Source: Anaeromyxobacter dehalogenans 2CP-C
GTDB taxonomy: Bacteria; Myxococcota; Myxococcia; Myxococcales; Anaeromyxobacteraceae
DNA length: 64,000 nt
Direction of reading: 5' to 3'
NCBI RefSeq assembly: GCF_000013385.1
Contig: NC_007760.1
Span: 2,853,001-2,917,000, forward strand
Under the pieces are notes generated by a model. It was not told where the DNA came from, did not search any database, and worked only from the letters and a program-made list of their open reading frames with translations. Numbering within the stretch: position 1 is the stretch's first letter; every line of letters begins with the position of its first letter. This document shows positions 1 through 64,000 of this stretch, one piece after another. A program made the translations under genes and the position numbers.

Positions 1-319
1 GCTCGCTCGCGTCGTACGGCGCGAACGCCAGCCGCGCGGCCGGGAGCGTGATGGCGTAGCGCGCCACGATGGCGGCGTCGCGATCGGCGTCGTGGCGGGC
101 CTCGGCCTCGCCCCGCTCCACCGCGTCGCCGCGCGGGCGGAGCCGCTCCGGCGGGGTGAGCGCCCGGCACAGCGCGGCCAGGTCCTCCGCCGAGCGGATG
201 GCGCGCGGCGCGGGCCCGGGCGTGCCGGCGTGCCGGACGGCGGGGACGGCGGACGCGGGGGCCTTGCCGCCCGCAGGGGTTGCGGCGGTGAGCAGGGCGG
301 CGACGAGGGCGAGCGTCAT
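1..319 (-). CDS. exported protein of unknown function (partial, 5' end only)
   Basis: The gene starts with ATG at 317-319 and reads off the left edge of the window, so only about the first 106 residues are visible. The N-terminus (MTLALVAALLTAATPAGGKA) is a short hydrophobic segment ending in small residues, as in a signal peptide, so the product is probably exported. The rest of the visible part is Ala/Arg/Pro-rich with no motif I recognise. It lies 40 bases downstream of the lipid kinase gene on the same strand and could be co-transcribed with it. Function unknown; the reading frame itself is supported by the signal peptide and by codon bias like its neighbours. Confidence 0.6.
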   Translation of the reverse strand, partial: MTLALVAALLTAATPAGGKAPASAVPAVRHAGTPGPAPRAIRSAEDLAALCRALTPPERLRPRGDAVERGEAEARHDADRDAAIVARYAITLPAARLAFAPYDASE

Positions 320-359
320 GATGCTGCAGGGTAAGGACCGTGGAGCGCCCGCGGCGAGG

Positions 360-1289
360 TCAACGCCCCACGCGGATCCGGAGCGCACCCGGGAGGATCG
401 TGAACCGCGCCGGCAGGCGGCCCGGCGACTCGCCGTCGGAGTCGATGCGCACGCGCGCTCCCTCCAGCGGCTCGGCCTCCACCGTGCGCGCGCGCAGCAC
501 CCGGGTGTTCTCGAGGCGCACGTGGGTGCCGTCGTAGAGCATGGGGCGCTTGGCGATGAAGTCGCCCATCCCGAACGCCTTCCACACCACCACGTCGAAC
601 ACGCCGTCGTCCATGCGCGCGTCCGGCGCCACCTTCATGCCGCCCCCGAAGTAGCGCCCGTTGCAGACCGAGATGGCGGTGATCCGCTCCTCGTGCCACA
701 CCCCGCCGTCCACGCGCCACCGCACCGGCTGGTCCGACCAGCTCATCAGCGCGCGCGCGGACGCGAGCATGTAGGACAGCTTGCCGCTGGGGAGCTTCAG
801 CCCGCGGTTCACCAGCGCGCTCACCTCGCCCGAGACGCCGAAGCCGGCCACGTTCGCGAAGTGGCGCGTGACCGGCGCGCCGTCCAGGCCCACCAGCTCC
901 AGCCGCCCCAGGTCGAGCACCGCCACGTCGCGCGAGGCGAGCGTGCGCGCCGCCGAGTCCACGTCGGGGTCGATGCCGAGCGTGCGGCACAGGTCGCCGC
1001 CGGTGCCGCGGGGGATGAACCCGAAGTGCGCCTCGGGGTCGCGCGGACCGGTCTCGCCGGTGAGCCCGTCGATGACCTCGCTGGCGGTGCCGTCGCCGCC
1101 CACCGCCACCACCAGCTTGCCGCCGGACGCGAGCGCCTCGCGGGCCAGCCGGACGCCGTCGCCGCGGGCCTTGGTGAAGGCGCACTCGAAGTCGCCGATG
1201 GAGGCGCGCACCGCGCGGGCGATCCGGTCGAAGTGGCGGCCGGTGCGGCCGGAGGCGCTGGCTGGATTGACGATGAGGAAGGGCTTCAC
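360..1289 (-). CDS. diacylglycerol kinase family lipid kinase (YegS/DgkB-like)
   Basis: A 309-residue protein with the diacylglycerol kinase catalytic (DAGK_cat) fold. Near the N-terminus it has the phosphate-binding start FLIVNPASASGRTGR, then the family nucleotide motif GGDGTASEVIDGL around residue 65 and IPRGTGGDLCRTLGI around residue 93, a variant of the usual PxGTxNDFAR. Members phosphorylate diacylglycerol or related lipids (phosphatidylglycerol, sphingosine) at the inner membrane face using ATP. The substrate here cannot be told from sequence. The length matches the family. The start is GTG at 1287-1289, directly before the conserved N-terminus. No Shine-Dalgarno sequence precedes it, but a TATGAT box lies 8 bases upstream (see the promoter entry). 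Confidence 0.88.
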   Translation of the reverse strand: MKPFLIVNPASASGRTGRHFDRIARAVRASIGDFECAFTKARGDGVRLAREALASGGKLVVAVGGDGTASEVIDGLTGETGPRDPEAHFGFIPRGTGGDLCRTLGIDPDVDSAARTLASRDVAVLDLGRLELVGLDGAPVTRHFANVAGFGVSGEVSALVNRGLKLPSGKLSYMLASARALMSWSDQPVRWRVDGGVWHEERITAISVCNGRYFGGGMKVAPDARMDDGVFDVVVWKAFGMGDFIAKRPMLYDGTHVRLENTRVLRARTVEAEPLEGARVRIDSDGESPGRLPARFTILPGALRIRVGR

Positions 1290-1297
1290 CGATCGGG

Positions 1298-1303
1298 ATC
1301 ATA
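1298..1303 (-). promoter_or_regulatory. candidate -10 box for a near-leaderless lipid kinase transcript
   Basis: On the minus strand TATGAT (five of six matches to TATAAT) lies 8 bases before the GTG start of the lipid kinase gene. There is no ribosome-binding site between them, so a transcript started from this box would begin at or within a few bases of the start codon. The box sits in a small AT-rich island within a GGGATATGATCCC palindrome. No convincing -35 hexamer was found. Confidence 0.35.
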
Positions 1304-1380
1304 TCCCGGGACGGGGGCGCCGCGGCGGGCGGCGCGTCACGAACCTGTCGCGGGGCCGCCACGGCCCCCGGCGCCCCACC

Positions 1381-1396
1381 TGGCACGCGCCGCGCA
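1381..1396 (+). promoter_or_regulatory. possible sigma-54 promoter (-24/-12)
   Basis: TGGCACG followed by CGCC and GCGCA gives a full -24 element and the invariant GC of the -12 element, with the required ten bases between GG and GC. It ends 43 bases before the ATG of the glycosyltransferase-methyltransferase gene. The -12 element lacks the TT of TTGC, and in 75% G+C DNA such a match can occur by chance. Confidence 0.3.
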
Positions 1397-1439
1397 AAGG
1401 CTCCGGCCGCGCCATGCACGCGGCGCGACCGGAGGCCGG

Positions 1440-3656
1440 ATGAGGATCGGCGTCGTCTTCAGCACCCTTCCCCGGGAGGACACCACCGGGGTGCACGTGC
1501 TCCGCGCGCTGCGCGAGATCGGGTGCGATGCGTTCCACCACGAGCCGCTGCGGCGCACGCCCGCCGGCGGGATCGAGCAGGCCGGCTACGAGACCCTGCC
1601 GCCGGCGGACCTGTACCTGCAGGTGGACGACGACCTCGCCTACCCCGGCCCGGTGGGCCTCGGCGTGCCGTCGGCGTACTACTGCATCGACACGCACCGG
1701 CTGGGCGCGCCGCTCGCCGGCGGGAGCCTGCTTCGCCCGGACAAGGCGCGCGGCTTCGACCACGTGTTCAGCGCCCAGCGCGACGGCGTGGACCTGCTCG
1801 CGCGCCACGGGATCGCGGCGCGCTGGCTCCCGCTCGCGTACGACCCCGCCCGCCAGGCGCCGGACCCCGCCCAGGCGAAGCAGATCGACTGGTGCTTCCT
1901 GGGCACGCCCCTCGGCGACCGGCCGCGGATCTGCCGCGACCTCGCGCGCCGGTTCCCGAGCTGCGTGTTCGGCCAGGCCTACGGCGAGGCCGCGCTGCGC
2001 ATCTACCAGCAGAGCCGGATCATCGTGAACCTGCCGGTGGGCAACGACGTGAACATGCGCTTCTTCGAGGCGCTCGGCGCGGGCGGCCTGCTGGTGGGCG
2101 GGGCGGCCCACAACGGCGAGGACGAGCTGGTGGAAGGGCTGGTCCAGTTCGAGGATCCCGCCGAGCTGCCGGCGCTGGTGGGGCGCTGGCTGTCCGACGG
2201 GGCCGGCCGCGCCGCGCTCGCCGACGCGCAGCAGCGCGAGGTCGCCGGGCGCCACACCTACGCGCACCGCATGCGCGCGCTGCTCGCCGCCGTCGAGGCG
2301 GGCCCGCCCGCGCGCCCCCGCCCGGCCCGGACGCCGGCGGACGACCCGGCGGCGCTGGTGTCGGAGGCCGTCGCCCGCCTCGAGGCGGGCGCGCCGCACG
2401 ACGCGCTGCGCCTCGCCGACCGCGCCGCGGGGCTGGACGGCGCGCGCCCGCAGGTCCACCGGGCGCGGGCGCTCGCGCTCGCCGGAGCGGGCCGCCCCGC
2501 CGACGCCGCCGGCGCGCTCCTGCGCGAGCTGGAGCTCTCGCCGGGATCGGGCGAGGCGTTCCGCACCTACCTCGGCATGCTCGACCAGGTGGCGGACGCC
2601 GCCGGCGTGCCCGGCGCGGCGTTCACGCGCGCCTACCTGCGGGTGCTCGACCTCGCCTCCGAGGCGCCGGCCGGCGACGCCGGCCCCACGCTCGAGGCGG
2701 CCGCGCACGCCGCGGCCGCGGTGCTGGGGCGGCACGCCGAGTTCGAGCGGGCCTGGGGCGCGCTCGCCGACGCCGACTCGCGCCACTGGATGCTCGAGCT
2801 GTGCGCGCACCGCGCCCTCGGCGCGGCGCGCGTGCCGGTGCGCTTCGACGCCGCGCGGGCCCGCGCGCTGGAGGACGAGGTGCAGGGCCGGCTGCTGCGC
2901 GAGCGGGGCGCGGTCCCGGCCTCCGCCACGCGCGGCGCGTCGCACGCGTTCCAGGGCTGGCGCCTCGACCGCTACGACCTGCGGCCCGCCGGGCTCCCGC
3001 TCGAGCTGCTCTCCACCGCCGAGTACGTGGTCGCCACGTTCTTCCTGCGCCAGTACCAGCTCGAGCGCGCCGGCGTCCGCGTGGCCGCCGCCGAGGGCGA
3101 CGTGGTGGTGGACGGGGGCGGCTGCTTCGGCGAGACCGCGCTCCACTTCGCGCACCAGGTCGGGCCGGGCGGCCGCGTGCTCAGCTTCGAGTTCCTGCCC
3201 GCGCACCTGGAGGTGTTCCGCGCCAACCTGGCGCTCAACCCGGCGCTGGCCGGCCGGGTGGAGATCGTGCCGGAGGCGCTCTGGGACCGCAGCGGCGAGG
3301 CGCTCCCCTTCACCGAGCACGGCCCCGCCACGCACCTCGGCGCGGCGCCCGGGGCCGCGGCCGCGGTGGCCCGCACCTGCAGCGTGGACGACCTGGTGGA
3401 GGCGCGCGGGCTCCCGCGCGTGGACTTCCTCAAGCTGGACGTGGAAGGCGCCGAGCTGGCCGCGCTCCGCGGCGCCGAGCGGACCCTCCGCCGCCATCGC
3501 CCCAAGCTCGCCATCGCCGCGTACCACCGCCCGGAGGACCTGGGCGCCCTGCCCGCCTGGATCGACGGCCTCCGCCTCGGCTACCGGCTCTACCTCGATC
3601 ACTTCACGCCGGGCGCGTGGGAGACCATCGCGTTCGCCGCCCCGGCGGCCGCCTGA
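1440..3656 (+). CDS. CgeB-type glycosyltransferase fused to FkbM-family methyltransferase
   Basis: A 738-residue, three-part protein. Residues about 1-285 resemble CgeB/glycosyltransferase family 1-like proteins, with an N-terminal RIGVVFSTLPRE strand, the stretch QQSRIIVNLPVGNDVNMRFFEAL and an ALGAGGLLV segment typical of the nucleotide-sugar-binding half. Residues about 300-510 are an Ala/Arg-rich, helical, TPR-like linker. Residues about 550-735 form an S-adenosylmethionine-dependent FkbM methyltransferase, with VVVDGGGCFGETALHFA as the SAM-binding loop, SFEFLP after it, and DFLKLDVEGAELAALRGAE near residue 661. It probably makes or decorates a surface glycan with an O-methylated sugar; this is inferred from the domains. 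The start codon is ATG, immediately before the first predicted strand. Its 3' end overlaps the convergent glpC-like gene by 58 bases. Confidence 0.85.
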   Translation: MRIGVVFSTLPREDTTGVHVLRALREIGCDAFHHEPLRRTPAGGIEQAGYETLPPADLYLQVDDDLAYPGPVGLGVPSAYYCIDTHRLGAPLAGGSLLRPDKARGFDHVFSAQRDGVDLLARHGIAARWLPLAYDPARQAPDPAQAKQIDWCFLGTPLGDRPRICRDLARRFPSCVFGQAYGEAALRIYQQSRIIVNLPVGNDVNMRFFEALGAGGLLVGGAAHNGEDELVEGLVQFEDPAELPALVGRWLSDGAGRAALADAQQREVAGRHTYAHRMRALLAAVEAGPPARPRPARTPADDPAALVSEAVARLEAGAPHDALRLADRAAGLDGARPQVHRARALALAGAGRPADAAGALLRELELSPGSGEAFRTYLGMLDQVADAAGVPGAAFTRAYLRVLDLASEAPAGDAGPTLEAAAHAAAAVLGRHAEFERAWGALADADSRHWMLELCAHRALGAARVPVRFDAARARALEDEVQGRLLRERGAVPASATRGASHAFQGWRLDRYDLRPAGLPLELLSTAEYVVATFFLRQYQLERAGVRVAAAEGDVVVDGGGCFGETALHFAHQVGPGGRVLSFEFLPAHLEVFRANLALNPALAGRVEIVPEALWDRSGEALPFTEHGPATHLGAAPGAAAAVARTCSVDDLVEARGLPRVDFLKLDVEGAELAALRGAERTLRRHRPKLAIAAYHRPEDLGALPAWIDGLRLGYRLYLDHFTPGAWETIAFAAPAAA

Positions 3657-4093
3657 GCGCCCCGCGCGCGGCGCAGCGTCGCGCCCGCCTCGGCCCGCGC
3701 CCGCAGCGCGCGGACCACCCGCGAGATGGGCACGCCCACCGGACAGCGCGCGTCGCACGCGCCGCAGCCGTCGCACGCCGCCAGCGCACCCGCGGAGAGC
3801 GCCAGGTCCGGTCCGGCGCGGCCGTGGAGCCGGAAGGCCGCGTGCACCCCGAGCGCGCGCACCGCCGGCGCCGCCGCGGCCAGGTCGCAGGCGGGCTCGC
3901 ACAGGCCGCAGGAGATGCAGCCCGCCGCGGCCTCGTCCACCTCCCGGTCCGCCACGAGCGTGGGGAGCAGCCCCTCGGAGACGTACGCCGCCCGGAACCG
4001 CTCCAGCCCGGGCCCCCGCGCGCGCAGCCGCTTCAGCGGGTGCGCCACCAGGGCCCGGTAGGCGAGGTACGCGAGCGCGCGCGGCGAGGCCAC
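3599..4093 (-). CDS. short GlpC-like protein with two 4Fe-4S cluster motifs
   Basis: A 164-residue protein with two ferredoxin-type motifs: C59-x2-C62-x2-C65-x3-C69 (CISCGLCEPAC) and C107-x2-C110-x2-C113-x3-C117-P (CDGCGACDARCPVGVPIS). This arrangement matches the N-terminal ferredoxin part of GlpC and HdrC-type subunits. E. coli GlpC is about 396 residues and carries cysteine-rich CCG domains after this part; those are absent here. It begins 9 bases after the preceding glycosyltransferase gene, downstream of glpA and glpB. A role as electron-transfer or membrane-anchoring partner of the glycerol-3-phosphate dehydrogenase is therefore plausible but inferred. The gene overlaps the end of the convergent FkbM-fusion gene by 58 bases. 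Confidence 0.72.
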   Translation of the reverse strand: MASPRALAYLAYRALVAHPLKRLRARGPGLERFRAAYVSEGLLPTLVADREVDEAAAGCISCGLCEPACDLAAAAPAVRALGVHAAFRLHGRAGPDLALSAGALAACDGCGACDARCPVGVPISRVVRALRARAEAGATLRRARGAQAAAGAANAMVSHAPGVK

Positions 4094-4102
4094 GCGCCGA
4101 GT

Positions 4103-5008
4103 CTAGCAGCCGGGCGTGCCCGGCGCCTGCGGCGCGCGGTCCCCGCGCTCCGGCGCACCCGCCTGCGGCGGGGCGTCCCCGGCCAGCGCCGCGCGCAGGA
4201 TGGCCACCTCGTCGCGGGCCGACATGAGCCGGAACCCGGCCTCCGCCACCCGGGCCCGCGCGGCCGGATCCCGGACCAGCGCCTCGCAGGCGTCGGCCAG
4301 GCCCCCGTACTCGGCGAAGGCGACGCCCGCCTCGAGCGTCCGCTCCTCCTCGGGGTCGGCGCCGCGCTCCGACACCACGCAGCGCCGGTTCGCCAGCAGG
4401 TACGACACCCGGACGATCTCGAACACCTTCGCCTCGTAGAAGTGCACGTTCAGCACCACCCGGGCGCGCGCGATCCGGGCGTCGCGCGCGGCGCCGTAGA
4501 GGCCGAAGGCGACCTCGACGGCGAGGCCGCGGGCGCGCAGCGCGTCGATCACGCGCGCCCGCCGCGGGTTCATCGAGCCGTAGAAGAGCACGTCCACCTC
4601 CTCCGGCGCGGGCGCGATCCGGCGCAGCCCCGGCACGTAGCCGATGGGCACGACCCGCGGCGGCGGCAGGCCGAACATCGCGTAGCGGGCGGCGTTGCGC
4701 GGGCTGTAGTCCCACACCTCGTGCGCGGCGAGCAGCGCGCGCACCGGGCCGGTCAGCCAGGGCGAGGCCGGGTCCACCTGCTCGAGGTTGTAGAGGACGG
4801 CGTCGCGCGCGAGCGGCTGCCGGACGTGCGGCAGCAGGTTCGCGCCGAGCACGATGGGGCGGCGCCCCCGGGGCGCGGTGTCGCCGGTGAGGACCGCGTC
4901 GTGGCCGAGCGCGCCGAGCGCGGCGTGGAGCGTCTCGGCGACCTCGTGAAACGCGGCGCTGTGGACGTAGCCGGGGGGGGAGACGACGGAGACCGCGTAG
5001 CGCGCCAT
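4103..5008 (-). CDS. glycosyltransferase-like protein (CgeB/GT1-related)
   Basis: A 301-residue cytoplasmic protein. It begins MARYAVSVVSPPGYVHSAAF, a strand-loop typical of GT-B enzymes. It continues with AVLYNLEQVDP, with EVDVLFYGSMNPRRARVIDAL as the start of the second Rossmann half, and with VVLNVHFYEAKVFEIVRVSY followed by LLANRRCVVSE. That last stretch corresponds to the donor-binding region also seen in the CgeB domain of the fusion gene at 1440. The acceptor and donor are unknown. The C-terminal 30 residues are Pro/Ala-rich and look disordered. It lies between glpB (98 bases upstream) and the glpC-like gene (9 bases downstream), an unexpected position for a glycosyltransferase. ATG start at 5006-5008. 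Confidence 0.72.
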   Translation of the reverse strand: MARYAVSVVSPPGYVHSAAFHEVAETLHAALGALGHDAVLTGDTAPRGRRPIVLGANLLPHVRQPLARDAVLYNLEQVDPASPWLTGPVRALLAAHEVWDYSPRNAARYAMFGLPPPRVVPIGYVPGLRRIAPAPEEVDVLFYGSMNPRRARVIDALRARGLAVEVAFGLYGAARDARIARARVVLNVHFYEAKVFEIVRVSYLLANRRCVVSERGADPEEERTLEAGVAFAEYGGLADACEALVRDPAARARVAEAGFRLMSARDEVAILRAALAGDAPPQAGAPERGDRAPQAPGTPGC

Positions 5009-5106
5009 GCGAGCCGGGGATGCACGCGCCGCGCCCGCCGCGCGCGGCCGGGATCCCGCGCGATCCCGGCGCCCGGCGTCAACGGCGTGACGCCCGCCGG
5101 CAGCGC

Positions 5107-6417
5107 CTACCCCCGCGCCGCCGCCGCGCGCCCCGCCAGCCAGCCGGTGAGGATGGCCACGCCCAGGCCGGTCCCGTCGCTCGCGTGCTCGTGGCCGCCC
5201 ACGAGCGCGCCCGCCGCGAACAGCCGCGGGTGCACCGGGCGGCCGCGCCCGTCGAGCGGCCGCAGCGACGGATCCACGCGCACGCCGGCGGAGAGCAGCG
5301 GCTGGGGCGCGCGCCGGTCGCGCACCGTGAGCGAGGTGGCGGGCCGTGCCGCGAGGTGCACCCCCGAGTCGCGCCCCTCGGCGGCCTCCACCGGCAGGCC
5401 CATGGCGCGCTCCGCCAGCACCCCGTGGCGCGCCAGGCCGCCGCCCAGGAACCGCCCGGTGGCGAGCACCCAGCTCCCCGCCAGGATCGCGGCGTCGCCC
5501 ACCTCGACCCGGTCGCCGGGCGCCCCCCCCGGCGCCCGCAGCTCGCCGGCGAGCACCGCCACGCCGGCGCGCGCCAGCCGCGCCTCGAGCGCGGCCTGCA
5601 GCCGGAGCCCCGGGACGCTCGGGACGTCGGAGAGCGTCTCCGCCACCGGCACGCCCGCCGCCGCCGCCACGCGCTCGGCGACGCGCGCCGCGGGCGAGAG
5701 CCCCAGCACCGGCGGGAGCAGCACCGCCGCGGCCCCGCGCGCGCCGTTCGCGAGCGCCGCCCGCAGCCGCTCCCCCAGCCGCTCCGCCTCGCCGGGCGGC
5801 TCGAGCGCGCGCGCCAGCTCGTGCGGGCGCGCCCACGGGTCGAGGCCGGGCAGGTCCACCTCCAGCTCCCGCACCTCGGGGCCGCCGCGGCCGGCGTGGC
5901 GGGCCAGCCCGTCCGCGACCAGCGCGGCGTCGAAGGCGAGGTGTCCGCGGAGCCCGGCCACCGCCAGCGGCCCCGCCACCGCGAGCAGGTCGCCCGGCTC
6001 GGCCGCGCGCTGGCAGGTCGCCGCCGCGACCACCTCGCCGGTCGGCGTGGCGAGGAAGCGCGGGCGCTCCAGCACCGGCGCGAGCAGCGGGTCGAGCGCG
6101 CGCACCGCGAAGTCGAGCGCGTCGGGGAGCAGCACCAGCCCCTCGCCGACCGCGGCGTAGGGGTGGCCGGGGCGCTGCCGCGCCAGGCGCCGCGCCGACT
6201 CCACCGGCCCGCGCCGCCACGAGAGCGGATCGCCGGGGAGCGCGGACAGGTCCGGCGCCACGCCCACCGCGCCGGAGGAGAGCGCGGTCGCGCCGGGCGC
6301 GCGCCGCACCAGCGCCACCTCGCAACCGGCCGCCCGCGCCGAGAGCGCCGCCATCGCGCCGGCCATGCCGCCGCCCACCACCAGCACGTCGGCCCGCACC
6401 GTGCGCGACGGGGTCAC
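5107..6417 (-). CDS. glpB: anaerobic glycerol-3-phosphate dehydrogenase subunit B (GlpB-like)
   Basis: A 436-residue flavoprotein with an N-terminal Rossmann dinucleotide motif, ADVLVVGGGMAGAMAALSAR, and a C-terminal FAD-closing segment around LFAAGALVGGHEHASDGTGL. In E. coli GlpB joins GlpA and GlpC to oxidise glycerol 3-phosphate to dihydroxyacetone phosphate and pass electrons to menaquinone during anaerobic respiration. The assignment rests on the Rossmann flavoprotein fold, the length (E. coli about 419) and the position directly after glpA. The start is GTG at 6415-6417, overlapping the glpA stop by four bases (GTGA), so the two are translationally coupled. A general FAD-dependent oxidoreductase is the alternative. 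Confidence 0.75.
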   Translation of the reverse strand: MTPSRTVRADVLVVGGGMAGAMAALSARAAGCEVALVRRAPGATALSSGAVGVAPDLSALPGDPLSWRRGPVESARRLARQRPGHPYAAVGEGLVLLPDALDFAVRALDPLLAPVLERPRFLATPTGEVVAAATCQRAAEPGDLLAVAGPLAVAGLRGHLAFDAALVADGLARHAGRGGPEVRELEVDLPGLDPWARPHELARALEPPGEAERLGERLRAALANGARGAAAVLLPPVLGLSPAARVAERVAAAAGVPVAETLSDVPSVPGLRLQAALEARLARAGVAVLAGELRAPGGAPGDRVEVGDAAILAGSWVLATGRFLGGGLARHGVLAERAMGLPVEAAEGRDSGVHLAARPATSLTVRDRRAPQPLLSAGVRVDPSLRPLDGRGRPVHPRLFAAGALVGGHEHASDGTGLGVAILTGWLAGRAAAARG

Positions 6418-8051
6418 GGCGCCTCCCAGGGGCCGCAGCCGCCGCGCAGCAGCTCCTCGGCGGCGAGCTGCGCGCCGTCCAGCACCGGCCGCCGCTCGCG
6501 CCAGCCCTGGTCGAGCAGGTCGGACAGCTCGGCGCGGACGCGCTCGGGCGGCCAGGACAGCTCGCGGCCGGCGAGCTGCGCGCCCACCCGCGCGCAGTCG
6601 AGGCCGCCGCAGGCGCCCACCGCCAGCCGGCAGCGCCGCCGCAGGTCCTGGAGGCGGCGCACCTGCTCGTGGCGCGCGCAGTAGACCACCTCGGCCGCGA
6701 GGATGGCCTCGTCGCGGCACAGCACCAGGCCGAGGCGCCGGTCGTCGCGCACCATGCCGCAGATCTCCCGCGCGCGGCCGCCGTGCCGGTACACCAGCCG
6801 CGCCGCCACCGACGCGTCCACCGGGAACTCGCGCGCCAGCGCGGCCGGGTCCGGCACCTCGTCGCCGCCGGGCAGCGGCTCCTGGTGCGTGCGGCAGGGC
6901 GTGACCGGGCGGCCCAGGAGCGCCTCGACGCGGTCGGCGGCCTCCTCGGACTGCGCGCGGTACGAGGCGAGCTTCCCGCCCACGATCGAGAGCAGCCCGG
7001 CCGCGCCGTCGGCGGCGCCGTCGAGCAGCTGGTGCTCGCGCGAGAGCGCGTCCTCGTTCGGTCCGTACGCGTACATCGTGGTGCGCAGGCCGCACCAGGC
7101 GCGGGTGATCCGCGCCCGCCGCACGCCGGGGACGAGCGAGGCGGCGCCCTCCAGCAGGTACTCCACCTCGTCCTGGGTCGCCTCCAGGTCGTCCGGGTCG
7201 CCGTACCAGTCGTCGTCGGTGGTGCCGACGATCGACTCGTTCTCGTGCGGCATGAGGAACATCTGCCGCCCGTCCACCGCGCTGCAGATGACGCCGTAGC
7301 TGGACCAGCGGCGGTCGAGCGTGAGGTGCACGCCCTTGCCCGGGCGCATCGGCACGCGCACGCCGCTCGCGCGCGCCAGGGCCGGCGACCACGCGCCCGC
7401 CGCGTTGAACACCACCGGCGCGCGCGCCTCGCCCTCCTCGCCGGTGAGCGCGTCGCGCCAGCGGACGCCGCGCACCCGGCCACCCTCGGTGAGCAGCTGG
7501 CGGACCTCCGTCCAGGTGCGCAGCTCGGCGCCGTGCGTGCGGGCGGAGAGCGCGTTCAGCACGCACAGCCGGAACGCGTCGATGCCCCACTCGTCCAGCG
7601 TCACCGCGCCGTGCAGGCCGGGGCGCAGCCCGGGCTCGAGGCGGTACAGCTCCTCGGCGGTCAGCCGGGTGGAGGGCCGCCCGCGCTTCAGCGGCTGGTA
7701 CAGGTCGTAGGTGCCGACGTAGACCTCGGTCGCGTACCAGGCGGCGCGCTCGGCGAGCGTGGCGCCCTCGGCGCGCGAGCCGAACGGCATCAGGAACGGG
7801 ATGCGGAACAGCAGGTGCGGGGCGATCCGCTGGATGTACCCGGAGTCGCGGCAGGCCAGCTCGGTGACCTTCCGGTCGGAGAGCATGTAGCGGATGCCGC
7901 CGTGGATCATGCCCGAGCTGTTGCCGCTCGCGCCGACCCCGAAGTCCGACTTCTCCAGCAGCAGCACCCGCAGCCCGCGCATGGCGCAGTCGCGGGCCGT
8001 GCCGGTCCCGTTCACGCCGCCGCCGACGATGATGACGTCGTGCTCGCCCAT
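6414..8051 (-). CDS. glpA: glycerol-3-phosphate dehydrogenase, large FAD subunit (GlpA-type)
   Basis: A 545-residue FAD enzyme that oxidises glycerol 3-phosphate to dihydroxyacetone phosphate. The N-terminal FAD motif is DVIIVGGGVNGTGTARDCAM, followed by the family motif GNSSGMIHGGIRY near residue 43. KGVHL and IVGGKLASYR are further GlpA/GlpD signatures. Unlike aerobic GlpD it has a C-terminal BFD-like domain (about residues 440-505), ending in DLRRRCRLAVGACGGLDC, as in GlpA. In E. coli GlpA the first [2Fe-2S] ligand pair is CxC; here the corresponding stretch reads LCRDEA, so the second cysteine is replaced by Asp. First gene of the apparent glpA-glpB-glycosyltransferase-glpC operon. ATG start. 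Confidence 0.88.
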   Translation of the reverse strand: MGEHDVIIVGGGVNGTGTARDCAMRGLRVLLLEKSDFGVGASGNSSGMIHGGIRYMLSDRKVTELACRDSGYIQRIAPHLLFRIPFLMPFGSRAEGATLAERAAWYATEVYVGTYDLYQPLKRGRPSTRLTAEELYRLEPGLRPGLHGAVTLDEWGIDAFRLCVLNALSARTHGAELRTWTEVRQLLTEGGRVRGVRWRDALTGEEGEARAPVVFNAAGAWSPALARASGVRVPMRPGKGVHLTLDRRWSSYGVICSAVDGRQMFLMPHENESIVGTTDDDWYGDPDDLEATQDEVEYLLEGAASLVPGVRRARITRAWCGLRTTMYAYGPNEDALSREHQLLDGAADGAAGLLSIVGGKLASYRAQSEEAADRVEALLGRPVTPCRTHQEPLPGGDEVPDPAALAREFPVDASVAARLVYRHGGRAREICGMVRDDRRLGLVLCRDEAILAAEVVYCARHEQVRRLQDLRRRCRLAVGACGGLDCARVGAQLAGRELSWPPERVRAELSDLLDQGWRERRPVLDGAQLAAEELLRGGCGPWEAP

Positions 8052-8129
8052 CGCGCGCGCCCCCGGCCTCGGAGCGTAGCCCGGACCGGCGGCGCGGTCG
8101 CGCGAAAGGTGAGGCGCCGGGGACGGCCG

Positions 8130-8150
8130 CCCGCGGCGGCGCGCCGCGGG
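8130..8150 (-). terminator. GC-rich hairpin downstream of aspS
   Basis: Arms 8130-8138 and 8142-8150 form a perfect 9-bp stem with a 3-base loop, 12 bases beyond the aspS stop codon. No T-run follows on the aspS strand, so it could stall polymerase or protect the mRNA end rather than act as a classical intrinsic terminator. Confidence 0.4.
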
Positions 8151-8162
8151 GCGGGCACGCCG

Positions 8163-9974
8163 CTACTTCGGCTCGAACGTGCTCTTCACGTACAGCTCGC
8201 GGAGCTGGCGCGCGTCCACGTCGCCGGGCGCCCCGGTCATGAGGTCGGTGCCCTTCTGCGTCTTGGGCCAGGCCACCACGTCGCGGAGCGACTCGGCGCC
8301 GGTGAGGAGCATGACCAGGCGGTCCATGCCGAGCGCGATGCCGCCGTGCGGCGGCGCGCCCATCTTGAGCGCGTCGAGCAGGAAGCCGAACTTGCTGCGG
8401 GCCTCCTCGTCCGAGATGCCCATGGCCTTGAACACCCGCGCCTGGACCTCGGGGTCGTGGAGGCGGATGGAGCCGCCGCCGATCTCGAACCCGTTCAGCA
8501 CCAGGTCGTAGCGGTAGCAGTTCACCTTGCCCGGGTCGCTCTCGAGGAACTGGAGGTCGGAGTCGTGCGGCCGCGTGAACGCGTGGTGCGCGGCGGCCCA
8601 CTGGCCGGACTCCTCGTCGTACTCGAACAGCGGCGGGTTCACCACCCACAGGAAGCGCCAGGCGCCGCCCGAGCCGTACTCGGGGATGAGGCCCATGCGC
8701 TTGGCGAGGTGCACGCGCAGGTTCGCCATCACCGTGTGGACGACCGACTCCTTGCCGAACTGGAACAGGAGCAGGTCGCCCGCCTTCGCCTCGCAGGCGT
8801 CGTTGATGGCCTGGCGGAGCGCGGGGGTGATGGTCTTCGCGAGCGGCGACTGGGTCCACTCGCCGCCCTCGCCGACCTTGGCGCGGGCGAGCCCCTTCGC
8901 GCCCATGCCCTTCACGTACTCCTCGAGCTTGTCGATCTCGGTGCGCGAGAAGTTCGCCGAGGCGGGCACGCGCATCGCCTTGACGATGCCCTTCGCCTTC
9001 ACGGCCTCGTGCATGAGCGGGACGCCGCCGCCGTCGTGCTGGCGCACCAGGTCGGTGAGCACCACGTGCGGCATGTCGAAGCGGAGGTCGGGCTTGTCGT
9101 TCCCGTACTTCGCCATCGACTCCTCGAACGGCATGCGCTGGAACGGGCGCGGGATCTCGATCCCGAGCACCTCCTTCCAGAGCTTCACCACCAGCCCCTC
9201 CATCACGTCGAACACGTCGTTCTGCTCCACGAACGACATCTCGACGTCGATCTGGGTGAACTCGGGCTGCCGGTCGAGCCGGAGGTCCTCGTCGCGGAAG
9301 CAGCGGACGATCTGGAAGTACCGGTCGAAGCCCGCCATCATGTACAGCTGCTTGAACAGCTGCGGGCTCTCGGCGAGCGCGTAGAACTTGCCGGGGTTGA
9401 GGCGCGAGGGGACGAGGAAGTTGCGGGCGCCGCCCGGCGTGTACTTCACCATGAACGGCGTCTCGAGCTCGAGGAAGCCCTTGTCGGTGAAGTAGTTGCG
9501 GGTGAGGTGGTTCACCTTCGCGCGCGTCATGAGCGTCTGCTGCAGCGGCGCGCGGCGCAGGTCGAGGTAGCGGTACTGGAGCCGCTTCTCCTCGCCGGTG
9601 TCGATCTTGTCCTCGATCTGGAACGGCGCCGGCTCGGAGCGGTTGAAGATCTCGAGGTCGGAGGCGTGGACCTCGATCTCGCCGGTGGGGAGCTTCGGGT
9701 TCACGTTGCCTCCGCGCGACACCACCTTGCCGCGGACGCCGACGCAGTACTCGAGCCGGAGCTGGCCGGCGAGCTCGTGCACGTCGGGGCGGACGTCCTC
9801 CTCGAACACCACCTGGGTGAGCCCGGCGCGGTCGCGCAGGTCGATGAACACCGCGCCGCCGTGGTCCCGCCGGTTGTTCACCCAGCCGAACAGCACGACC
9901 TCCTTGCCGATGTCGGCCTTGGTGAGTTCACCGCAGGAGTGGGTACGCTTGAGCTCGGTGATGAAGCGCGGCAA
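8163..9974 (-). CDS. aspS: aspartate-tRNA ligase, probably non-discriminating (Asp/Asn)
   Basis: A 603-residue class II aminoacyl-tRNA synthetase that charges tRNA with aspartate. It has an N-terminal OB-fold anticodon-binding domain (GWVNNRRDHGGAVFIDLRDR near residue 30), then the catalytic core with the bacterial GAD insertion domain. Motif 2 is at FRDEDLRLDRQPEFTQIDVE and motif 3 at GGIALGMDRLVMLLTGAESL. The RDHGG loop (His38) matches what is reported for non-discriminating bacterial AspRS, which also mischarge tRNA-Asn for GatCAB amidation; this is an inference. The start is TTG at 9972-9974, supported by GGAGG 8 bases upstream and by alignment of MPRFITELKRTHSCGEL with the family N-terminus. 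No good ATG is available. Confidence 0.95.
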   Translation of the reverse strand: MPRFITELKRTHSCGELTKADIGKEVVLFGWVNNRRDHGGAVFIDLRDRAGLTQVVFEEDVRPDVHELAGQLRLEYCVGVRGKVVSRGGNVNPKLPTGEIEVHASDLEIFNRSEPAPFQIEDKIDTGEEKRLQYRYLDLRRAPLQQTLMTRAKVNHLTRNYFTDKGFLELETPFMVKYTPGGARNFLVPSRLNPGKFYALAESPQLFKQLYMMAGFDRYFQIVRCFRDEDLRLDRQPEFTQIDVEMSFVEQNDVFDVMEGLVVKLWKEVLGIEIPRPFQRMPFEESMAKYGNDKPDLRFDMPHVVLTDLVRQHDGGGVPLMHEAVKAKGIVKAMRVPASANFSRTEIDKLEEYVKGMGAKGLARAKVGEGGEWTQSPLAKTITPALRQAINDACEAKAGDLLLFQFGKESVVHTVMANLRVHLAKRMGLIPEYGSGGAWRFLWVVNPPLFEYDEESGQWAAAHHAFTRPHDSDLQFLESDPGKVNCYRYDLVLNGFEIGGGSIRLHDPEVQARVFKAMGISDEEARSKFGFLLDALKMGAPPHGGIALGMDRLVMLLTGAESLRDVVAWPKTQKGTDLMTGAPGDVDARQLRELYVKSTFEPK

Positions 9975-10222
9975 GGGACGGGCCTCCGGACGTGGGGAAA
10001 GGCAGCTAACACTGCGGAACCTCAGGCGTCAAGGACGACCGCAGCCCTTCCGGTGCGCGCCGTCGCGGGGCGTCCCGGGCCTCGCGGGCATGTGGAAGTT
10101 TCAGCCCGGACCCTGGAATTCCTGCAGTGCGCCGCGGCGCGGAGCGGACGCGGGCCCGCCCGGCGGCGCGCCGGCGCTGGCCCCGTGGTTGCAGTCCCGG
10201 CTCCCGGAGAGGGAGGCATCGC

Positions 10223-10444
10223 ATGGACGTGGACGAGGGCGGCGTCGGGATCGATCCGGTGTGCGGGCGGCCGGTGCTCCAGGAGGACGCGGAGGCGTTC
10301 GAGTACAAGAAGCGCCGGTACTTCTTCTGCTCGCGCCGCTGCCGGGAGCGGTTCGAGCGCCACGCGGAGCGGCTCCACGTGGGCGAGCTCGCCAGGATGG
10401 GCGCGCTGTTCGGGGAGCGGCGCGACCGCTGGGGCGTCGCCTGA
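10223..10444 (+). CDS. small YHS-domain protein (metal-binding type)
   Basis: A 73-residue protein consisting almost entirely of a YHS domain: GIDPVCGRPV with C14, then FEYKKRRYFFCSRRCRERFERH with C36 and C40. This three-cysteine pattern is found in YHS/TRASH-type domains of copper- and heavy-metal-handling proteins and as free-standing small proteins. The substrate metal is not known. The ATG at 10223 is preceded by GAGAGGGAGG, a strong ribosome-binding site, which fixes the start; the frame stays open further upstream but lacks such a site. It is followed 153 bases downstream by the oxidoreductase gene on the same strand. Confidence 0.8.
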   Translation: MDVDEGGVGIDPVCGRPVLQEDAEAFEYKKRRYFFCSRRCRERFERHAERLHVGELARMGALFGERRDRWGVA

Positions 10445-10597
10445 GCTCCGTCGCCGGATTCCCCGAGATGACGGGCGCATGCGCCGCGCGGCGCGCACGT
10501 CCCTGATCCGGGCACTGGACCCCTCCGGTGGGCTGGACGCAGGATGGCGGTCCCTTCGCCTTCCGCCCGCCCTCCCCTCGCACCCGGAGACCCGCCC

Positions 10598-11608
10598 ATG
10601 CCCGCGCCCTCGCTGCCGCAGCGCTTTCGAGCCTTCGTCGTCCGGGAGGGCGACGGCACCCGCTCCGCCGGCTTCGAGGAGCTGCCCGCCTCCGCGCTGC
10701 CGGAGGGCGAGCTGACGGTCGCGGTCCGCTACTCCAGCCTCAACTACAAGGACGCGCTCGCGGTCACCGGCAAGGGCAAGGTGATCCGGAAGTTCCCCAT
10801 GGTCCCGGGCATCGACCTCGCCGGCACCGTGCTCGAGTCGCGCGACCCGTCGTTCCAGCCGGGCGACGAGGTGCTGGTGACGGGCTGGGGCATCGGCGAG
10901 GCCACGTTCGGCGGCTACGCCGGCCTGGCGCGCGTCCGCGCCGAGTGGGCGCTGCCGCTCCCGCGCGGCCTGACCGCCCGGCGCGCGATGGCGATCGGCA
11001 CCGCCGGGTTCACCGCCGCGCTGTGCGTGGACGCGCTGGAGGACGCCGGCGTGCGCCCCGGCGGCCGGCCGGTGATCGTCACCGGCGCGGCCGGCGGCGT
11101 CGGCAGCGTCGCCGTCGCGCTGCTGGCGCGCGCGGGGTACGAGGTCGCGGCCTCCACCGGCCGCCCCTCGGAGCGCGCCTTCCTGGAGTCGCTGGGCGCC
11201 TCGCGCATCGTGCCGCGCGAGGAGCTGGCGCGGCCGGCCACGCGGCCGCTCGAGTCGGAGACCTGGGCGGGCGGCGTGGACGCGGTGGGTGGCGCGGTGC
11301 TCGCCACCGTGCTCCGCCAGACCGCGTACCGCGGCGCGGTGGCCGCCTGCGGGCTCGCCGGCGGGACCGACCTGCCGGTCACGGTGCTCCCGTTCGTGCT
11401 CCGCGGCGTGCGCCTGCAGGGCGTGGACTCGGTGATGGCGCCGCAGGCGCCGCGCGCGCGGGCCTGGGGCCGCATCGCGCGCGATCTCACCGCCGACCGG
11501 ATCGACGCGCTCACCACCGAGATCCCGCTGGCCGAGGTGCCGGCGTGGAGCGAGCGGATCCTCGCCGGCCAGGTGCGCGGGCGCGCGGTGGTGGCCGTGG
11601 CGCCGTAG
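10598..11608 (+). CDS. zinc-independent MDR oxidoreductase, AcuI/YhdH family (acrylyl-CoA reductase-like)
   Basis: A 336-residue medium-chain dehydrogenase/reductase. It has the quinone-oxidoreductase-type GroES-like N-terminal domain with YSSLNYKDALAVTGKGKVIR, the family hallmark of YhdH/AcuI, and MVPGIDLAGTVLES. The NADPH-binding motif is VIVTGAAGGVGSVAVALLAR. The catalytic zinc ligands of alcohol dehydrogenases are missing. AcuI reduces acryloyl-CoA to propionyl-CoA with NADPH in 3-hydroxypropionate and DMSP metabolism; related YhdH act on small enones, so the precise substrate is open. The start ATG at 10598 has GGAGA 9 bases upstream. An in-frame ATG at 10544 would add 18 low-complexity residues and is rejected. 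Confidence 0.88.
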   Translation: MPAPSLPQRFRAFVVREGDGTRSAGFEELPASALPEGELTVAVRYSSLNYKDALAVTGKGKVIRKFPMVPGIDLAGTVLESRDPSFQPGDEVLVTGWGIGEATFGGYAGLARVRAEWALPLPRGLTARRAMAIGTAGFTAALCVDALEDAGVRPGGRPVIVTGAAGGVGSVAVALLARAGYEVAASTGRPSERAFLESLGASRIVPREELARPATRPLESETWAGGVDAVGGAVLATVLRQTAYRGAVAACGLAGGTDLPVTVLPFVLRGVRLQGVDSVMAPQAPRARAWGRIARDLTADRIDALTTEIPLAEVPAWSERILAGQVRGRAVVAVAP

Positions 11609-11623
11609 CGCGCGGGCGGCGCC

Positions 11624-13345
11624 TCAGCGCGCCGGCCGCAGGTCCTTCAGCTTGAGCTGCAGGCGGCGGGTGCCGTCCCACTCGTCGAAGCCGATGGTGA
11701 ACGCGGCGTCCACCGGGCCGCCGCACGCCGGCGCGCGGTCGCCCATGCCGAAGCCGATGGCGTCGAGGCCGCGCCCGAGCGCGAGCTTCAGGTGCGCGCC
11801 GCCCGCCCCCACCGTCCGCGCGCGCGCCGCGGCGCCGCGCAGCGCGAACACCGGCTCCGGGTGGCCGGCGCCGAACGGCCCGAGCCGCGCCAGCCCCTCG
11901 GCGGCGTCCTCGGTGACCTCGGCGTCGCCCACCCAGCCGTCGATCCGGCAGCGCGGCACCAGGTCCTCGTCCGCGATGGTGGCGGCGGCGTGCGCCTCGA
12001 ACGCGGCGCGGAACGGCTCGACCTGCGCCCGCTCCACCGTGACGCCGGCGGCGTGCCGGTGGCCGCCGAAGCGGGCCAGGTGGCCGGAGCACGCGGCGAG
12101 CGCGTCGTAGAGGTGGAAGCCCTCGATCGACCGCCCGCTGCCCTTCCCGGCGCCGTCCTCCAGCGCCACCAGCACCGCGGGGCGGTGGAAGCGCTCGACC
12201 ACGCGCGACGCGACGATGCCCACGACGCCGGCGTGCCAGCCGTCGCGGGCCAGCACCAGCCCGCGCGCGCCGGCGGCCACCCGCGCCCCCGCGTCGGCGA
12301 GCGCCTGCTCCAGGATGCGCCGCTCGATCTCCTGCCTGGCCTGGTTCTCCCGGTCCAGCTCGTCGGCGAGCGCCTGCGCGGCCGCCGCGTCGCCGGAGAG
12401 CAGCAGGCGCACGCCGCGCCCCGCGTCGTCGAGCCGGCCCGCGGCGTTGATGCGCGGCGCGAGCCGGAACCCCACCTGGCCGGCCGTGACGGGCGTCCCG
12501 TCCGCGATGCCGGCCACGCGCTTCAGCGCGCGCACGCCGGGGCGCCGGCTGGTCGCGAGCTGCTCGAGCCCCCAGCGCACCAGGATCCGGTTCGCGCCGA
12601 CCAGCGGCACCACGTCGGCGACCGTGCCGAGCGCGACGAGGTCGAGCACCTCCTTCAGGTTCGGCTCGGGCCGGGCCGGGCCGAAGCGACCCCGCTCGCG
12701 GAGCCGGCGCCGGAGCGCCATGGCGAGCGCGAACGTCACGCCCACCGCGGCCAGGTCCTTCGACGGGTAGGCGCAGCCGGGCTGGTGGGGGTTGAGGATG
12801 GCGGCGGCGGCCGGCAGCTCCACCGGGACCGTGTGGTGGTCCACCACCACCGTGTCCACGCCCAGCCCGGCGGCGACGCGCACCTCGTCCACGCTCGTGA
12901 TCCCGCAGTCGAGCGTCACCAGCAGGCGGACGCCCTGCGCGGCCAGGCTGCGGACGGCGTCGCCGTTGAGGCCGTAGCCCTCCACCAGCCGGTGCGGCGT
13001 GTAGGTGACGACGTCGGCCCCCGCCGCGCGCAGGAAGCCGCAGAGGAGCGCGGTCGAGGTGACGCCGTCCACGTCGTAGTCGCCGTAGCAGGCGATGCGC
13101 TCGCCGCCCTCCAGCGCGCGCGCGATCCGCTCGACCGCCGCCTCCATCCCCTTCATGCGGAACGGATCCGGCAGGTCGGCGAGGCGCGCGGCCAGGAAGG
13201 CCTCGGCCTCCGCCGGGTCCGCGTGGCCGCGGGCCGCGAGCACGCGCGCGGCCAGCGGGTGCAGGCCCAGGGCGGCGGCCAGCTCCGCCGCGCGCGCCGC
13301 GTCCACCGCCGCCTCCACCCACCGCTTCCCGGTCGCGACCGACAC
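11624..13345 (-). CDS. recJ: single-stranded-DNA-specific 5'-3' exonuclease RecJ
   Basis: A 573-residue member of the DHH phosphoesterase family, close to the length of E. coli RecJ (577). The order is the DHH domain, with CYGDYDVDGVTSTALL (D89, D91, D93) and VVVDHH (D169, H170, H171), then DHHA1 with GRSIEGFHLYDALAACSGHL followed by ARFGGHRHAAGVTV, then the C-terminal OB-fold. RecJ degrades single-stranded DNA 5' to 3' in recombination and mismatch repair. The start is GTG at 13343-13345; the frame stays open upstream but the extension is Arg/Pro-rich noise. Its stop lies 15 bases from that of the convergent AcuI-like gene. Confidence 0.93.
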   Translation of the reverse strand: MSVATGKRWVEAAVDAARAAELAAALGLHPLAARVLAARGHADPAEAEAFLAARLADLPDPFRMKGMEAAVERIARALEGGERIACYGDYDVDGVTSTALLCGFLRAAGADVVTYTPHRLVEGYGLNGDAVRSLAAQGVRLLVTLDCGITSVDEVRVAAGLGVDTVVVDHHTVPVELPAAAAILNPHQPGCAYPSKDLAAVGVTFALAMALRRRLRERGRFGPARPEPNLKEVLDLVALGTVADVVPLVGANRILVRWGLEQLATSRRPGVRALKRVAGIADGTPVTAGQVGFRLAPRINAAGRLDDAGRGVRLLLSGDAAAAQALADELDRENQARQEIERRILEQALADAGARVAAGARGLVLARDGWHAGVVGIVASRVVERFHRPAVLVALEDGAGKGSGRSIEGFHLYDALAACSGHLARFGGHRHAAGVTVERAQVEPFRAAFEAHAAATIADEDLVPRCRIDGWVGDAEVTEDAAEGLARLGPFGAGHPEPVFALRGAAARARTVGAGGAHLKLALGRGLDAIGFGMGDRAPACGGPVDAAFTIGFDEWDGTRRLQLKLKDLRPAR

Positions 13346-13521
13346 GGTCCGCTCGGTAGCACGCCGCCCTGACAGGGCGGCGGCCGGGCGCGGGGACGCG
13401 GCCGCGCGCGCGGAGGGCCCGCGCGCCCGCAGGCGGTGCGGCGCGCGCTCCGGGCCGTGCGCCACGCCGTGCGCACGTTTCGGGCCGCCGCGCAGGTCGC
13501 GCGCGCGAGACGGGAGGATGG

Positions 13522-14118
13522 ATGAAGCACGCAACGAGATGGATGCTGGCCGGCGCGCTGGCGGCCGCGGCGCTGGGTGGCGCGTACGCGCAGAGCGGCG
13601 GCACCGGCGGCAGCGGGACCGGCACGCCGGGGTCCGCGGGGTCCGGCACCAGCGCCACGGGGGCGGACACGGCCGGCGCCGGCACGATGGGCACGGGCAC
13701 GACCGGCACCGGGACCGACACCACCGGCACCGGCACCACCGGGACCGGCACCGACGGCACGGGCACCTACCCGCCTCCCGCAGGCACGGGCACGGCCGGC
13801 GCGCCGGGCACGGGCGCCGGCGGGACCGAGGCCTATCCGCCGCCGACCGGCACGGGCACGGGCAACGACACGACCGGAACCGGCACGACGGGGACCGGCG
13901 CCGACGGCACCTACCCGCCACCAGCCGGGACCGGGACCACCGCGACGCCCGGCACCGGGGCCGGCGGCACCGACGCCTACCCGCCGCCGCCCGGCGCGGG
14001 CACGGACACGAACGGCGCCGGGACGAGCGGCACGACCGGCGCGGACACCTACCCGCCGCCGGCCGGCACCGGGACCGACGCGAGCGACGCCGGCACGACC
14101 GGCGGCGTCCAGCGCTGA
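13522..14118 (+). CDS. exported Gly/Thr/Pro repeat protein
   Basis: A 198-residue low-complexity protein. Residues 1-23 (MKHATRWMLAGALAAAALGG then AYA) are a clear signal peptide with an AYA cleavage site. The mature part is built from GTGT-type Gly/Thr runs interrupted by YPPP at residues 83, 105, 131, 153 and 177. Copies 83/131 and 105/153 are each 48 residues apart, so the region is an internally duplicated unit of about 144 bases. No catalytic domain is present. It probably sits in the envelope or outside the cell as a flexible, proline-punctuated chain; the role is unknown. ATG start with GGGAGG upstream. Codon use is like its neighbours, so it is not an obvious recent arrival. Confidence 0.8.
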   Translation: MKHATRWMLAGALAAAALGGAYAQSGGTGGSGTGTPGSAGSGTSATGADTAGAGTMGTGTTGTGTDTTGTGTTGTGTDGTGTYPPPAGTGTAGAPGTGAGGTEAYPPPTGTGTGNDTTGTGTTGTGADGTYPPPAGTGTTATPGTGAGGTDAYPPPPGAGTDTNGAGTSGTTGADTYPPPAGTGTDASDAGTTGGVQR

Positions 14119-14173
14119 GCGCGGCGGGCCGCGGCTGCCCCAGTCACCTCGGGTGAACGGGGGCGGCCGCGGC

Positions 14174-14572
14174 TCAGGACGCCGCGCGCCGCCTGGCCAG
14201 CGCCGCCTCGATCGCGGCGACCAGGCGCGCGGGGTCGAACGGCTTCTGCAGGAACACGTCCGCGCCCGCCCGGCGGAACGCGTCCTCCGCGTGCTCGTCG
14301 CCCGACATGCCGATGAGCACCGGATGGTGCCGGCTGGGCGCGTCGTGCACCGCGCGGATGACCTCGCCGCCGAGCCGCCCCGGCAGGCGGTGATCCACCA
14401 CCCAGACGTCGGCCGGCGGGAGGTCCGCGAGCTGGAACACGCCCGCCTGGGCGGGCAGGCCGATGACCGCGTGGCCCATCCGCCGGAGCACGTCCACGAG
14501 CAGCTCGCGCAGATCCGCGTCGTCATCGATGACGACGATGCGCAATCCGGCCGTGGAGCCAGTCGCCCCCAT
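14174..14572 (-). CDS. stand-alone response-regulator receiver domain
   Basis: A 132-residue CheY-like receiver with no output domain. RIVVIDDDADLRELLVDVLR gives the acidic pocket (D16-D18). The phosphoacceptor is D60 in VWVVDHRLPGRLGG, S90 is in the switch position in LIGMSGDEHAEDAF, and K110 is the conserved lysine in DVFLQKPF. Such single-domain regulators act by protein-protein contact with a kinase, phosphotransferase or target. No histidine kinase is encoded nearby, so the partner is elsewhere. ATG start at 14570-14572. It stands alone between the convergent repeat-protein gene and the secF end. Confidence 0.9.
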   Translation of the reverse strand: MGATGSTAGLRIVVIDDDADLRELLVDVLRRMGHAVIGLPAQAGVFQLADLPPADVWVVDHRLPGRLGGEVIRAVHDAPSRHHPVLIGMSGDEHAEDAFRRAGADVFLQKPFDPARLVAAIEAALARRRAAS

Positions 14573-14879
14573 GCCGCATTGATGGGGGCTCCCCGTCGAT
14601 ACGCGAACCCCCCGCGCGGGGTCGCCCCTGGTGATTGCGCAATCGGTGGTGATCGGATCTTCACGCTGCGATCGTGTCGCGCGAGAAGTTCACCGACGGT
14701 GTGCGACCCGGCGCCGCGCCGCGCGACGCCCGTCCCGCCTACGGGGGCCTTCCCGCCACGACGCGCGGCGCGCCGGCCTGGGCCGGCTCGGCCTCGAAGC
14801 TGCGCGCCGTCCCCGGAACGGCGAAGGGCCCCCCGCTGGCGCGAGGGGCCCTTCCGGAAGCCGTCCGCCGGCGCCGCGG
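14573..14879. other. 307-base intergenic region with hairpin and short palindrome
   Basis: I see no gene here. The region is downstream of secF and upstream of the receiver gene. Near the secF end, arms 14823-14832 and 14845-14854 form a perfect 10-bp GAAGGGCCCC hairpin with a 12-base loop, a likely end-of-operon structure for yajC-secDF, without a T-run. At 14633-14644 there is a perfect palindrome GATTGCGCAATC in a relatively AT-rich patch, a possible operator or promoter area for the receiver gene. Confidence 0.5.
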
Positions 14880-16088
14880 CTACTTCGCGGTCCGGGCCTG
14901 CGGCTGCGCCGCGGCCGCCGCGGCCGCGCCCTTCGCCTTCGCCTTCTTCTTCTCGGCCCGCTCCTCCAGCCAGATGGTCATCGGGGCGGCGATGAACCAG
15001 GTGGAGTAGGTGCCGGAGATGATGCCGAACAGCATCGCCATGGAGAAGTCGAAGATGGTGCCGACGCCGTAGACGAGCAGGCCGATGAGCGAGAGCGCCG
15101 TCGCGAACGAGGTGAGGAAGGTGCGGCCCAGCACCTCGTTGATGGAGAGGTTCACGATGTCCGAGAGGCTCCGGCCGCGCAGCTTGGCCTGGTTCTCGCG
15201 GATGCGGTCGTAGATGACGACCGTGTCGTTCACCGAGTAGCCGACCACCGTCAGGATCACCGCGATCGAGGTCAGGTTGAACTCGCGGCCGGTGATGGTG
15301 AAGTAGCCCATGGTCATGATCGCGTCGTGCAGCATCGCGATGACCACGCCCGGGCTGAAGCGGAAGTCGAACCGCAGGCCGATGTACACCACGATGAGGC
15401 CGATGGCGTACAGGATGGCCTTCAGGCCCTGCGCCTGGAGCTCGCGGCCGGCCGCCGGGCCCACGTACTCGACCCGGCGCACGTTCGGCTGCGCGTCGCC
15501 CAGGTGGTCCTTCAGGCCCGCCTGGACGTTCTCCTGGATGCCCTGGGTGATGACGGCGTAGGAGCGCGTGCCGGCGGTGAGCCCCTGCTCCTCGCGGACG
15601 TCGCGCACCTTCACGCCGGCCGCCTCGACCGCCGCCCGGACCGCGGCGGCGTCCACCGCGCCCGAGAACTGGAAGTCGATCTTGTCGCCGAACTCGGGGT
15701 TGAACGCGAAGCCCGCCACCGGCAGCTTCGCCTTCACCGCGTCGGCCACCCGGGCCACGTCCGCCTCGGTGAGCAGCGAGATGCGCTCGACGCGGATGAG
15801 GAAGGTGTGCTCGGCCTCGGCGCCGTAGGTCTGGACCGAGGCGCCCTTGAAGCCGAGATCCTCGACCGTCTTGCGGATGTCGGCGGGGTCCACGGCCTTG
15901 CCGAACTGGACCTCCATCTCGGTGCCGCCCGCGAAGTCCACGCCCATGTTCAGGCCGTGGACGAACGGGAGCGACCACACGATGACCGCCAGGTTGACGA
16001 CCAGCGAGAGCGCCACGGCGATGTGGCGCTTGCCCACGAAGTCGAACTTCGTGTCGTGGGGGATGATGTCGAAGGTCTTGAATTGCAT
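14880..16088 (-). CDS. secF: protein translocase subunit SecF
   Basis: A 402-residue inner-membrane RND-family protein that works with SecD to pull secreted proteins through SecYEG using the proton motive force. One N-terminal membrane helix (about residues 24-45) is followed by the periplasmic domain starting GLNMGVDFAGGTEMEV, the conserved D1 motif of SecF. The C-terminal five-helix bundle includes FDFRFSPGVVIAMLHD, TVVGYSVNDTVVIYDRIREN and LTSFATALSLIGLLVYGVG. The C-terminal 25 residues are a Lys/Ala-rich cytoplasmic tail. Its ATG shares one base with the secD stop (TGATG), giving translational coupling. Confidence 0.96.
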   Translation of the reverse strand: MQFKTFDIIPHDTKFDFVGKRHIAVALSLVVNLAVIVWSLPFVHGLNMGVDFAGGTEMEVQFGKAVDPADIRKTVEDLGFKGASVQTYGAEAEHTFLIRVERISLLTEADVARVADAVKAKLPVAGFAFNPEFGDKIDFQFSGAVDAAAVRAAVEAAGVKVRDVREEQGLTAGTRSYAVITQGIQENVQAGLKDHLGDAQPNVRRVEYVGPAAGRELQAQGLKAILYAIGLIVVYIGLRFDFRFSPGVVIAMLHDAIMTMGYFTITGREFNLTSIAVILTVVGYSVNDTVVIYDRIRENQAKLRGRSLSDIVNLSINEVLGRTFLTSFATALSLIGLLVYGVGTIFDFSMAMLFGIISGTYSTWFIAAPMTIWLEERAEKKKAKAKGAAAAAAAQPQARTAK

Positions 16089-17929
16089 CAGACGCTCAGG
16101 CGCGCCGTGTCGTGGCGCGTGAAGTACTCCATGATCACCCGGGTCACCACGATCGACGTGAACATCGAGGCGACCAGGCCGATGATCAGCGTCACCGCGA
16201 AGCCGCGGATCGGCCCCGACCCGTACTGGAACAGCACCACGCCGGCGACCAGCGTGGTCACGTGCGAGTCCACGATGGTCCAGAACACGCGGTCGTAGCC
16301 GAGCTGCACCGACTGCCGCACGTTGCGCCCGGCGCGCATCTCCTCGCGGATGCGCTCGTTGATGAGCACGTTCGCGTCCACCGCCATGCCGAGCGTGAGC
16401 ACGAACCCGGCGATGCCCGGCAGCGTCAGCGTGGTGCCGATCATCGACATGACCGCCAGCACCAGCAGGCCGTTCAGCGCCAGCGCCACGTCGGCCACCA
16501 GGCCGGTGCCGCGGTAGTAGACGACCATGAACACGACCACCAGCGCGAGCCCGACCAGCGCCGCGAGCGTGCCCTTGCGCACCAGCTCCGGCCCGAGGGT
16601 GGCGCCCACGGTCCGCTCCTCGGTGATGGTCACCGGGGCGGGGAGCGCGCCGGCCTTCAGCACCAGCGCGATGCCGTTCGCCTCGTCGAACATGTCCTGC
16701 TGGTTGCGGCCCGAGCCCAGCGTGATCTGGCCGTTCGAGGAGATGCGGCCCTGGATGTAGGGCGCGGTCTCGACCTTGTCGTCGAGCACGGTCGCCATCC
16801 GGCGCCGCATGTTCTCGCTGGTGAGCTTGTCCATCAGCCGCGCGCCCTCGGGCGACATCTTGAAGGACACCACCGGGCGGCCGCGCTGCAGCGTGTCGGA
16901 CTGGTCGATCGCCACCGCCGCGTCGGCGATGTAGTCGCCGGTCAGCTCGGTCTTCGCGCGGAGCAGGTAGGTCCGGTAGTAGGTGGTCTTGATGGGGCCC
17001 TGGCCGACCTGGCCCTCGCCGATGCCCACCACGTTCTTCTGCGGGTCGAGCAGCGGGTTCAGCTTCTCCGTGATCACCTTCTCGAGCTCGGTGCGGGTGT
17101 TCGCCGCCACCATGGTCGCCGCGCGCGAGCCGCCGCTCGGCAGCTCGACCGGCTCCACCGTCCAGCAGCCGCTCTCGGGCAGCGGGAGCGACAGCCCCTG
17201 GCGGTCGCCCTGGCACTGCGGGAGCTGCGTGCGGACCTGGTCGAGGACCGGGTTCTCGTCGTCGGCGATCTTGAACTCGAGCTGCGCGGTGCGGCCCAGC
17301 AGCTCCTTGGCCTTCTCCGGATCCTTGAAGCCCGGGAGCTGGACCTGGATCTGGTTGTTGGCCTTGGTCTTGATGTCGGGCTCGGTGACGCCCCACTTGT
17401 CCACGCGGTTGCGGATCACCTTCTCCGCCTGCTTCACCGCCTTCTCGCGGAAGTCGCGGAGCACCGAGTCCTTGAAGGCGAAGCGGACCGCGCCGTCCGG
17501 CGCGCCACCCGGCGAGTACATCTCCTCCGAGTAGCCGGTCGAGCCGAGCACCGCGTCCTTCACCTCGCCCGGGTTCGCGGCGCTCACCTCGACCTGCGCG
17601 CCGCCGCCGACCACCTTCGTGCCGGTGAACGCGACGTTCTTGCCCTTGAGGAACTCGCCGATCTCGTCGGCGCGGCGGGCGACCTTGGTCTTGACCGCGC
17701 GATCGACGTCCACGCCCATGGAGAGCAGGATGCCGCCCTGGAGGTCCAGGCCGAGGTTGAGGTGGTGCTTCGCGTCCGGCGCCCAGCCCGGCACCGAGGT
17801 GTCGTACGCCTCGGTGTTCCGCTGGTCGGGCGGGAGCTTGAAGTAGAACCAGCTCGGGACGAGCTGGTAGATCGACAGGATCGCGACCGCGACGACGAGC
17901 GCGACGCGCCAGTACCAGGAGCGTTCCAT
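16088..17929 (-). CDS. secD: protein translocase subunit SecD
   Basis: A 613-residue partner of SecF, about the E. coli length (615). The N-terminal membrane helix (WRVALVVAVAILSIYQLVPS) precedes a large periplasmic region with LNLGLDLQGGILLSMGVDVD, the D1 motif. The C-terminal six-helix half includes LGPELVRKGTLAALVGLALV, GTTLTLPGIAGFVLTLGMAV, DANVLINERIREEMRAG and FAVTLIIGLVASMFTS. Conserved charged residues of the proton path lie in the DANVLINERIREE stretch. Its start codon directly abuts the yajC stop with no spacer, and secF follows with a one-base overlap. Confidence 0.97.
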   Translation of the reverse strand: MERSWYWRVALVVAVAILSIYQLVPSWFYFKLPPDQRNTEAYDTSVPGWAPDAKHHLNLGLDLQGGILLSMGVDVDRAVKTKVARRADEIGEFLKGKNVAFTGTKVVGGGAQVEVSAANPGEVKDAVLGSTGYSEEMYSPGGAPDGAVRFAFKDSVLRDFREKAVKQAEKVIRNRVDKWGVTEPDIKTKANNQIQVQLPGFKDPEKAKELLGRTAQLEFKIADDENPVLDQVRTQLPQCQGDRQGLSLPLPESGCWTVEPVELPSGGSRAATMVAANTRTELEKVITEKLNPLLDPQKNVVGIGEGQVGQGPIKTTYYRTYLLRAKTELTGDYIADAAVAIDQSDTLQRGRPVVSFKMSPEGARLMDKLTSENMRRRMATVLDDKVETAPYIQGRISSNGQITLGSGRNQQDMFDEANGIALVLKAGALPAPVTITEERTVGATLGPELVRKGTLAALVGLALVVVFMVVYYRGTGLVADVALALNGLLVLAVMSMIGTTLTLPGIAGFVLTLGMAVDANVLINERIREEMRAGRNVRQSVQLGYDRVFWTIVDSHVTTLVAGVVLFQYGSGPIRGFAVTLIIGLVASMFTSIVVTRVIMEYFTRHDTARLSV

Positions 17930-18277
17930 CTACTTCTTCCCCTCCGCCTTGGCCGGCTGGGCCTCGACCTGCTTCCACTGACCGGCGACCTGGCCCTTGA
18001 GCACGCGGAGCTTGGTCCCCGCGCCAACGTCGATGGTCACCGTGCGGTCCTCCACCAGCACGACCGTGCCGATGATCCCGCTCTGCGTCACCACCTCGTC
18101 GCCCTTCTTCAGGGCGGTCACGAACGCCTGGTGCGCCTTCGCCTGCTTCGCCTGCGGGCGGAAGAAGACGAAGTAGAAGACCACCGCGATCGCGATGAAC
18201 GGCAGGAAGGTGACGATGGGGTTCTGCGCCTGACCGTCGGCGGTCTGCGACAGGAAGGCGTGCAGGACGGGATGCAT
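17930..18277 (-). CDS. yajC: preprotein translocase subunit YajC
   Basis: A 115-residue single-pass membrane protein of the SecDF-YajC complex. The hydrophobic segment PIVTFLPFIAIAVVFYFVFF (about residues 20-39) is followed by the basic stretch RPQAKQAKAHQAFVTALKKG and then the conserved DEVVTQSGIIGTVVLVEDRTV motif cut here at its core. Length and layout match E. coli YajC (110). GGAG lies upstream of the ATG. It is first of the three sec genes and lies 141 bases after tgt. The queA-tgt-yajC-secD-secF order is the same as in E. coli and many proteobacteria. Confidence 0.95.
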   Translation of the reverse strand: MHPVLHAFLSQTADGQAQNPIVTFLPFIAIAVVFYFVFFRPQAKQAKAHQAFVTALKKGDEVVTQSGIIGTVVLVEDRTVTIDVGAGTKLRVLKGQVAGQWKQVEAQPAKAEGKK

Positions 18278-18323
18278 GGATGTGCTCCGGAGCTCGATTC
18301 GCTTGGGTGAGAAAAAGCGCTGT

Positions 18324-18353
18324 GTTCTAGCGTGATTTCGACGAGGGCCGCAA
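18324..18353 (-). promoter_or_regulatory. candidate promoter of yajC-secD-secF
   Basis: On the minus strand TTGCGG (18353-18348) and TAGAAC (18329-18324) are separated by 18 bases, in a notably AT-rich patch for this genome (GAAAAAGCGC follows). A transcript would start about 40 bases before the yajC ATG. Both hexamers match the sigma-70 consensus at four of six positions. Confidence 0.4.
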
Positions 18354-18418
18354 CCCCTTTGTTCCCCGCCGGGGCCCCCGGGCGTGCGCGCCCGCGCACA
18401 CCCGGCCGGCGGGCCCCG

Positions 18419-20308
<1,890 letters not shown>

Positions 20309-21346
20309 TCAGCGGCGGAGCAGGAGCATTGCGTCCCCGTAGCTGAAGAACCGGTAGCCGCGCGCGACCGCCTCGCGGTAGGCGGCCAGCACGCGGCCCT
20401 GGCCGCCGAACGCGCAGACCAGCACCAGCAGGGTGGAACGGGGGAGGTGGAAGTTCGTGACCATCGCGTCCACCGCGCGGAACGGGTGGCCGGGGCGGAT
20501 GAACAGCTCGGTGCGGCCGGGGCCGGGGGCGACCTCGCCGTCGCGCCAGGCGCTCTCCAGCGTGCGCACGGAGGTGGTGCCCACCGCCACGATCCGCCCG
20601 CCGCGCGCGCGGGCCGCGGCGAGCTCCGCCGCGGCGGCCGGGGAGACCTCGTAGCGCTCGCCGTGCATGCGGTGCGCGTCGAGGTCGTCGCCGCGGATGG
20701 GCAGGAACGTCCCGGGGCCCACGTGCAGCGTCACCGCGGTGCGCCGGACGCCGCGCGCGGCGAGCCGCGCCAGCAGCGGCTCGGTGAAGTGCAGCCCGGC
20801 GGTGGGCGCGGCGGCGGAGCCGGGCGCCCGCGCCCAGATGGTCTGGTACCGCGCCGCGTCCTCGGCGTCCGGGGCGCGGCGGATGTACGGCGGCAGCGGG
20901 ATGCGCCCGGCCCGGCCCAGCGCCGCCTCGAGCTCGGCGCCCTGGCGGTCCAGGGTGACGCGGTAGAAGCCCTCTCCCTCGACGGCGTCCACCCGCGCCT
21001 CGAGGCCGTCGAAGGCGAGCACCGCGCCCTCGCGGATGGGCTTCGAGGCCTGCCCCATGGCCCGCCAGCGCCGGCCCAGCCCGCCCTCCAGCGGCTCGCA
21101 CAGGAGCAGCTCCACCTTGCCGCCCGACGCCTTGTGGCCGAGCAGCCGCGCCGGGATGACGCGCGTGTCGTTGAAGACGAGCAGGTCGCCCGGCGCGAGC
21201 AGCTCCGGCAGGTCGGCGAAGCCGCGGTGCGCGGGCGCGCCCTCCCCCGGCGCGAGCACCATGAGCCGCGAGGCGTCGCGCGGCGTGACCGGCGCCTGGG
21301 CCACCAGCCCCTCGGGCAGGGCGAAGTCGAAGTCGGAGAGGCGCAC
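20309..21346 (-). CDS. queA: S-adenosylmethionine:tRNA ribosyltransferase-isomerase QueA
   Basis: A 345-residue enzyme that transfers and isomerises the ribose of SAM onto preQ1-tRNA to give epoxyqueuosine. Family signatures are MRLSDFDFALPEGLVAQAPV at the N-terminus, GDLLVFNDTRVIPARLLGHK, IPLPPYIRRAPDAEDAARYQ then TIWA, and GSAAAPTAGLHFTEPLL followed by LHVGPGTFLPI. The length equals that of characterised QueA. The start is GTG at 21344-21346, six bases after the stop of the upstream SpoIID-like gene, so the two are probably co-transcribed. Confidence 0.96.
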   Translation of the reverse strand: MRLSDFDFALPEGLVAQAPVTPRDASRLMVLAPGEGAPAHRGFADLPELLAPGDLLVFNDTRVIPARLLGHKASGGKVELLLCEPLEGGLGRRWRAMGQASKPIREGAVLAFDGLEARVDAVEGEGFYRVTLDRQGAELEAALGRAGRIPLPPYIRRAPDAEDAARYQTIWARAPGSAAAPTAGLHFTEPLLARLAARGVRRTAVTLHVGPGTFLPIRGDDLDAHRMHGERYEVSPAAAAELAAARARGGRIVAVGTTSVRTLESAWRDGEVAPGPGRTELFIRPGHPFRAVDAMVTNFHLPRSTLLVLVCAFGGQGRVLAAYREAVARGYRFFSYGDAMLLLRR

Positions 21347-21352
21347 GGTCGG

Positions 21353-22228
21353 TCAGTACATCCGCAGCACGTCGGTGCCCGGGTAGTAGTGGCGGAGGAT
21401 CTCGCGGTAGTCCTTCCCCTCGCGCGCCATCCCCGCCGCGCCCCACTGGCACAGCCCGGCGCCGTGGCCCTGGCCGCGCCCGTCGAACGCGAAGCCGCGG
21501 CGCACCTCGCGGACGTCGAACGCGAGCGAGGGCAGTCGGGCCCAGCCGAGCCGCTGGCGGAGGTCGGTGGCGGCGAGCGTGACCCGGCGCCCGCGCCCGG
21601 CCACCTCCACCTTCTCGGCGCGGCCGCTCGCGGACCGCGCCACCACCCGCGCCGCGGTGGCCGCCCCGCCCAGCCCGGCGAGCCGCCCCAGCTCCGCCGC
21701 GCCGACCTCCAGCGACCAGCGCACCCGCGGCGCGCGATCGCAGCGCCCGCACTCCACCGAGGCGAGGTACGGCAGGTCGCGGCCCAGCGCCGGCATGCCG
21801 GCCTCGGTGCGCCCGCCGCAGGCCGCGTGGAAGTACGCCTCCACCGGCTCCATCCCCTGCACCAGCACCTCGCCGTGCGTCGCGTCCACCGCCGCGCGCG
21901 CCTGCGGGCTGGCGCGCCCCGCCGCGAACACCTGCGCGATGACGCCGCTCGCGATGTCCCAGCGCCGGTTCGCCGCCTGCGCCTCCACCTTGCGCGTGAG
22001 CGCGTAGCTGCGCGCGGCGACCGCCTGCGCCTTGAGCGCCTCGGGCGGGAAGCTCCCCGGCATCTCGCCCGCCACCACGCCGGCGACGTAGTCCTCGAGC
22101 CGCAGCTCCTGGATCTCCTCCGGCTGCGCCCGGACCTGCACGCGGATCAGCTCCTCGGCGCGCGCGGGGGCCGCGGCCGCGGCGAGCGCGGCGGCCAGCG
22201 CCGCGGCGGTGGCGAGCGGGCGGCGCAC
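21353..22228 (-). CDS. SpoIID/LytB-domain exported protein
   Basis: A 291-residue protein with a signal peptide (residues 1-24, RRPLATAAALAAALAAAAA then PARA) and a SpoIID domain. The family core is DYVAGVVAGEMPGSFPPEAL followed by KAQAVAARSYALTRK, and the C-terminus has GRGQGHGAGLCQWGAAGMA. SpoIID-type enzymes are lytic transglycosylases acting on denuded peptidoglycan glycan strands; the family's catalytic Glu corresponds to the E of VAGEMPGSF. In non-sporulating Gram-negatives the role is periplasmic wall remodelling (inferred). The start is GTG at 22226-22228, ten bases after dedA. Confidence 0.87.
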   Translation of the reverse strand: MRRPLATAAALAAALAAAAAPARAEELIRVQVRAQPEEIQELRLEDYVAGVVAGEMPGSFPPEALKAQAVAARSYALTRKVEAQAANRRWDIASGVIAQVFAAGRASPQARAAVDATHGEVLVQGMEPVEAYFHAACGGRTEAGMPALGRDLPYLASVECGRCDRAPRVRWSLEVGAAELGRLAGLGGAATAARVVARSASGRAEKVEVAGRGRRVTLAATDLRQRLGWARLPSLAFDVREVRRGFAFDGRGQGHGAGLCQWGAAGMAREGKDYREILRHYYPGTDVLRMY

Positions 22229-22238
22229 GGCGGAGCCC

Positions 22239-22895
22239 TCAGCCCTCGTCGGCGGCGGCCGGGACCCGGGCCCGGCGCGCCTCCTTCACCTTGTGCCAGA
22301 CGAACCAGGCCACCGCGAGCACGCCCGCGACGACGATGACCAGCTCGAAGCGGTGGTAGACGGCCTTCACCCGCGGATCGGTGTGCCAGGCCTCGCCGGC
22401 CCACTCGCCCACCCACGCCAGCGCGTAGCACCACGGGTAAGAGCCGACGAACGTGTAGGCGATGAACTTGCCCATCGGCATGCGCGACACGCCGGCGGGG
22501 AACGCGATGAACGTGCGGACGACCGGGAGCAGCCGGCCCGCGAACACCACCCACTGGCCCCAGCGCTGGAACAGCCGGTCGGCGAGGTCGAGCTCCTTGT
22601 GCGAGAGGAGCACGTAGCGGCCGTACTTCTCGATGAGCGGCCGGCCGCCGAACTGGCCCAGGTAGTAGGCCGGGATGGATCCCACCACGCAGCCGATGGC
22701 GCCGGCCAGCGCCGCGCCGTGCAGCGTCATCTCGCCCCGGTACACGAGGTACCCGGCGAACGGCATGATGATCTCGGAGGGCAGCGGGATGCACGCGCTC
22801 TCGATGGCCATCAGCAGCACGATGCCGCCGTAGCCCATCGACGAGATCACCGACGTGGTGAACACCGCCAGCGCCTCGATCACCTTGGAGATCAT
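22239..22895 (-). CDS. DedA/SNARE-associated family membrane protein
   Basis: A 218-residue polytopic protein with about five membrane segments. IESACIPLPSEIIMPFAGYL and GRLLPVVRTFIAFPAGVSRM are DedA (SNARE_assoc, VTT) signatures containing the conserved E and the G-R-x-x-P-x-x-R core. DedA proteins flip polyprenyl phosphates or phospholipids and affect envelope homeostasis and membrane potential. The start ATG at 22893-22895 overlaps the stop of the upstream kamA-family gene by four bases; a longer in-frame start at 22979 would add an Arg-rich segment inside the neighbouring gene and is rejected. Confidence 0.9.
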   Translation of the reverse strand: MISKVIEALAVFTTSVISSMGYGGIVLLMAIESACIPLPSEIIMPFAGYLVYRGEMTLHGAALAGAIGCVVGSIPAYYLGQFGGRPLIEKYGRYVLLSHKELDLADRLFQRWGQWVVFAGRLLPVVRTFIAFPAGVSRMPMGKFIAYTFVGSYPWCYALAWVGEWAGEAWHTDPRVKAVYHRFELVIVVAGVLAVAWFVWHKVKEARRARVPAAADEG

Positions 22896-24100
22896 TCGCC
22901 CTCGCCGTCCCCGCCCGCCGGGCCGCCTCGCGCGGCCGCGTCGGCGCGGTAGTAGACCGCCTCGTAGGGGCAGGTGCAATCCTGCTCCGGCGGCTCCGGA
23001 TAGAAGTAGCGCTCGCCGCGCCCGTTGCGGAGCCAGTGGCCCCGCGCGCCCTCCTCGCCTTCCCCCGCGAGGTACTGCGGCTGCAGCGTGACCTTGCCGC
23101 CGCCGCCCGGGAGGTCCACCGCCAGGTGCGGGATGGCGAGCCCGCTGGTGCGCCCGCGCATCGCCTCGAGGATCGCCACGCCCGCCGCGAGCGGCGTGCG
23201 CAGGTGGCCGGTGCCGGCGGCGAGGTCACCCTGGTGCAGGTAGTAGGGGCGGACGCGGAAGGTGAGCAGGCGCTCGTTCAGGTCGGTGAGGATGCGCGCG
23301 GAGGAGTTCAGGCCGCGCAGCAGCACCGACTGGTTCTCGACCGGCACGCCGTGGTCCACCAGCCGCTCGCAGGCCTCGCGCGCCTCGGGCGTGCACTCCT
23401 TCGGATGGTTGAAGTGCGTGATGACGAACAGCGGCGCGTGGCGACGCAGCGCCGCCGCGAGCGCCTCGGTGACGCGCATCGGGTTCGTGACCGGCGCGCG
23501 CGTGGCGACGCGCAGCACCTGCACGTGCGGGATGGCGCGCAGGCCGGCCAGGATCCCGTCGAGCTTCTGGTCGGACAGCGAGAGCGGGTCGCCGCCCGAC
23601 ACGATCACGTCGCGCACCTCGCGGTGCGCCCGCACCCACGCGATCCCCTCCTCCACCGCGGCGCGGTCGAAGCCGCCCTCGTCGTCGCTGAACGTGATGC
23701 GCCGCCGGGTGCAGTGGCGGCAGTAGACCGCGCACCGGTCCACCGCCAGGAACAGCGCGCGGTCGGGGTACTTGTGGACGATCGCGCGCACCGGCCGGTG
23801 CGGCTCCTCGCCGATCGGATCGTCGAGGTCGCCCGGCGCGGGCACCGCCTCGGCCGCCGACGGCATCACCTGCAGCCGGACCGGGCAGCCCGGGTGGTCG
23901 CGGTCGATGAGCGAGGCGTAGTAGGGCGTCGCCGCCACGCGGGTGTGCCCGGCCGCGAGCGCGAAGCCGCGGCGCTCGGCCGGGGTGAGCGGGAACAGCC
24001 GCTCGAAGTCGGCGGCCGTGGCGAGCGCATGGCGCTGCTGCCAGCGCCAGTCGCGCCACTCGGCCTCGGTGGTGCCGGGGAAGAGCTCTCGCCAGGTCAT
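22892..24100 (-). CDS. lysine 2,3-aminomutase family radical SAM enzyme (diverged paralogue)
   Basis: A 402-residue KamA-family protein. CAVYCRHCTRRR carries the C123-x3-C127-x2-C130 site for the radical-SAM [4Fe-4S] cluster. The PLP lysine lies in VDLPGGGGK. Asp residues corresponding to the lysine-ammonium-binding pair of lysine 2,3-aminomutase are present in HQGDLAAG and in VDLP. The C-terminus has an unusual tail with CTCPYE. It could isomerise lysine or another amino acid, or act in EF-P-type modification; substrate unknown. It heads the run kamA-like-dedA-spoIID-queA. The ATG at 24098-24100 is chosen because upstream frame is noise. It is divergent from a second KamA at 24345. Confidence 0.85.
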   Translation of the reverse strand: MTWRELFPGTTEAEWRDWRWQQRHALATAADFERLFPLTPAERRGFALAAGHTRVAATPYYASLIDRDHPGCPVRLQVMPSAAEAVPAPGDLDDPIGEEPHRPVRAIVHKYPDRALFLAVDRCAVYCRHCTRRRITFSDDEGGFDRAAVEEGIAWVRAHREVRDVIVSGGDPLSLSDQKLDGILAGLRAIPHVQVLRVATRAPVTNPMRVTEALAAALRRHAPLFVITHFNHPKECTPEAREACERLVDHGVPVENQSVLLRGLNSSARILTDLNERLLTFRVRPYYLHQGDLAAGTGHLRTPLAAGVAILEAMRGRTSGLAIPHLAVDLPGGGGKVTLQPQYLAGEGEEGARGHWLRNGRGERYFYPEPPEQDCTCPYEAVYYRADAAARGGPAGGDGEGE

Positions 24101-24344
24101 CGCGGGTGCGGCGCAGGCCTCAGGAGACCGGGGGGGAGCGCACGCGAGGCGCGGAAGGTAACGGCAGCAGGCAGCCGAGTCAAACCTCCAGGGGCCCGGC
24201 AGGGTTCCGTGCCTGCCCTCCAGGCGAGGGCTCCCCTTTCGGCTACACCGCGGGGGCGCCGTCGCAGATGTCAATGGCGGCCCTCTCTGTTAAGCAATGC
24301 GGGCGAACGGGCTGCCGGACCGGGCCTCCTGGAGCGAGCACGAC

Positions 24345-25592
24345 ATGGCGAATCTTCCGGTGATGGGCGACGTCGGCGGGGTGACCGAGGAGCTGGCCGG
24401 CGGCGGCCGGACGAACGGGGAGGCGAAGGCCCCGGCGGTGCGGCGCGAGGACGCGCCCCGCCCGGTGGCGAACGTGCTGTCCCGGTTCAAGCCGGGCCCG
24501 CGCTCGATCTGGGCCGACGTGCCCGACGCGCTCTGGAACGACTGGCACTGGCAGCAGCGCGAGCGCGTCATCCGGCTCGAGCAGCTCGAGCGCGTCCTGC
24601 GCGTCACGCCGGAGGAGCGCGAGGCGGCGGTGAAGACCGAGGCCGAGTTCCACATGGGCATCACGCCGTACTACGCGGCGCTGATGGACCCCGAGGACCC
24701 GACCTGCCCCATCCGCCTCCAGTCGGTGCCGACGATGGGCGAGCTCAACATCCTCGCGTCCGACCTCGAGGACCCGCTCGCGGAGGAGCGGGACATGCCG
24801 GTGCCGGGCATCACGCACCGCTACCCCGACCGCGTGCTGTTCTACACGACGCACAACTGCCCGGTGTACTGCCGCCACTGCACGCGCAAGCGGAAGGTCT
24901 CCGACCCGACCAGCGCCGCGGCCAAGCGGCAGATCGAGGAGTCGCTCGCGTACATCGCGCAGCACCCCGAGATCCGCGACGTGGTGATCTCCGGCGGCGA
25001 CCCGCTCTCGCTCTCCGACGACCGGCTCGACTACATCCTCGGCCGGCTCCGCGCCATCCCGCACGTCGAGATCTTCCGGCTCGGGACGCGCAACCTCGTC
25101 ACGCTGCCGCAGCGCGTGACCGACGACTTCGTGTACATGCTGCGCCGGCACCACCCGGTCTACGTGAACACGCACTTCAACCATCCGAAGGAGTGCACGG
25201 CCGAGGCGTTCGAGGCCGCCCGCCGCCTCGCCGACGCCGGGTGCGTCATCGGCAACCAGATGGTGCTGCTGAAGGGCGTGAACGACGATCCGGCGGTGGT
25301 GAAGGAGCTGAACCACAAGCTCCTGCTCATGCGGATCCGGCCCTACTACATCTACCAGTGCGACCTGGCGCGCGGCATCAGCCACTTCCGCACGCCGGTC
25401 GAGGCCGGCATCCGCATCATCGAGGCGCTCCGCGGCCACACCTCGGGCCTCGCGGTCCCGCAGTTCGTGGTGGACGCGCCGAACGGCGGCGGCAAGATCC
25501 CGGTGAACCCCGAGTACGTGGTCTCCCACGAGGGGAAGCGCTGGGTGCTCCGCAACTTCGCCGGCGAGCGGTTCGAGTACGTCGAGCCGTAG
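24345..25592 (+). CDS. kamA: lysine 2,3-aminomutase (KamA family)
   Basis: A 415-residue radical SAM/PLP enzyme that interconverts L-lysine and L-beta-lysine. NCPVYCRHCTRKRKVSD holds C172, C176 and C179. VVISGGDPLSLSDDRLDYIL and YVNTHFNHPKECT are family blocks. Substrate-binding Asp residues lie in YQCDLARGISHFRTPVEAG and VVDAPNGGGK, the latter also giving the PLP lysine. The N-terminal 45 residues precede the conserved WNDWHWQQRERV region. The ATG at 24345 has GGAG ten bases upstream. In related bacteria beta-lysine feeds N-acetyl-beta-lysine osmolyte synthesis or lysine fermentation; no partner (ablB, kamD/E) is in the window. A perfect 12-bp hairpin follows the gene. Confidence 0.9.
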   Translation: MANLPVMGDVGGVTEELAGGGRTNGEAKAPAVRREDAPRPVANVLSRFKPGPRSIWADVPDALWNDWHWQQRERVIRLEQLERVLRVTPEEREAAVKTEAEFHMGITPYYAALMDPEDPTCPIRLQSVPTMGELNILASDLEDPLAEERDMPVPGITHRYPDRVLFYTTHNCPVYCRHCTRKRKVSDPTSAAAKRQIEESLAYIAQHPEIRDVVISGGDPLSLSDDRLDYILGRLRAIPHVEIFRLGTRNLVTLPQRVTDDFVYMLRRHHPVYVNTHFNHPKECTAEAFEAARRLADAGCVIGNQMVLLKGVNDDPAVVKELNHKLLLMRIRPYYIYQCDLARGISHFRTPVEAGIRIIEALRGHTSGLAVPQFVVDAPNGGGKIPVNPEYVVSHEGKRWVLRNFAGERFEYVEP

Positions 25593-25616
25593 GCGCGGCG
25601 CGCCCGCGTCGAGCCC

Positions 25617-25651
25617 GCCGCTCGGGGTTCGACGGGCTCACCCCGAGCGGC
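25617..25651. terminator. bidirectional hairpin between kamA and ridA
   Basis: Arms 25617-25628 and 25640-25651 form a perfect 12-bp stem (GCCGCTCGGGGT with its complement) around an 11-base loop. It lies between two convergent genes (stops at 25592 and 25664). The centre, GGGTTCGACGGGCTCACCC, resembles a short palindrome family that is widespread in bacterial intergenic regions. No T-run flanks it. Confidence 0.55.
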
Positions 25652-25663
25652 GCTCGAGCGGCC

Positions 25664-26050
25664 TCAGTCGAGGACGGCGATCGCCTCGATCTCCACGCGC
25701 GCGCCGCGGGGGAGCCCGGCCACCTGCACGGTGGAGCGCGCCGGCGCCGGCGCGGGGAAGTGCTTCGCGTACTCCGCGTTCATCCGCGCGAAGTCCCCGA
25801 GGTCGGCGAGGAACACCGTGGTCTTCACCACGTGCTCCGGGCCCGCGCCGGCCGCGGCGAGCGCCGCGCGCAGGTTCCCGAGCGCGCGCGCCGTCTCCTC
25901 CTCGATGGTGCCCTTCACCAGCTCGCCGGTGGCCGGGTCGAGCGGGATCTGCCCGGAGAAGTAGAGCGTGCGGGCGCCGCGCGCCTCGATGCCCTGGCTG
26001 TAGGGGCCGATGGCCTTCGGGGCGCCGTCCGTCGCGATGGGGGTCTTCAT
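25664..26050 (-). CDS. ridA: RidA/YjgF family enamine/imine deaminase
   Basis: A 128-residue Rid-family protein that hydrolyses reactive enamine/imine intermediates (such as 2-aminoacrylate) released by PLP enzymes. Signatures: [34 protein letters not shown], and the C-terminal [20 protein letters not shown] with the substrate-binding Arg and catalytic Glu of active RidA. The length is typical (about 128). The ATG at 26048-26050 is preferred to an upstream in-frame ATG at 26086. It is 66 bases downstream of rel on the same strand. Confidence 0.94.
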
Positions 26051-26116
26051 GCGCGGCACCCTACCCGCGCGCGCCGCCGCCGGCAACGCGCCGGCCGGGG
26101 CCGCGGGCCGCCGGGG

Positions 26117-28357
26117 TCACACGCGCTGGACCGACTGCACGCCCTCGATCCGCTCGATGCTGCGGATGACCGAGTTGAGCTGCTTCAGGTCGCCGATGGT
26201 GACCTCGAAGTCGTTCACCGCGCGCTCGCCCGGGGTGGTCCGGCAGCTCGCCTGCGAGATGTTGACGCCGGCCTCGCTGAACGTCTGGGAGATCTTGGCG
26301 AGGATGCCGGGGCGATCGGTGGTGATGACCCGCAGCGAGACCGGTCGCTTGAAGTCGCCGCGCACGTCCCAGGCCACGTCCACGCGCCGCTCCGGGTCGA
26401 TGCCCAGCACCTTGTCGCAGGAGGCGGTGTGCACCGTCACGCCGCGGCCGCGGGTGATGAAGCCGACGATCGCGTCGCCCGGCACCGGGTTGCAGCACTT
26501 GCCGTAGCGGACCAGCACGTCGTCGATGCCGTTGATGCGGACGCCCTCGGTCGGGCGGCGCGCCATCTTCCGGAACAGCTCGGTGATGCGGCTGGTCGGC
26601 GCCGCCTCCGCGGGCGGCGGCGGCTCGGCGAGCCGGTCGGGCGGGAGCACCTGCTGGAGGAGCTGCCCCGGCGACACCTTGCCGTAGCCGACCGCGGCGA
26701 GCACGTCGTCCGCCACGCGGTACCCGAGCGCCTGCGCCGCCTTCTCCAGCTCGCCGCCCTTCTGCAGCTTGTTGAGCGTGACGCCGAAGCGGCGCAGCTC
26801 GCGCTCGGCGATGTCGCGGCCGATCTCCACCGAGCGCCGGTGCTCGGCCTGGCGGATGAACTGGCGGATGCGGGCCTGCGCGCGGCTGGTCTTGACGAAG
26901 GTGAGCCAGTCCTTCGACGGGTGCGCGTTCGGGCTGGTGAGGATCTCGATGGTGTCGCCGTTCTTCAGCGTGTAGCGGAGCGGGACGAGCTTGCCGTTCA
27001 CCTTCGCGCCGACGCAGTGCTCGCCGATCTCCGAGTGGATCGTGTAGGCGAAGTCCACCGGCGTGGCGCCGCGCGGCAGGCTCTTCACCGCGCCCTTCGG
27101 CGTGAAGACGAACACCTCGTCGGAGAACAGGTCCACCTTGACCGTCTCCAGGAACTCGCGCGGGTCGGCGAGGTCGCGCTGGAACTCCACCAGCTGGCGC
27201 AGCCAGCCGAACGACGCCGCGTCCTTGCGCGACAGCTCCGCGCCCTTCCCGTCGCGCCCCTTCTCCTTGTAGGCCCAGTGCGCCGCCACGCCCTCCTCGG
27301 CGATGCGGTGCATCTCGCGGGTGCGGATCTGCACCTCGATGCGCTCGCCCGCCGGGCCCACCACCGTGGTGTGGAGCGACTGGTAGAGGTTGGGCTTCGG
27401 GATGGCGATGTAGTCCTTGAAGCGGCCGGGCACCGGCTTCCACAGCGAGTGCACGAACCCGAGCGACTCGTAGCACTCGGCCACGGTGTCCACGATGACG
27501 CGGAACCCGATGACGTCCTGGATCTGCTCGAAGTCCACGTCGAGCTGCCGCATCTTCCGGTAGATCGAGTAGACGTGCTTCACGCGCCCCGAGACGTCGG
27601 CCTTCATGCCGGCCTCGGCCAGCCGGCGCCGGATGATCTCCACCACCTCGGCGACGAACCGCTCCTTCTCGCGGGCGCGCACCGAGACCTTCTCGTTCAG
27701 CTCCGAGTAGTCGGCCGGGCGCAGGTACTTGAACGACAGCTCCTCCAGCTCGGTCTTGATCCACTGGATGCCGAGCCGGTTCGCGAGCGGCGCGTAGATG
27801 TCCAGCGTCTCGCGGGCGATGCGCTCCTGCGACTCGGGCTTCATCGCGTCGAGCGTCCGCATGTTGTGGGTGCGGTCCGCGAGCTTCACCAGCAGCACGC
27901 GGATGTCCTTCGCCATCGCCACCACCATCTTGCGGAAGTTCTCCGCCTGCTTCTCCTCCTGCGTGTTGGCGGCGGTGAACTGCGACAGCTTGGTGACCCC
28001 GTCCACCAGGTCGGCGATCTCCAGGCCGAACAGCTCGGAGATCTCCTTCTTGGTGGCGAGGGTGTCCTCGATGGTGTCGTGCAGCAGCCCGGTCACCACC
28101 GACGACTCGTCCAGCTTCAGCTCGGCGAGGATGCCGGCGACCTCCAGCGGGTGCACCAGGTACGGCTCGCCCGACTTGCGGATCTGCCCCTGGTGCACCT
28201 TGGCGCTGTAGACGTAGGCCTTCTTGATCAGGTCGAGATCGGGATCGGGGTGGTAGCCGGATACCCGGTCAAGGATGTCGTTGAGCCTGAGCAAGGTCGA
28301 AGGGCCAGCGTAACGGGTCGCGTCCGAGTGCGGCAAGCTTGTGGGCCTGCCCATCAT
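26117..28357 (-). CDS. rel: bifunctional (p)ppGpp synthetase/hydrolase (Rel/SpoT)
   Basis: A 746-residue stringent-response enzyme with all domains of a long RSH protein. The HD hydrolase domain has SSVVTGLLHDTIEDT and VLLVKLADRTHNMRTLDAM, so hydrolase residues are intact. The synthetase domain has GRFKDYIAIPKPNLYQSLHT and the following TVVGP. TGS is around VFVFTPKGAVKSLPRGATPV, then a helical and zinc-finger region with YGKCCNPVPGDAIVGF, then a C-terminal ACT domain beginning SLRVITTDRPGILAKI. It makes and degrades pppGpp/ppGpp in response to amino acid shortage. No second RSH gene is seen here. The start is uncertain: ATGATG at 28357-28352 is used, and a TTG at the conserved LLRLNDILDRV is the alternative. 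Confidence 0.94.
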   Translation of the reverse strand: MMGRPTSLPHSDATRYAGPSTLLRLNDILDRVSGYHPDPDLDLIKKAYVYSAKVHQGQIRKSGEPYLVHPLEVAGILAELKLDESSVVTGLLHDTIEDTLATKKEISELFGLEIADLVDGVTKLSQFTAANTQEEKQAENFRKMVVAMAKDIRVLLVKLADRTHNMRTLDAMKPESQERIARETLDIYAPLANRLGIQWIKTELEELSFKYLRPADYSELNEKVSVRAREKERFVAEVVEIIRRRLAEAGMKADVSGRVKHVYSIYRKMRQLDVDFEQIQDVIGFRVIVDTVAECYESLGFVHSLWKPVPGRFKDYIAIPKPNLYQSLHTTVVGPAGERIEVQIRTREMHRIAEEGVAAHWAYKEKGRDGKGAELSRKDAASFGWLRQLVEFQRDLADPREFLETVKVDLFSDEVFVFTPKGAVKSLPRGATPVDFAYTIHSEIGEHCVGAKVNGKLVPLRYTLKNGDTIEILTSPNAHPSKDWLTFVKTSRAQARIRQFIRQAEHRRSVEIGRDIAERELRRFGVTLNKLQKGGELEKAAQALGYRVADDVLAAVGYGKVSPGQLLQQVLPPDRLAEPPPPAEAAPTSRITELFRKMARRPTEGVRINGIDDVLVRYGKCCNPVPGDAIVGFITRGRGVTVHTASCDKVLGIDPERRVDVAWDVRGDFKRPVSLRVITTDRPGILAKISQTFSEAGVNISQASCRTTPGERAVNDFEVTIGDLKQLNSVIRSIERIEGVQSVQRV

Positions 28358-28595
28358 CTCAGATCCCGTAACGCGGCGCGCCAGCCCGTGCCATGACCCG
28401 GGGGCGCGGCAGGCGCCGGGACGGGTCGCGGCGGCCCCCGGGACAGGGGTGGGGGGCGCCCGGAGGGCCGTCCGGCCGAGCCGGGGCGTGAGGCCGAGCG
28501 GCGCGCCCGGGCGTCGGCCGCGGCCCGGCCTGCACCGGACGTTGAGGACCCCGTCGGCGCGGGGTAACGTCCCGCCGGGCCAGGGAGACGACGGG

Positions 28596-29705
28596 ATGAC
28601 CTGCGAAGGCTGCGGCGCGGCGCTCGACGCCACCATGGACCGGTGCCCGGCGTGCGGCCGCGAGCTCGAGTTCGGCCGGCTCACCGGCATCCTGGGCGTG
28701 GTCTGCCGCGCCTGCGACGCGTACAACGAGCCGGGCGCCCGGGCCTGCGCCGCGTGCGGCAAGCCGCTCGGGGCGGGCGAGTCGCCGCCGCCCGGCACCC
28801 CGAAGCCGGTGTCGCCCCCGGCCCCGGCCCGCGCGGCCGCGCCCGCCGCACCCGCGCCCGCGGCCCCCGCCGCCCCGGCGCCCGGTTCACCCATCGTGCA
28901 TGCCATCGGGCGCGCCGGCGCCGCCGCCACCCGCTTCATCCCCGCGTCGGCCATCCGCGCGCTCCGGCCCGACCCGCGCTCCGCGCCCGCCCCCGCCGCC
29001 GCCCCCGCCGCAGGCCCGCCCTCCGGCGCACCGCCGCTCGCGCCGGGGCGCGTGGAGCTGGTGCCCGAGCCCGGCCCCGGACCGGCCCGGGCGCCCTTCC
29101 GGCTGGCGCGGCCGTCCACCGTGGCCGGCCGGAGCGAGGGCGCGCTCCGCCTCGCCGACGACCCGTCGATCGGCAGCCGCCACGCCACGTTCCTGTTCCG
29201 CGACGGCGCGCTGCTGGTCCGCGACGAGGGCGCGCCCGGCGGCGTGCTGGTGCGGCTGCGCGGCCACCCCGCCTCGCTCCGCCCGGGCGATCCGTTCGCG
29301 GTCGGCGGCCGGCTGCTCCGCTACGCCGGGCCGCTGCCGCCCCCGCCGCTGCCCGCGGCCGACGGCACCCGGCGCATCGGCTCTCCGCGCCCGCCGCCGC
29401 CGGCGGTGGCCGTGGAGGAGCTGCTGGAGGGCGGCGCGCCCGGGCGCACCTGGGTGCGCAGCGGGCCCTCGATCACCGTGGGGCGGGCCGGCGCGGCGGT
29501 GTCGCTCGGCGACGACCCGAGCATCGCGCCCGCCCACGCCGAGCTGCGCATCGAGGCGGACGGCACCGCCCGCCTGCGCGATCTCGGCTCCGCCACCGGG
29601 ACGTTCGCGCGCGTCCCGCCGCACGGCGAGCGCGAGCTGCGCGAGGGCGACGCGGTGCGCCTGGGCCGGACGGTGCTGCGCGTGAGCGCGATCGCCGATC
29701 CCTGA
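28596..29705 (+). CDS. zinc-ribbon and double FHA-domain protein (A)
   Basis: A 369-residue protein. At the N-terminus are two zinc-ribbon-like Cys4 units: CEGC...CPAC (residues 3-20) and CRAC...CAAC (about 38-55). A long Pro/Ala linker (about 65-160) follows. The first forkhead-associated domain has VAGRSEGALRLADDPSIGSRH (phosphothreonine-binding GR and SRH). The second, near residue 290, has TVGRAGAAVSLGDDPSIAPAH and DLGSATGTF, where the SRH serine/arginine and NG are replaced, so it may not bind phosphopeptides. FHA proteins serve Ser/Thr kinase signalling, common in Myxococcota. ATG start with GGGAG upstream. It forms a paralogous pair with the gene at 30310. Confidence 0.82.
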   Translation: MTCEGCGAALDATMDRCPACGRELEFGRLTGILGVVCRACDAYNEPGARACAACGKPLGAGESPPPGTPKPVSPPAPARAAAPAAPAPAAPAAPAPGSPIVHAIGRAGAAATRFIPASAIRALRPDPRSAPAPAAAPAAGPPSGAPPLAPGRVELVPEPGPGPARAPFRLARPSTVAGRSEGALRLADDPSIGSRHATFLFRDGALLVRDEGAPGGVLVRLRGHPASLRPGDPFAVGGRLLRYAGPLPPPPLPAADGTRRIGSPRPPPPAVAVEELLEGGAPGRTWVRSGPSITVGRAGAAVSLGDDPSIAPAHAELRIEADGTARLRDLGSATGTFARVPPHGERELREGDAVRLGRTVLRVSAIADP

Positions 29706-29729
29706 GGCGCCGCCGAGGAGGAGCGAGCC

Positions 29730-30032
29730 ATGGCCGTCGTGTTCGTCTCGATCACCCCGCTCGGCACCGGGACGCCGAGCGTGTCGCGCTACGTGGCCGG
29801 CGTGGAGCGGATCCTCCGCGGCACCCGCCTCACCAGCCAGCTCACCGCCATGGGGACGATCATCGAGGGCGACCTCGACGAGATCCTGGCGGTCGTGCGG
29901 CGGATGCACGAGCACCCGTTCACCGAGGGCGCCGTCCGGGTCTCGACGTCCATCAAGATCGACGACCGGCGGGACCGGCCGGAGCACAGCATCGCGGGGA
30001 AGGTGCGGTCGGTGGAGGAGAAGCTGAAGTAG
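29730..30032 (+). CDS. MTH1187/YkoF-type thiamine-binding-fold protein
   Basis: A 100-residue protein of the MTH1187 (DUF77) family: MAVVFVSITPLGTGTPSVSR at the N-terminus, LTAMGTIIEGDLDEILAVV in the middle and a C-terminal helix VRSVEEKLK. Structures of relatives show a ferredoxin-like fold that binds thiamine or related ligands; the function in the cell is poorly known. GAGGAGGAG precedes the ATG. The gene starts 24 bases after the FHA gene and is probably co-transcribed with it. Confidence 0.85.
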   Translation: MAVVFVSITPLGTGTPSVSRYVAGVERILRGTRLTSQLTAMGTIIEGDLDEILAVVRRMHEHPFTEGAVRVSTSIKIDDRRDRPEHSIAGKVRSVEEKLK

Positions 30033-30033
30033 C

Positions 30034-30207
30034 TCAGCGCGCCGGCGGACCCGGCGCGGGCGCGGGCGCGGGCGCAGGCGCCCGGTACCGGAGCTGGCGC
30101 TCCGCCACGCCCCGGCGCGCCAGCACCACGATGACGAGGCCGCCGGCGACCGCGACGGCCATCGCCAGCACGAAGAACCAGAACGGACCGCGGCGGCGGG
30201 TGGGCAC
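30034..30207 (-). CDS. small single-pass membrane protein
   Basis: A 57-residue protein, too small for most gene finders. PTRRRGPFWFFVLAMAVAVA followed by GGLVIVVLARRG gives a basic start and one hydrophobic helix (about residues 8-30), then a short tail of Ala-Pro repeats. The only plausible start is GTG at 30205-30207, and it lacks a clear ribosome-binding site. Its stop is one base from the stop of the convergent thiamine-binding-fold gene. The charged-hydrophobic-AP layout is protein-like, but no family is recognised. Confidence 0.45.
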   Translation of the reverse strand: MPTRRRGPFWFFVLAMAVAVAGGLVIVVLARRGVAERQLRYRAPAPAPAPAPGPPAR

Positions 30208-30309
30208 GGCCGGATGGTAGCCCGGCGCGCACCGCGCCGCACGTCCGCGCGTCCCGCGTTCCTGGTACCTGCGTTGACCCATGGCGATGGGCGTGGCGGA
30301 ATGCGCCGC

Positions 30310-31197
30310 ATGGCGAGGGACGCGGCGTGCCCGCGGTGCGGACGGGAGAACGGGACGGCGGTCGCGTTCTGCCAGGAGTGCGGGCTGCCGCTGCGCGCGC
30401 CCGGGCCGGCGGCGGAGCCGCCCGCGGGCGGTGGCCGGCGCTGCGGCGGCTGCGGCGCCGGGCTCGAGCCCGAGGACCGGTTCTGCGCGCGGTGCGGGAC
30501 CGCCGCCGCGCCCCGGCCCGGCGACCCGCACGCGGCGCCCACCGCCTCCGGCATCGCCGGCCCGCCGCCGCCGTCCTTCCGGCTCGCCGCGGTCCGCACC
30601 GACGGCCTGCCCGGCGCCGAGTACGGGGTGCCGGCGCCGGAGGCGGTGTGCGGGCGCACCGAGGGTGAGATCCGGATCCCGGACGACCTCACCATCTCGC
30701 CGCGCCACGCCTGCTTCCGCGTGCAGGGCGCCGCGCTGCGGGTGGAGGACCTGGGCAGCGCGAACGGCACCTTCGTCCGCATCCGCCGCCCCCACCGGCT
30801 GGCCGTCGGCGAGGAGATCCGCGTCGGCCGGCAGCTCCTCCGGCTCGAGCCGCTCCCGCGCCCGCCCCCCGCGGTGCACGGCGTGCGGAGCTGGGGCGCG
30901 CCGGATCCGGGCTGCCGCTTCCGGCTGTCGCAGCTCCTGGAGGGCGGCGGGCAGGGCGAGATCGTGCCGCTGCTCGAGGGCGAGAACGCCATCGGCCGCG
31001 AGGCCGGGCGGATCAGCTTCCCGGCCGACCGCTACGTCTCGGCGCGCCACGCGCGCATCGACGTGCGGGGCGACGCGGTCACGCTGGTGGACCTGGGCAG
31101 CTCCAACGGGACGTTCGTGCGCATCTCGGCGCCGACCGAGATCGCGCCGGGCGACCAGCTCCTGCTCGGCGCCCAGCTCCTGCGCGTCGAGGCGTGA
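30310..31197 (+). CDS. zinc-ribbon and double FHA-domain protein (B)
   Basis: A 295-residue paralogue of the protein at 28596. Two Cys4 ribbons come first: CPRC...CQEC and CGGC...CARC (within the first 65 residues). Two FHA domains follow, both with full signatures: CGRTEGEIRIPDDLTISPRH with DLGSANGTFVRI, and IGREAGRISFPADRYVSARH with DLGSSNGTFVRI. Both should be able to bind phosphothreonine peptides, unlike the second domain of the other paralogue. It probably links a zinc-ribbon-mediated contact to Ser/Thr kinase signalling (inferred). The start is ATG at 30310 with GGCGGA nine bases upstream; ATG at 30301 is a close alternative. Confidence 0.82.
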   Translation: MARDAACPRCGRENGTAVAFCQECGLPLRAPGPAAEPPAGGGRRCGGCGAGLEPEDRFCARCGTAAAPRPGDPHAAPTASGIAGPPPPSFRLAAVRTDGLPGAEYGVPAPEAVCGRTEGEIRIPDDLTISPRHACFRVQGAALRVEDLGSANGTFVRIRRPHRLAVGEEIRVGRQLLRLEPLPRPPPAVHGVRSWGAPDPGCRFRLSQLLEGGGQGEIVPLLEGENAIGREAGRISFPADRYVSARHARIDVRGDAVTLVDLGSSNGTFVRISAPTEIAPGDQLLLGAQLLRVEA

Positions 31198-31240
31198 GGT
31201 CGGCCCGGGGCCCCGGGGCCGCCGGCCCCGGAGACACGAC

Positions 31241-31262
31241 GGCCGGGCGTCTCCGCCCGGCC
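31241..31262. terminator. hairpin between convergent FHA and dksA-like genes
   Basis: GGCCGGGCG (31241-31249) and CGCCCGGCC (31254-31262) form a perfect 9-bp stem with a TCTC loop between stops at 31197 and 31294. No T-run flanks it. A second GC-rich palindrome, GGCCCCGGGGCC-like, lies just before it. Confidence 0.5.
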
Positions 31263-31293
31263 GCGCGCGAGACCCGTGGCTCGGGGGAGCCGG

Positions 31294-31656
31294 CTAGCCG
31301 AAGGACTTCTCCTTCTGCTCCTGCTCCTCCTTGCAGCGGATGCAGAGGGTGGTCACCGGCCGCGCCTCGAGGCGCTTGGCGGAGATCTCCTCCTCGCACT
31401 TCTCGCAGATGCCGAACGTGCCGTTCTCGATGCGCGCCAGCGCCTTGTCGATCTTGGCCAGCAGGAACTTCTCGCGGTCCCGCAGCCGGAAGATCATCGA
31501 CTGCGTGTACTCGCTCGAGGCCAGATCGATCTCGTCCGGGAGGTCGTCCGTGTCGAAGGACGATTCCTCGGTCAGGGTCTTCTTCGCCTGCACGAGGAGC
31601 TGGCGCTTGGACTCCTCCAGCATCGTCTTGAACCTCTTGAGATCCTTCTTGTTCAA
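31294..31656 (-). CDS. DksA/TraR-type RNA polymerase-binding transcription factor
   Basis: A 120-residue DksA-like protein that would bind in the secondary channel of RNA polymerase and act with (p)ppGpp. The N-terminal coiled coil (about residues 1-75) carries PDEIDLAS, where D41 and D44 match the DxxDxA tip of E. coli DksA. The C-terminal zinc finger is C84-x2-C87...C105-x2-C108 (GICEKCEE and LCIRCKEE). It is somewhat shorter than E. coli DksA (151), lacking the N-terminal extension. The start is TTG at 31654-31656, just before the predicted helix; ATG at codon 12 is the alternative. A strong sigma-70-like promoter lies about 50 bases upstream. Rel lies a few kilobases away. Confidence 0.92.
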   Translation of the reverse strand: MNKKDLKRFKTMLEESKRQLLVQAKKTLTEESSFDTDDLPDEIDLASSEYTQSMIFRLRDREKFLLAKIDKALARIENGTFGICEKCEEEISAKRLEARPVTTLCIRCKEEQEQKEKSFG

Positions 31657-31707
31657 GCGTGCACCCCGCTCCGCCCCGAGACCTGGGGCCGGAAAATGAA
31701 GGCCGAG

Positions 31708-31736
31708 AACCTAAACGGCAGGGGTGCCGGTGTCAA
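31708..31736 (-). promoter_or_regulatory. strong sigma-70-like promoter of the dksA-like gene
   Basis: On the minus strand a perfect TTGACA (31736-31731) and TAGGTT (31713-31708) are 17 bases apart. Transcription would start near 31701, leaving a leader of about 45 bases before the TTG start of the dksA-like gene. It is one of the few perfect -35 boxes in this G+C-rich window. Confidence 0.6.
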
Positions 31737-31851
31737 GGTGAGGGGGCGCCCGCCGGGCGTGCCGCCGGCGCGGCGCCTCCCGCGTCCGGCGGAGGCGCGC
31801 GGGGCCGGCGAACCTTTTGACTCGGGCACCGCCGCGGCGGATCCTCCGCGG

Positions 31852-32736
31852 ATGGCCGACGGCAAGCTGGATCGCGACTTCCTCCGCAGCGCGCTCGCGC
31901 TCATGTCGCGCTCGGACGTGGACCGGCTCCTGTTCGTGTCCGACCACCCGCCCTCGCCGACCGAGGTGCGCGGCCGTCCGACCAAGCGCAAGCTGGTCTA
32001 CGCGGTCTCGAGCGAGGGCATCGCGAACCAGCTCAAGGCCAAGAAGGCGACGGCGGTGATGATCCCGCCTTACGACTACACCCGCATCGAGAAGATCAAG
32101 GTGGCCGTGGTGGCGGCGCAGTCGGCCGGGCTGCTCAAGGACGGCGACACCGTGCTGGCGCTGTGCGGCCCCGGCGACGACCGGGTCATGGACACGCTGG
32201 TGAAGCTGGTGATCGGCTCGGAGGACCCGGAGGAGAAGCTCCGGGTGGACACGCTGGGCCTGCCGCCGGAGTTCTCGTCCCAGGTGGTGGAGAGCCTCAT
32301 CCACACCGCCATGGAGATCGGCGCGGAGGGCTACGAGGGCCACCCGGTGGGCACCATCGTGGTCGTCGGCGACTCGACCGCGGTGATGGAGAAGAGCCGG
32401 CAGCTCATCCTCAACCCGTTCCAGGGGATCAGCGAGGCGGAGCGGAACGCGCTCGATCCGCCCATCCGCGAGGCGATCAAGACGTTCTCGGCGCTCGACG
32501 GCGCCTTCATCATCCGCGAGGACGGGGTGGTGCTGGCGGCCGGGCGGTACCTGCTCTCCATGTCGCGGGACGTGAAGCTGCCCATGGGCCTGGGGGCGCG
32601 CCACAGCGCCGCGGCCTCGATCACCGCCGAGTCCAACGCCGTCGCGATCACCGTGTCCCAGACCACCGGGACGGTGCGGGTGTTCCGCGAGGGCGAGATC
32701 GTGCTGGAGCTGCGGCAGAAGCTGCGGCGCGTCTGA
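31852..32736 (+). CDS. DisA_N/DAC-domain protein, candidate diadenylate cyclase
   Basis: A 294-residue soluble protein whose C-terminal half is a DisA_N (diadenylate cyclase, DAC) domain. FSALDGAFIIREDGVVLAAG holds the DGA motif (D216-G217-A218) and GLGARHSAAASITAESNAVA the RHR region. In proven c-di-AMP cyclases the second motif is RHRAA; here it is R250-H251-S252, so the second Arg is lost and activity is uncertain. The N-terminal 130 residues (KLVYAVSSEGIANQLKAKKA and on) form a separate alpha/beta domain typical of this proteobacterial subgroup. There are no membrane segments, unlike CdaA. ATG at 31852, shortly after the divergent dksA-like gene. Confidence 0.83.
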   Translation: MADGKLDRDFLRSALALMSRSDVDRLLFVSDHPPSPTEVRGRPTKRKLVYAVSSEGIANQLKAKKATAVMIPPYDYTRIEKIKVAVVAAQSAGLLKDGDTVLALCGPGDDRVMDTLVKLVIGSEDPEEKLRVDTLGLPPEFSSQVVESLIHTAMEIGAEGYEGHPVGTIVVVGDSTAVMEKSRQLILNPFQGISEAERNALDPPIREAIKTFSALDGAFIIREDGVVLAAGRYLLSMSRDVKLPMGLGARHSAAASITAESNAVAITVSQTTGTVRVFREGEIVLELRQKLRRV

Positions 32737-32790
32737 CGCCCGCGCGCCTTCGCGCTGTGCGCGCGGCGCGCTTCGCGGTACCCTCCGCGC

Positions 32791-34308
32791 GTGCCGAGCC
32801 CCGCCGAGCCCGCTCCGTCGCCGCGCGCCGTCCCCTCCGCCCCGCCCGCCTCGCCCCTCCGCGACCCGCGCCTCGACCGGCTGGCGCTCGCGCTCGGCGC
32901 GGCCGTCACCGCCCTGCACGTCGCCTACGGCGGGCTGATCGCGCTGTCGCCGCAGGAGGCCTACTACTGGACCTGGAGCCGGCGGCTCGCGCTCTCGTAC
33001 TTCGACCACCCGCCGCTCGCCGCCTGGACCATCGCGCTCACCACCGCGCTCGCCGGCGAGGGCGAGCGCGCCATCCGGCTCGCCGCCGCGCTGCACTCGG
33101 CCGTCTTCGCGGTGTTCCTGTGGCTCACGGTCCGGCGGCTGTTCGGCTCGCGCCCGGCGCTGGTGGCGCTCGCGGCCGCGCTCAGCGTGCCGCTGTTCGG
33201 CATGGGCCAGGTGATCGTCACGCCCGACGCCCCGCTGCTCTCCGGCTGGGCGATGGCGCTGTACTTCACGGTGCGCGCGCTCGACGAGGAGCGGCCGCGC
33301 TGGCTGCTCGCGGCCGGCGCGGCGGTGGGCTGGGCGGTGCTGGGCAAGTACACCGGGTTCCTGCTGCTGCCGCAGATCCTGCTGGTGCTCGCGCTCGACC
33401 CGCGCGGCCGGCGCATGCTGCGAACGCCCTGGCCGTGGCTGGGCGCGGCGCTGGCGCTGGCGCTGTTCTCGCCGGTCGTCGCCTGGAACCTCCAGCACCG
33501 GATGGCGAGCTTCGCGTTCCAGACCGCCGAGCGCGTCGAGCGCTCGGGGTTCCGCCCGGTGCTGGTGGGGCGCTTCCTCGCGCTGCAGGCCGGGCTCGTG
33601 ACGCCCATCGTGCTCGTGCTCCTGGTCGAGGCGGTGGTGGCCGCGGTGCGCCGCCGCCGCGAGGCGGCCTACCGGATCTGCGCGATCTTCTCGGCGCCGC
33701 TGCTCGTGCTCGCGGCGGTCATCTCGCCGTTCCACTGGGTGAAGGGCAACTGGCTGGCCGCGGCCTACCCCACCGCGCTCGCGGCCGCGGCCGCCCTGGC
33801 GGTGGAGCGGCGCGGCTGGCGCTGGAAGGCGGGCGTCGCCGGGGTCGCGCTCGCGGCGGCCGCGTCGGTGTACGTGCACCTGGTGCCGGTCTGGCCGGCG
33901 CTGCCGTTCCCGGCGCGCGACGAGGGCTCCTCCGGCTGGCGCGAGCTGGCCGCGCGGGTGGAGGCGGAGCGCGCCGCGCTCGGGCCCGACGCGTTCGTGG
34001 CGGGCTGCAACTACAAGGTCTCCGCCGAGCTGGAGTACTACCTGCCCGGCCGGCCGCGCACCTGGTCGTCCGAGATCACCGGCGAGCACGGGCTCCAGTA
34101 CCGCTACTGGTTCGACCCCGAGGCGCTCCGCGGCCGCTCCGGCGTCCTGGTGCTCGACCGGCGCGAGAAGCGCACCTGCCTGCGCCGCGCCGAGGCGTGC
34201 GCGCCGCTCGAGGCGCTGCCGCCGCTCACCGTGCGGCGCGGCGGCGACGAGGTGACGACGTTCCAGCTCTGGCGCTGCCGCTGGGCCGGGCTCCCCTCGT
34301 CCCGCTGA
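32791..34308 (+). CDS. family 39 glycosyltransferase (ArnT/PMT-like membrane enzyme)
   Basis: A 505-residue integral membrane protein with about 10 hydrophobic helices and a C-terminal soluble part (from about residue 365). LSPQEAYYWTWSRRLALSYF followed by DHPPLAAWTIALTT is the GT-C signature region of the PMT_2/GT39 family, with the catalytic acidic residue in the first periplasmic loop and the DHPP motif. VTPDAPLLSGWAMALY follows the second acidic motif. Such enzymes move a sugar from polyprenyl phosphate to lipid A, protein or glycan at the periplasmic face; the acceptor is unknown. The start is GTG at 32791. The 3' end overlaps the convergent TIGR02757 gene by 83 bases. Confidence 0.85.
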   Translation: MPSPAEPAPSPRAVPSAPPASPLRDPRLDRLALALGAAVTALHVAYGGLIALSPQEAYYWTWSRRLALSYFDHPPLAAWTIALTTALAGEGERAIRLAAALHSAVFAVFLWLTVRRLFGSRPALVALAAALSVPLFGMGQVIVTPDAPLLSGWAMALYFTVRALDEERPRWLLAAGAAVGWAVLGKYTGFLLLPQILLVLALDPRGRRMLRTPWPWLGAALALALFSPVVAWNLQHRMASFAFQTAERVERSGFRPVLVGRFLALQAGLVTPIVLVLLVEAVVAAVRRRREAAYRICAIFSAPLLVLAAVISPFHWVKGNWLAAAYPTALAAAAALAVERRGWRWKAGVAGVALAAAASVYVHLVPVWPALPFPARDEGSSGWRELAARVEAERAALGPDAFVAGCNYKVSAELEYYLPGRPRTWSSEITGEHGLQYRYWFDPEALRGRSGVLVLDRREKRTCLRRAEACAPLEALPPLTVRRGGDEVTTFQLWRCRWAGLPSSR

Positions 34309-35215
34309 CCCCGCGCGCCCGCGCCAGGCAGGCCGCGCCGAGCGCGCAGGCCTCGCACCGCGCCGGATCGCGGCGCGCCGGGCACAGCCCGCTCATCCCG
34401 AGGTGGCAGAGCGCGAAGTCGAAGCGGACCGGATCGGCGGGGTCCACGCGGCGCAGCGCGGCGGTGATCTCCTCGGCGGTCCGCCAGCTCGCGTCGCGCC
34501 GCGCGGTGAGCCCGAGCGCGCGCGCCACCCGGTGCACGTGCGTGTCGAGCGGGACCACCAGCGCCGAGGCCGGCACCTCCCGCCACAGCCCCAGGTCCAC
34601 CGCGTCGGGGCCGCGCACCATCCAGCGCAGGTAGAGGTTCCACCGCTTCGACGCGCCCGGGCCGGCCGGGTCGGGCAGGAGGTGCCGGAGCCCGCGCGGC
34701 CCGCGCCCCCGCAGCAGCGCCCGGGCCTCCGGGGCGTCGCGCAGGTCCGCCGCGAGCCGGGCCAGCGCCGGCCGGAGCGCGGCCGGGCCGCCCCCCGCCT
34801 CGAGGAAGAGCGCGCCCAGCCGGCGCCCGAGGCCGCCGTGGCGGCGGCGCACCGCGCCGATCGCGGCCGCCAGCGCGGCGAGGTCCGGCGGGCGGTTGAA
34901 CCGGTAGACGACGCCCTCGAACGCCGCCGGATCCGGGGCGGCCGCGAACGCCTCGCAGAACCGCGCCGGCGAGGGCCCCATCGCGGCGAGCACGCGCGCC
35001 ACCACCGGCTTGAACAGGTCGGCGCGCCCGTAGGCGAGGCTCACCGCCACCAGCCCCGCGACCTCGGCGTCGGCCGGGTCGCGGAACGCGCGCGGGAACT
35101 CCACCGGGTCTGCCGCGATGCGCGCGGCGCGGTCGAGCGAGCGGTCGAGCCGCTCGAGCAGCGGGCGCAGCGCCTCGGCGCGGGCGGCGGGGAAGGCGGC
35201 GGCGCGGCGGGGCAT
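34226..35215 (-). CDS. TIGR02757/DUF2400 family protein with a Cys4 cluster motif
   Basis: A 329-residue protein of the TIGR02757 family, helical and distantly related to the HhH-GPD DNA glycosylases. AGLVAVSLAYGRADLFKPVV is the family's N-terminal block, with VYRFNRPPDLAAL and KRWNLYLRWMVRG next. VVPLDTHVHRVARALGL is the most conserved part, with an invariant Asp. LCPARRDPARCEACALGAAC gives four cysteines spaced like the [4Fe-4S] loop of endonuclease III (x8, x2, x5). DNA repair is a reasonable guess but unproved for the family. About 25 basic C-terminal residues lie in the 83-base overlap with the convergent glycosyltransferase gene. ATG start. Confidence 0.85.
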   Translation of the reverse strand: MPRRAAAFPAARAEALRPLLERLDRSLDRAARIAADPVEFPRAFRDPADAEVAGLVAVSLAYGRADLFKPVVARVLAAMGPSPARFCEAFAAAPDPAAFEGVVYRFNRPPDLAALAAAIGAVRRRHGGLGRRLGALFLEAGGGPAALRPALARLAADLRDAPEARALLRGRGPRGLRHLLPDPAGPGASKRWNLYLRWMVRGPDAVDLGLWREVPASALVVPLDTHVHRVARALGLTARRDASWRTAEEITAALRRVDPADPVRFDFALCHLGMSGLCPARRDPARCEACALGAACLARARGVSGTRGARPSGSARAGTSSPRRRRAAR

Positions 35216-35255
35216 GGCGCCCCTCTTGTGCCGCGCCGGGGCGGCGCGCGCAACC

Positions 35256-35768
35256 TCAGCGGCCCTGGTCCTTGCGCAGCTCGCGGATGACGTGGCCGAG
35301 CTCCGGCCCGATGAGCTTCTCCCACGCGAGCCGCACCGCCGCGCGCGAGCCCGGCACCGAGAAGATCACCCGGCCGCCCCACGTGCCGGCCACCGCGCGG
35401 GACAGCATCGCCGCGCTGCCGATCTCCTGGAACGAGAGCATGCGGAACAGCTCCCCGAAGCCGTCCAGCCGCTTCTCCAGCACCCCGGCCACCGCCTCGT
35501 AGGTGCGGTCGCGGCCGGCGATGCCGGTGCCGCCGTTCACCACGATGGCCTCCGCCCCCGCCGCCGCGGCCTCGTCCAGCGCGGCGCGGAGCTGGGCCGG
35601 CTCGTCCTTGACGATCCGCGAGCCGGCGACGTCGTGGCCCGCCGCGAACACGGCGTGCTTCAGGAACGCGCCGCTCTCGTCCTCGGCCTCGCCGCGCGTG
35701 TCGGAGGCGGTGATCACGAAGACCCGTACCCGCTTCGGCGCCTCGTGCCTGTGCTCCTGGTGTCCCAT
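35256..35768 (-). CDS. moaB: molybdenum cofactor biosynthesis protein MoaB/Mog
   Basis: A 170-residue MoCF-fold protein. RVFVITASDTRGEAEDESGA begins the domain; EAIVVNGGTGIAGRDRTYEA and FSVPGSRAAVRLAWEKLIGP are the molybdopterin-binding loops. Mog-type members adenylylate molybdopterin and MoaB is a close relative often without shown activity; the two are hard to separate by sequence alone. Length fits MoaB (170 in E. coli). Molybdoenzymes are expected in an anaerobic respirer. The ATG at 35766-35768 is preceded by a GGGG-rich stretch. The TIGR02757 gene follows 40 bases downstream on the same strand. Confidence 0.93.
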   Translation of the reverse strand: MGHQEHRHEAPKRVRVFVITASDTRGEAEDESGAFLKHAVFAAGHDVAGSRIVKDEPAQLRAALDEAAAAGAEAIVVNGGTGIAGRDRTYEAVAGVLEKRLDGFGELFRMLSFQEIGSAAMLSRAVAGTWGGRVIFSVPGSRAAVRLAWEKLIGPELGHVIRELRKDQGR

Positions 35769-35824
35769 GTCGTCCCCCGTCCGCGCGGCCTCGCTCCACG
35801 AGGCGCCGCGCCCGGATCCGTGAC

Positions 35825-36505
35825 CTAGTTCCCGCCGGGCGCCCCGTCTCCGCCGTCCAGCGCGTCCAGCCGCTCCGCGACCTGCGCGGCGTCCGGGGCG
35901 TCCGGCCGCAGCCGGAGGTACTCGCCCCACGCCGCGGCCGCCCCGCGCCGGTCGCCCTGCGCCGCGCGGGCGCTCCCCAGCGCGCGGTGGGCCTCCGCCA
36001 GCGACGGCTCGAGCGCCACCGCCCGCGCCGCGTAGTCCGCCGCGTCGGCGGCCTCGCCCCCGCCGAGCAGGACCTCGGCGGCGGCGGCCAGCCCGCGCGG
36101 CTCGTCGAGGTCGAGCGGCCCGTACGGCCAGCCCTCGGGCTGCAGCGCCGCCCCGACCCGCACGCCGGCGAGCCCGCCCGGCACCTCGCGCACCTCCTCC
36201 ACGTACCCCGGCGCGCGGAAGCGGAGCACGTGCCCGCCGGCGTCGGCCCGGTCCACCGGCACGGTGCGCGCGCCGCGCCCGAGCGGGCGATCGTCGAGCA
36301 GCACCTCGGCCGACCGCGGCAGGACCTCCACCAGCAGCGACGCCGGGCGCGTCCCCTCGAACCGCGCCCGCGCCGCGCGCGTGCAGCCCGCGCCGAGGGC
36401 CAGCGCGGCGGCCGCGGCGAGCGCGCACGCCCCGCGGCGCCGCTCGAGGCGGCGCCCGCGCCGGCCCGCCGGGCCCGGGAGGGAGGTGTCGAGGTGCGGC
36501 TCCAT
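35825..36505 (-). CDS. probable lipoprotein with PEGA-like domain and TPR
   Basis: A 226-residue protein. After a long basic N-region, ACALAAAAALALGAGC ends in a lipobox-like LGAGC, so Cys41 or so may be lipidated. Next comes a PEGA-type beta domain: ASLLVEVLPRSAEVLLDDRP followed by LGRGARTVPV and VLRFRAPGYVEEVREV. The C-terminal part has TPR-like helices (ADYAARAVALEPSLAEAHRA, then GSARAAQGDRRGAAAAWGEY). It probably sits in the periplasm as a scaffold or glycan-binding protein; function unknown. ATG start at 36503-36505, divergent from polX 28 bases away. Confidence 0.75.
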   Translation of the reverse strand: MEPHLDTSLPGPAGRRGRRLERRRGACALAAAAALALGAGCTRAARARFEGTRPASLLVEVLPRSAEVLLDDRPLGRGARTVPVDRADAGGHVLRFRAPGYVEEVREVPGGLAGVRVGAALQPEGWPYGPLDLDEPRGLAAAAEVLLGGGEAADAADYAARAVALEPSLAEAHRALGSARAAQGDRRGAAAAWGEYLRLRPDAPDAAQVAERLDALDGGDGAPGGN

Positions 36506-36519
36506 GCGCGCCGCGACGG

Positions 36520-36527
36520 TATATAAG
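36520..36527 (+). promoter_or_regulatory. candidate -10 box for a leaderless polX transcript
   Basis: TATATAAG contains TATAAG (five of six to TATAAT) at 36522-36527, six bases before the polX ATG. There is no ribosome-binding site between it and the ATG. Initiation at the usual distance would place the first base at or next to the start codon. No clear -35 box was found in the 28-base divergent region or the overlapping lipoprotein gene. Confidence 0.45.
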
Positions 36528-36533
36528 CGCTCG

Positions 36534-38312
36534 ATGCCGGACAAGTTCGCCGTGGCGCAGGCGCTCCGGGAGATCGGCGCGCTGCTGGAGCTCGAGGGCG
36601 AGAACCCGTTCAAGATCCGCGCGTACGACACCGGCGCGCGGGCGCTCGAGGGGCTCTCCGAGGACCTGGCGCGGGTGATCGCCGAGGGACGGCTCACCGA
36701 GCTGCCCGGGATCGGCGAGGCGCTCGCGAAGAAGATCGCCGACCTGCACGCGACCGGCTCGACCGACCTGCTGGCGCGGCTGCGCGCGCGCCACCCGCCC
36801 GGCGTGCTCGAGCTGCTGCGCGTGCCGGACCTCGGCCCGAAGAAGATCGCCGCGCTGCACGCGGCGCTGGGGGTGGCCAGCGTCGCGGAGCTCGAGGCCG
36901 CCTGCCGGGAGGGGCGCGTCCGCGGCGTGAAGGGCTTCGGCGAGAAGACCGAGCAGCGGATCCTGGAGGGCATCGCCCGCCTGCACGCGCGCGAGGCCGA
37001 CCGGCGCGTGCTGCTCGCCGAGGCGCTGGCCGCCGCCGGGCCGCTGCTCGCGCACCTGCGCGCGGTGCCGGGCGCCGAGGCGGTGGAGCTGGCCGGGTCG
37101 GCGCGGCGCGGGCGCGAGACGGTGGGCGACGTGGACCTCGTCGCCGCGTCCCGCGACCCCGCCGCGCTCGCCGCGGCGCTGACCGGCCACCCGTCGGTCG
37201 CGGCGGTGCTGGGGAGCGGCGACACGAAGACGAGCGTGCGGCTCGGCTCCGGGCTGCAGGTGGACCTGCGGGTGGTGCCGCCGGAGGACTTCCCCACCCT
37301 GCTCCACCACCTCACCGGCTCGAAGGCGCACCACGTGCGGCTGCGCGGCATCGCCCGCGATCGCGGCTTCACCCTGAGCGAGTGGGGGCTCTTCCGCCTG
37401 CCGCCGCGCGAGCGCGGGGCCGCCGCCCCGGCGCCGGAGGCCGCGCCCGACCCCGCCGCCAAGGTCGGGATCGCGAGCGAGGCCGCGCTCTACGCGGCGC
37501 TGGGCCTGGCGTACGTGCCCCCCGAGCTGCGCGAGGACCAGGGCGAGATCGAGGCCGCGCTGGACGGGACGCTCCCGGCCGACCTGGTCGAGGAGCGCGA
37601 CGTGCGCGGGATGGTGCACTGCCACACCACCTGGTCCGACGGCCGGGCGAGCGTCGAGGAGATGGCCCGCGCCGCCGAGGCGCTCGGGATGGCGTACCTG
37701 ACGGTCACCGACCACTCCGGCTCGGCCGGCTACGCCGGCGGGCTCGACCGCGACCGCATCCGGCGGCAGTGGGACGAGATCGACCGGGTGCAGGAGCGGG
37801 TCTCGATCCGGCTGCTGAAGGGCACCGAGGCCGACATCCTCGAGGACGGCGCGCTCGACTGGCCCGACGACGTGCTGGAGCGGCTGGACGTGGTGGTCGC
37901 GAGCGTCCACTCGCGGATGCGCATGGACGAGGACCAGATGACGCGCCGGCTCGCCCGGGCCATGGCGCTCCCGGTGTTCAAGATCTGGGGGCACGGGCTG
38001 GGGCGGCTGCTGGGCGAGCGCGAGCCGTACGCCTGCCGGGTGGAGGAGGTCCTGGACGCGCTCGCCGGCGCGCCGGGCGCGGTGGAGGTGAACGGCGATC
38101 CCCGCCGCCTCGACCTCGAGCCCCGCTGGATCCGGGCGGCGCGCGCGCGCGGCATCCCGCTGGTCCTGTCGGTGGACGCCCACTCGGTCGCGGCGCTCGG
38201 GTACCTCCGCTTCGCGGTGACGACCGCGCGCCGCGGCTGGGCGCGGCGGGGCGAGGTGCTGAACGCGCTCCCGCCGGACGCGTTCGCGCGGGCGGTCCGT
38301 CCGGTGCGGTAG
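36534..38312 (+). CDS. polX: DNA polymerase X family protein with PHP domain
   Basis: A 592-residue bacterial PolX. The N-terminal 8-kDa/helix-hairpin-helix part has RAYDTGARALEGLSEDLARV and LPGIGEALAKKIADLHATGS. The nucleotidyltransferase palm has VELAGSARRGRETVGDVDLV with catalytic Asp residues and GLQVDLRVVPPEDF with the third. The C-terminal PHP domain has VHCHTTWSDGRASVEEMARA, YLTVTDHSGSAGYAGGL and a final LSVDAHSVAALGYLRFAVTT, giving the metal-binding His/Asp set. PolX fills short gaps in base-excision repair and the PHP domain adds 3'-5' exonuclease activity. The usual GHPTGRLL reads GHGLGRLL here. ATG start at 36534, just beyond a TATAAG box. Confidence 0.93.
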   Translation: MPDKFAVAQALREIGALLELEGENPFKIRAYDTGARALEGLSEDLARVIAEGRLTELPGIGEALAKKIADLHATGSTDLLARLRARHPPGVLELLRVPDLGPKKIAALHAALGVASVAELEAACREGRVRGVKGFGEKTEQRILEGIARLHAREADRRVLLAEALAAAGPLLAHLRAVPGAEAVELAGSARRGRETVGDVDLVAASRDPAALAAALTGHPSVAAVLGSGDTKTSVRLGSGLQVDLRVVPPEDFPTLLHHLTGSKAHHVRLRGIARDRGFTLSEWGLFRLPPRERGAAAPAPEAAPDPAAKVGIASEAALYAALGLAYVPPELREDQGEIEAALDGTLPADLVEERDVRGMVHCHTTWSDGRASVEEMARAAEALGMAYLTVTDHSGSAGYAGGLDRDRIRRQWDEIDRVQERVSIRLLKGTEADILEDGALDWPDDVLERLDVVVASVHSRMRMDEDQMTRRLARAMALPVFKIWGHGLGRLLGEREPYACRVEEVLDALAGAPGAVEVNGDPRRLDLEPRWIRAARARGIPLVLSVDAHSVAALGYLRFAVTTARRGWARRGEVLNALPPDAFARAVRPVR

Positions 38313-38373
38313 ATCGGCCCGCCTCGCCGGGCGCTCGACGCGGGCGCCCATCTCGCCTACCTTTCCCGGCTGC

Positions 38374-39927
38374 GTGCCCACCCAGCCCACCACCCGCGAG
38401 GCCCTCCGCAAGGCGTTCACCAGCTGGCGCACGGGGGTGGTGGCGCTGCTCGCGTTCCCGTCCGGCCTGCCGCTCGGCATCGTCCTCTACACGGTGCCGT
38501 ACTGGATGCAGCAGGAGGGGATCGACATCAAGACCATCGGGCTGGTGAGCGCGGCGCAGATCCCGTACGCGTTCAAGTTCGTCTGGTCGCCGATCATCGA
38601 CCGCTTCGCGCCGGCCTGGGGCCGCAAGCGCGCCTGGATCCTCGTCGGCCAGGCCATGCTGGTCGCGTCGCTGGCCGCGTTCGCGGCGAGCTCGGGCCAC
38701 CCCACCGTGCCGCTGGTGGCGCTGCTCACGCTGGTGGTGTCGTTCGCCTCCGCCACCCAGGACATCGCCTACGACGCGTACACCGTCGAGGTGCTGCGGC
38801 CCGAGGAGCGCGGCGTGGCGGTGGGCGCCCGCAACGCGCTGGCGCGCGCCGGCATGTTCGTGGGCCGGGTGGTGAACACGTTCGGCCCGAAGCTGGGCTG
38901 GGCCCCCACGTTCGCCGCCATCGCGGCCAGCTTCCTGCCGTTCGCCGTGGCCACCGTGAAGGCGCCCGAGCCCGACGTCCCGCCGGCGCCGCCGCGCACG
39001 CTGCGGCAGGCGATCTGGGAGCCGTTCGTCGGGTTCTTCCGCCACGCGCGCGCGCTCGAGATCGCCGCGTTCCTGTTCCTCTACAAGTTCGCCGACAACC
39101 TGGTCACCGCGCTCGTGTCGCCGTTCCTCGGCCAGCTCGGCTTCGACCCGGTGGACATCGGCATCGCGCAGGGGACGATCGGCATCGTCGCCACCATCGC
39201 CGGGACGTTCCTGGGCGGCATCCTGTGCACGTCGTGGGGGGTCGGCCGGGCGCTGTGGATCTTCGGCCTGCTCCAGGCGGTCTCGAACCTGGGCTACGTC
39301 GCGATCGTGGACGCGGGCGTGAACCGCCCGGTCATGTACGCGGCGGTGGCCTTCGAGGCCGCCACCAGCGGCATGGGCACCGGCGCGTTCGGCGTGCTCC
39401 TGCTCCGGCTCACCCAGCGCCGCTTCAGCGCCACGCAGTACGCGCTGTTCTCGAGCATCTTCGCGCTCGGCCGCACCTTCGCCGGGCCGCCTGCGGGCGC
39501 GCTGGTGGACGCCATCGGCTGGCGCGACTTCTTCCTGCTCACCGTCCCCTGCGCCATCCCGGGCCTGCTCATGCTGCAGCGGTTCGTGCCCTGGCGCTCG
39601 CGCGAGATCCCCGCGGCGCTGGACGAGGCGGCCCCGCCGGCCGCGCACGGCACGCCCGCCACGCTGGGCGGGCTGGCGGCGCGCGGGCTCGCCGGCGCGC
39701 TGGCCGGGACGGCGCTCGCGTACCTGGCGTCCGCGCTGCTCGCCGCGCTGAAGGCGATGCGTGGCGGCCAGGCCGGCCTCGACCTCGGCGCCGCGCTGGT
39801 CCGGATGTTCCACCCGGTGCGCGCGGTGGACTGGGTGGACGTGGTCGGGCCGCCGGTGGCGGGCGTGGTGATGGGCTTCGCGGTGGCCGCGTACGTGGCG
39901 GCGCGGCGCGGGATCCGGGCCGCGTAG
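38374..39927 (+). CDS. MFS transporter, AmpG-like
   Basis: A 517-residue polytopic protein with about 14 hydrophobic segments. LLAFPSGLPLGIVLYTVPYW and FKFVWSPIIDRFAPAWGRKR (the MFS loop 2-3 motif), together with SFASATQDIAYDAYTVEVLR, are typical of the AmpG muropeptide permease/acetyl-CoA transporter branch. AmpG imports anhydromuropeptides for wall recycling; relatives carry other cargo, so the substrate is inferred. Residues about 430-517 form extra helices after a cytoplasmic loop. The start is GTG at 38374, only 61 bases after polX. A SpoIID-type wall enzyme elsewhere in the window would be consistent with muropeptide turnover, but is not linked. Confidence 0.85.
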   Translation: MPTQPTTREALRKAFTSWRTGVVALLAFPSGLPLGIVLYTVPYWMQQEGIDIKTIGLVSAAQIPYAFKFVWSPIIDRFAPAWGRKRAWILVGQAMLVASLAAFAASSGHPTVPLVALLTLVVSFASATQDIAYDAYTVEVLRPEERGVAVGARNALARAGMFVGRVVNTFGPKLGWAPTFAAIAASFLPFAVATVKAPEPDVPPAPPRTLRQAIWEPFVGFFRHARALEIAAFLFLYKFADNLVTALVSPFLGQLGFDPVDIGIAQGTIGIVATIAGTFLGGILCTSWGVGRALWIFGLLQAVSNLGYVAIVDAGVNRPVMYAAVAFEAATSGMGTGAFGVLLLRLTQRRFSATQYALFSSIFALGRTFAGPPAGALVDAIGWRDFFLLTVPCAIPGLLMLQRFVPWRSREIPAALDEAAPPAAHGTPATLGGLAARGLAGALAGTALAYLASALLAALKAMRGGQAGLDLGAALVRMFHPVRAVDWVDVVGPPVAGVVMGFAVAAYVAARRGIRAA

Positions 39928-40112
39928 CGCCCGCCGCGCCGCCGGGTGGGCTCTCCCCCGCGCGCCGCGCACCTCGCCGCACCGCCGCGTCGGCGCACGC
40001 CCATCGCCCCCGGCCGGGCGCGCGCGTGGGCTCGCGAAGGGCTCACCGCGTGCGCGCGCTTTCGCTTAGGATGCCGCCTCGTTCCGTAGGGACCATTCAC
40101 GATCAGGAGAAC

Positions 40113-40700
40113 ATGATGACGTCGGCTCCCCGCCTCACGACCCTCGCCCTCGCCGCGCTGCTCGCGCTGCCGGGCGTCGCGTCCGCGCAGTCCCGGTACT
40201 CGTCGCAGCCCTCCATGCGCCTCGGCGGCCTCATCGGCTTCGACTCGGGCGACCTCGACGGCCTCGCCCTCCGCCTCGACGGCGAGATGGACCTCCAGCG
40301 CATCTCGCCGAACGTGATGCTGGTCGGCGTCGGCTCGGTCGGCTGGTCGCACCTGTCCGACGACCTGGGCTACGGCTACGACGTGACGAACGACGTGTTC
40401 ACGATCATGCCGGCGGCCCGCCTGGCGGTCGCGCTCGCGCCGCAGGTCGGCGTCTACGGCGACCTGGGCCTCGGCCTGTACCACGCCTCGCTCGAGGTGG
40501 ACGTGCCGGATCCGTTCACCGGCCTCCGCCGCACGGTGGACGACTCGGCCACCGGCCTGGCGATGCGCATCGGCGCCGGCGCGTACTTCAACATCGCCCC
40601 GAAGGTCCGCCTCGTCGGCGAGATCGCGCTGCACCCGTACTTCGGCGACTACGACGACGACACGTTCACCTTCATGGTGGGCGCGACGTTCGGCCTCTAG
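40113..40700 (+). CDS. outer-membrane beta-barrel protein
   Basis: A 195-residue exported protein. Residues 1-25 (MMTSAPRLTTLALAALLALP then GVASA) are a signal peptide cleaved before QSRYSS. The rest alternates polar and aromatic residues in short strands, such as LALRLDGEMDLQRI, AARLAVALAPQVGVYGDLGL and a C-terminal strand ending FTFMVGATFGL with terminal Leu, as in an eight-stranded OmpA/OmpW-size barrel. A ring of acidic residues (YDDDT) lies near the C-terminus. AGGAGA precedes an ATGATG pair; 40113 is used. The stop lies inside the 29-base overlap with the convergent membrane-protein gene. Confidence 0.82.
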   Translation: MMTSAPRLTTLALAALLALPGVASAQSRYSSQPSMRLGGLIGFDSGDLDGLALRLDGEMDLQRISPNVMLVGVGSVGWSHLSDDLGYGYDVTNDVFTIMPAARLAVALAPQVGVYGDLGLGLYHASLEVDVPDPFTGLRRTVDDSATGLAMRIGAGAYFNIAPKVRLVGEIALHPYFGDYDDDTFTFMVGATFGL

Positions 40701-42213
40701 CACCCGCGGGGCTCGAGGGCGGCGCGGGCGCGAGGACGTCCACCGTCCCGCGCCGCTCCAGCACCCGCACCGGCCAGAGGCGGAAGTCGCGCAGCGCGCG
40801 CTCCGCCTCGGCCTCCTTCCCCCGCACCCGGCAGATCCGCAGCGCCTCGCGCGGCGTCCCCGCCCAGTCCGGCGCCGTCGGGTTGGCGCGGTGCGCGAGC
40901 CCGTGCACCGGCGCGTCGAGGCCGCGCGCGTGCGCGACCCAGGCCGCGTGCCAGACGGCCGGCCACACCGACCAGTAGTCGCCGGTGATCAGGCGGCAGC
41001 GCGCCGCGAGCACGTCCGCCGTGTAGCGCCCCGCCGCCGCGTCCAGGTCCGCGCGCACGCGCGCGAGCGACGGCGCGCCGGCCACGGCCAGCGCCGCCGC
41101 CGGGACCAGCGCCAGCGCCACGGCCCGGGCGAGCGGCCCCTCCCGCAGGGCGCGCGCGACCGGATCGGCCAGCAGCGACACCGCCGCGAGGTGGACCAGC
41201 ACCGCCGCCGGCGCGAGGTAGCGCCAGTGGTACGCGTTCACCTCGACCCAGCGCAGCACGCCGGCGGCGAGCGCGTACGCGAGCGCGGCGAGGCAGAGCG
41301 CGGCCGCGCGGAGCAGCGCCGCCCGCGCGTGCGGCCGCGCCGCGGGCCAGGCGAGCTGCACCAGGACGCCCGCCGCGGCGCAGGCGCCGAGCGCCGCCGG
41401 CCACCGCCCGGACGCCTCCCAGGCGCGCCCCAGCAGCGCGGCCCAGGCCCGCGGCCACTCGTGCGGCGGGAGCGTGCCGAGCGGCAGCCGGAGCAGGTTG
41501 CCGGTGAGGACCGGGTAGAGCCGGATCATGACCTGGCCCGCCCCGAGCCCGGCGGCGAGCAGCGCCACCTCGGTGGCGAGGCGCAGCCGGAGCGCGGGCC
41601 GGCTCGCGCCCTGCGCGAGGTCCACCGCGGCGCGCGCGACCGCCAGCGGGAGGAGCACCAGCCCCACCGCCGCGTTCACCCAGTGCGCGACCAGGCAGAG
41701 GGCGAGCCCGGCCGCGATCCGGCCCGGGCCGGGCAGCGCGGGCGCCAGGCGGTCCGGGTCGGGGCGCGGCTCGGCGGCGGCGAGGCCGGCGAGCGCCAGC
41801 GCCAGCGAGAGCCCGTAGGGCTGGCTCCAGAGGTACTCGAACAGCCACGGCGCCGGCGCGGCGGCGAGGAGCGCCGCGACCGCGAGCGCGCCGGCGAGCC
41901 GCCACCGCGCGCCGAGCGCGTGGCGGGCGAGCAGCACCACCGCCGCGAGGCCCGCCAGGCCCAGCAGCGCGCGCTGCAGGAGCAGGTTCCAGAGCGGATC
42001 GCGGACCGGGAGCGCGAGCAGCGGGACCAGCATCCCGTAGCGCTCCTGGTCCCAGTAGAACGGCGTCCAGCGCTGCAGCGCGACCAGCACCGGGACGATC
42101 GAGTCGCCGTCCTCCAGCCGGTGCAGGCCCCCGAGGTCGAGCAGCGCCGCCGCGGCGGCGAGCGCCGCGAGGGTGGCGAGCGCGCCCCGCGCCCTGGTGA
42201 TCGCCCGCGTCAC
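40672..42213 (-). CDS. multipass membrane protein, GT-C-like, function unknown
   Basis: A 513-residue protein with about 11 membrane helices and a C-terminal soluble part of about 90 residues. LGGLHRLEDGDSIVPVLVAL and FYWDQERYGMLVPLLALPVR, with an acidic DGD in the first loop, suggest a GT-C glycosyltransferase-like layout, but no family signature is certain. The start is GTG at 42211-42213. The C-terminal tail is Pro/Ser-rich, and its last ten residues lie in the overlap with the beta-barrel gene. It is separated from the nuo cluster by a strong hairpin. Confidence 0.7.
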   Translation of the reverse strand: MTRAITRARGALATLAALAAAAALLDLGGLHRLEDGDSIVPVLVALQRWTPFYWDQERYGMLVPLLALPVRDPLWNLLLQRALLGLAGLAAVVLLARHALGARWRLAGALAVAALLAAAPAPWLFEYLWSQPYGLSLALALAGLAAAEPRPDPDRLAPALPGPGRIAAGLALCLVAHWVNAAVGLVLLPLAVARAAVDLAQGASRPALRLRLATEVALLAAGLGAGQVMIRLYPVLTGNLLRLPLGTLPPHEWPRAWAALLGRAWEASGRWPAALGACAAAGVLVQLAWPAARPHARAALLRAAALCLAALAYALAAGVLRWVEVNAYHWRYLAPAAVLVHLAAVSLLADPVARALREGPLARAVALALVPAAALAVAGAPSLARVRADLDAAAGRYTADVLAARCRLITGDYWSVWPAVWHAAWVAHARGLDAPVHGLAHRANPTAPDWAGTPREALRICRVRGKEAEAERALRDFRLWPVRVLERRGTVDVLAPAPPSSPAGARGRTSRPP

Positions 42214-42237
42214 GGCGCCTCCCTCCCGGACGCACGA

Positions 42238-42270
42238 AGGCCCCGCCGCCGGAGCCGGCGGGCGGGGCCT
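42238..42270 (-). terminator. terminator hairpin of the left nuo cluster
   Basis: AGGCCCCGCC (42238-42247) pairs perfectly with GGCGGGGCCT (42261-42270), and an inner GCCGG/CCGGC stem extends it. It lies 20 bases past the nuoI stop on the minus strand. Only a weak TTCGT follows. Confidence 0.6.
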
Positions 42271-42289
42271 CGGGACGCCCGGGCCGGGC

Positions 42290-43009
42290 CTACTTCCGGG
42301 CCGCCTGGGCCCGGTCCTTCGCCTCGGCGGCGAGCGCCCGCACCGAGAAGCCCGGCGTCTGGCTGGCCTCGTCGGTCGCGACCGTCGGGAACGGCTTCGC
42401 GCGCGCGCGCATCTCCTCGAGCTTGTCGGGCGGGATGGACGGCGAGCCGCGGCGCAGCCAGGGATCGTACTGGTACGACACCGGGGGGCCGCGGAGCAGC
42501 CGCTTCTCGTCCCAGATCTGCGCCGAGCGCTCGTAGGACGGCGGCGTGTGCTCGCCGGAGTCCATGCGGATGGCGTCCTTCGGGCAGGCCTCCACGCAGA
42601 AGCCGCAGACGATGCAGCGCAGCTCGTCGATCACGAACTTCGCGGGGTACTTCTCGACCGGATCGTCCGGGTACTCGGCCGCCTCGATGTAGATGCACTG
42701 CGCCGGGCAGATGGTCGCGCACATGTAGCAGGCGACGCAGCGGGGCTTCCCGTCCTCGCGCGGCACCAGCCGGTGCAGCCCGCGGTAGGCCGGCGCGTAG
42801 GGCGCCCGCTCCTCCGGGTACTGCAGCGTGACGTTGTCGGAGTGCCCGAAGCCCCCGCGCTTGCGGGCGAGGATGTCCGGGTTCGCGTCCCGCGAGAAGA
42901 ACAGGTTCTTCAGGAAGTGCTTCGTGATCGTGCCGATGCCCCGGATGATCTCCGGGAAGTACATCGACTCGCGCAGGTCCGGCGGGCGGTTCTCGAGCTG
43001 GTAGGGCAT
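42290..43009 (-). CDS. nuoI: NADH-quinone oxidoreductase subunit I (left cluster)
   Basis: A 239-residue peripheral-arm subunit carrying clusters N6a and N6b, which relay electrons to NuoB. First motif: C91, C94, C97, C101 (CVACYMCATICP). Second: C132, C135, C138, C142 (CIVCGFCVEACP). Longer than E. coli NuoI (180), with a C-terminal extension of about 60 residues containing PPDKLEEMRARAKPFPTVAT. Last gene of the left cluster, 4 bases after nuoH, and clearly different in sequence from the right-cluster NuoI. Confidence 0.96.
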   Translation of the reverse strand: MPYQLENRPPDLRESMYFPEIIRGIGTITKHFLKNLFFSRDANPDILARKRGGFGHSDNVTLQYPEERAPYAPAYRGLHRLVPREDGKPRCVACYMCATICPAQCIYIEAAEYPDDPVEKYPAKFVIDELRCIVCGFCVEACPKDAIRMDSGEHTPPSYERSAQIWDEKRLLRGPPVSYQYDPWLRRGSPSIPPDKLEEMRARAKPFPTVATDEASQTPGFSVRALAAEAKDRAQAARK

Positions 43010-43013
43010 GGCG

Positions 43014-44396
43014 TCAGTGTCCGGCGGCGGCGTGGGCGGCGCCGTGCCCCGCCGCGGGGGCGGGCGCGCGGCCGACCGCGGCGGTGAGGACGGCGATGAC
43101 GACGATGGTGAGGATGCCGATCCAGGCCAGCAGCTGGCCGCTCGGATCGAGCAGCAGCGCGCCGCCGGTCACGAAGACGTTCACCAGGGCGGCCGGGAGC
43201 AGCAGCTTCCAGCACAGCTTCTGGATCTGGTCGAAGCGGAAGCGCGGCAGCAGCCAGCGGATGGTGAGCTGCAGCCACATCATGACGATCATCTTCGCGA
43301 TGAACGCCCCGGCGCCCACCGCCGCGAACCAGAACGGCGTCAGGTTCTGGCGCAGCCAGCCCTCGAACAGGATGGGGTGCCAGCCGCCCAGGAACACCGC
43401 GGTGATCACGCCCGCGAGCACCACGATCTCGGCGAACTCGGCCAGGAACAGCAGGCCGAACTTCATGCCGGAGTACTCGACGAAGTAGCCGACGATCTCG
43501 CTCTCGCCCTCGGGGAGGTCGAACGGCGCGCGCTTGGTCTCGGCGAACGCGCTGGCGAAGAAGATGAGGAAGCCGATGGGCTGCAGCAGCAGGCCGAGCG
43601 CCGGCACCGGGCCGAGCACCGGGGTCCCCTGCGCCACCACCATCTCCTCCAGGCGGAGCGTGCGGTAGGCGATCATCGTGCCGACCAGCGAGAGGCCCAG
43701 CGAGACCTCGTAGCTGATCATCTGCGACGAGGCGCGGACGCCGCCGAGCAGGGCCAGCTTGTTGTTGGACGCCCAGCCGGCGAGCGCGGTGCCGTACACC
43801 TGGAGCGAGGCGATCGCGAACAGGTAGAGCAGGCCGGTGTCGGTGCGCGAGACCTGCAGCGCGATCTGCTCGACCGCGCCCGCGGCGGCGGCGCCCGCCA
43901 GGCCCGGGATCTGGTTCAGCTCGATCCCCTGCCCCACCGGGATGATCGCGAACAGCGCGAACACCGGCGCGAACGCCAGCATCGGCGCGAGCTCGTAGAG
44001 CACCCGGGTGCGCCCGGTGGTCTCGATGCGCTCCTTGGTGAGCATCTTGAGCGCGTCGGCGGCGAGGAACGGGATGCCGCCCAGCGCCGAGCCGAACACC
44101 TTGATGCGGTTCGCGCCGATGCGGTTCTGGATGAGCGCCGACCACTTGCGCTCGGCCACCGTCAGCAGCGACGAGCTGATCATCAGCACGACGAGCAGCA
44201 GCGTGACGACGTTCGCCACCGAGGCGCCGTAGTACACGGCCGCGCGGGAGACGCCCGGCGACCCGCTGATCCAGCCGGTCAGCGCGTTGAAGCCCCAGCC
44301 CAGCCACCCGGCTGCCAGGTAGAACCCGGCCGACAGCAGCACCAGGCCGGCCAGCGTCGCCGCGATGACGAGGAGCATTCCGAAGAATCGGTTCAC
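43014..44396 (-). CDS. nuoH: NADH-quinone oxidoreductase subunit H (left cluster)
   Basis: A 460-residue membrane subunit that forms the quinone channel with NuoB and NuoD. VAERKWSALIQNRIGANRIK, GGVRASSQMISYEVSLGLSL and KRAPFDLPEGESEIVGYFVE are family blocks; the last holds the acidic loop near the quinone site. It is longer than E. coli NuoH (325), with an extra N-terminal helix and internal additions. The start is GTG at 44394-44396, twelve bases after nuoG. In this cluster it is the only large membrane subunit besides NuoA. Confidence 0.96.
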   Translation of the reverse strand: MNRFFGMLLVIAATLAGLVLLSAGFYLAAGWLGWGFNALTGWISGSPGVSRAAVYYGASVANVVTLLLVVLMISSSLLTVAERKWSALIQNRIGANRIKVFGSALGGIPFLAADALKMLTKERIETTGRTRVLYELAPMLAFAPVFALFAIIPVGQGIELNQIPGLAGAAAAGAVEQIALQVSRTDTGLLYLFAIASLQVYGTALAGWASNNKLALLGGVRASSQMISYEVSLGLSLVGTMIAYRTLRLEEMVVAQGTPVLGPVPALGLLLQPIGFLIFFASAFAETKRAPFDLPEGESEIVGYFVEYSGMKFGLLFLAEFAEIVVLAGVITAVFLGGWHPILFEGWLRQNLTPFWFAAVGAGAFIAKMIVMMWLQLTIRWLLPRFRFDQIQKLCWKLLLPAALVNVFVTGGALLLDPSGQLLAWIGILTIVVIAVLTAAVGRAPAPAAGHGAAHAAAGH

Positions 44397-44408
44397 CGGC
44401 TCTCCCTC

Positions 44409-46160
44409 CTACGACGTGCGCGACATCGCGCGGCGGTAATCCTCGGTGGTCTCGGACGGCACGCGGTCGCGGTTGCCCGGCAGGCGGCCGTCCACGGTCC
44501 CGGCGGCGAGCGGCACGATCCCGAGCCGACTGCCGGTGGACGGCAGCGAGTCCCAGGCGAAGTCGCCCAGGGCGCTCCCGAGCTGCGGCCCCAGGGCCGC
44601 GAACACCTCGCGGCCGCTCGCGAAGGCGAGCGGCAGCCCCAGCGCCGCCCCGAGCTCGGCGGCGAGCGCCCAGTGCGGCCGCGACTCGCCCTTCGGGAAG
44701 TACGCCATCTCGAAGCGCTGCGCCCGCCCCTCGAAGTTGACGAACGTGCCGTCCATCTCCGAGTGCGGCGAGGCGGGCAGGAGCACGGCGGCGTGCTGCG
44801 CGAGCGCCGCGTCGCCGTACGACTGCGCCACGATCTCCAGCGCGCCGAGCTTCTCGGCGGCCTTCGCGTCGGGCACCTCGGTGCCGACCGCCCAGAGCCC
44901 CTTCACCTTGCCGGCGCCGGCCGCGGCCACCAGGTCCGCGAACGGCCGGACCGCGAGGCCGTACGCCGCCGCGGCGAGCTCCAGGCCCTTGCGGTTGGGG
45001 TTCTCGTCGGCGCGCTTCAGGAAGTCGTCCTGCCAGCCGTCGGCGCGGCCGCCGGCGTAGACCTCGCCGACCTTGAGCCCCTCCTTCGCGACCTTGCAGG
45101 CCACCAGGAGGTCCTCGAGCGACGCGACCGGCGACAGCAGCACCGCGAGCGAGCCCGCCGCGACGTGCGGCAGCAGCACCTCCGCGGCGCGCCGCGGCGC
45201 GACCTTGCGGGGGAGCGGCTGCGCGTTCGCGCCCCGGCCCTCGCGCGCCACCAGCACGCGGCCGGCGTTCAGGTACTTGTAGGACGTGCGCCCGTCGTCG
45301 CACATCCACTCCTCGTTCACGGCGTCGTTCTCGCGCGGGCGATACCGGTAGGTGACGTCGTTCAGGTAGTCGAGGAACGTGTTGCAGCCGCGCGCGCAGC
45401 CGGTGCAGACGGAGCGGGCCGAGCTCATGAACCACACGCGGCCGCGGAACCGGAAGTCGGTCGAGGTGAGCGCGCCGACCGGGCAGATGTCCACCACGTT
45501 GCCGGCGTACTTGTCGTCGAGCGGCTGGCCGGGGAACGTGGTGATGAAGCTCTCGTTGCCGCGCTGGGCGACGCCGAGCTGCGGGTTCTCGGCCACCTCG
45601 CGCATGAAGCGGACGCAGCGCGTGCACAGGATGCAGCGCTCCTGATCCAGCGTCACGGTGGGCCCGAGCTCGACGCGCTTGCCCTTCATGACCTTCGGCA
45701 CGTCCAGCCGCGAGGGCTGCCGGTCGTAGGCCATGTAGTAGTCCTGCAGCTTGCACTCGCCGGCCTGGTCGCAGATGGAGCAGTCGACCGGGTGGTTGAG
45801 CAGCAGGAACTCGAGCGTGGCGCGCTGCTGGTCCTTCACGCGCGGCGTGTCGGTCTTCACCGTCACGCCCTCGGCCACCGGCATCTGGCAGGCCGGCATG
45901 AGCTTGCCGCCGGGCGCGTTCGACATCTCCACCAGGCACATCCGGCAGTTGGCCGCGATGCTGAGGCGCTTGTGGTAGCAGTAGTACGGGATGTCGATCC
46001 CGACCGCCTTGGCCGCCTCGATGACGGTCGTGCCGGGCTTCACCACGACTTCCTTCCCGTCCACGATCGCGGTGACGAAGCCGGGGTTCTTCGGCGGCGG
46101 CGGCGCCGGGGGGCCGGGCGGCTTGGGCGGCGCGGCGTCGGGCTTCTTCTCTTCAGCCAT
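44409..46160 (-). CDS. nuoG: NADH-quinone oxidoreductase subunit G (only copy in the window)
   Basis: A 583-residue Fe-S subunit. After a Pro/Lys-rich lead of about 25 residues comes the [2Fe-2S] N1b domain (YYCYHKRLSIAANCRMC), then HPVDCSICDQAGEC for N5 with its His ligand, then CILCTRCVRFM...VVDICPVGAL for N4. CTGCARGC followed 27 residues later by another Cys keeps the CxxCxxxC-x27-C site of cluster N7, found only in some bacteria. The molybdopterin-fold part is cut short relative to E. coli NuoG (908). NuoG normally docks NuoE/F, which are absent here. ATG start at 46160 with AGGAGC upstream. Confidence 0.96.
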   Translation of the reverse strand: MAEEKKPDAAPPKPPGPPAPPPPKNPGFVTAIVDGKEVVVKPGTTVIEAAKAVGIDIPYYCYHKRLSIAANCRMCLVEMSNAPGGKLMPACQMPVAEGVTVKTDTPRVKDQQRATLEFLLLNHPVDCSICDQAGECKLQDYYMAYDRQPSRLDVPKVMKGKRVELGPTVTLDQERCILCTRCVRFMREVAENPQLGVAQRGNESFITTFPGQPLDDKYAGNVVDICPVGALTSTDFRFRGRVWFMSSARSVCTGCARGCNTFLDYLNDVTYRYRPRENDAVNEEWMCDDGRTSYKYLNAGRVLVAREGRGANAQPLPRKVAPRRAAEVLLPHVAAGSLAVLLSPVASLEDLLVACKVAKEGLKVGEVYAGGRADGWQDDFLKRADENPNRKGLELAAAAYGLAVRPFADLVAAAGAGKVKGLWAVGTEVPDAKAAEKLGALEIVAQSYGDAALAQHAAVLLPASPHSEMDGTFVNFEGRAQRFEMAYFPKGESRPHWALAAELGAALGLPLAFASGREVFAALGPQLGSALGDFAWDSLPSTGSRLGIVPLAAGTVDGRLPGNRDRVPSETTEDYRRAMSRTS

Positions 46161-46186
46161 CGGAGGCTCCTGGTTCCCGGGCGAGG

Positions 46187-47479
46187 CTACTGCTCCACCT
46201 CGCCGCCGATCATGTTGATGCTGTCGAAGGTGGGGATGAGGTCGGACAGCAGCGAACCCTTGGTCATCACCGGCAGGGCGGCCAGCATCGGCCAGCCCGG
46301 CGCGCGCAGGCCGAGCTTGTAGGGGCGGCCCCCGCCGTCGGAGACGACGTAGAAGCCCAGCTCGCCGTTGGCGGCCTCGGTGTAGCTGTACACCTCGCCG
46401 GCCGGGACCTTGATCCCCTCCATCACCAGCTTGAAGTGCGCCATCACGCCCTCGATGGTGCCGTACACGAGCGGCTTGGGCGGCAGGGCGTAGCGGAAGT
46501 CCTGCACGATGATCTCGCCGGGCGCCATCTGCTCGAAGCACTGGCGGATGATCTTGTCCGACTGCCGCATCTCCTCCATGCGCATGAGGTAGCGGTCGAA
46601 GTTGTCGCCGTTCGAGCCCACCGGGATGTCGAAGTCGAGCCGGTCGTAGACCAGGTACGGCGCCGCCTTGCGGATGTCGTACGGCTCGCCGGAGGCGCGC
46701 AGGCACGGGCCGGTGAAGCCCAGCTCGAGCGCGTCCTCGCGCGACACCTTGCCGGTGTTCAGGCAGCGGTCGATGAAGATGCGGTTGCGGTTGAGGAGCT
46801 GGCCGATCTCCTCGCGGATCGCGACCACGCGGTCCAGCACCTTCAGCGTCTTCTCCTGCCAGCCCTCGGGCATGTCGCGGGCCACGCCGCCGATGCGCGC
46901 GTAGTTCGAGGTGAGCCGCGCGCCGCACAGCTCGGCGAGGCGGTCCCAGAGCAGGTCGCGGGCCTCGATGCCGTACAGGAACACGGTCATCGCGCCGAGC
47001 TCCATCGCCATGGCGCCCACCAGCGTGAGGTGGTCGCAGATGCGGTGGATCTCGCTGGTGATGACGCGCAGGTACCGGGCGCGCTCGGGGATCTCGAGCT
47101 TGGCGAGCTTCTCGACCGCCAGCGCGAACCCCACGTTGTTCATGATGGAGCTGACGTAGTTGAGCCGGTCGGTGTACGGGAACACCTGGCCCCAGGTCAC
47201 GTTCTCGCAGCTCTTCTCGAAGCCGCGGTGGAGGAAGCCGATGTCCAGCTTCATCTCCTCGATGATCTCGCCGTTCAGCTCCACCACGGCGCGGGTCACC
47301 CCGTGCATGGCCGGGTGCGACGGGCCGAGGTTGATGACCATGTGCTTCGAGGGCATCGGCGCGTACAGCTCGCCGTCGCCCGCCCGGGACACCGTCCCCA
47401 TGGGCGGCCGCTCGCCGGCGCCGGCGCTGCCCGGCGTCGCCCGCGGATCGATGCCTCCGACTCCCTTCGCCTCGCTCAT
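46187..47479 (-). CDS. nuoD: NADH-quinone oxidoreductase subunit D (left cluster)
   Basis: A 430-residue 49-kDa-type subunit lining the quinone pocket. INLGPSHPAMHGVTRAVVEL contains the His loop and VFPYTDRLNYVSSIMNNVGF the quinone-binding Tyr region; RICDHLTLVGAMAMELGAMT and GEPYDIRKAAPYLVYDRLDF are further family blocks. An N-terminal extension of about 45 residues, Gly/Pro-rich, precedes the conserved part; the ATG at 47479 is backed by GGAGG just upstream. The right-cluster NuoD has PQHPSTHG instead and no such extension, so the two are old paralogues. nuoC lies 84 bases upstream. Confidence 0.96.
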   Translation of the reverse strand: MSEAKGVGGIDPRATPGSAGAGERPPMGTVSRAGDGELYAPMPSKHMVINLGPSHPAMHGVTRAVVELNGEIIEEMKLDIGFLHRGFEKSCENVTWGQVFPYTDRLNYVSSIMNNVGFALAVEKLAKLEIPERARYLRVITSEIHRICDHLTLVGAMAMELGAMTVFLYGIEARDLLWDRLAELCGARLTSNYARIGGVARDMPEGWQEKTLKVLDRVVAIREEIGQLLNRNRIFIDRCLNTGKVSREDALELGFTGPCLRASGEPYDIRKAAPYLVYDRLDFDIPVGSNGDNFDRYLMRMEEMRQSDKIIRQCFEQMAPGEIIVQDFRYALPPKPLVYGTIEGVMAHFKLVMEGIKVPAGEVYSYTEAANGELGFYVVSDGGGRPYKLGLRAPGWPMLAALPVMTKGSLLSDLIPTFDSINMIGGEVEQ

Positions 47480-47563
47480 CTCGTCCTCCGCGCGCCCGGT
47501 CCTTCCGGAGGGGCGCCCGCCGCCACCGCGCGAGAGCGCGGCCCGGCGGCGTGGAAAGAAACG

Positions 47564-48091
47564 CTAGTCGCGCGACGCGGGCCCGGGCCCGCGGAAGATG
47601 TCGTGCACCTCGCGCTCGACCACCAGCGGCTGGCGACCGCGCAGCGGATAGTCCTTGCGGAGCGGGTGCCCCTCGAACTCGTCGTACATGAGCAGCCGGC
47701 GCATGTCCGGGTGCCCGGAGAACGGGATGCCGTACATGTCCCAGCAGTAGCGCTCGAACCAGTCGGCGCCGCGCCACAGGCCGGTCACCGACGGCACGAC
47801 GCCCTCCGGCCCCTCGGGCACCTTCACCCGCAGGCGGACGCGCTTGTTGTGCACGGTCGAGAGCAGGTTGTAGACGACCTCGAAGCGCGGCGTGGCCCCG
47901 AGGTAGTCCACCGCCGTGATGTACGGCGCCATGTTGAAGGCGAGCGACGGCTCCTCCTTCAGGAAGCGGCACACGTCTACGATCCGGCTCCGCTCCACGA
48001 ACGCGCAGTCGTCGCCGCCGACGCCCTCGTACGGGGCGTGGACGGCATCCGGGAAGCGCTCGACGAGCGCGGCGATCACGGCCTTGGACAT
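47564..48091 (-). CDS. nuoC: NADH-quinone oxidoreductase subunit C (left cluster)
   Basis: A 175-residue 30-kDa-type subunit of the connecting arm. FNMAPYITAVDYLGATPRFE and VYNLLSTVHNKRVRLRVKVP lead to the signature GADWFERYCWDMYGIPFSGH, then PDMRRLLMYDEFEGHPLRKD. It has no fused NuoD as in E. coli. The ATG at 48089-48091 lies 14 bases after nuoB. Confidence 0.95.
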   Translation of the reverse strand: MSKAVIAALVERFPDAVHAPYEGVGGDDCAFVERSRIVDVCRFLKEEPSLAFNMAPYITAVDYLGATPRFEVVYNLLSTVHNKRVRLRVKVPEGPEGVVPSVTGLWRGADWFERYCWDMYGIPFSGHPDMRRLLMYDEFEGHPLRKDYPLRGRQPLVVEREVHDIFRGPGPASRD

Positions 48092-48105
48092 GAGGGTCCT
48101 CGCGC

Positions 48106-48654
48106 CTACCGGCCGGGGCCGCCCGCGATCACCGGGAGCGGCTTGCGGTCGATGAGCTTGTGCGACTGGTTCTGGATCTTCTTCTGGAGCAGCATGATGC
48201 CGTCGAGCACCTGCTCCGGCCGCGGCGGGCAGCCCGGCACGTAGACGTCCACCGGGATGATGCGGTCGATGCCCTGCACCGTCGCGTAGTTGTCGTAGAA
48301 GCCGCCGGAGCTGGCGCAGACGCCGAACGCCATCACCCACTTCGGATCGGCCATCTGCTCGTAGATGCGCTGGAGGATGGGCGCCTGCTTGCAGTTCACC
48401 GTGCCGACGACCATCAGCAGGTCGGCCTGGCGCGGCGAGAACCGCGGCATGGCCGCGCCGAAGCGGTCCGAGTCGTACCGCGCCGAGGCCATGGTCATGT
48501 ACTCCATGCCACAGCAGGCGGTGACGAACGGATAGGTGAACAGCGAGTACTTTCGCGCCCAGCCGAGGCTCTTCGAGACGAGGCCCTGGAGGAACCCCTC
48601 CGCCTCTTCCCGGCGCGTGGCGATGACGGGCAGCCCGTCGAGCTCCGATGCCAT
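48106..48654 (-). CDS. nuoB: NADH-quinone oxidoreductase subunit B (left cluster)
   Basis: A 182-residue subunit holding cluster N2, the last electron carrier before quinone. The four ligands are C47 and C48 (VTACCGMEYM), C113 (GVCASSGGFYDNY) and C142 ([20 protein letters not shown]). The N-terminal stretch before residue 30 is variable. The right-cluster NuoB shows the same ligands but only moderate identity elsewhere. ATG start, 16 bases after nuoA. Confidence 0.97.
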   Translation of the reverse strand: MASELDGLPVIATRREEAEGFLQGLVSKSLGWARKYSLFTYPFVTACCGMEYMTMASARYDSDRFGAAMPRFSPRQADLLMVVGTVNCKQAPILQRIYEQMADPKWVMAFGVCASSGGFYDNYATVQGIDRIIPVDVYVPGCPPRPEQVLDGIMLLQKKIQNQSHKLIDRKPLPVIAGGPGR

Positions 48655-48670
48655 GTGCGGTCGCTCCTCT

Positions 48671-49060
48671 CTAATCCGCCCAGTCGAGGACGCCCTTCTT
48701 CCAGACGTAGACGAGGCCCGCGACCAGGGTGAACACGAAGATCCCCATGGAGATGAACCCGGGCCAGCCGAGGCCGGGGTAGCCCTGGCCGTCGGGCAGC
48801 AGCAGCACGGCCCACGGGTAGAGGAAGATCGCCTCGATGTCGAACACGATGAAGAGCAGCGCCACGACGTAGAACTTCACGCCGAACCGCTCGCGCGCGG
48901 AGCCGATCGGCTCCGATCCGCACTCGAACGGGGTCTGCTTCACCAGGCTGGGTCTGCGCGGTCCGAGCACGTTGGCCAGGCCGAGCATCGTGAAGGCGAG
49001 AACGACCGCCACCAGCAGGACTACGCCGATCGGGAAGTAGATCTGCAGGGGTGTCAGCAT
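48671..49060 (-). CDS. nuoA: NADH-quinone oxidoreductase subunit A (left cluster)
   Basis: A 129-residue membrane subunit with three helices. KQTPFECGSEPIGSARERFG is the conserved loop with the Cys of the quinone-site switch, followed by KFYVVALLFIVFDIEAIFLY, a family hallmark. First gene of the left cluster. The ATG lies at the edge of the 160-base divergent region with no strong ribosome-binding site. Confidence 0.95.
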   Translation of the reverse strand: MLTPLQIYFPIGVVLLVAVVLAFTMLGLANVLGPRRPSLVKQTPFECGSEPIGSARERFGVKFYVVALLFIVFDIEAIFLYPWAVLLLPDGQGYPGLGWPGFISMGIFVFTLVAGLVYVWKKGVLDWAD

Positions 49061-49090
49061 AGGTGGGTACTGGTCGGGGTGGGGAGCCCG

Positions 49091-49120
49091 TTAAGTGCCC
49101 GCCCCAATGGCCTTTGTCAA
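49091..49120 (-). promoter_or_regulatory. candidate promoter of the left nuo cluster
   Basis: On the minus strand TTGACA (49120-49115) is perfect, but the -10 region is weak: ACTTAA lies 18 bases on, at 49096-49091. A start near 49085 would give a leader of about 25 bases before nuoA. The poor -10 suggests dependence on an activator, possibly at the adjoining inverted repeat. Confidence 0.4.
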
Positions 49121-49140
49121 CGGGTTTCCACCCCTTGACA
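49115..49140. promoter_or_regulatory. inverted repeat of two TTGACA boxes between the nuo clusters
   Basis: TGTCAACGGG (49115-49124) and CCCCTTGACA (49131-49140) are inverted copies matching at nine of ten positions around a 6-base centre (TTTCCA). The outer hexamers read TTGACA on each strand, so the two divergent promoters have adjacent -35 boxes. The repeat could also be an operator for a dimeric regulator controlling both clusters together. Confidence 0.5.
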
Positions 49141-49162
49141 TCAGGTTCCCCTTCTGTAGACT
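49135..49162 (+). promoter_or_regulatory. sigma-70-like promoter of the right nuo cluster
   Basis: A perfect TTGACA (49135-49140) and TAGACT (49157-49162, four of six) are 16 bases apart. Transcription would start near 49169, giving a leader of about 50 bases. AAAGGG upstream of the nuoA ATG is the ribosome-binding site. Confidence 0.65.
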
Positions 49163-49220
49163 CCGCCCGCCTGTTTCCCTAGATTTGCCGACAGGATAGG
49201 TCCACAAAGGGTCGCCAGCC

Positions 49221-49658
49221 ATGGGCTTCGATTTCGGTACCGTACTCGTCTTCGCGGTGGTCGCCGTCGGGTTCGCGCTCGGTGGAATTGCGGCATCCCG
49301 CGCACTGGGTCCGAAGTGGCCCAACCCCGAGAAGGCATCCATCTACGAGTGCGGCGAGCGCCCCGTCGGGGTTGCGTGGTTCAACTTCAACCCGCGCTTC
49401 TACCTCGTCGCCCTGGTCTTCCTCGTCTTCGAGGTGGACATCGCCCTGACCTTCCCCGTCGTGGCCGTCTTCAAGGGCTGGGTGGCCCAGGGTCCGGGCA
49501 TGGCCTGGGTGGCCTTCTTCGAGCTGCTGGTCTTCACCGGCATCCTGGTGGTCGGGCTGGCCTGGGCCTGGGCGCACGGCGACCTCGAGTGGATCAAGAC
49601 GCTGGGCGCGCCGAGCGAGGAGGCGCCTGCCCGGGCCGAGCCGCGCCGCGCCGCCTGA
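49221..49658 (+). CDS. nuoA: NADH-quinone oxidoreductase subunit A (right cluster)
   Basis: A 145-residue three-helix subunit. [20 protein letters not shown] is the conserved Cys loop and [20 protein letters not shown] the second family block. It has a C-terminal tail of about 15 charged residues not found in the left copy, and differs from it at most non-conserved sites. First gene of the eleven-gene right cluster; nuoB follows after 82 bases. Confidence 0.95.
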
Positions 49659-49740
49659 CGGAACAAGTCGGGCTGCACGAGCGGTTCATCGACTGATCGC
49701 GGTCAAACGCAGGACGCGCAAGGCAGGAGGCGGTTCGCAC

Positions 49741-50262
49741 ATGGCGGCACGCATGGACCCGGGGATCGGCGGCGAGGTCACGCTGCTCCACACGAGCCAG
49801 CTGGACAACCTCATCAACCTCGCGCGCGCGAGCTCGCTCTACTACCTGACGTTCGGCCTCGCCTGCTGCGGCATCGAGCTGATGCAGACCGGCGGCCCGC
49901 GCGCCGACCTGATGCGCTTCGGCGCGATCCCCCGCGCCTCCCCGCGCCAGGCCGACTTCATGATCGTGGCCGGCACGCTCACCTACAAGATGGCCGAGCG
50001 CGCCCGCCTGCTCTACGACCAGATGCCCGAGCCGAAGTACGTCATCTCCATGGGCTCCTGCTCGAACTGCGGCGGCCTGTTCCAGCTCGGCTACTCGGTC
50101 TGCAAGGGCGTCGACAAGGTCATCCCGGTGGACGTCTACGTCCCGGGCTGCCCGCCGCGCCCCGAGGCGCTCACCGAAGGCCTCCTCCGGCTCCAGGAGA
50201 TCGTCCGGAGCGAGCCCTGGTCCACCAAGCGTCGCCCGGCGGCGCAGGCGGAGGGTGCCTAG
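49741..50262 (+). CDS. nuoB: NADH-quinone oxidoreductase subunit B (right cluster)
   Basis: A 173-residue N2-cluster subunit: C42 and C43 ([14 protein letters not shown]), C107 ([17 protein letters not shown]) and C137 ([20 protein letters not shown]). The SCSNCGG stretch has an extra Cys compared with the left copy. AGGAGG lies ten bases before the ATG. nuoC follows after 112 bases, the largest gap inside this cluster, in which I see no other gene. Confidence 0.97.
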
Positions 50263-50374
50263 CGCCTTCCCGGCTGCCCACTCGCATCTCGCTGACCGGC
50301 TGTTTCAGGACGGGGCGGGGCGGAACGCTCGGATGGGGCGTACCGCTTCGCCCTGTACCGTAGAAGAGGGACGA

Positions 50375-50965
50375 ATGACGACTCATGAAATCCACGAGCG
50401 GCTGAAGGCGCGGTTCGGAGACGACGTCGGCCCGCTGTCCGAGCCGAAGATCGACGCGTTCTGCGTGGTGAAGGCGGAGCGGATCGTCGAGGTCTCCCGC
50501 TTCCTCGCCGCCGAGCCCGCACTCGAGATGGACTTTCTCGAGGACCTCACCGCGGTGGACTGGCCGAAGCGGAACGTGATCGAGGTCGTCTACCACCTGC
50601 TCTCGTACCGCCACCGCCACTCGATCGTGCTGAAGGTCGAGGCGGACCGCGCCGCGCCGGTGGTCCCGACCGTCGAGGGCGTCTGGAAGACCGCGAACTG
50701 GTTCGAGCGCGAGGTCTACGACCTGTTCGGCGTGACGTTCACCGGCCACCCCGACCTGCGCCGCCTGATGCTGCCCGACGACTGGGTGGGCCACCCGCTG
50801 CGCAAGGACTACCAGGAGGCGGGCGGCTGGCACGGCATCTCCAACGTCCGCGAGAACCCGCTCGTCGAGCTGAAGCGGCTCGACGACCAGCGCCGCGCCG
50901 AGGCCGCCGCGAAGGCGGCGCCGCCCGCCGCGCCCGACGCCGCCGCGGCCGCCCCCAAGGCGTAG
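50375..50965 (+). CDS. nuoC: NADH-quinone oxidoreductase subunit C (right cluster)
   Basis: A 196-residue 30-kDa-type subunit. MDFLEDLTAVDWPKRNVIEV and VYHLLSYRHRHSIVLKVEAD precede the signature TANWFEREVYDLFGVTFTGH and PDLRRLMLPDDWVGHPLRKD. The last 25 residues are Ala/Pro-rich. The ATG at 50375 has AGAAGAGGG upstream; a longer frame from 50255 lacks a ribosome-binding site and conserved residues. nuoD starts 9 bases later. Confidence 0.95.
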   Translation: MTTHEIHERLKARFGDDVGPLSEPKIDAFCVVKAERIVEVSRFLAAEPALEMDFLEDLTAVDWPKRNVIEVVYHLLSYRHRHSIVLKVEADRAAPVVPTVEGVWKTANWFEREVYDLFGVTFTGHPDLRRLMLPDDWVGHPLRKDYQEAGGWHGISNVRENPLVELKRLDDQRRAEAAAKAAPPAAPDAAAAAPKA

Positions 50966-50974
50966 GGAGACGAC

Positions 50975-52114
50975 ATGGAAAAGCTCATCCTCCGCCGCGT
51001 GGACCGCCAGAACGAGGAGATGATCCTCAACTTCGGCCCGCAGCACCCGTCCACCCACGGCGTCATCAACTTCCTGGTGGAGACCGACGGCGAGGTGCTG
51101 AAGCGCGCCACGCCGGACGTCGGCTACCTGCACCGCTCGATCGAGAAGATCGGCGAGCTGGTCGGCTACCCCGGCTTCATGCCGTACACCGACCGCGTGG
51201 ACTACGTGGCGGCGATGTTCGCCAACGAGGGCTACGCGATCGCGGTCGAGCGGCTGCTCAAGATCGAGGTGCCGCAGCGGGCCCAGTGGCTGCGCGCCAT
51301 CTCCTGCGAGCTGTGCCGCATCGCCTCCCACCTCGTCTCGGTGGGCACGATGGTCATGGACATCGGCGCGTTCACCCCGATGCTCCACGGCATCCGCGAG
51401 CGGGAGACCATCAACGACCTGCTCGAGGCGCTCTGCGGCGCGCGGCTGACCTACAACTACCACCGCATCGGCGGCGTCGCGTTCGACCTGCCGGAGGGCT
51501 GGCGGGACAAGGTCCTCCACTTCCTCGACCACTTCGACAAGTTCCTGGCCGAGTTCGACCGGCTGATCTCGTTCAACGAGATCTACGTGAAGCGCCTGGC
51601 GAACGTGGCGGTGATCCCGGGCCCGATGGCGATCAACTACGGCCTGGTCGGCCCGAACCTGCGCGGCTCCGGCGTGGACTGGGACGTGCGGCGCGACCTC
51701 CCCTACGGCGCCTACCCGAACTTCAAGTTCGACGTGCCGGTGGGCAAGGGCTTCTTCGGCACCGCCGGCGACTCGTTCGACCGGTACTACGTGCGCTGCC
51801 TGGAGATGGCCGAGTCCTCGAAGATCGTCCGCCAGGCGCTCGACTCGCTGCCGGAGGGCGAGATCACCGCCAAGGTGCCGCGCAACATCAAGCCGGAGGC
51901 GGGCGAGGCGCTCGGGCGCGTCGAGAGCGCCCGCGGCGAGCTGGCCTACTACGTGATCTCCGACGGCACCAACAAGGCGTACCGGGTGCGCGCCCGCACC
52001 GGCTCGTTCACCGCCATGTGCATCATCGAGGACATCTCGCGCGGCCTGATGGTCGCCGACCTGGTGGCCCTCATCTCGTCGCTCGACGTCGTCGCCCCGG
52101 AGATCGATCGATGA
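50975..52114 (+). CDS. nuoD: NADH-quinone oxidoreductase subunit D (right cluster)
   Basis: A 379-residue 49-kDa-type subunit of ordinary length. [20 protein letters not shown] carries the quinone-pocket His loop, and [20 protein letters not shown] the Tyr region. [20 protein letters not shown] and [20 protein letters not shown] are further blocks. The [10 protein letters not shown] and related stretches differ from the left-cluster copy. Its stop overlaps the nuoH start by four bases (ATGA). Confidence 0.97.
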
Positions 52115-53505
52115 ACGCCCCCGCCATCAAGAACCAGGACCTGAGCAAGGGGCCGGGCCGGACGGCCCGCGGCGTCGTGCTCGCGACGCTCGCGGTCGGC
52201 TTCGGCCTGCCCACCGTCCTGCTCGCCGCGGTGCTGGTGCTCTCGCCGCTCTCCAAGCCCGCCATGCTCGCCGCGGCGCTCCGCGCCGCCGGGGTGGACG
52301 TCTCCGGCTGGTCGCAGACCGGCCAGTACGCGCTCTGGCTGGTGGCGATGGCGGTGCTGGCGCTGATCCTCGTGTCGTTCGGCGCGGTCATCTCCGGCAT
52401 GACGGTGTGGTGGGAGATGCGGGTCAGCGCCCGCATGCAGAGCCGCATCGGCTACAACCGCGTGGGCGCGGCCGGCTTCTTCCAGTGGATCGCCGACGCG
52501 GTGAAGCTCCTCCTCAAGGAGGACCTCATCCCCGCCGACGCCGACCGGCTCCTGTTCCGCGCGGCCCCGTACTTCGTGCTGGTGGGCTTCGCGCTGGTGT
52601 TCGTCGCCCTGCCCTTCGGCGAGAGCCTGATCGCCGCCGACCTGAACGTCGGCATCTTCTACATCACCGCGGTCACCGCGCTGGTGGTGGTCGGCATCCT
52701 GGTGGCGGGCTGGTCCTCCAACTCCAAGTGGGCGCTGTTCGGCGGCATGCGGTCCGCCGCGCAGGTGATCTCCTACGAGATCCCGGCCGGCCTGGCGGTG
52801 ATGGTGCCGGTGCTGATGTCCGGCACGCTCTCGATGCAGGGCATCATCCGCTCGCAGGGCGCCTGGCCGTGGGAGTGGCACGCGCTCACCAACCCGTTCG
52901 CGATGGTCGCGTTCGCGATCTTCTTCGTGGCGCAGCTCGCCGAGGGCAACCGCACCCCGTTCGACCTCCCCGAGGCCGAGTCGGAGCTGGTGGCCGGCTA
53001 CCTCTCCGAGTACTCCGCCTTCCGCTTCGCGCTCTTCTTCCTGGTGGAGTTCGGCAACCTCTGGGTGATGTCGGCGATCAGCGTGACGCTGTTCTTCGGC
53101 GGCTGGCAGGTGCCGTTCGCCGGCCCCGAGGTGTTCGCGGCGGCGCGCGGCGCCGGCGACCTCCCCGGCCTGGCCTGGTGGGGCCTGCAGCTCGCCTCGA
53201 TGCTGGTCTTCGTCGCGAAGACGCTGGTGCTCCTCAACGTGGTGGTGTGGGTGCGCTGGACGCTCCCCCGCATCCGCGTGGACCAGATGATGAGCCTCTG
53301 CTGGAAGTACCTGGTCCCGTTCGCCTTCGTCTGCTTCGTCGCCACGCTGCTCTGGCAGATCCTGGTGGCGCGCGTCCCGGCCACCGCGCCGGTGGTGGGC
53401 GGCCTGATGCTCGTCGCGGCGATCGTGGCGGGCTTCTCCTTCCTCCGCCTGACGCGGCGGAACATCTCCGCGGTCGGCGACCGCGTCGACTTCACCAACT
53501 GGTAA
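52111..53505 (+). CDS. nuoH: NADH-quinone oxidoreductase subunit H (right cluster)
   Basis: A 464-residue membrane subunit. [40 protein letters not shown] and [20 protein letters not shown] followed by LSEYS are NuoH hallmarks. Like the left copy it is far longer than E. coli NuoH (325), with an N-terminal extension of about 80 residues that adds a helix and a loop insert near [20 protein letters not shown]. The start ATG overlaps the nuoD stop. Confidence 0.96.
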
Positions 53506-53518
53506 GGGGACCGGAACG

Positions 53519-54313
53519 ATGCCTCAGACCGTCCGCGCGTACACCGGCGCCATCCGGGACACGGTGAAGTCCTTCTGGCACGGCCTCTCGATCACGCTCT
53601 CGTACCTCGCCCGCCGGCCGACCACGGTCCAGTACCCGGACCGCACGCCCATGCCGGTGCGCGACATGCTCCCGCCGCGCTACCGCGGGTTCCTCGAGGT
53701 GGACTCGGGCATCTGCACCGGGTGCCAGGCCTGTGAGCGCGCCTGCCCGATCGGCTGCATCCAGATCTCGCTCGAGAAGGACGCGGCCAACCCGAAGCAG
53801 CGCGTCGTCACCCAGTTCGACATCGACGAGGCGAAGTGCATGTTCTGCGGCCTGTGCGTCGAGCCCTGCCCCACCGGCTCGATCCAGCACACCCGCGAGT
53901 TCGAGGGCACGCACAAGCACATCCGGAACCTGGTGTTCCGCTGGGCCGACCCGATGAACCCGTTCCCGGTCTACAAGGTGGACAAGAACGCGGAGTACTA
54001 CCCGCGCGTCCCGCTGGGCTCGCTGGTGCGCCAGCGCCTCGAGACCATGGCCTGGGACCGGTCGGCGCCGCAGTTCCTGCCGCCCGAGCCGCCCAAGCCG
54101 GCCGAGGCGAAGCCCGCCGCGAAGGCGGCCCCGGCCGCGAAGCCCGCGGCGGCCGCTCCCGCTGCGCCCGCCGCTGCGGCCCCCGCCGCCGCGCCCGCGC
54201 CGGCCAAGCCCGCCGCCGCCCCTGCTCCCGCGGCCGCCGCCGCCCCCGCCGCGCCGGCCGCCGAGGCGCCGGCCGCGCCCGCGGCCCCCGCCGCCAACCC
54301 CGAGTCCAAGTGA
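53519..54313 (+). CDS. nuoI: NADH-quinone oxidoreductase subunit I with Ala/Pro tail (right cluster)
   Basis: A 264-residue two-[4Fe-4S] subunit: first motif from C66 (CTGCQACERACPIGC), second from C107 (CMFCGLCVEPCPTGSI). After about residue 184 the sequence turns into an Ala/Pro/Lys-rich tail of about 80 residues with many AAPAA units, probably disordered or a flexible extended arm. The left-cluster NuoI has no such tail. If this complex lacks NuoG and NuoE/F, NuoI would be the exposed electron entry point, so a tail here might tether a donor. This last point is inference. Confidence 0.95.
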   Translation: MPQTVRAYTGAIRDTVKSFWHGLSITLSYLARRPTTVQYPDRTPMPVRDMLPPRYRGFLEVDSGICTGCQACERACPIGCIQISLEKDAANPKQRVVTQFDIDEAKCMFCGLCVEPCPTGSIQHTREFEGTHKHIRNLVFRWADPMNPFPVYKVDKNAEYYPRVPLGSLVRQRLETMAWDRSAPQFLPPEPPKPAEAKPAAKAAPAAKPAAAAPAAPAAAAPAAAPAPAKPAAAPAPAAAAAPAAPAAEAPAAPAAPAANPESK

Positions 54314-54321
54314 GGCCGCCG

Positions 54322-54957
54322 ATGGAATCCAAGGGAGGAAAGCTCACCACCTGGGCGGTCGCCACCGTCGCGGTGATCGCCTTCGTCGGCTACATGACCA
54401 CCCAGGTGATCCGCCCCGCCGCGCTGGCCACGCCGCGCCCGGAGGCGGCCGGCCTGGGCCTGCCGGACGTGCTGTTCTACGCGCTCGCGGTCCTCACCGT
54501 GGCCGGGGCCGCCGGCGTCGCGCTCTCGCGCAACATCCTCTACAGCACGTTCGGCCTGCTGGTGGCGCTGCTCGGCGCCGGCTCGCTGTACGTGCTGCTC
54601 TCGGCGGACTTCGTCGCCGTCACCCAGCTGCTCATCTACATCGGCGGCGTGCTGGTGCTGATCCTGTTCGCGGTGATGCTCACCAACCGCATCACCGACA
54701 TCAACGTCTCCAACACCAGCTTCGGCCTGTTCGGCGGGTTCCTGCTGTTCGTGGCCGGCGCGCCGGTGCTGCTGGCGGTCGCGCTGCTCACCCCGTGGCA
54801 GGCGGGGGCCGCCGCGCCGCTCGCGCCCACCACGCAGGCGATCGGCGACGCGTTCCTCTCGCGGTGGCTGCTGCCGTTCGAGGTGGCGTCGCTGGTGCTG
54901 CTCTCGACGCTCGTCGGGGCCATCGTCATCGCGCGCAAGGAGATCAAGGCCGACTGA
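54322..54957 (+). CDS. nuoJ: NADH-quinone oxidoreductase subunit J
   Basis: A 211-residue membrane subunit with five helices. LSRNILYSTFGLLVALLGAG and QLLIYIGGVLVLILFAVMLT are the conserved transmembrane segment 3 region, including the pi-bulge helix. An extra N-terminal helix (WAVATVAVIAFVGYMTTQVI) precedes the family core. Only copy in the window. ATG eight bases after nuoI. Confidence 0.94.
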   Translation: MESKGGKLTTWAVATVAVIAFVGYMTTQVIRPAALATPRPEAAGLGLPDVLFYALAVLTVAGAAGVALSRNILYSTFGLLVALLGAGSLYVLLSADFVAVTQLLIYIGGVLVLILFAVMLTNRITDINVSNTSFGLFGGFLLFVAGAPVLLAVALLTPWQAGAAAPLAPTTQAIGDAFLSRWLLPFEVASLVLLSTLVGAIVIARKEIKAD

Positions 54958-54973
54958 CCGGCCGGAGAACGCC

Positions 54974-55282
54974 ATGCAGATCTCGCTCTCGCACTTCCTC
55001 GTCGTCGGCGCCCTGCTGTTCGCCTTCGGCATCGTGACCGTGGCCACCCGGCGCAACGCGGTCGGCGTCCTGATGGGCGTCGAGCTCATCCTGAACGGCG
55101 CCAACGTGAACTTCGTCGCCTTCAACCACTACTCGGGCGGCGGCGTCACCGGGCAGGTCTTCGCCCTGTTCGTCATCGTCCTGGCGGCGGCGGAGGCGGC
55201 GGTGGGCCTCGCCATCGTCCTGGCCATCTTCCAGACGTTCAAGACCATCGACGTCCGCGCCGCGGACCTGATGCGGGAGTAG
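54974..55282 (+). CDS. nuoK: NADH-quinone oxidoreductase subunit K
   Basis: A 102-residue, three-helix subunit of normal length. GVLMGVELILNGANVNFVAF contains the conserved Glu of helix 2 and FVIVLAAAEAAVGLAIVLAI the Glu of helix 3, both part of the proton path (MrpC-like). Only copy in the window. nuoL follows after three bases. Confidence 0.96.
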   Translation: MQISLSHFLVVGALLFAFGIVTVATRRNAVGVLMGVELILNGANVNFVAFNHYSGGGVTGQVFALFVIVLAAAEAAVGLAIVLAIFQTFKTIDVRAADLMRE

Positions 55283-55285
55283 CCG

Positions 55286-57757
55286 ATGCACGAGACCGCT
55301 CACGAGCTCGGCCGGATCGCCGTCACGAACGTCGGCTACCTCTGGCTCATCCCGCTGTTCCCGCTCATCGGCGCGACCGTCAACGCGCTGATCGGCTGGA
55401 AGCTGCAGCAGCTGTTCGGGAGGAAGATCGTCCACCGCATCGCGGTGGCCGCGATGCTGGCGGCCTTCGGGGTGGCGCTGGTCGCGTTCGCCCAGATGCT
55501 GCGGCTCCCCTCCGAGGAGCGCTTCCTCCAGGACACGCTCTGGAACCTGATGACCGCCGGCCGCATGACGGTGGACTTCGGGTTCGCGCTCGACCCGCTC
55601 TCGATGATGATGGTGCTGGTCATCACCGGGATCGGCTCGCTCATCCACGTCTTCTCCATCGGGTACATGCACGACGAGCCGTCGTACTGGCGGTTCTTCA
55701 GCTACCTGAACCTGTTCGTCTTCGCGATGTTGCTCCTGGTGATGGGCGACAACTTCGCGGTGATGTTCTTCGGGTGGGAGGGCGTGGGCCTCGCCTCGTA
55801 CCTGCTCATCGCCTTCTGGTACACGGACCCCGAGAAGGCGAAGGCCGGCATGAAGGCCTTCGTGGCGAACCGCTTCGGCGACTTCGGCTTCCTGGCCGGC
55901 CTGTTCCTGCTGTTCTGGGCCCTGGGCGGCGCATGGACGCCGCGGACCGGCAGCGGGCTGCGGAACAACGACTACCAGCCGCTCGCCGAGCTGAACGCCA
56001 CCGCCGGCGCCGCCACCGCCGCGCAGTCGCAGGCGCTCGCCCCGAGCGTCCACGACGTGAAGGTCGGCCCCACCATGAACTTCCGCGAGCTGCGGGATCA
56101 GGTGGTGATCGAGTCCACCGGCGTGAAGGAGCACCTGGCCGGCTCGAGCATCTGGGGCGTCTCGCTCCTGACGCTCGTCTGCGTCCTCCTGTTCGTCGGC
56201 GCGATGGGCAAGAGCGCCCAGATCCCGCTCTACGTCTGGCTCCCGGACGCGATGGCGGGCCCGACGCCGGTCTCCGCCCTCATCCACGCCGCCACCATGG
56301 TGACGGCCGGCGTGTACATGGTGGCGCGCCTCAACTTCCTGTTCGCGCTCTCGGCGAGCGCGATGGGCTGGGTGGCGCTCATCGGCGCCGCGACCGCGAT
56401 CTTCGCCGCGTCGATCGGCTTCTTCCAGTACGACATCAAGAAGGTCCTCGCCTACTCCACCGTCTCCCAGCTCGGCTTCATGTTCATCGGGGTCGGCGTG
56501 GGCGCGTACTGGGCCGGCGCGTACCACCTGCTCACGCACGCGTTCTTCAAGGCCACGCTGTTCCTCGGCTCCGGCTCGGTGATCCTCGGCTGCCACCACG
56601 AGCAGGACATGCGGAAGATGGGCGGGCTGAAGAAGCACATGCCCATCACGCGCTGGACCTACCTCGCGGCGTGCTGGGCCATCGCCGGCTTCCCGTGGAT
56701 GAACGGCTTCTACTCGAAGGACGAGATCCTCTACAAGGCGTTCACCAGCGGGCACCTGGCGCTGTTCGGCGTGCCCACCCCGTGGCTCGGGCCGGCCATC
56801 TTCGTGGTCGGCATCATCGCGGCGACCGGCACCAGCTTCTACATGTTCCGGTCGTACTACATGACGTTCACCGGCGAGTACCGCGGGAACGCCGGGCACC
56901 ACGACGAGCACAACGAGGACCCGCACTCCGCCGGCGCCGCCGCCATGTCGCACCTGGCCGTCGCGGTCCACGCCTCGGACGGCGCGGTCCACGCCGACGG
57001 CCACGCGCACGGCCACGCCGCCCCGGCCCACGGCCACGCGGTCCACGCCCCGGCCGCCGCCGCGGCGACCGCCCACGCGCCGGCGCACGACGACCACGGC
57101 CACCACGGCGGCACGCCGCACGAGTCGCCCTGGACCGTCACGCTGGTCCTCTCGCTGCTCGCGCTCGGCTCCTTCTTCACGCTGTTCCTGGGCATCCCCA
57201 TGGCCTGGACCGGCAAGGCGCCCATCCTCGAGCACTGGCTCGCCCCGGCGCTCACCGCGCAGGAGGGCGTGCCGTTCCAGCACCTGTCGCACTCCACCGA
57301 GTACATGTTCCAGGCGATCGGCGTGCTGGCCGGCGCGGTCGGCTGGTTCTTCGCGATGCTGCTGTTCAAGGACGCGCGGAGCGAGGTCCCGGCGCGGCTG
57401 CGCGAGAAGTTCCTGGGCGTCTGGACGGTCGTCTACAACAAGTACTACGTGGACGAGCTGTACGCGGTCGCCGTCCTGAAGCCGTCGATGAAGGTCGCGC
57501 AGGCCGCGTCCTGGTTCGACTCGAACGTGATCGACCGCCTGGTGCTCCTGGCCGGCACGGTCACCCGCGTGGTCGCCAACATCGACGGCGCCATCGACAA
57601 GTACCTCGTGGACGGCGCGGTGAACGCCGTCGCCAGCGTCACCCAGGAGTGCGGCCGGTACCTCCGCTCGCTCCAGACCGGCAAGGTCCAGACCTACCTG
57701 TACGGCGCGCTCGGGGGCGCGCTGGTGGTGGTCCTGCTCAACTTCCTCATCTCGTAG
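55286..57757 (+). CDS. nuoL: NADH-quinone oxidoreductase subunit L with His-rich insertion
   Basis: An 823-residue antiporter-like pump subunit, much longer than E. coli NuoL (613). Core features: FFGWEGVGLASYLLIAFWYT with the conserved Glu, AMGKSAQIPLYVWLPDAMAG with the key Lys, and TPVSALIHAATMVTAGVYMV. Two insertions stand out: residues about 214-285, a polar loop after FWALGGAWTPRTG; and residues 538-612, a His/Ala/Gly-rich segment with 19 histidines in 75 residues (for example HADGHAHGHAAPAHGHAVHA). The lateral helix and final membrane anchor follow it. Only copy in the window. Confidence 0.96.
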   Translation: MHETAHELGRIAVTNVGYLWLIPLFPLIGATVNALIGWKLQQLFGRKIVHRIAVAAMLAAFGVALVAFAQMLRLPSEERFLQDTLWNLMTAGRMTVDFGFALDPLSMMMVLVITGIGSLIHVFSIGYMHDEPSYWRFFSYLNLFVFAMLLLVMGDNFAVMFFGWEGVGLASYLLIAFWYTDPEKAKAGMKAFVANRFGDFGFLAGLFLLFWALGGAWTPRTGSGLRNNDYQPLAELNATAGAATAAQSQALAPSVHDVKVGPTMNFRELRDQVVIESTGVKEHLAGSSIWGVSLLTLVCVLLFVGAMGKSAQIPLYVWLPDAMAGPTPVSALIHAATMVTAGVYMVARLNFLFALSASAMGWVALIGAATAIFAASIGFFQYDIKKVLAYSTVSQLGFMFIGVGVGAYWAGAYHLLTHAFFKATLFLGSGSVILGCHHEQDMRKMGGLKKHMPITRWTYLAACWAIAGFPWMNGFYSKDEILYKAFTSGHLALFGVPTPWLGPAIFVVGIIAATGTSFYMFRSYYMTFTGEYRGNAGHHDEHNEDPHSAGAAAMSHLAVAVHASDGAVHADGHAHGHAAPAHGHAVHAPAAAAATAHAPAHDDHGHHGGTPHESPWTVTLVLSLLALGSFFTLFLGIPMAWTGKAPILEHWLAPALTAQEGVPFQHLSHSTEYMFQAIGVLAGAVGWFFAMLLFKDARSEVPARLREKFLGVWTVVYNKYYVDELYAVAVLKPSMKVAQAASWFDSNVIDRLVLLAGTVTRVVANIDGAIDKYLVDGAVNAVASVTQECGRYLRSLQTGKVQTYLYGALGGALVVVLLNFLIS

Positions 57758-57775
57758 CAACCGGGAGAGCGCGTC

Positions 57776-59425
57776 ATGTTCACGCCAGGAAACGTCCTCA
57801 GCTGGGCCACCTTCTTCCCGGTCATCGGGTCGGCGCTCATCGTCGTCCTGCTGGCCGCGAAGTTCTTCCTCCGCCTCGACAAGAAGCTCGTCGACGACGG
57901 CTCCCGCTGGATCGCGCTCGTGACGAGCGCGCTCTCCTTCGCGGCCGCCATCGCCGCGTGGCGCATGTACGACCCGTCGGCCACGGGCGTGCAGCTGGTC
58001 CAGCACTTCACCTGGATCCGCGCCTTCAACATCGAGTTCTACTTCGGGGTGGACGGCATCTCGATCTCGATGGTGCTGCTGTCCGGCCTCATCTCCTTCA
58101 TCGCCACCATCGCGTCGATGCCGTGGTGGTCGGGGAAGAAGGACGCCGAGATGGCCGGCATGGTGGACGACGGCCACGAAGACCCGCACCACCCCAAGCA
58201 CTTCTCGGTGCGGATGGTGCCGGGCTACATGGCCATGCTGCTGCTGCTGCAGACCGGCATGATGGGCACCTTCGTCGCCCTCGACATGTTCCTGTTCTAC
58301 GTGTTCTGGGAGATCATGCTCCTGCCGATGTACTTCCTCATCGGCATCTGGGGCGGGCCGCGCAAGGAGTACGCGGCGATCAAGTTCTTCCTCTACACCC
58401 TCGCCGGCTCCGTGCTGATGCTCCTCGCGATCATCGGCATCTACTACAACAGCGCGCCCGCGCAGCTCGCCGACGGCTCCTGGTCGAGCGGCCACACCTT
58501 CAACCTGATCGAGCTCGCCAAGCAGGGCGCGGCCGGCCAGTTCCGCAACGCCGCCCCGATCCTCGGCTTCTCCTTCGCCAAGATCGTCTTCATCGGCCTG
58601 TTCATCGGGTTCGCCATCAAGATCCCGATGTTCCCCTTCCACACCTGGTTGCCCGACGCCCACGTCGAGGCGCCCACGCCCATCTCCGTCATCCTGGCCG
58701 GCGTGCTCCTGAAGATGGGCATCTACGGCATCCTGCGCTTCAACTACGGGATCCTCCCCGACGCGACCGCCTGGGCGGCCGGCGCCATCGCGGTGTTCGG
58801 CGTCATCAACATCATCTACGCGGCGTTCGTCTGCCTCGCGCAGAAGGACCTGAAGAAGCTCATCGCGTACTCCTCCGTCTCGCACATGGGCTTCTCGCTG
58901 CTCGGCATGGCGGCGATGACGCCGCAGGGCATCTCGGGCGCGGTGCTGAACCTCTTCACCCACGGCATCATCAGCCCGATGCTGTTCCTCATCGTGGGCG
59001 TGATCTACGACCGCGCCCACCACCGCGAGATCGAGAAGTTCGGCGGCCTGGCGCAGGAGCTGCCCGAGTACAGCGCCATCATGGGCCTCGCGTTCTTCGC
59101 CTCCCTGGGCCTGCCCGGCCTGGCCGGCTTCATCTCCGAGTTCACGGTGTTCTCGGGCGCGTTCCCGGTGTTCACCACCTACACGATCATCTCGGCCACC
59201 AGCGTCGTCCTGACCGCCGCGTACTACCTGTGGGCGATCCACCGGATGTTCCTGGGCAAGCTGAACCCGGTCTACAAGGGCTACCCGGACCTGAACTGGC
59301 GCGAGCGCATGTCGCTGTACCCGCTCGCCGTCATCTGCATCTACCTGGGCTTCTACCCGCAGGCGATCCTGGGCGTCATCAACCCGGCCCTGCACGCCCT
59401 CATCCAGAACATCAAGCCGCTGTAG
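57776..59425 (+). CDS. nuoM: NADH-quinone oxidoreductase subunit M
   Basis: A 549-residue antiporter-like pump subunit. FYVFWEIMLLPMYFLIGIWG has the conserved Glu, KIPMFPFHTWLPDAHVEAPT the Lys region, and KDLKKLIAYSSVSHMGFSLL the second Lys. A loop between the third and fourth helices, near residue 135, carries a cluster of acidic and His residues (DDGHEDPHHPKH), milder than that of NuoL. Only copy in the window; sixteen bases before nuoN. Confidence 0.97.
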   Translation: MFTPGNVLSWATFFPVIGSALIVVLLAAKFFLRLDKKLVDDGSRWIALVTSALSFAAAIAAWRMYDPSATGVQLVQHFTWIRAFNIEFYFGVDGISISMVLLSGLISFIATIASMPWWSGKKDAEMAGMVDDGHEDPHHPKHFSVRMVPGYMAMLLLLQTGMMGTFVALDMFLFYVFWEIMLLPMYFLIGIWGGPRKEYAAIKFFLYTLAGSVLMLLAIIGIYYNSAPAQLADGSWSSGHTFNLIELAKQGAAGQFRNAAPILGFSFAKIVFIGLFIGFAIKIPMFPFHTWLPDAHVEAPTPISVILAGVLLKMGIYGILRFNYGILPDATAWAAGAIAVFGVINIIYAAFVCLAQKDLKKLIAYSSVSHMGFSLLGMAAMTPQGISGAVLNLFTHGIISPMLFLIVGVIYDRAHHREIEKFGGLAQELPEYSAIMGLAFFASLGLPGLAGFISEFTVFSGAFPVFTTYTIISATSVVLTAAYYLWAIHRMFLGKLNPVYKGYPDLNWRERMSLYPLAVICIYLGFYPQAILGVINPALHALIQNIKPL

Positions 59426-59441
59426 GCCCGAGGGGCGACGC

Positions 59442-60992
59442 ATGACGGACCTCATCCCACTGGTCGAAGAGAACCTGCGCTCCACCGCGTGGTTCCGCCC
59501 CGAGGCGGCCCTCACGGTGGGCGCGCTGGTCCTCTTCGTGCTGGACATCGCCTGGAAGAAGCGCGCGGCCCGCGTGGCCTGGCTGAGCGCGGCCTCGCTG
59601 GTGGTGTTCGCGGCGGCGGCGGCCCTGCTCGCGCAGCAGCCCGCCGACGCGCAGGCGCTCTTCAACGGCATGCTCGCGAACGACGCGTTCGCGATCTTCT
59701 TCAAGTGGCTGTTCCTGGGCGCCGGCGCGCTGACCGTGCTCATCACCGCGCAGGGCAAGGACTTCGACGCCTCGCGGGTGGGCCAGTTCTACGGCCTGCT
59801 CACCGCCATCGTGCTCGGCCTGTTCATGATGGCGAGCGCGACCGACCTGCTCATGATGTACATGTCGATCGAGCTCGTCTCGATCGTGAGCTACGTGCTC
59901 GCCGGCTTCCGCCGCGCGGACCGCAAGGCCGCCGAGGGCTCGCTGAAGTACGTCATCTACGGCGGCGTGGCCTCGGGCGTAATGCTGTTCGGCATGAGCT
60001 ACCTGTACGGCCTCACCGGCACGACCAGCCTGCTCGAGCTCGGGCCGCGCATCGCGGCCATCCAGGCGTCGGGCCTGTCGCTCGCGGCCACCCGCCTCGC
60101 GCTGGTGGTGGGCGCGGTGTTCGTCGCCGCGGGCCTCGCGTACAAGATCGCCGCGGTCCCGTTCCACATGTGGTGCCCGGACGTGTACGAGGGCGCGCCC
60201 ACCCCGTTCACCGCGTTCCTCTCGGTGGGCCCGAAGGCGGCCGGCTTCGCGCTGGCGCTCCGGTTCTTCCTGTCCGCGTTCAGCGGCCCGGCCTCCCCGA
60301 CCACCGGCCTGGCCGAGGCGCTGGGCGGGATCCCCTGGCCGGCGGTGATCGGCGTCATCTCCGCGGTCACCATGACGCTCGGCAACCTGAGCGCGCTGCA
60401 GCAGACGAACCTGAAGCGCCTGCTGGCGTACTCGTCGATCGCGCACGCCGGCTACATGCTGATGGGCCTCTCGGCGGTCTCGGCGATGGGCGTGCAGTCG
60501 GTGATGATCTACATGCTCGTCTACCTGGTGATGAACCTGGGCGCGTTCCTGGTCGTCATCTGGGTGGCGGAGTCCACCGGCTCCGAGTCGATCCTCGACT
60601 ACCGGGGCCTGTCGAAGCGGGCGCCGGTCGCGGCCGTCGCGTTCGCGATCTTCCTGTTCTCGCTCACCGGCATCCCGCCGTTCGCCGGGTTCGCGGGCAA
60701 GTGGTACCTGTTCTACGCCGTGTTCGAGCGCGTCCCCGGCCCGGGCGGCAACTGGTACGCGCTGCTCGCGATCATCGCGGCGCTCAACACCGCGGTGTCG
60801 CTCTTCTACTACCTGCGGATCGTCCGGGCGATGTTCATCGACGTGCCGTTCGCCGAGCCGAAGCCCATGGCGGCGAAGCCCGGCTACCAGCTCATGCTGG
60901 GCGCGTTCTCGGTCCTGATCCTGATCTTCGGCGTCTGGTGGTCGCCGATGATCGAGTGGACGCGCGCGTCGCTCACGCTGTTCCGGGGCTAG
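59442..60992 (+). CDS. nuoN: NADH-quinone oxidoreductase subunit N
   Basis: A 516-residue antiporter-like pump subunit. YMSIELVSIVSYVLAGFRRA contains the conserved Glu. KIAAVPFHMWCPDVYEGAPT is the Lys region with PTPFTAFLSVGPKAAGF after it, and LKRLLAYSSIAHAGYMLMGL the second Lys motif. Last gene of the right cluster; a T-flanked hairpin follows. Confidence 0.97.
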   Translation: MTDLIPLVEENLRSTAWFRPEAALTVGALVLFVLDIAWKKRAARVAWLSAASLVVFAAAAALLAQQPADAQALFNGMLANDAFAIFFKWLFLGAGALTVLITAQGKDFDASRVGQFYGLLTAIVLGLFMMASATDLLMMYMSIELVSIVSYVLAGFRRADRKAAEGSLKYVIYGGVASGVMLFGMSYLYGLTGTTSLLELGPRIAAIQASGLSLAATRLALVVGAVFVAAGLAYKIAAVPFHMWCPDVYEGAPTPFTAFLSVGPKAAGFALALRFFLSAFSGPASPTTGLAEALGGIPWPAVIGVISAVTMTLGNLSALQQTNLKRLLAYSSIAHAGYMLMGLSAVSAMGVQSVMIYMLVYLVMNLGAFLVVIWVAESTGSESILDYRGLSKRAPVAAVAFAIFLFSLTGIPPFAGFAGKWYLFYAVFERVPGPGGNWYALLAIIAALNTAVSLFYYLRIVRAMFIDVPFAEPKPMAAKPGYQLMLGAFSVLILIFGVWWSPMIEWTRASLTLFRG

Positions 60993-61022
60993 CGGGAACC
61001 CTCCCCCCGCAGCCCTCCCCGG

Positions 61023-61057
61023 GCCCGGCCAGCGCCCCCGCTGGTCGGGCTCATTTA
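61023..61057 (+). terminator. intrinsic terminator of the right nuo cluster
   Basis: Arms 61023-61034 and 61039-61050 form a 12-bp stem with one G-T pair and a 4-base loop, 31 bases after the nuoN stop. TCATTTACT follows, unusually T-rich for this window, making this the best intrinsic terminator seen. Confidence 0.75.
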
Positions 61058-61067
61058 CTACGAGGGC

Positions 61068-61116
61068 TGCGCCCTCGCCCCGCCGCCCTGAGCTCGCCGA
61101 AGGGCGTCGGGGCCCC
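61068..61116. repeat. 49-base direct repeat, copy 1
   Basis: Identical over all 49 bases to 61244-61292, 176 bases apart start to start. It holds a GCCCT/AGGGC hairpin and ends GGGGCCCC. Confidence 0.85.
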
Positions 61117-61243
61117 ACTCCTGCTGCGCGGGGCCCGTGACCGCTCGCGCCCGCTTGCGCGGGCACGCGAGCGGTCCCCGCGGGGAGGGGTTGCACCCCT
61201 CCCCAGCCTGCGGCTGGGGCCCCTCCCTGCTGCCCGCGTTCGC

Positions 61244-61292
61244 TGCGCCCTCGCCCCGCCGCCCTGAGCTCGCCGAAGGGCGTCGGGGCCCC
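61244..61292. repeat. 49-base direct repeat, copy 2
   Basis: Second perfect copy of 61068-61116. Being intergenic and palindromic, it is REP-like rather than an insertion sequence; there is no coding capacity or target duplication. Confidence 0.85.
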
Positions 61293-61362
61293 TCCCTGCT
61301 GGTGGCGTGAGTCGCTGCGCTGGTGGCTTGAGTCGGCTGCGCCTCGCGTGGCTGCGAGGGTG

Positions 61363-62214
61363 CTACGGCCTTCGCGCCTCGAGGCGCTGCAGCTCGTGCT
61401 CGGGCATGCTCACGTCGCCGAGGTGGCGGTCGGGCGCGACGGCCTCGCCGTGGAAGTCGGAGCCGGCGGTGGGCACGAGGTCCAGCGCCTCGGCGATGCG
61501 CAGGTACTTCTCGCGCACCGAGGGGTTGTGATCCACGTGGTAGACCTCCAGCCCCTCCACGCCCGCCTGGCGGAGGCGCTCGAGATCCCAGCGCTCCAGC
61601 TTCGAGACGCCGGGGTGCGCGACCGTGGTGGTGCCGCCGGCGGCCCGCACCAGGCGGACGGCCTCGTCGGCCTCGAGGCGGTAGCGCTGCACGTAGGCCG
61701 GCTTCCCCTCTCCGAGGTAGGCGTCGAAGGCCTCCTTCACGGTGGCCACCGCGCCCAGCTCGACCAGCGCGCGCGCGACATGGGGGCGGCCGATGGTCTT
61801 GCCGCCGCTCCACTTCTCGATGTCCTCGACCTGGAGGCGCAGGCCCAGCGCGCCGAGCTTCTCGACGATCCGCTGCATGCGCTCGCGCCGGCGCAGCGCC
61901 AGGAAGTCCTCGAACGCGCGCAGGCGCGGGTGCGCCGGGTCCACGAAGTGGCCGAGCAGGTGGATCTCGCGGCGCTCCAGGAACGCCGAGAGCTCGATGC
62001 CCGGCACCAGCCGCAGCCCGAGCCGCGCGGCCGCCGCCGCCGCGTCGTCCATCCCCGCCACGGTGTCGTGGTCGCAGAGCGCCCACACGCCCACGCCCGC
62101 CGCGCTCGCCCGCTCGGCTACCTCGCCGGCGGGATACTGGCCGTCAGACGCCTTGCTGTGGGAATGCAGGTCTATCTTTCCGTTGACGCCCTGCCCGGCA
62201 GCCGGCTCACCCAT
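61363..62214 (-). CDS. PHP-domain phosphoesterase (RnaAM/YciV-like)
   Basis: A 283-residue PHP protein. KIDLHSHSKASDGQYPAGEV and VWALCDHDTVAGMDDAAAAA give the first metal ligands (HxH and DHD). LVPGIELSAFLERREIHLLG, TVAHPGVSKLERWDLERLRQ and TAGSDFHGEAV supply the remaining ones. Size and motifs match the YciV/TrpH group, whose E. coli member (RnaAM) hydrolyses 3',5'-nucleoside bisphosphates and short 5'-phosphorylated RNA. The exact substrate is inferred. ATG start at 62212-62214, divergent from the Rrf2-type regulator 95 bases away. Confidence 0.9.
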   Translation of the reverse strand: MGEPAAGQGVNGKIDLHSHSKASDGQYPAGEVAERASAAGVGVWALCDHDTVAGMDDAAAAAARLGLRLVPGIELSAFLERREIHLLGHFVDPAHPRLRAFEDFLALRRRERMQRIVEKLGALGLRLQVEDIEKWSGGKTIGRPHVARALVELGAVATVKEAFDAYLGEGKPAYVQRYRLEADEAVRLVRAAGGTTTVAHPGVSKLERWDLERLRQAGVEGLEVYHVDHNPSVREKYLRIAEALDLVPTAGSDFHGEAVAPDRHLGDVSMPEHELQRLEARRP

Positions 62215-62309
62215 GAATTGTGCACCTCGAACGTGATAGGATAGCCGTCTCTCCAGGTCGGCGCGCGCCCGGAAGGGAGAGGGGCCGGCGCGCGGAAAGG
62301 CGAGCGTTC

Positions 62310-62789
62310 ATGCAGCACGTACTCCGGATCTCACGGAAGATCGACTACGGCCTGAGGGCCATGATCTATCTCGCGTCGATCCCGCAGGATTCCGTGGTCC
62401 CGTTCCGCGAGATCGCCCGGCAGATGGACGTGCCGGAGGACTTCCTCGCCAAGATCCTGAAGACCCTGGTGGACACCGGCCTGGTCCGCTCCACCCGCGG
62501 CCCGCACGGCGGCTACGCGCTGGCGCGGATGCCGGTGGACATCAGCTTCCTCGACGTGATCGAGTCGGTGGAGGGGCCGGTCGCCCTCAACGTCTGCCTC
62601 GACGGCGAGGACGCCTGCGGCCACTCCACGGCGTGCACCATGGTGTCGGTGTGGCGCCTGGGGCAGGAGCGGATGCTCGACGTCTACCGGCAGGCCAAGC
62701 TCTCCGAGCTCGCCTTCAAGCCGGCGGACGACGGCCAGATCGGCCTGGTGCAGCTCCAGATCCAGTCGTCCGCGCGACCGGTCATCTGA
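62310..62789 (+). CDS. Rrf2-family transcriptional regulator with Fe-S cysteine triad
   Basis: A 159-residue winged-helix regulator. RISRKIDYGLRAMIYLASIP begins the DNA-binding domain, with VPEDFLAKILKTLVDTGLVR then STRGPHGGYALAR as recognition helix and wing. C96, C103 and C109 (NVCLDGEDACGHSTACTMVS) correspond to the three Cys ligands of IscR/NsrR-type clusters, with one extra residue in the first gap (x6, x5). It would sense Fe-S status, nitric oxide or redox state; targets unknown. ATG at 62310; an upstream in-frame start lacks support. A perfect hairpin follows. Confidence 0.9.
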   Translation: MQHVLRISRKIDYGLRAMIYLASIPQDSVVPFREIARQMDVPEDFLAKILKTLVDTGLVRSTRGPHGGYALARMPVDISFLDVIESVEGPVALNVCLDGEDACGHSTACTMVSVWRLGQERMLDVYRQAKLSELAFKPADDGQIGLVQLQIQSSARPVI

Positions 62790-62804
62790 CGGGGCTGCGC
62801 CCCG

Positions 62805-62829
62805 CCCCACGGAGCGGAGCTCCGTGGGG
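62805..62829 (+). terminator. hairpin downstream of the Rrf2-type regulator
   Basis: CCCCACGGAGC (62805-62815) pairs perfectly with GCTCCGTGGGG (62819-62829), loop 3 bases, starting 15 bases after the stop. No T-run. A copy of the compound repeat also found at 61120 follows directly (62837-62888). Confidence 0.6.
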
Positions 62830-62967
62830 CCCCCACCCTGCTGCGCGGGGCCCGTGACCTCGCGCGCTCGCGCGAGGGTCCCCGCGGGCGCGCCTGACGG
62901 CGCGCGGTCAGGGCCGCGATCGACTGGTTCCGGGCTGCGCCCCGCCCCTCCGCGTTAGACTCCCGCC

Positions 62968-63993
62968 ATGACCTTCGATCCCTCCGCCGCCGCGCAGCCC
63001 GGCTCCGGCGTGTTCGGCCTCCCCCACTCCGAGCGCGACGCGGGCGTGGTGCTCGTCCCGGTGCCGTTCGAGGCCACCACCTCCTACGGCGGCGGCACCT
63101 CGCGCGGCCCGGAGGCGATCCTCGACGCGAGCCGGCAGGTGGACCTGTTCGACGTGGAGACCGGCCGCCCGTACGAGGCCGGCATCCACATGCTCCCGGT
63201 GCCGGAGGAGATCGCGCGGCTCGACCGCGAGGCGCGCGCGGCCGCCGAGCCGGTGATCGCCGCCGGTGGCCTGGTGCCCGGCCGGCAGGACCTGGCGCGG
63301 GCGGCCGCCGAGGTGGACGAGGCCTGCGGGCGCGTGAACGCCTGGGTGGAGGACCGCGTCGCCGGGCTGCTCGCCCGCGGCAAGACCGTCGGCCTGGTGG
63401 GCGGCGACCACTCCACCGCGCTCGGCGCCATCGCCGCGCACGCGCGGCGCCACCCGGGCATGGGCCTCCTGCACGTGGACGCCCACGCCGACCTGCGCGT
63501 CGCGTTCGAGGGGTTCACGTACAGCCACGCCTCGGTGATCTACAACGCCGCCGAGCGGCTCCCGGAGCTGTCCCGGATCGTGCAGGTCGGCCTGCGCGAC
63601 CTCTCCGAGGAGGAGCACGCCTACGCGGCGGCGTCGGGCGGCCGGATCGTGCAGCACCACGACGCCGCGCTTTCCCGCGCGCGCTTCGAGGGCGAGCCCT
63701 GGGCGGCGCAGGTCGGGCGCATCGTCGAGCCGCTGCCGCGCGAGGTGTACGTCACCTTCGACGTGGACGGGCTCGATCCCACGCTCTGCCCGCACACCGG
63801 CACGCCGGTGCCGGGCGGCCTCTCGTTCCAGGAGGCCGCGTACCTCGTCGGCGCGGTGGTGCGGAGCGGCCGGCGCATCGTCGGCTTCGACGTGGTCGAG
63901 GTCTCGCCCGGCCCCGAGGGCGGCGACTGGGACGGCAACGTGGGCGCCCGCCTGCTCTACAAGCTGATCGGCTGGGCGCTGGCCGGGCGCTGA
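62968..63993 (+). CDS. agmatinase/arginase-family ureohydrolase
   Basis: A 341-residue binuclear manganese hydrolase. Metal ligands: H148 (VGLVGGDHST), D171, H173 and D175 (LLHVDAHADLRVAF), D265 and D267 (YVTFDVDGLDPTLCPHTG). The PGGLSFQEAAYLV stretch follows as in agmatinases. Family members cleave agmatine, arginine, guanidinobutyrate or formiminoglutamate; HADLR and CPHTGTPVPGGL favour an agmatinase-type enzyme making putrescine and urea, but the substrate is not certain. A loop of about 35 residues near 85-120 is longer than usual. ATG start; the stop at 63991-63993 falls just inside the window. Confidence 0.88.
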   Translation: MTFDPSAAAQPGSGVFGLPHSERDAGVVLVPVPFEATTSYGGGTSRGPEAILDASRQVDLFDVETGRPYEAGIHMLPVPEEIARLDREARAAAEPVIAAGGLVPGRQDLARAAAEVDEACGRVNAWVEDRVAGLLARGKTVGLVGGDHSTALGAIAAHARRHPGMGLLHVDAHADLRVAFEGFTYSHASVIYNAAERLPELSRIVQVGLRDLSEEEHAYAAASGGRIVQHHDAALSRARFEGEPWAAQVGRIVEPLPREVYVTFDVDGLDPTLCPHTGTPVPGGLSFQEAAYLVGAVVRSGRRIVGFDVVEVSPGPEGGDWDGNVGARLLYKLIGWALAGR

Positions 63994-64000
63994 GCGGCGC

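Follow-up and report, generated by a model that had tools for sequence, protein, structure and literature searches.

Diadenylate cyclases of the DacZ/CdaZ class combine an N-terminal domain resembling the C-terminal domain of pyruvate kinase with a C-terminal DAC domain, an architecture laid out for DacZ and CdaZ in the available text of Braun et al. 2019 (PMC6741144). According to the same portions of that paper, DacZ of H. volcanii makes c-di-AMP in vitro, is active with manganese only and is encoded by an essential gene. Some bacteria have members of the class too, and a figure legend lists the accessions of homologues from Myxococcus and Stigmatella (Myxococcales); a DacZ-type protein is thus already in print for myxobacteria (PMC6741144, available text). 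For the CdaA class, contacts to ATP have been described in L. monocytogenes: in section 7 of PMC7288161 they include Thr102, Arg103 and His104 of the GxRHRxA motif, the third Arg being unlisted there, and the second Glu of the SEE motif binds metal. The Thr before RHR contacts phosphates in CdaA (PMC7288161, same section) and, in the available account of that enzyme, in S. aureus DacA. Published RHR mutants, as they appear in the available excerpts on the enzymes of M. tuberculosis, B. thuringiensis and M. bovis, had all three letters changed to Ala together and thus say nothing on the third letter alone.

Here, we present an analysis of a DAC-domain gene from Anaeromyxobacter dehalogenans 2CP-C. 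The window, that is the whole stretch of DNA analysed, comprises 64,000 nucleotides (NC_007760.1, positions 2,853,001 to 2,917,000 of the forward strand), and the coordinates given for this locus refer to it. An initial annotation of this DNA had reported Arg250-His251-Ser252 in place of the RHR motif together with an intact DGA motif, which the translation bore out, and had regarded the protein as either a diverged c-di-AMP synthase or a domain confined to nucleotide binding. By analogy with relatives of the same class, the gene very probably encodes an active DacZ-class diadenylate cyclase making c-di-AMP. The gene and its parts are as follows.

31852..32736, plus strand: dacZ, putative DacZ-class diadenylate cyclase of 294 aa (translation, PF02457 and PF21755, purifying selection)
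31876..32223, plus strand: N-terminal DacZ_P domain, residues 9-124, with a fold like the pyruvate kinase C-terminal domain, putative sensor (PF21755, model alignment)
32320..32697, plus strand: C-terminal DAC domain, residues 157-282 (PF02457, model alignment to CdaS, DisA and CdaA structures)
32497..32505, plus strand: DGA motif, residues 216-218 (translation, conservation in 99 unique DacZ-class proteins)
32599..32607, plus strand: RHS, residues 250-252, where the RHR motif would be (conservation, third position variable)
32656..32664, plus strand: Ser269-Gln270-Thr271, where CdaA has Ser-Glu-Glu (sequence and class alignment, CdaA roles as in the available text of PMC7288161)

In the translated product, Asp216-Gly217-Ala218 forms the DGA motif, and the codon of Ser252 is AGC (32605-32607). 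Pfam searches identified the DAC domain with 73.9 bits (cut-off 27, E 1.1e-20) and, ahead of it, the DacZ_P domain with 36.7 bits (cut-off 27.4). The latter domain identifies the subfamily and was absent from the initial annotation. Compared with five Anaeromyxobacter orthologues, dacZ showed a dN/dS of 0.11-0.16, a value that places the frame under purifying selection and does not tell binding from catalysis.

The best match among the NCBIfam models was the haloarchaeal DacZ model NF041371 with 148.5 bits, below its equivalog cut-off of 430 bits. The models of CdaA, CdaM, CdaS and DisA scored from 16.8 to 37.8 bits on the window protein, the extremes being DisA (NF010009, 16.8 bits, cut-off 201) and CdaA (TIGR00159, 37.8 bits, cut-off 188.8), both below threshold. 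DisA and the window protein are both DAC enzymes by their domains, but the catalytic DAC domain is N-terminal in DisA and C-terminal here, in a protein ending at residue 294. Since RHS stands in place of the full RHR motif of the canonical DGA/RHR cyclases (CdaA, CdaS, CdaM, DisA), the protein is not filed under any of these classes. The hallmarks of the DacZ/CdaZ class are present, namely a DacZ_P domain followed by the DAC domain at the C-terminus, and the residues Asp216, Arg250, His251 and Ser269. Domain architecture and NCBIfam scores thus point to the broad DacZ/CdaZ class and not to a diverged CdaA or DisA. By sequence and predicted structure, the window protein is a DacZ-class diadenylate cyclase which belongs to the same broad class as the haloarchaeal equivalog NF041371, yet is no member of it.

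An AlphaFold model, built from 38 aligned sequences of which 37 came from genome-contig loci and one was the window protein, reached a mean pLDDT of 80.5 and a pTM of 0.70. Its residues 5-131 align to the pyruvate kinase C-terminal domain (Z 9.2, rmsd 2.6, 120 residues aligned) and residues ~133-290 to the solved DAC domains of CdaS, DisA and CdaA (Z 10.0-13.7), with B. cereus 2fb5 at Z 13.7, M. tuberculosis DisA at Z 12.8 and L. monocytogenes CdaA 4rv7 at Z 11.8. No DacZ-class protein stood out in sequence searches of the PDB, where a solved one may still be present. With regard to viral relatives, a scan of IMG/VR contigs gave 23 pattern matches, none of them confirmed, and a tblastn search of a phage collection returned no relative of the window protein.

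With H. volcanii DacZ and M. jannaschii CdaZ, the window protein shares the position of the DAC domain behind a pyruvate-kinase-C-like domain and the conserved DGA motif. In contrast, its identity to the two aligned haloarchaeal DacZ proteins is only 25-26%, it has GARH in place of GTRH, and no mscS gene adjoins it, whereas halobacterial dacZ forms an operon with mscS2 (PMC6741144, available text). The window protein and CdaA (TIGR00159) have in common the DAC fold, DGA and RH as well as the Ser of SEE. The two differ in that CdaA has a membrane N-terminal region where the window protein has its DacZ_P domain, together with GARHSAA and SQT; we expect the protein to be soluble.

The third motif position was surveyed in a collection of DacZ-class proteins. 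A profile of nine myxobacterial members yielded 128 open frames at E values up to 1e-5, 119 of which scored above 100 bits and were kept; the nine dropped frames came from loci with CdaA-type matches. After merging of identical copies, 99 unique DacZ-class sequences were obtained, including the window protein. They were collected with a myxobacterial profile and only two come from outside the Myxococcota, the phylum to which the counts therefore chiefly apply. At one locus (L063, 703-2024), the dacZ match extends over two open frames, both in the collection, perhaps owing to a frameshift or an assembly error.

Position 252 is occupied by Ala in 65 of the 99 unique sequences, by Ser in 17, Thr in seven, Arg in four and His in two, with Gly, Met, Asn and Val found once each. 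Asp216, Gly217, Gly248, Arg250 and Ser269 are invariant (99/99), Ala218 is present in 96/99, and His251 is kept in 97, the other two having Asn. As position 252 varies while D216, R250 and S269 do not, RHS is no departure from the protein's own class; on this comparison, a third Arg is no rule in the DacZ class and RHS is normal for it. Ser252 is present in all eight same-genus genomes with the gene (eight of nine have it, and the ninth genome is 66% complete); it also occurs in several close relatives and in two more distantly related genomes (L034, L123). Arg, in turn, is limited to four Anaeromyxobacter-related MAGs (L055-L058), three of which (L056-L058) are labelled uncultured Anaeromyxobacter. 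In CdaA-type copies, a motif search gave Arg as the third letter in 20/22 and Leu in 2/22. The initial annotation had pointed to an alignment of the subgroup at this position, with the thought that Ser might be standard in its active members. In part this is the situation found, with Ser in the eight same-genus genomes that have the gene and Ala, Ser or Thr in most other members; activity of the RHS members would follow by analogy.

Two minor variants appeared in the same alignment. The DacZ motif of L055-L058 reads GARHRSA and is followed by a short insertion. L128 and L133, which read GTRNAAA, are the only two among the 99 with Asn for the motif His and are possibly inactive or altered.

The window protein shows two further differences from CdaA. 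The residue before RHR is Ala249, as it is Ala in 89/99 DacZ-class proteins, and at the position of the second Glu of the SEE motif (Glu124 of CdaA) all 99 proteins have Thr or Ser, here Thr271. The lost Thr contact and the lost metal-binding Glu are departures that may matter more than Ser252. They would fit a catalytically dead DAC domain acting as a receptor for ATP or c-di-AMP, with CdaA making the signal in this genome, and a canonical-RHR CdaA is indeed encoded in it, so that dacZ could be spare. We regard such a receptor as improbable because the core residues are invariant throughout the class, Asp216, Gly217, Arg250 and Ser269 in 99/99 proteins, with His251 kept in 97/99; the distribution of the class described below also speaks for DacZ as an active cyclase.

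The haloarchaeal branch of the class was probed with family models. Two copies on Haladaptatus megaplasmids (L120, L121), annotated as dacZ, both read RHH, and one of them was scored with changed letters, fewer than 20 residues being tried. With NF041371, the third position gave 451.6 bits for Met, 449.8 for the native His, 449.1 for Thr, Gln and Val, 449.0 for Ser and Tyr, 448.9 for Arg and Ala, 448.8 for Leu and 448.7 for Glu. Replacement of the first Arg or of the His by Ala lowered the score from the native 449.8 to 446.0 and 445.0 bits, respectively (cost 3.8 and 4.8). The models of CdaA, CdaM, CdaS and DisA, in contrast, put Arg ahead of His, Ser, Ala, Thr and Met by at least 3.0 bits. 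Judged by its family model and not by the H. volcanii sequence, the haloarchaeal DacZ family, that of the active H. volcanii enzyme, has no preference for Arg at the third position, where the model favours Met; in this the window protein is alike. In the same kind of letter-change probe, neither the DisA model nor NF041371 preferred the second Glu of CdaA.

The Ser could also be taken as a specificity change in an active cyclase with an altered substrate or product, e.g. another cyclic dinucleotide. Its presence in all eight same-genus genomes with the gene makes a lineage-specific role conceivable, and the metal-site residues are unlike those of CdaA. We nevertheless consider this extremely improbable: position 252 is not among the base and phosphate contacts listed for CdaA in the available text of PMC7288161, the residue there may be Ala, Ser, Thr, Met, His or Arg while D216, R250 and S269 stay fixed, and relatives of the protein co-occur with c-di-AMP riboswitches.

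The 5.01-Mb genome contains two DAC proteins, the DacZ-class protein and a CdaA with GTRHRAA and SEE at G000:C1:1724503. This second cyclase with its canonical RHR lies elsewhere in the genome, beyond the view of the initial annotation, and its gene is flanked by Pterin_bind (folP-like) and PGM_PMM (glmM-like) genes. In addition, the genome encodes a PgpH-type protein (7TMR-HDED, 7TM, HD) and three transporters with RCK_C domains, one of them a Na/H exchanger. The initial annotation had named a genome empty of c-di-AMP-related genes as evidence against its reading; with CdaA, PgpH and RCK_C proteins present, this is not the situation found. As CdaA is also there, these genes cannot be credited to DacZ. 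YbbR had no match in the genome, and the c-di-AMP riboswitch RF00379 gave no hit at threshold in the genome (with stricter filters) or in 19 kb around cdaA. A candidate c-di-AMP phosphodiesterase in the window was discarded, the DHHA1 match at ~11993-12259 being RecJ. At L143, a 129-aa frame without Pfam match (10994-11383) lies between cdaA and the glmM-like gene, at the place where we would presume cdaR.

A wider survey covered 174 Myxococcota genomes with a completeness of 85% or more, of which 154 had a DAC match; E. coli, a control genome, gave none. Myxococcus xanthus is among the carriers of dacZ (L101). Sorted by best match, 131 genomes have DacZ only, 13 have both types and ten have CdaA only; this sorting rests on scores, among the matches listed, and one DacZ-only genome (G022) is represented by a weak match (E 2.7e-4). 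Many myxobacteria thus appear to rely on a DacZ-class protein as their sole detected DAC, a distribution that speaks against a binding-only domain. PgpH was found in 126/131 DacZ-only genomes, in 13/13 with both types and in 8/10 with CdaA only, and it is weak evidence since 12/20 genomes without a DAC match have it as well.

More telling is the c-di-AMP riboswitch RF00379, which was detected in 12/174 genomes, all 12 having a DAC match. In ten of them a DacZ-class protein is the sole detected DAC, and all ten read RHA; they represent four genera, with seven genomes from one genus. A KUP potassium transporter gene directly follows the riboswitch in all four loci examined out of the 12 (L154-L157, all from that genus and with a DacZ-class protein as the only DAC detected; by Pfam in one and by tblastn in four). 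A c-di-AMP riboswitch in a genome with no other detected cyclase argues that DacZ without a third Arg makes c-di-AMP, and this runs against a receptor-only DAC domain. Because all ten lack Ser and no riboswitch was detected in the window's genome, the step to RHS is made by analogy. Within these limits, the co-occurrence implies activity and is the strongest genomic sign of it for the DacZ class. Of the two options of the initial annotation, the synthase is therefore the better supported; the word "diverged" does not hold, position 252 being variable in the DacZ class.

In the mechanism that we propose for the active cyclase, the DAC domain would bind ATP, and c-di-AMP would be formed from two ATP molecules between two such domains facing each other. 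Asp216 of the DGA motif, Arg250, His251 and Ser269 would make up the catalytic and phosphate-binding core, with Ser252 outside it at a position that varies freely in the DacZ class. Allosteric sensing is the probable role of the pyruvate-kinase-C-like domain at the N-terminus. DacZ would work beside the CdaA-type cyclase of this genome, and the output is probably potassium and osmotic control. For DacZ-type proteins in general, a non-Arg third residue alone is no ground to call them inactive, by which a false alarm is removed. c-di-AMP signalling in myxobacteria also becomes testable, and DacZ-only species with a riboswitch before a potassium transporter gene would provide a clean genetic system.

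The gene neighbourhood of dacZ consists of the following features.

26117..29188, minus strand: Rel/SpoT protein (HD, RelA_SpoT, TGS and ACT by Pfam), true start probably internal, ~2.7 kb upstream of dacZ
30214..31197, plus strand: zinc-ribbon/FHA protein, upstream neighbour of dksA (Pfam)
31294..31656, minus strand: dksA-family gene with TTG start, divergent from dacZ (DksA_N PF21157 and zf-dskA_traR PF01258)
31708..31736, minus strand: candidate dksA promoter TTGACA-N17-TAGGTT (read in the sequence)
31817..31845, plus strand: candidate dacZ promoter TTGACT-N17-GATCCT, 6 nt before the ATG (read in the sequence)
32791..34308, plus strand: PMT_2 family protein, downstream neighbour (Pfam)

The adjacent dksA-like gene and the rel gene a few kilobases away, both reported initially, were confirmed. 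The dksA-family product matches the E. coli DksA structure 1tjl with E 6.6e-21 and keeps DxxDxA, which we take to be the tip motif of DksA. It is not the only dksA-like gene, as six zf-dskA_traR matches were found in the genome.

A divergent dksA gene adjoins dacZ in 80/80 of the nearest loci (L040-L119, out of 196 relatives identified). Among 20 further loci, mostly from deeper Myxococcota, nine have dksA; in the other eleven, including L130 from the same order, it is absent from the ~1.1-1.3 kb upstream. Likewise, L034 and L039 have no dksA within 1.5 kb upstream. Rel is located upstream in 25/36 loci having at least 8.4 kb of upstream sequence, and the FHA gene is near dacZ in 59/74 loci with room or a match. 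The PMT gene is near dacZ in 15/73 such loci, its synteny being kept only in close relatives. One record labelled Comamonas sp. KCTC 72670 (L103) carries a myxobacterial-type rel-FHA-dksA-dacZ locus and is probably mislabelled or contaminated.

On the dksA side of the intergenic region, the best -35 element is TTGACA in 59/80 loci and TTGACA, TTGACT or TTGACG in 77/80; a score of at least 9 of 12 is reached in 69/80 loci, compared with 2/80 shuffled intergenic sequences. On the dacZ side, 12/80 loci have their best site ending 6 nt ahead of the start codon, and scores on this side are no better than those of shuffled sequence. With the candidate promoter at this distance in the window, the dacZ mRNA may be leaderless. 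A scan with a stricter promoter tool found no promoter on either side at its threshold. A regulatory footprint shared by dksA and dacZ was considered and dropped, as the TTGACA of the dksA side is conserved and the dacZ side resembles shuffled sequence.

These data bear on a stringent-response module, an idea compatible with the active cyclase: DksA and Rel would act through the common intergenic region on the transcription of dacZ, and (p)ppGpp would thereby be coupled to c-di-AMP. The constancy of divergent dksA in the nearest loci and the frequency of upstream Rel, set against the much less conserved downstream PMT neighbour, agree with such a module, as does the inhibition of a c-di-AMP phosphodiesterase by ppGpp in Listeria (PMC7288161, available text). 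We hold it to be rather unlikely, given that the 80 loci are the nearest of 196 and dksA is missing from 11/20 further ones and from L034 and L039, that the FHA gene, also retained, may point to a conserved chromosomal block, and that the dacZ-side promoter is not conserved. The nucleotide-signalling neighbourhood suggested initially therefore stands as conserved synteny in the nearer relatives and does not stand as a functional link, although a DksA-DacZ link is possible. A more specific proposal, which we consider unlikely, concerns the Myxococcia: dksA and dacZ would be an old, conserved divergent pair near rel, with c-di-AMP synthesis governed by DksA and (p)ppGpp and with DacZ contributing an input from metabolite sensing of the pyruvate-kinase-like kind. 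If true, a single locus would bring together the stringent response, central metabolism and osmotic control. A literature search, mostly short of full texts, brought up no published description of a link between DksA/(p)ppGpp and DacZ. The pairing of dksA and dacZ is a concrete place to look for crosstalk of c-di-AMP with the stringent response. Beyond rel, the window also contains two adjacent divergent radical SAM genes at 22892-24274 (minus strand) and 24297-25592 (plus strand), both with lysine-2,3-aminomutase C-terminal domains.
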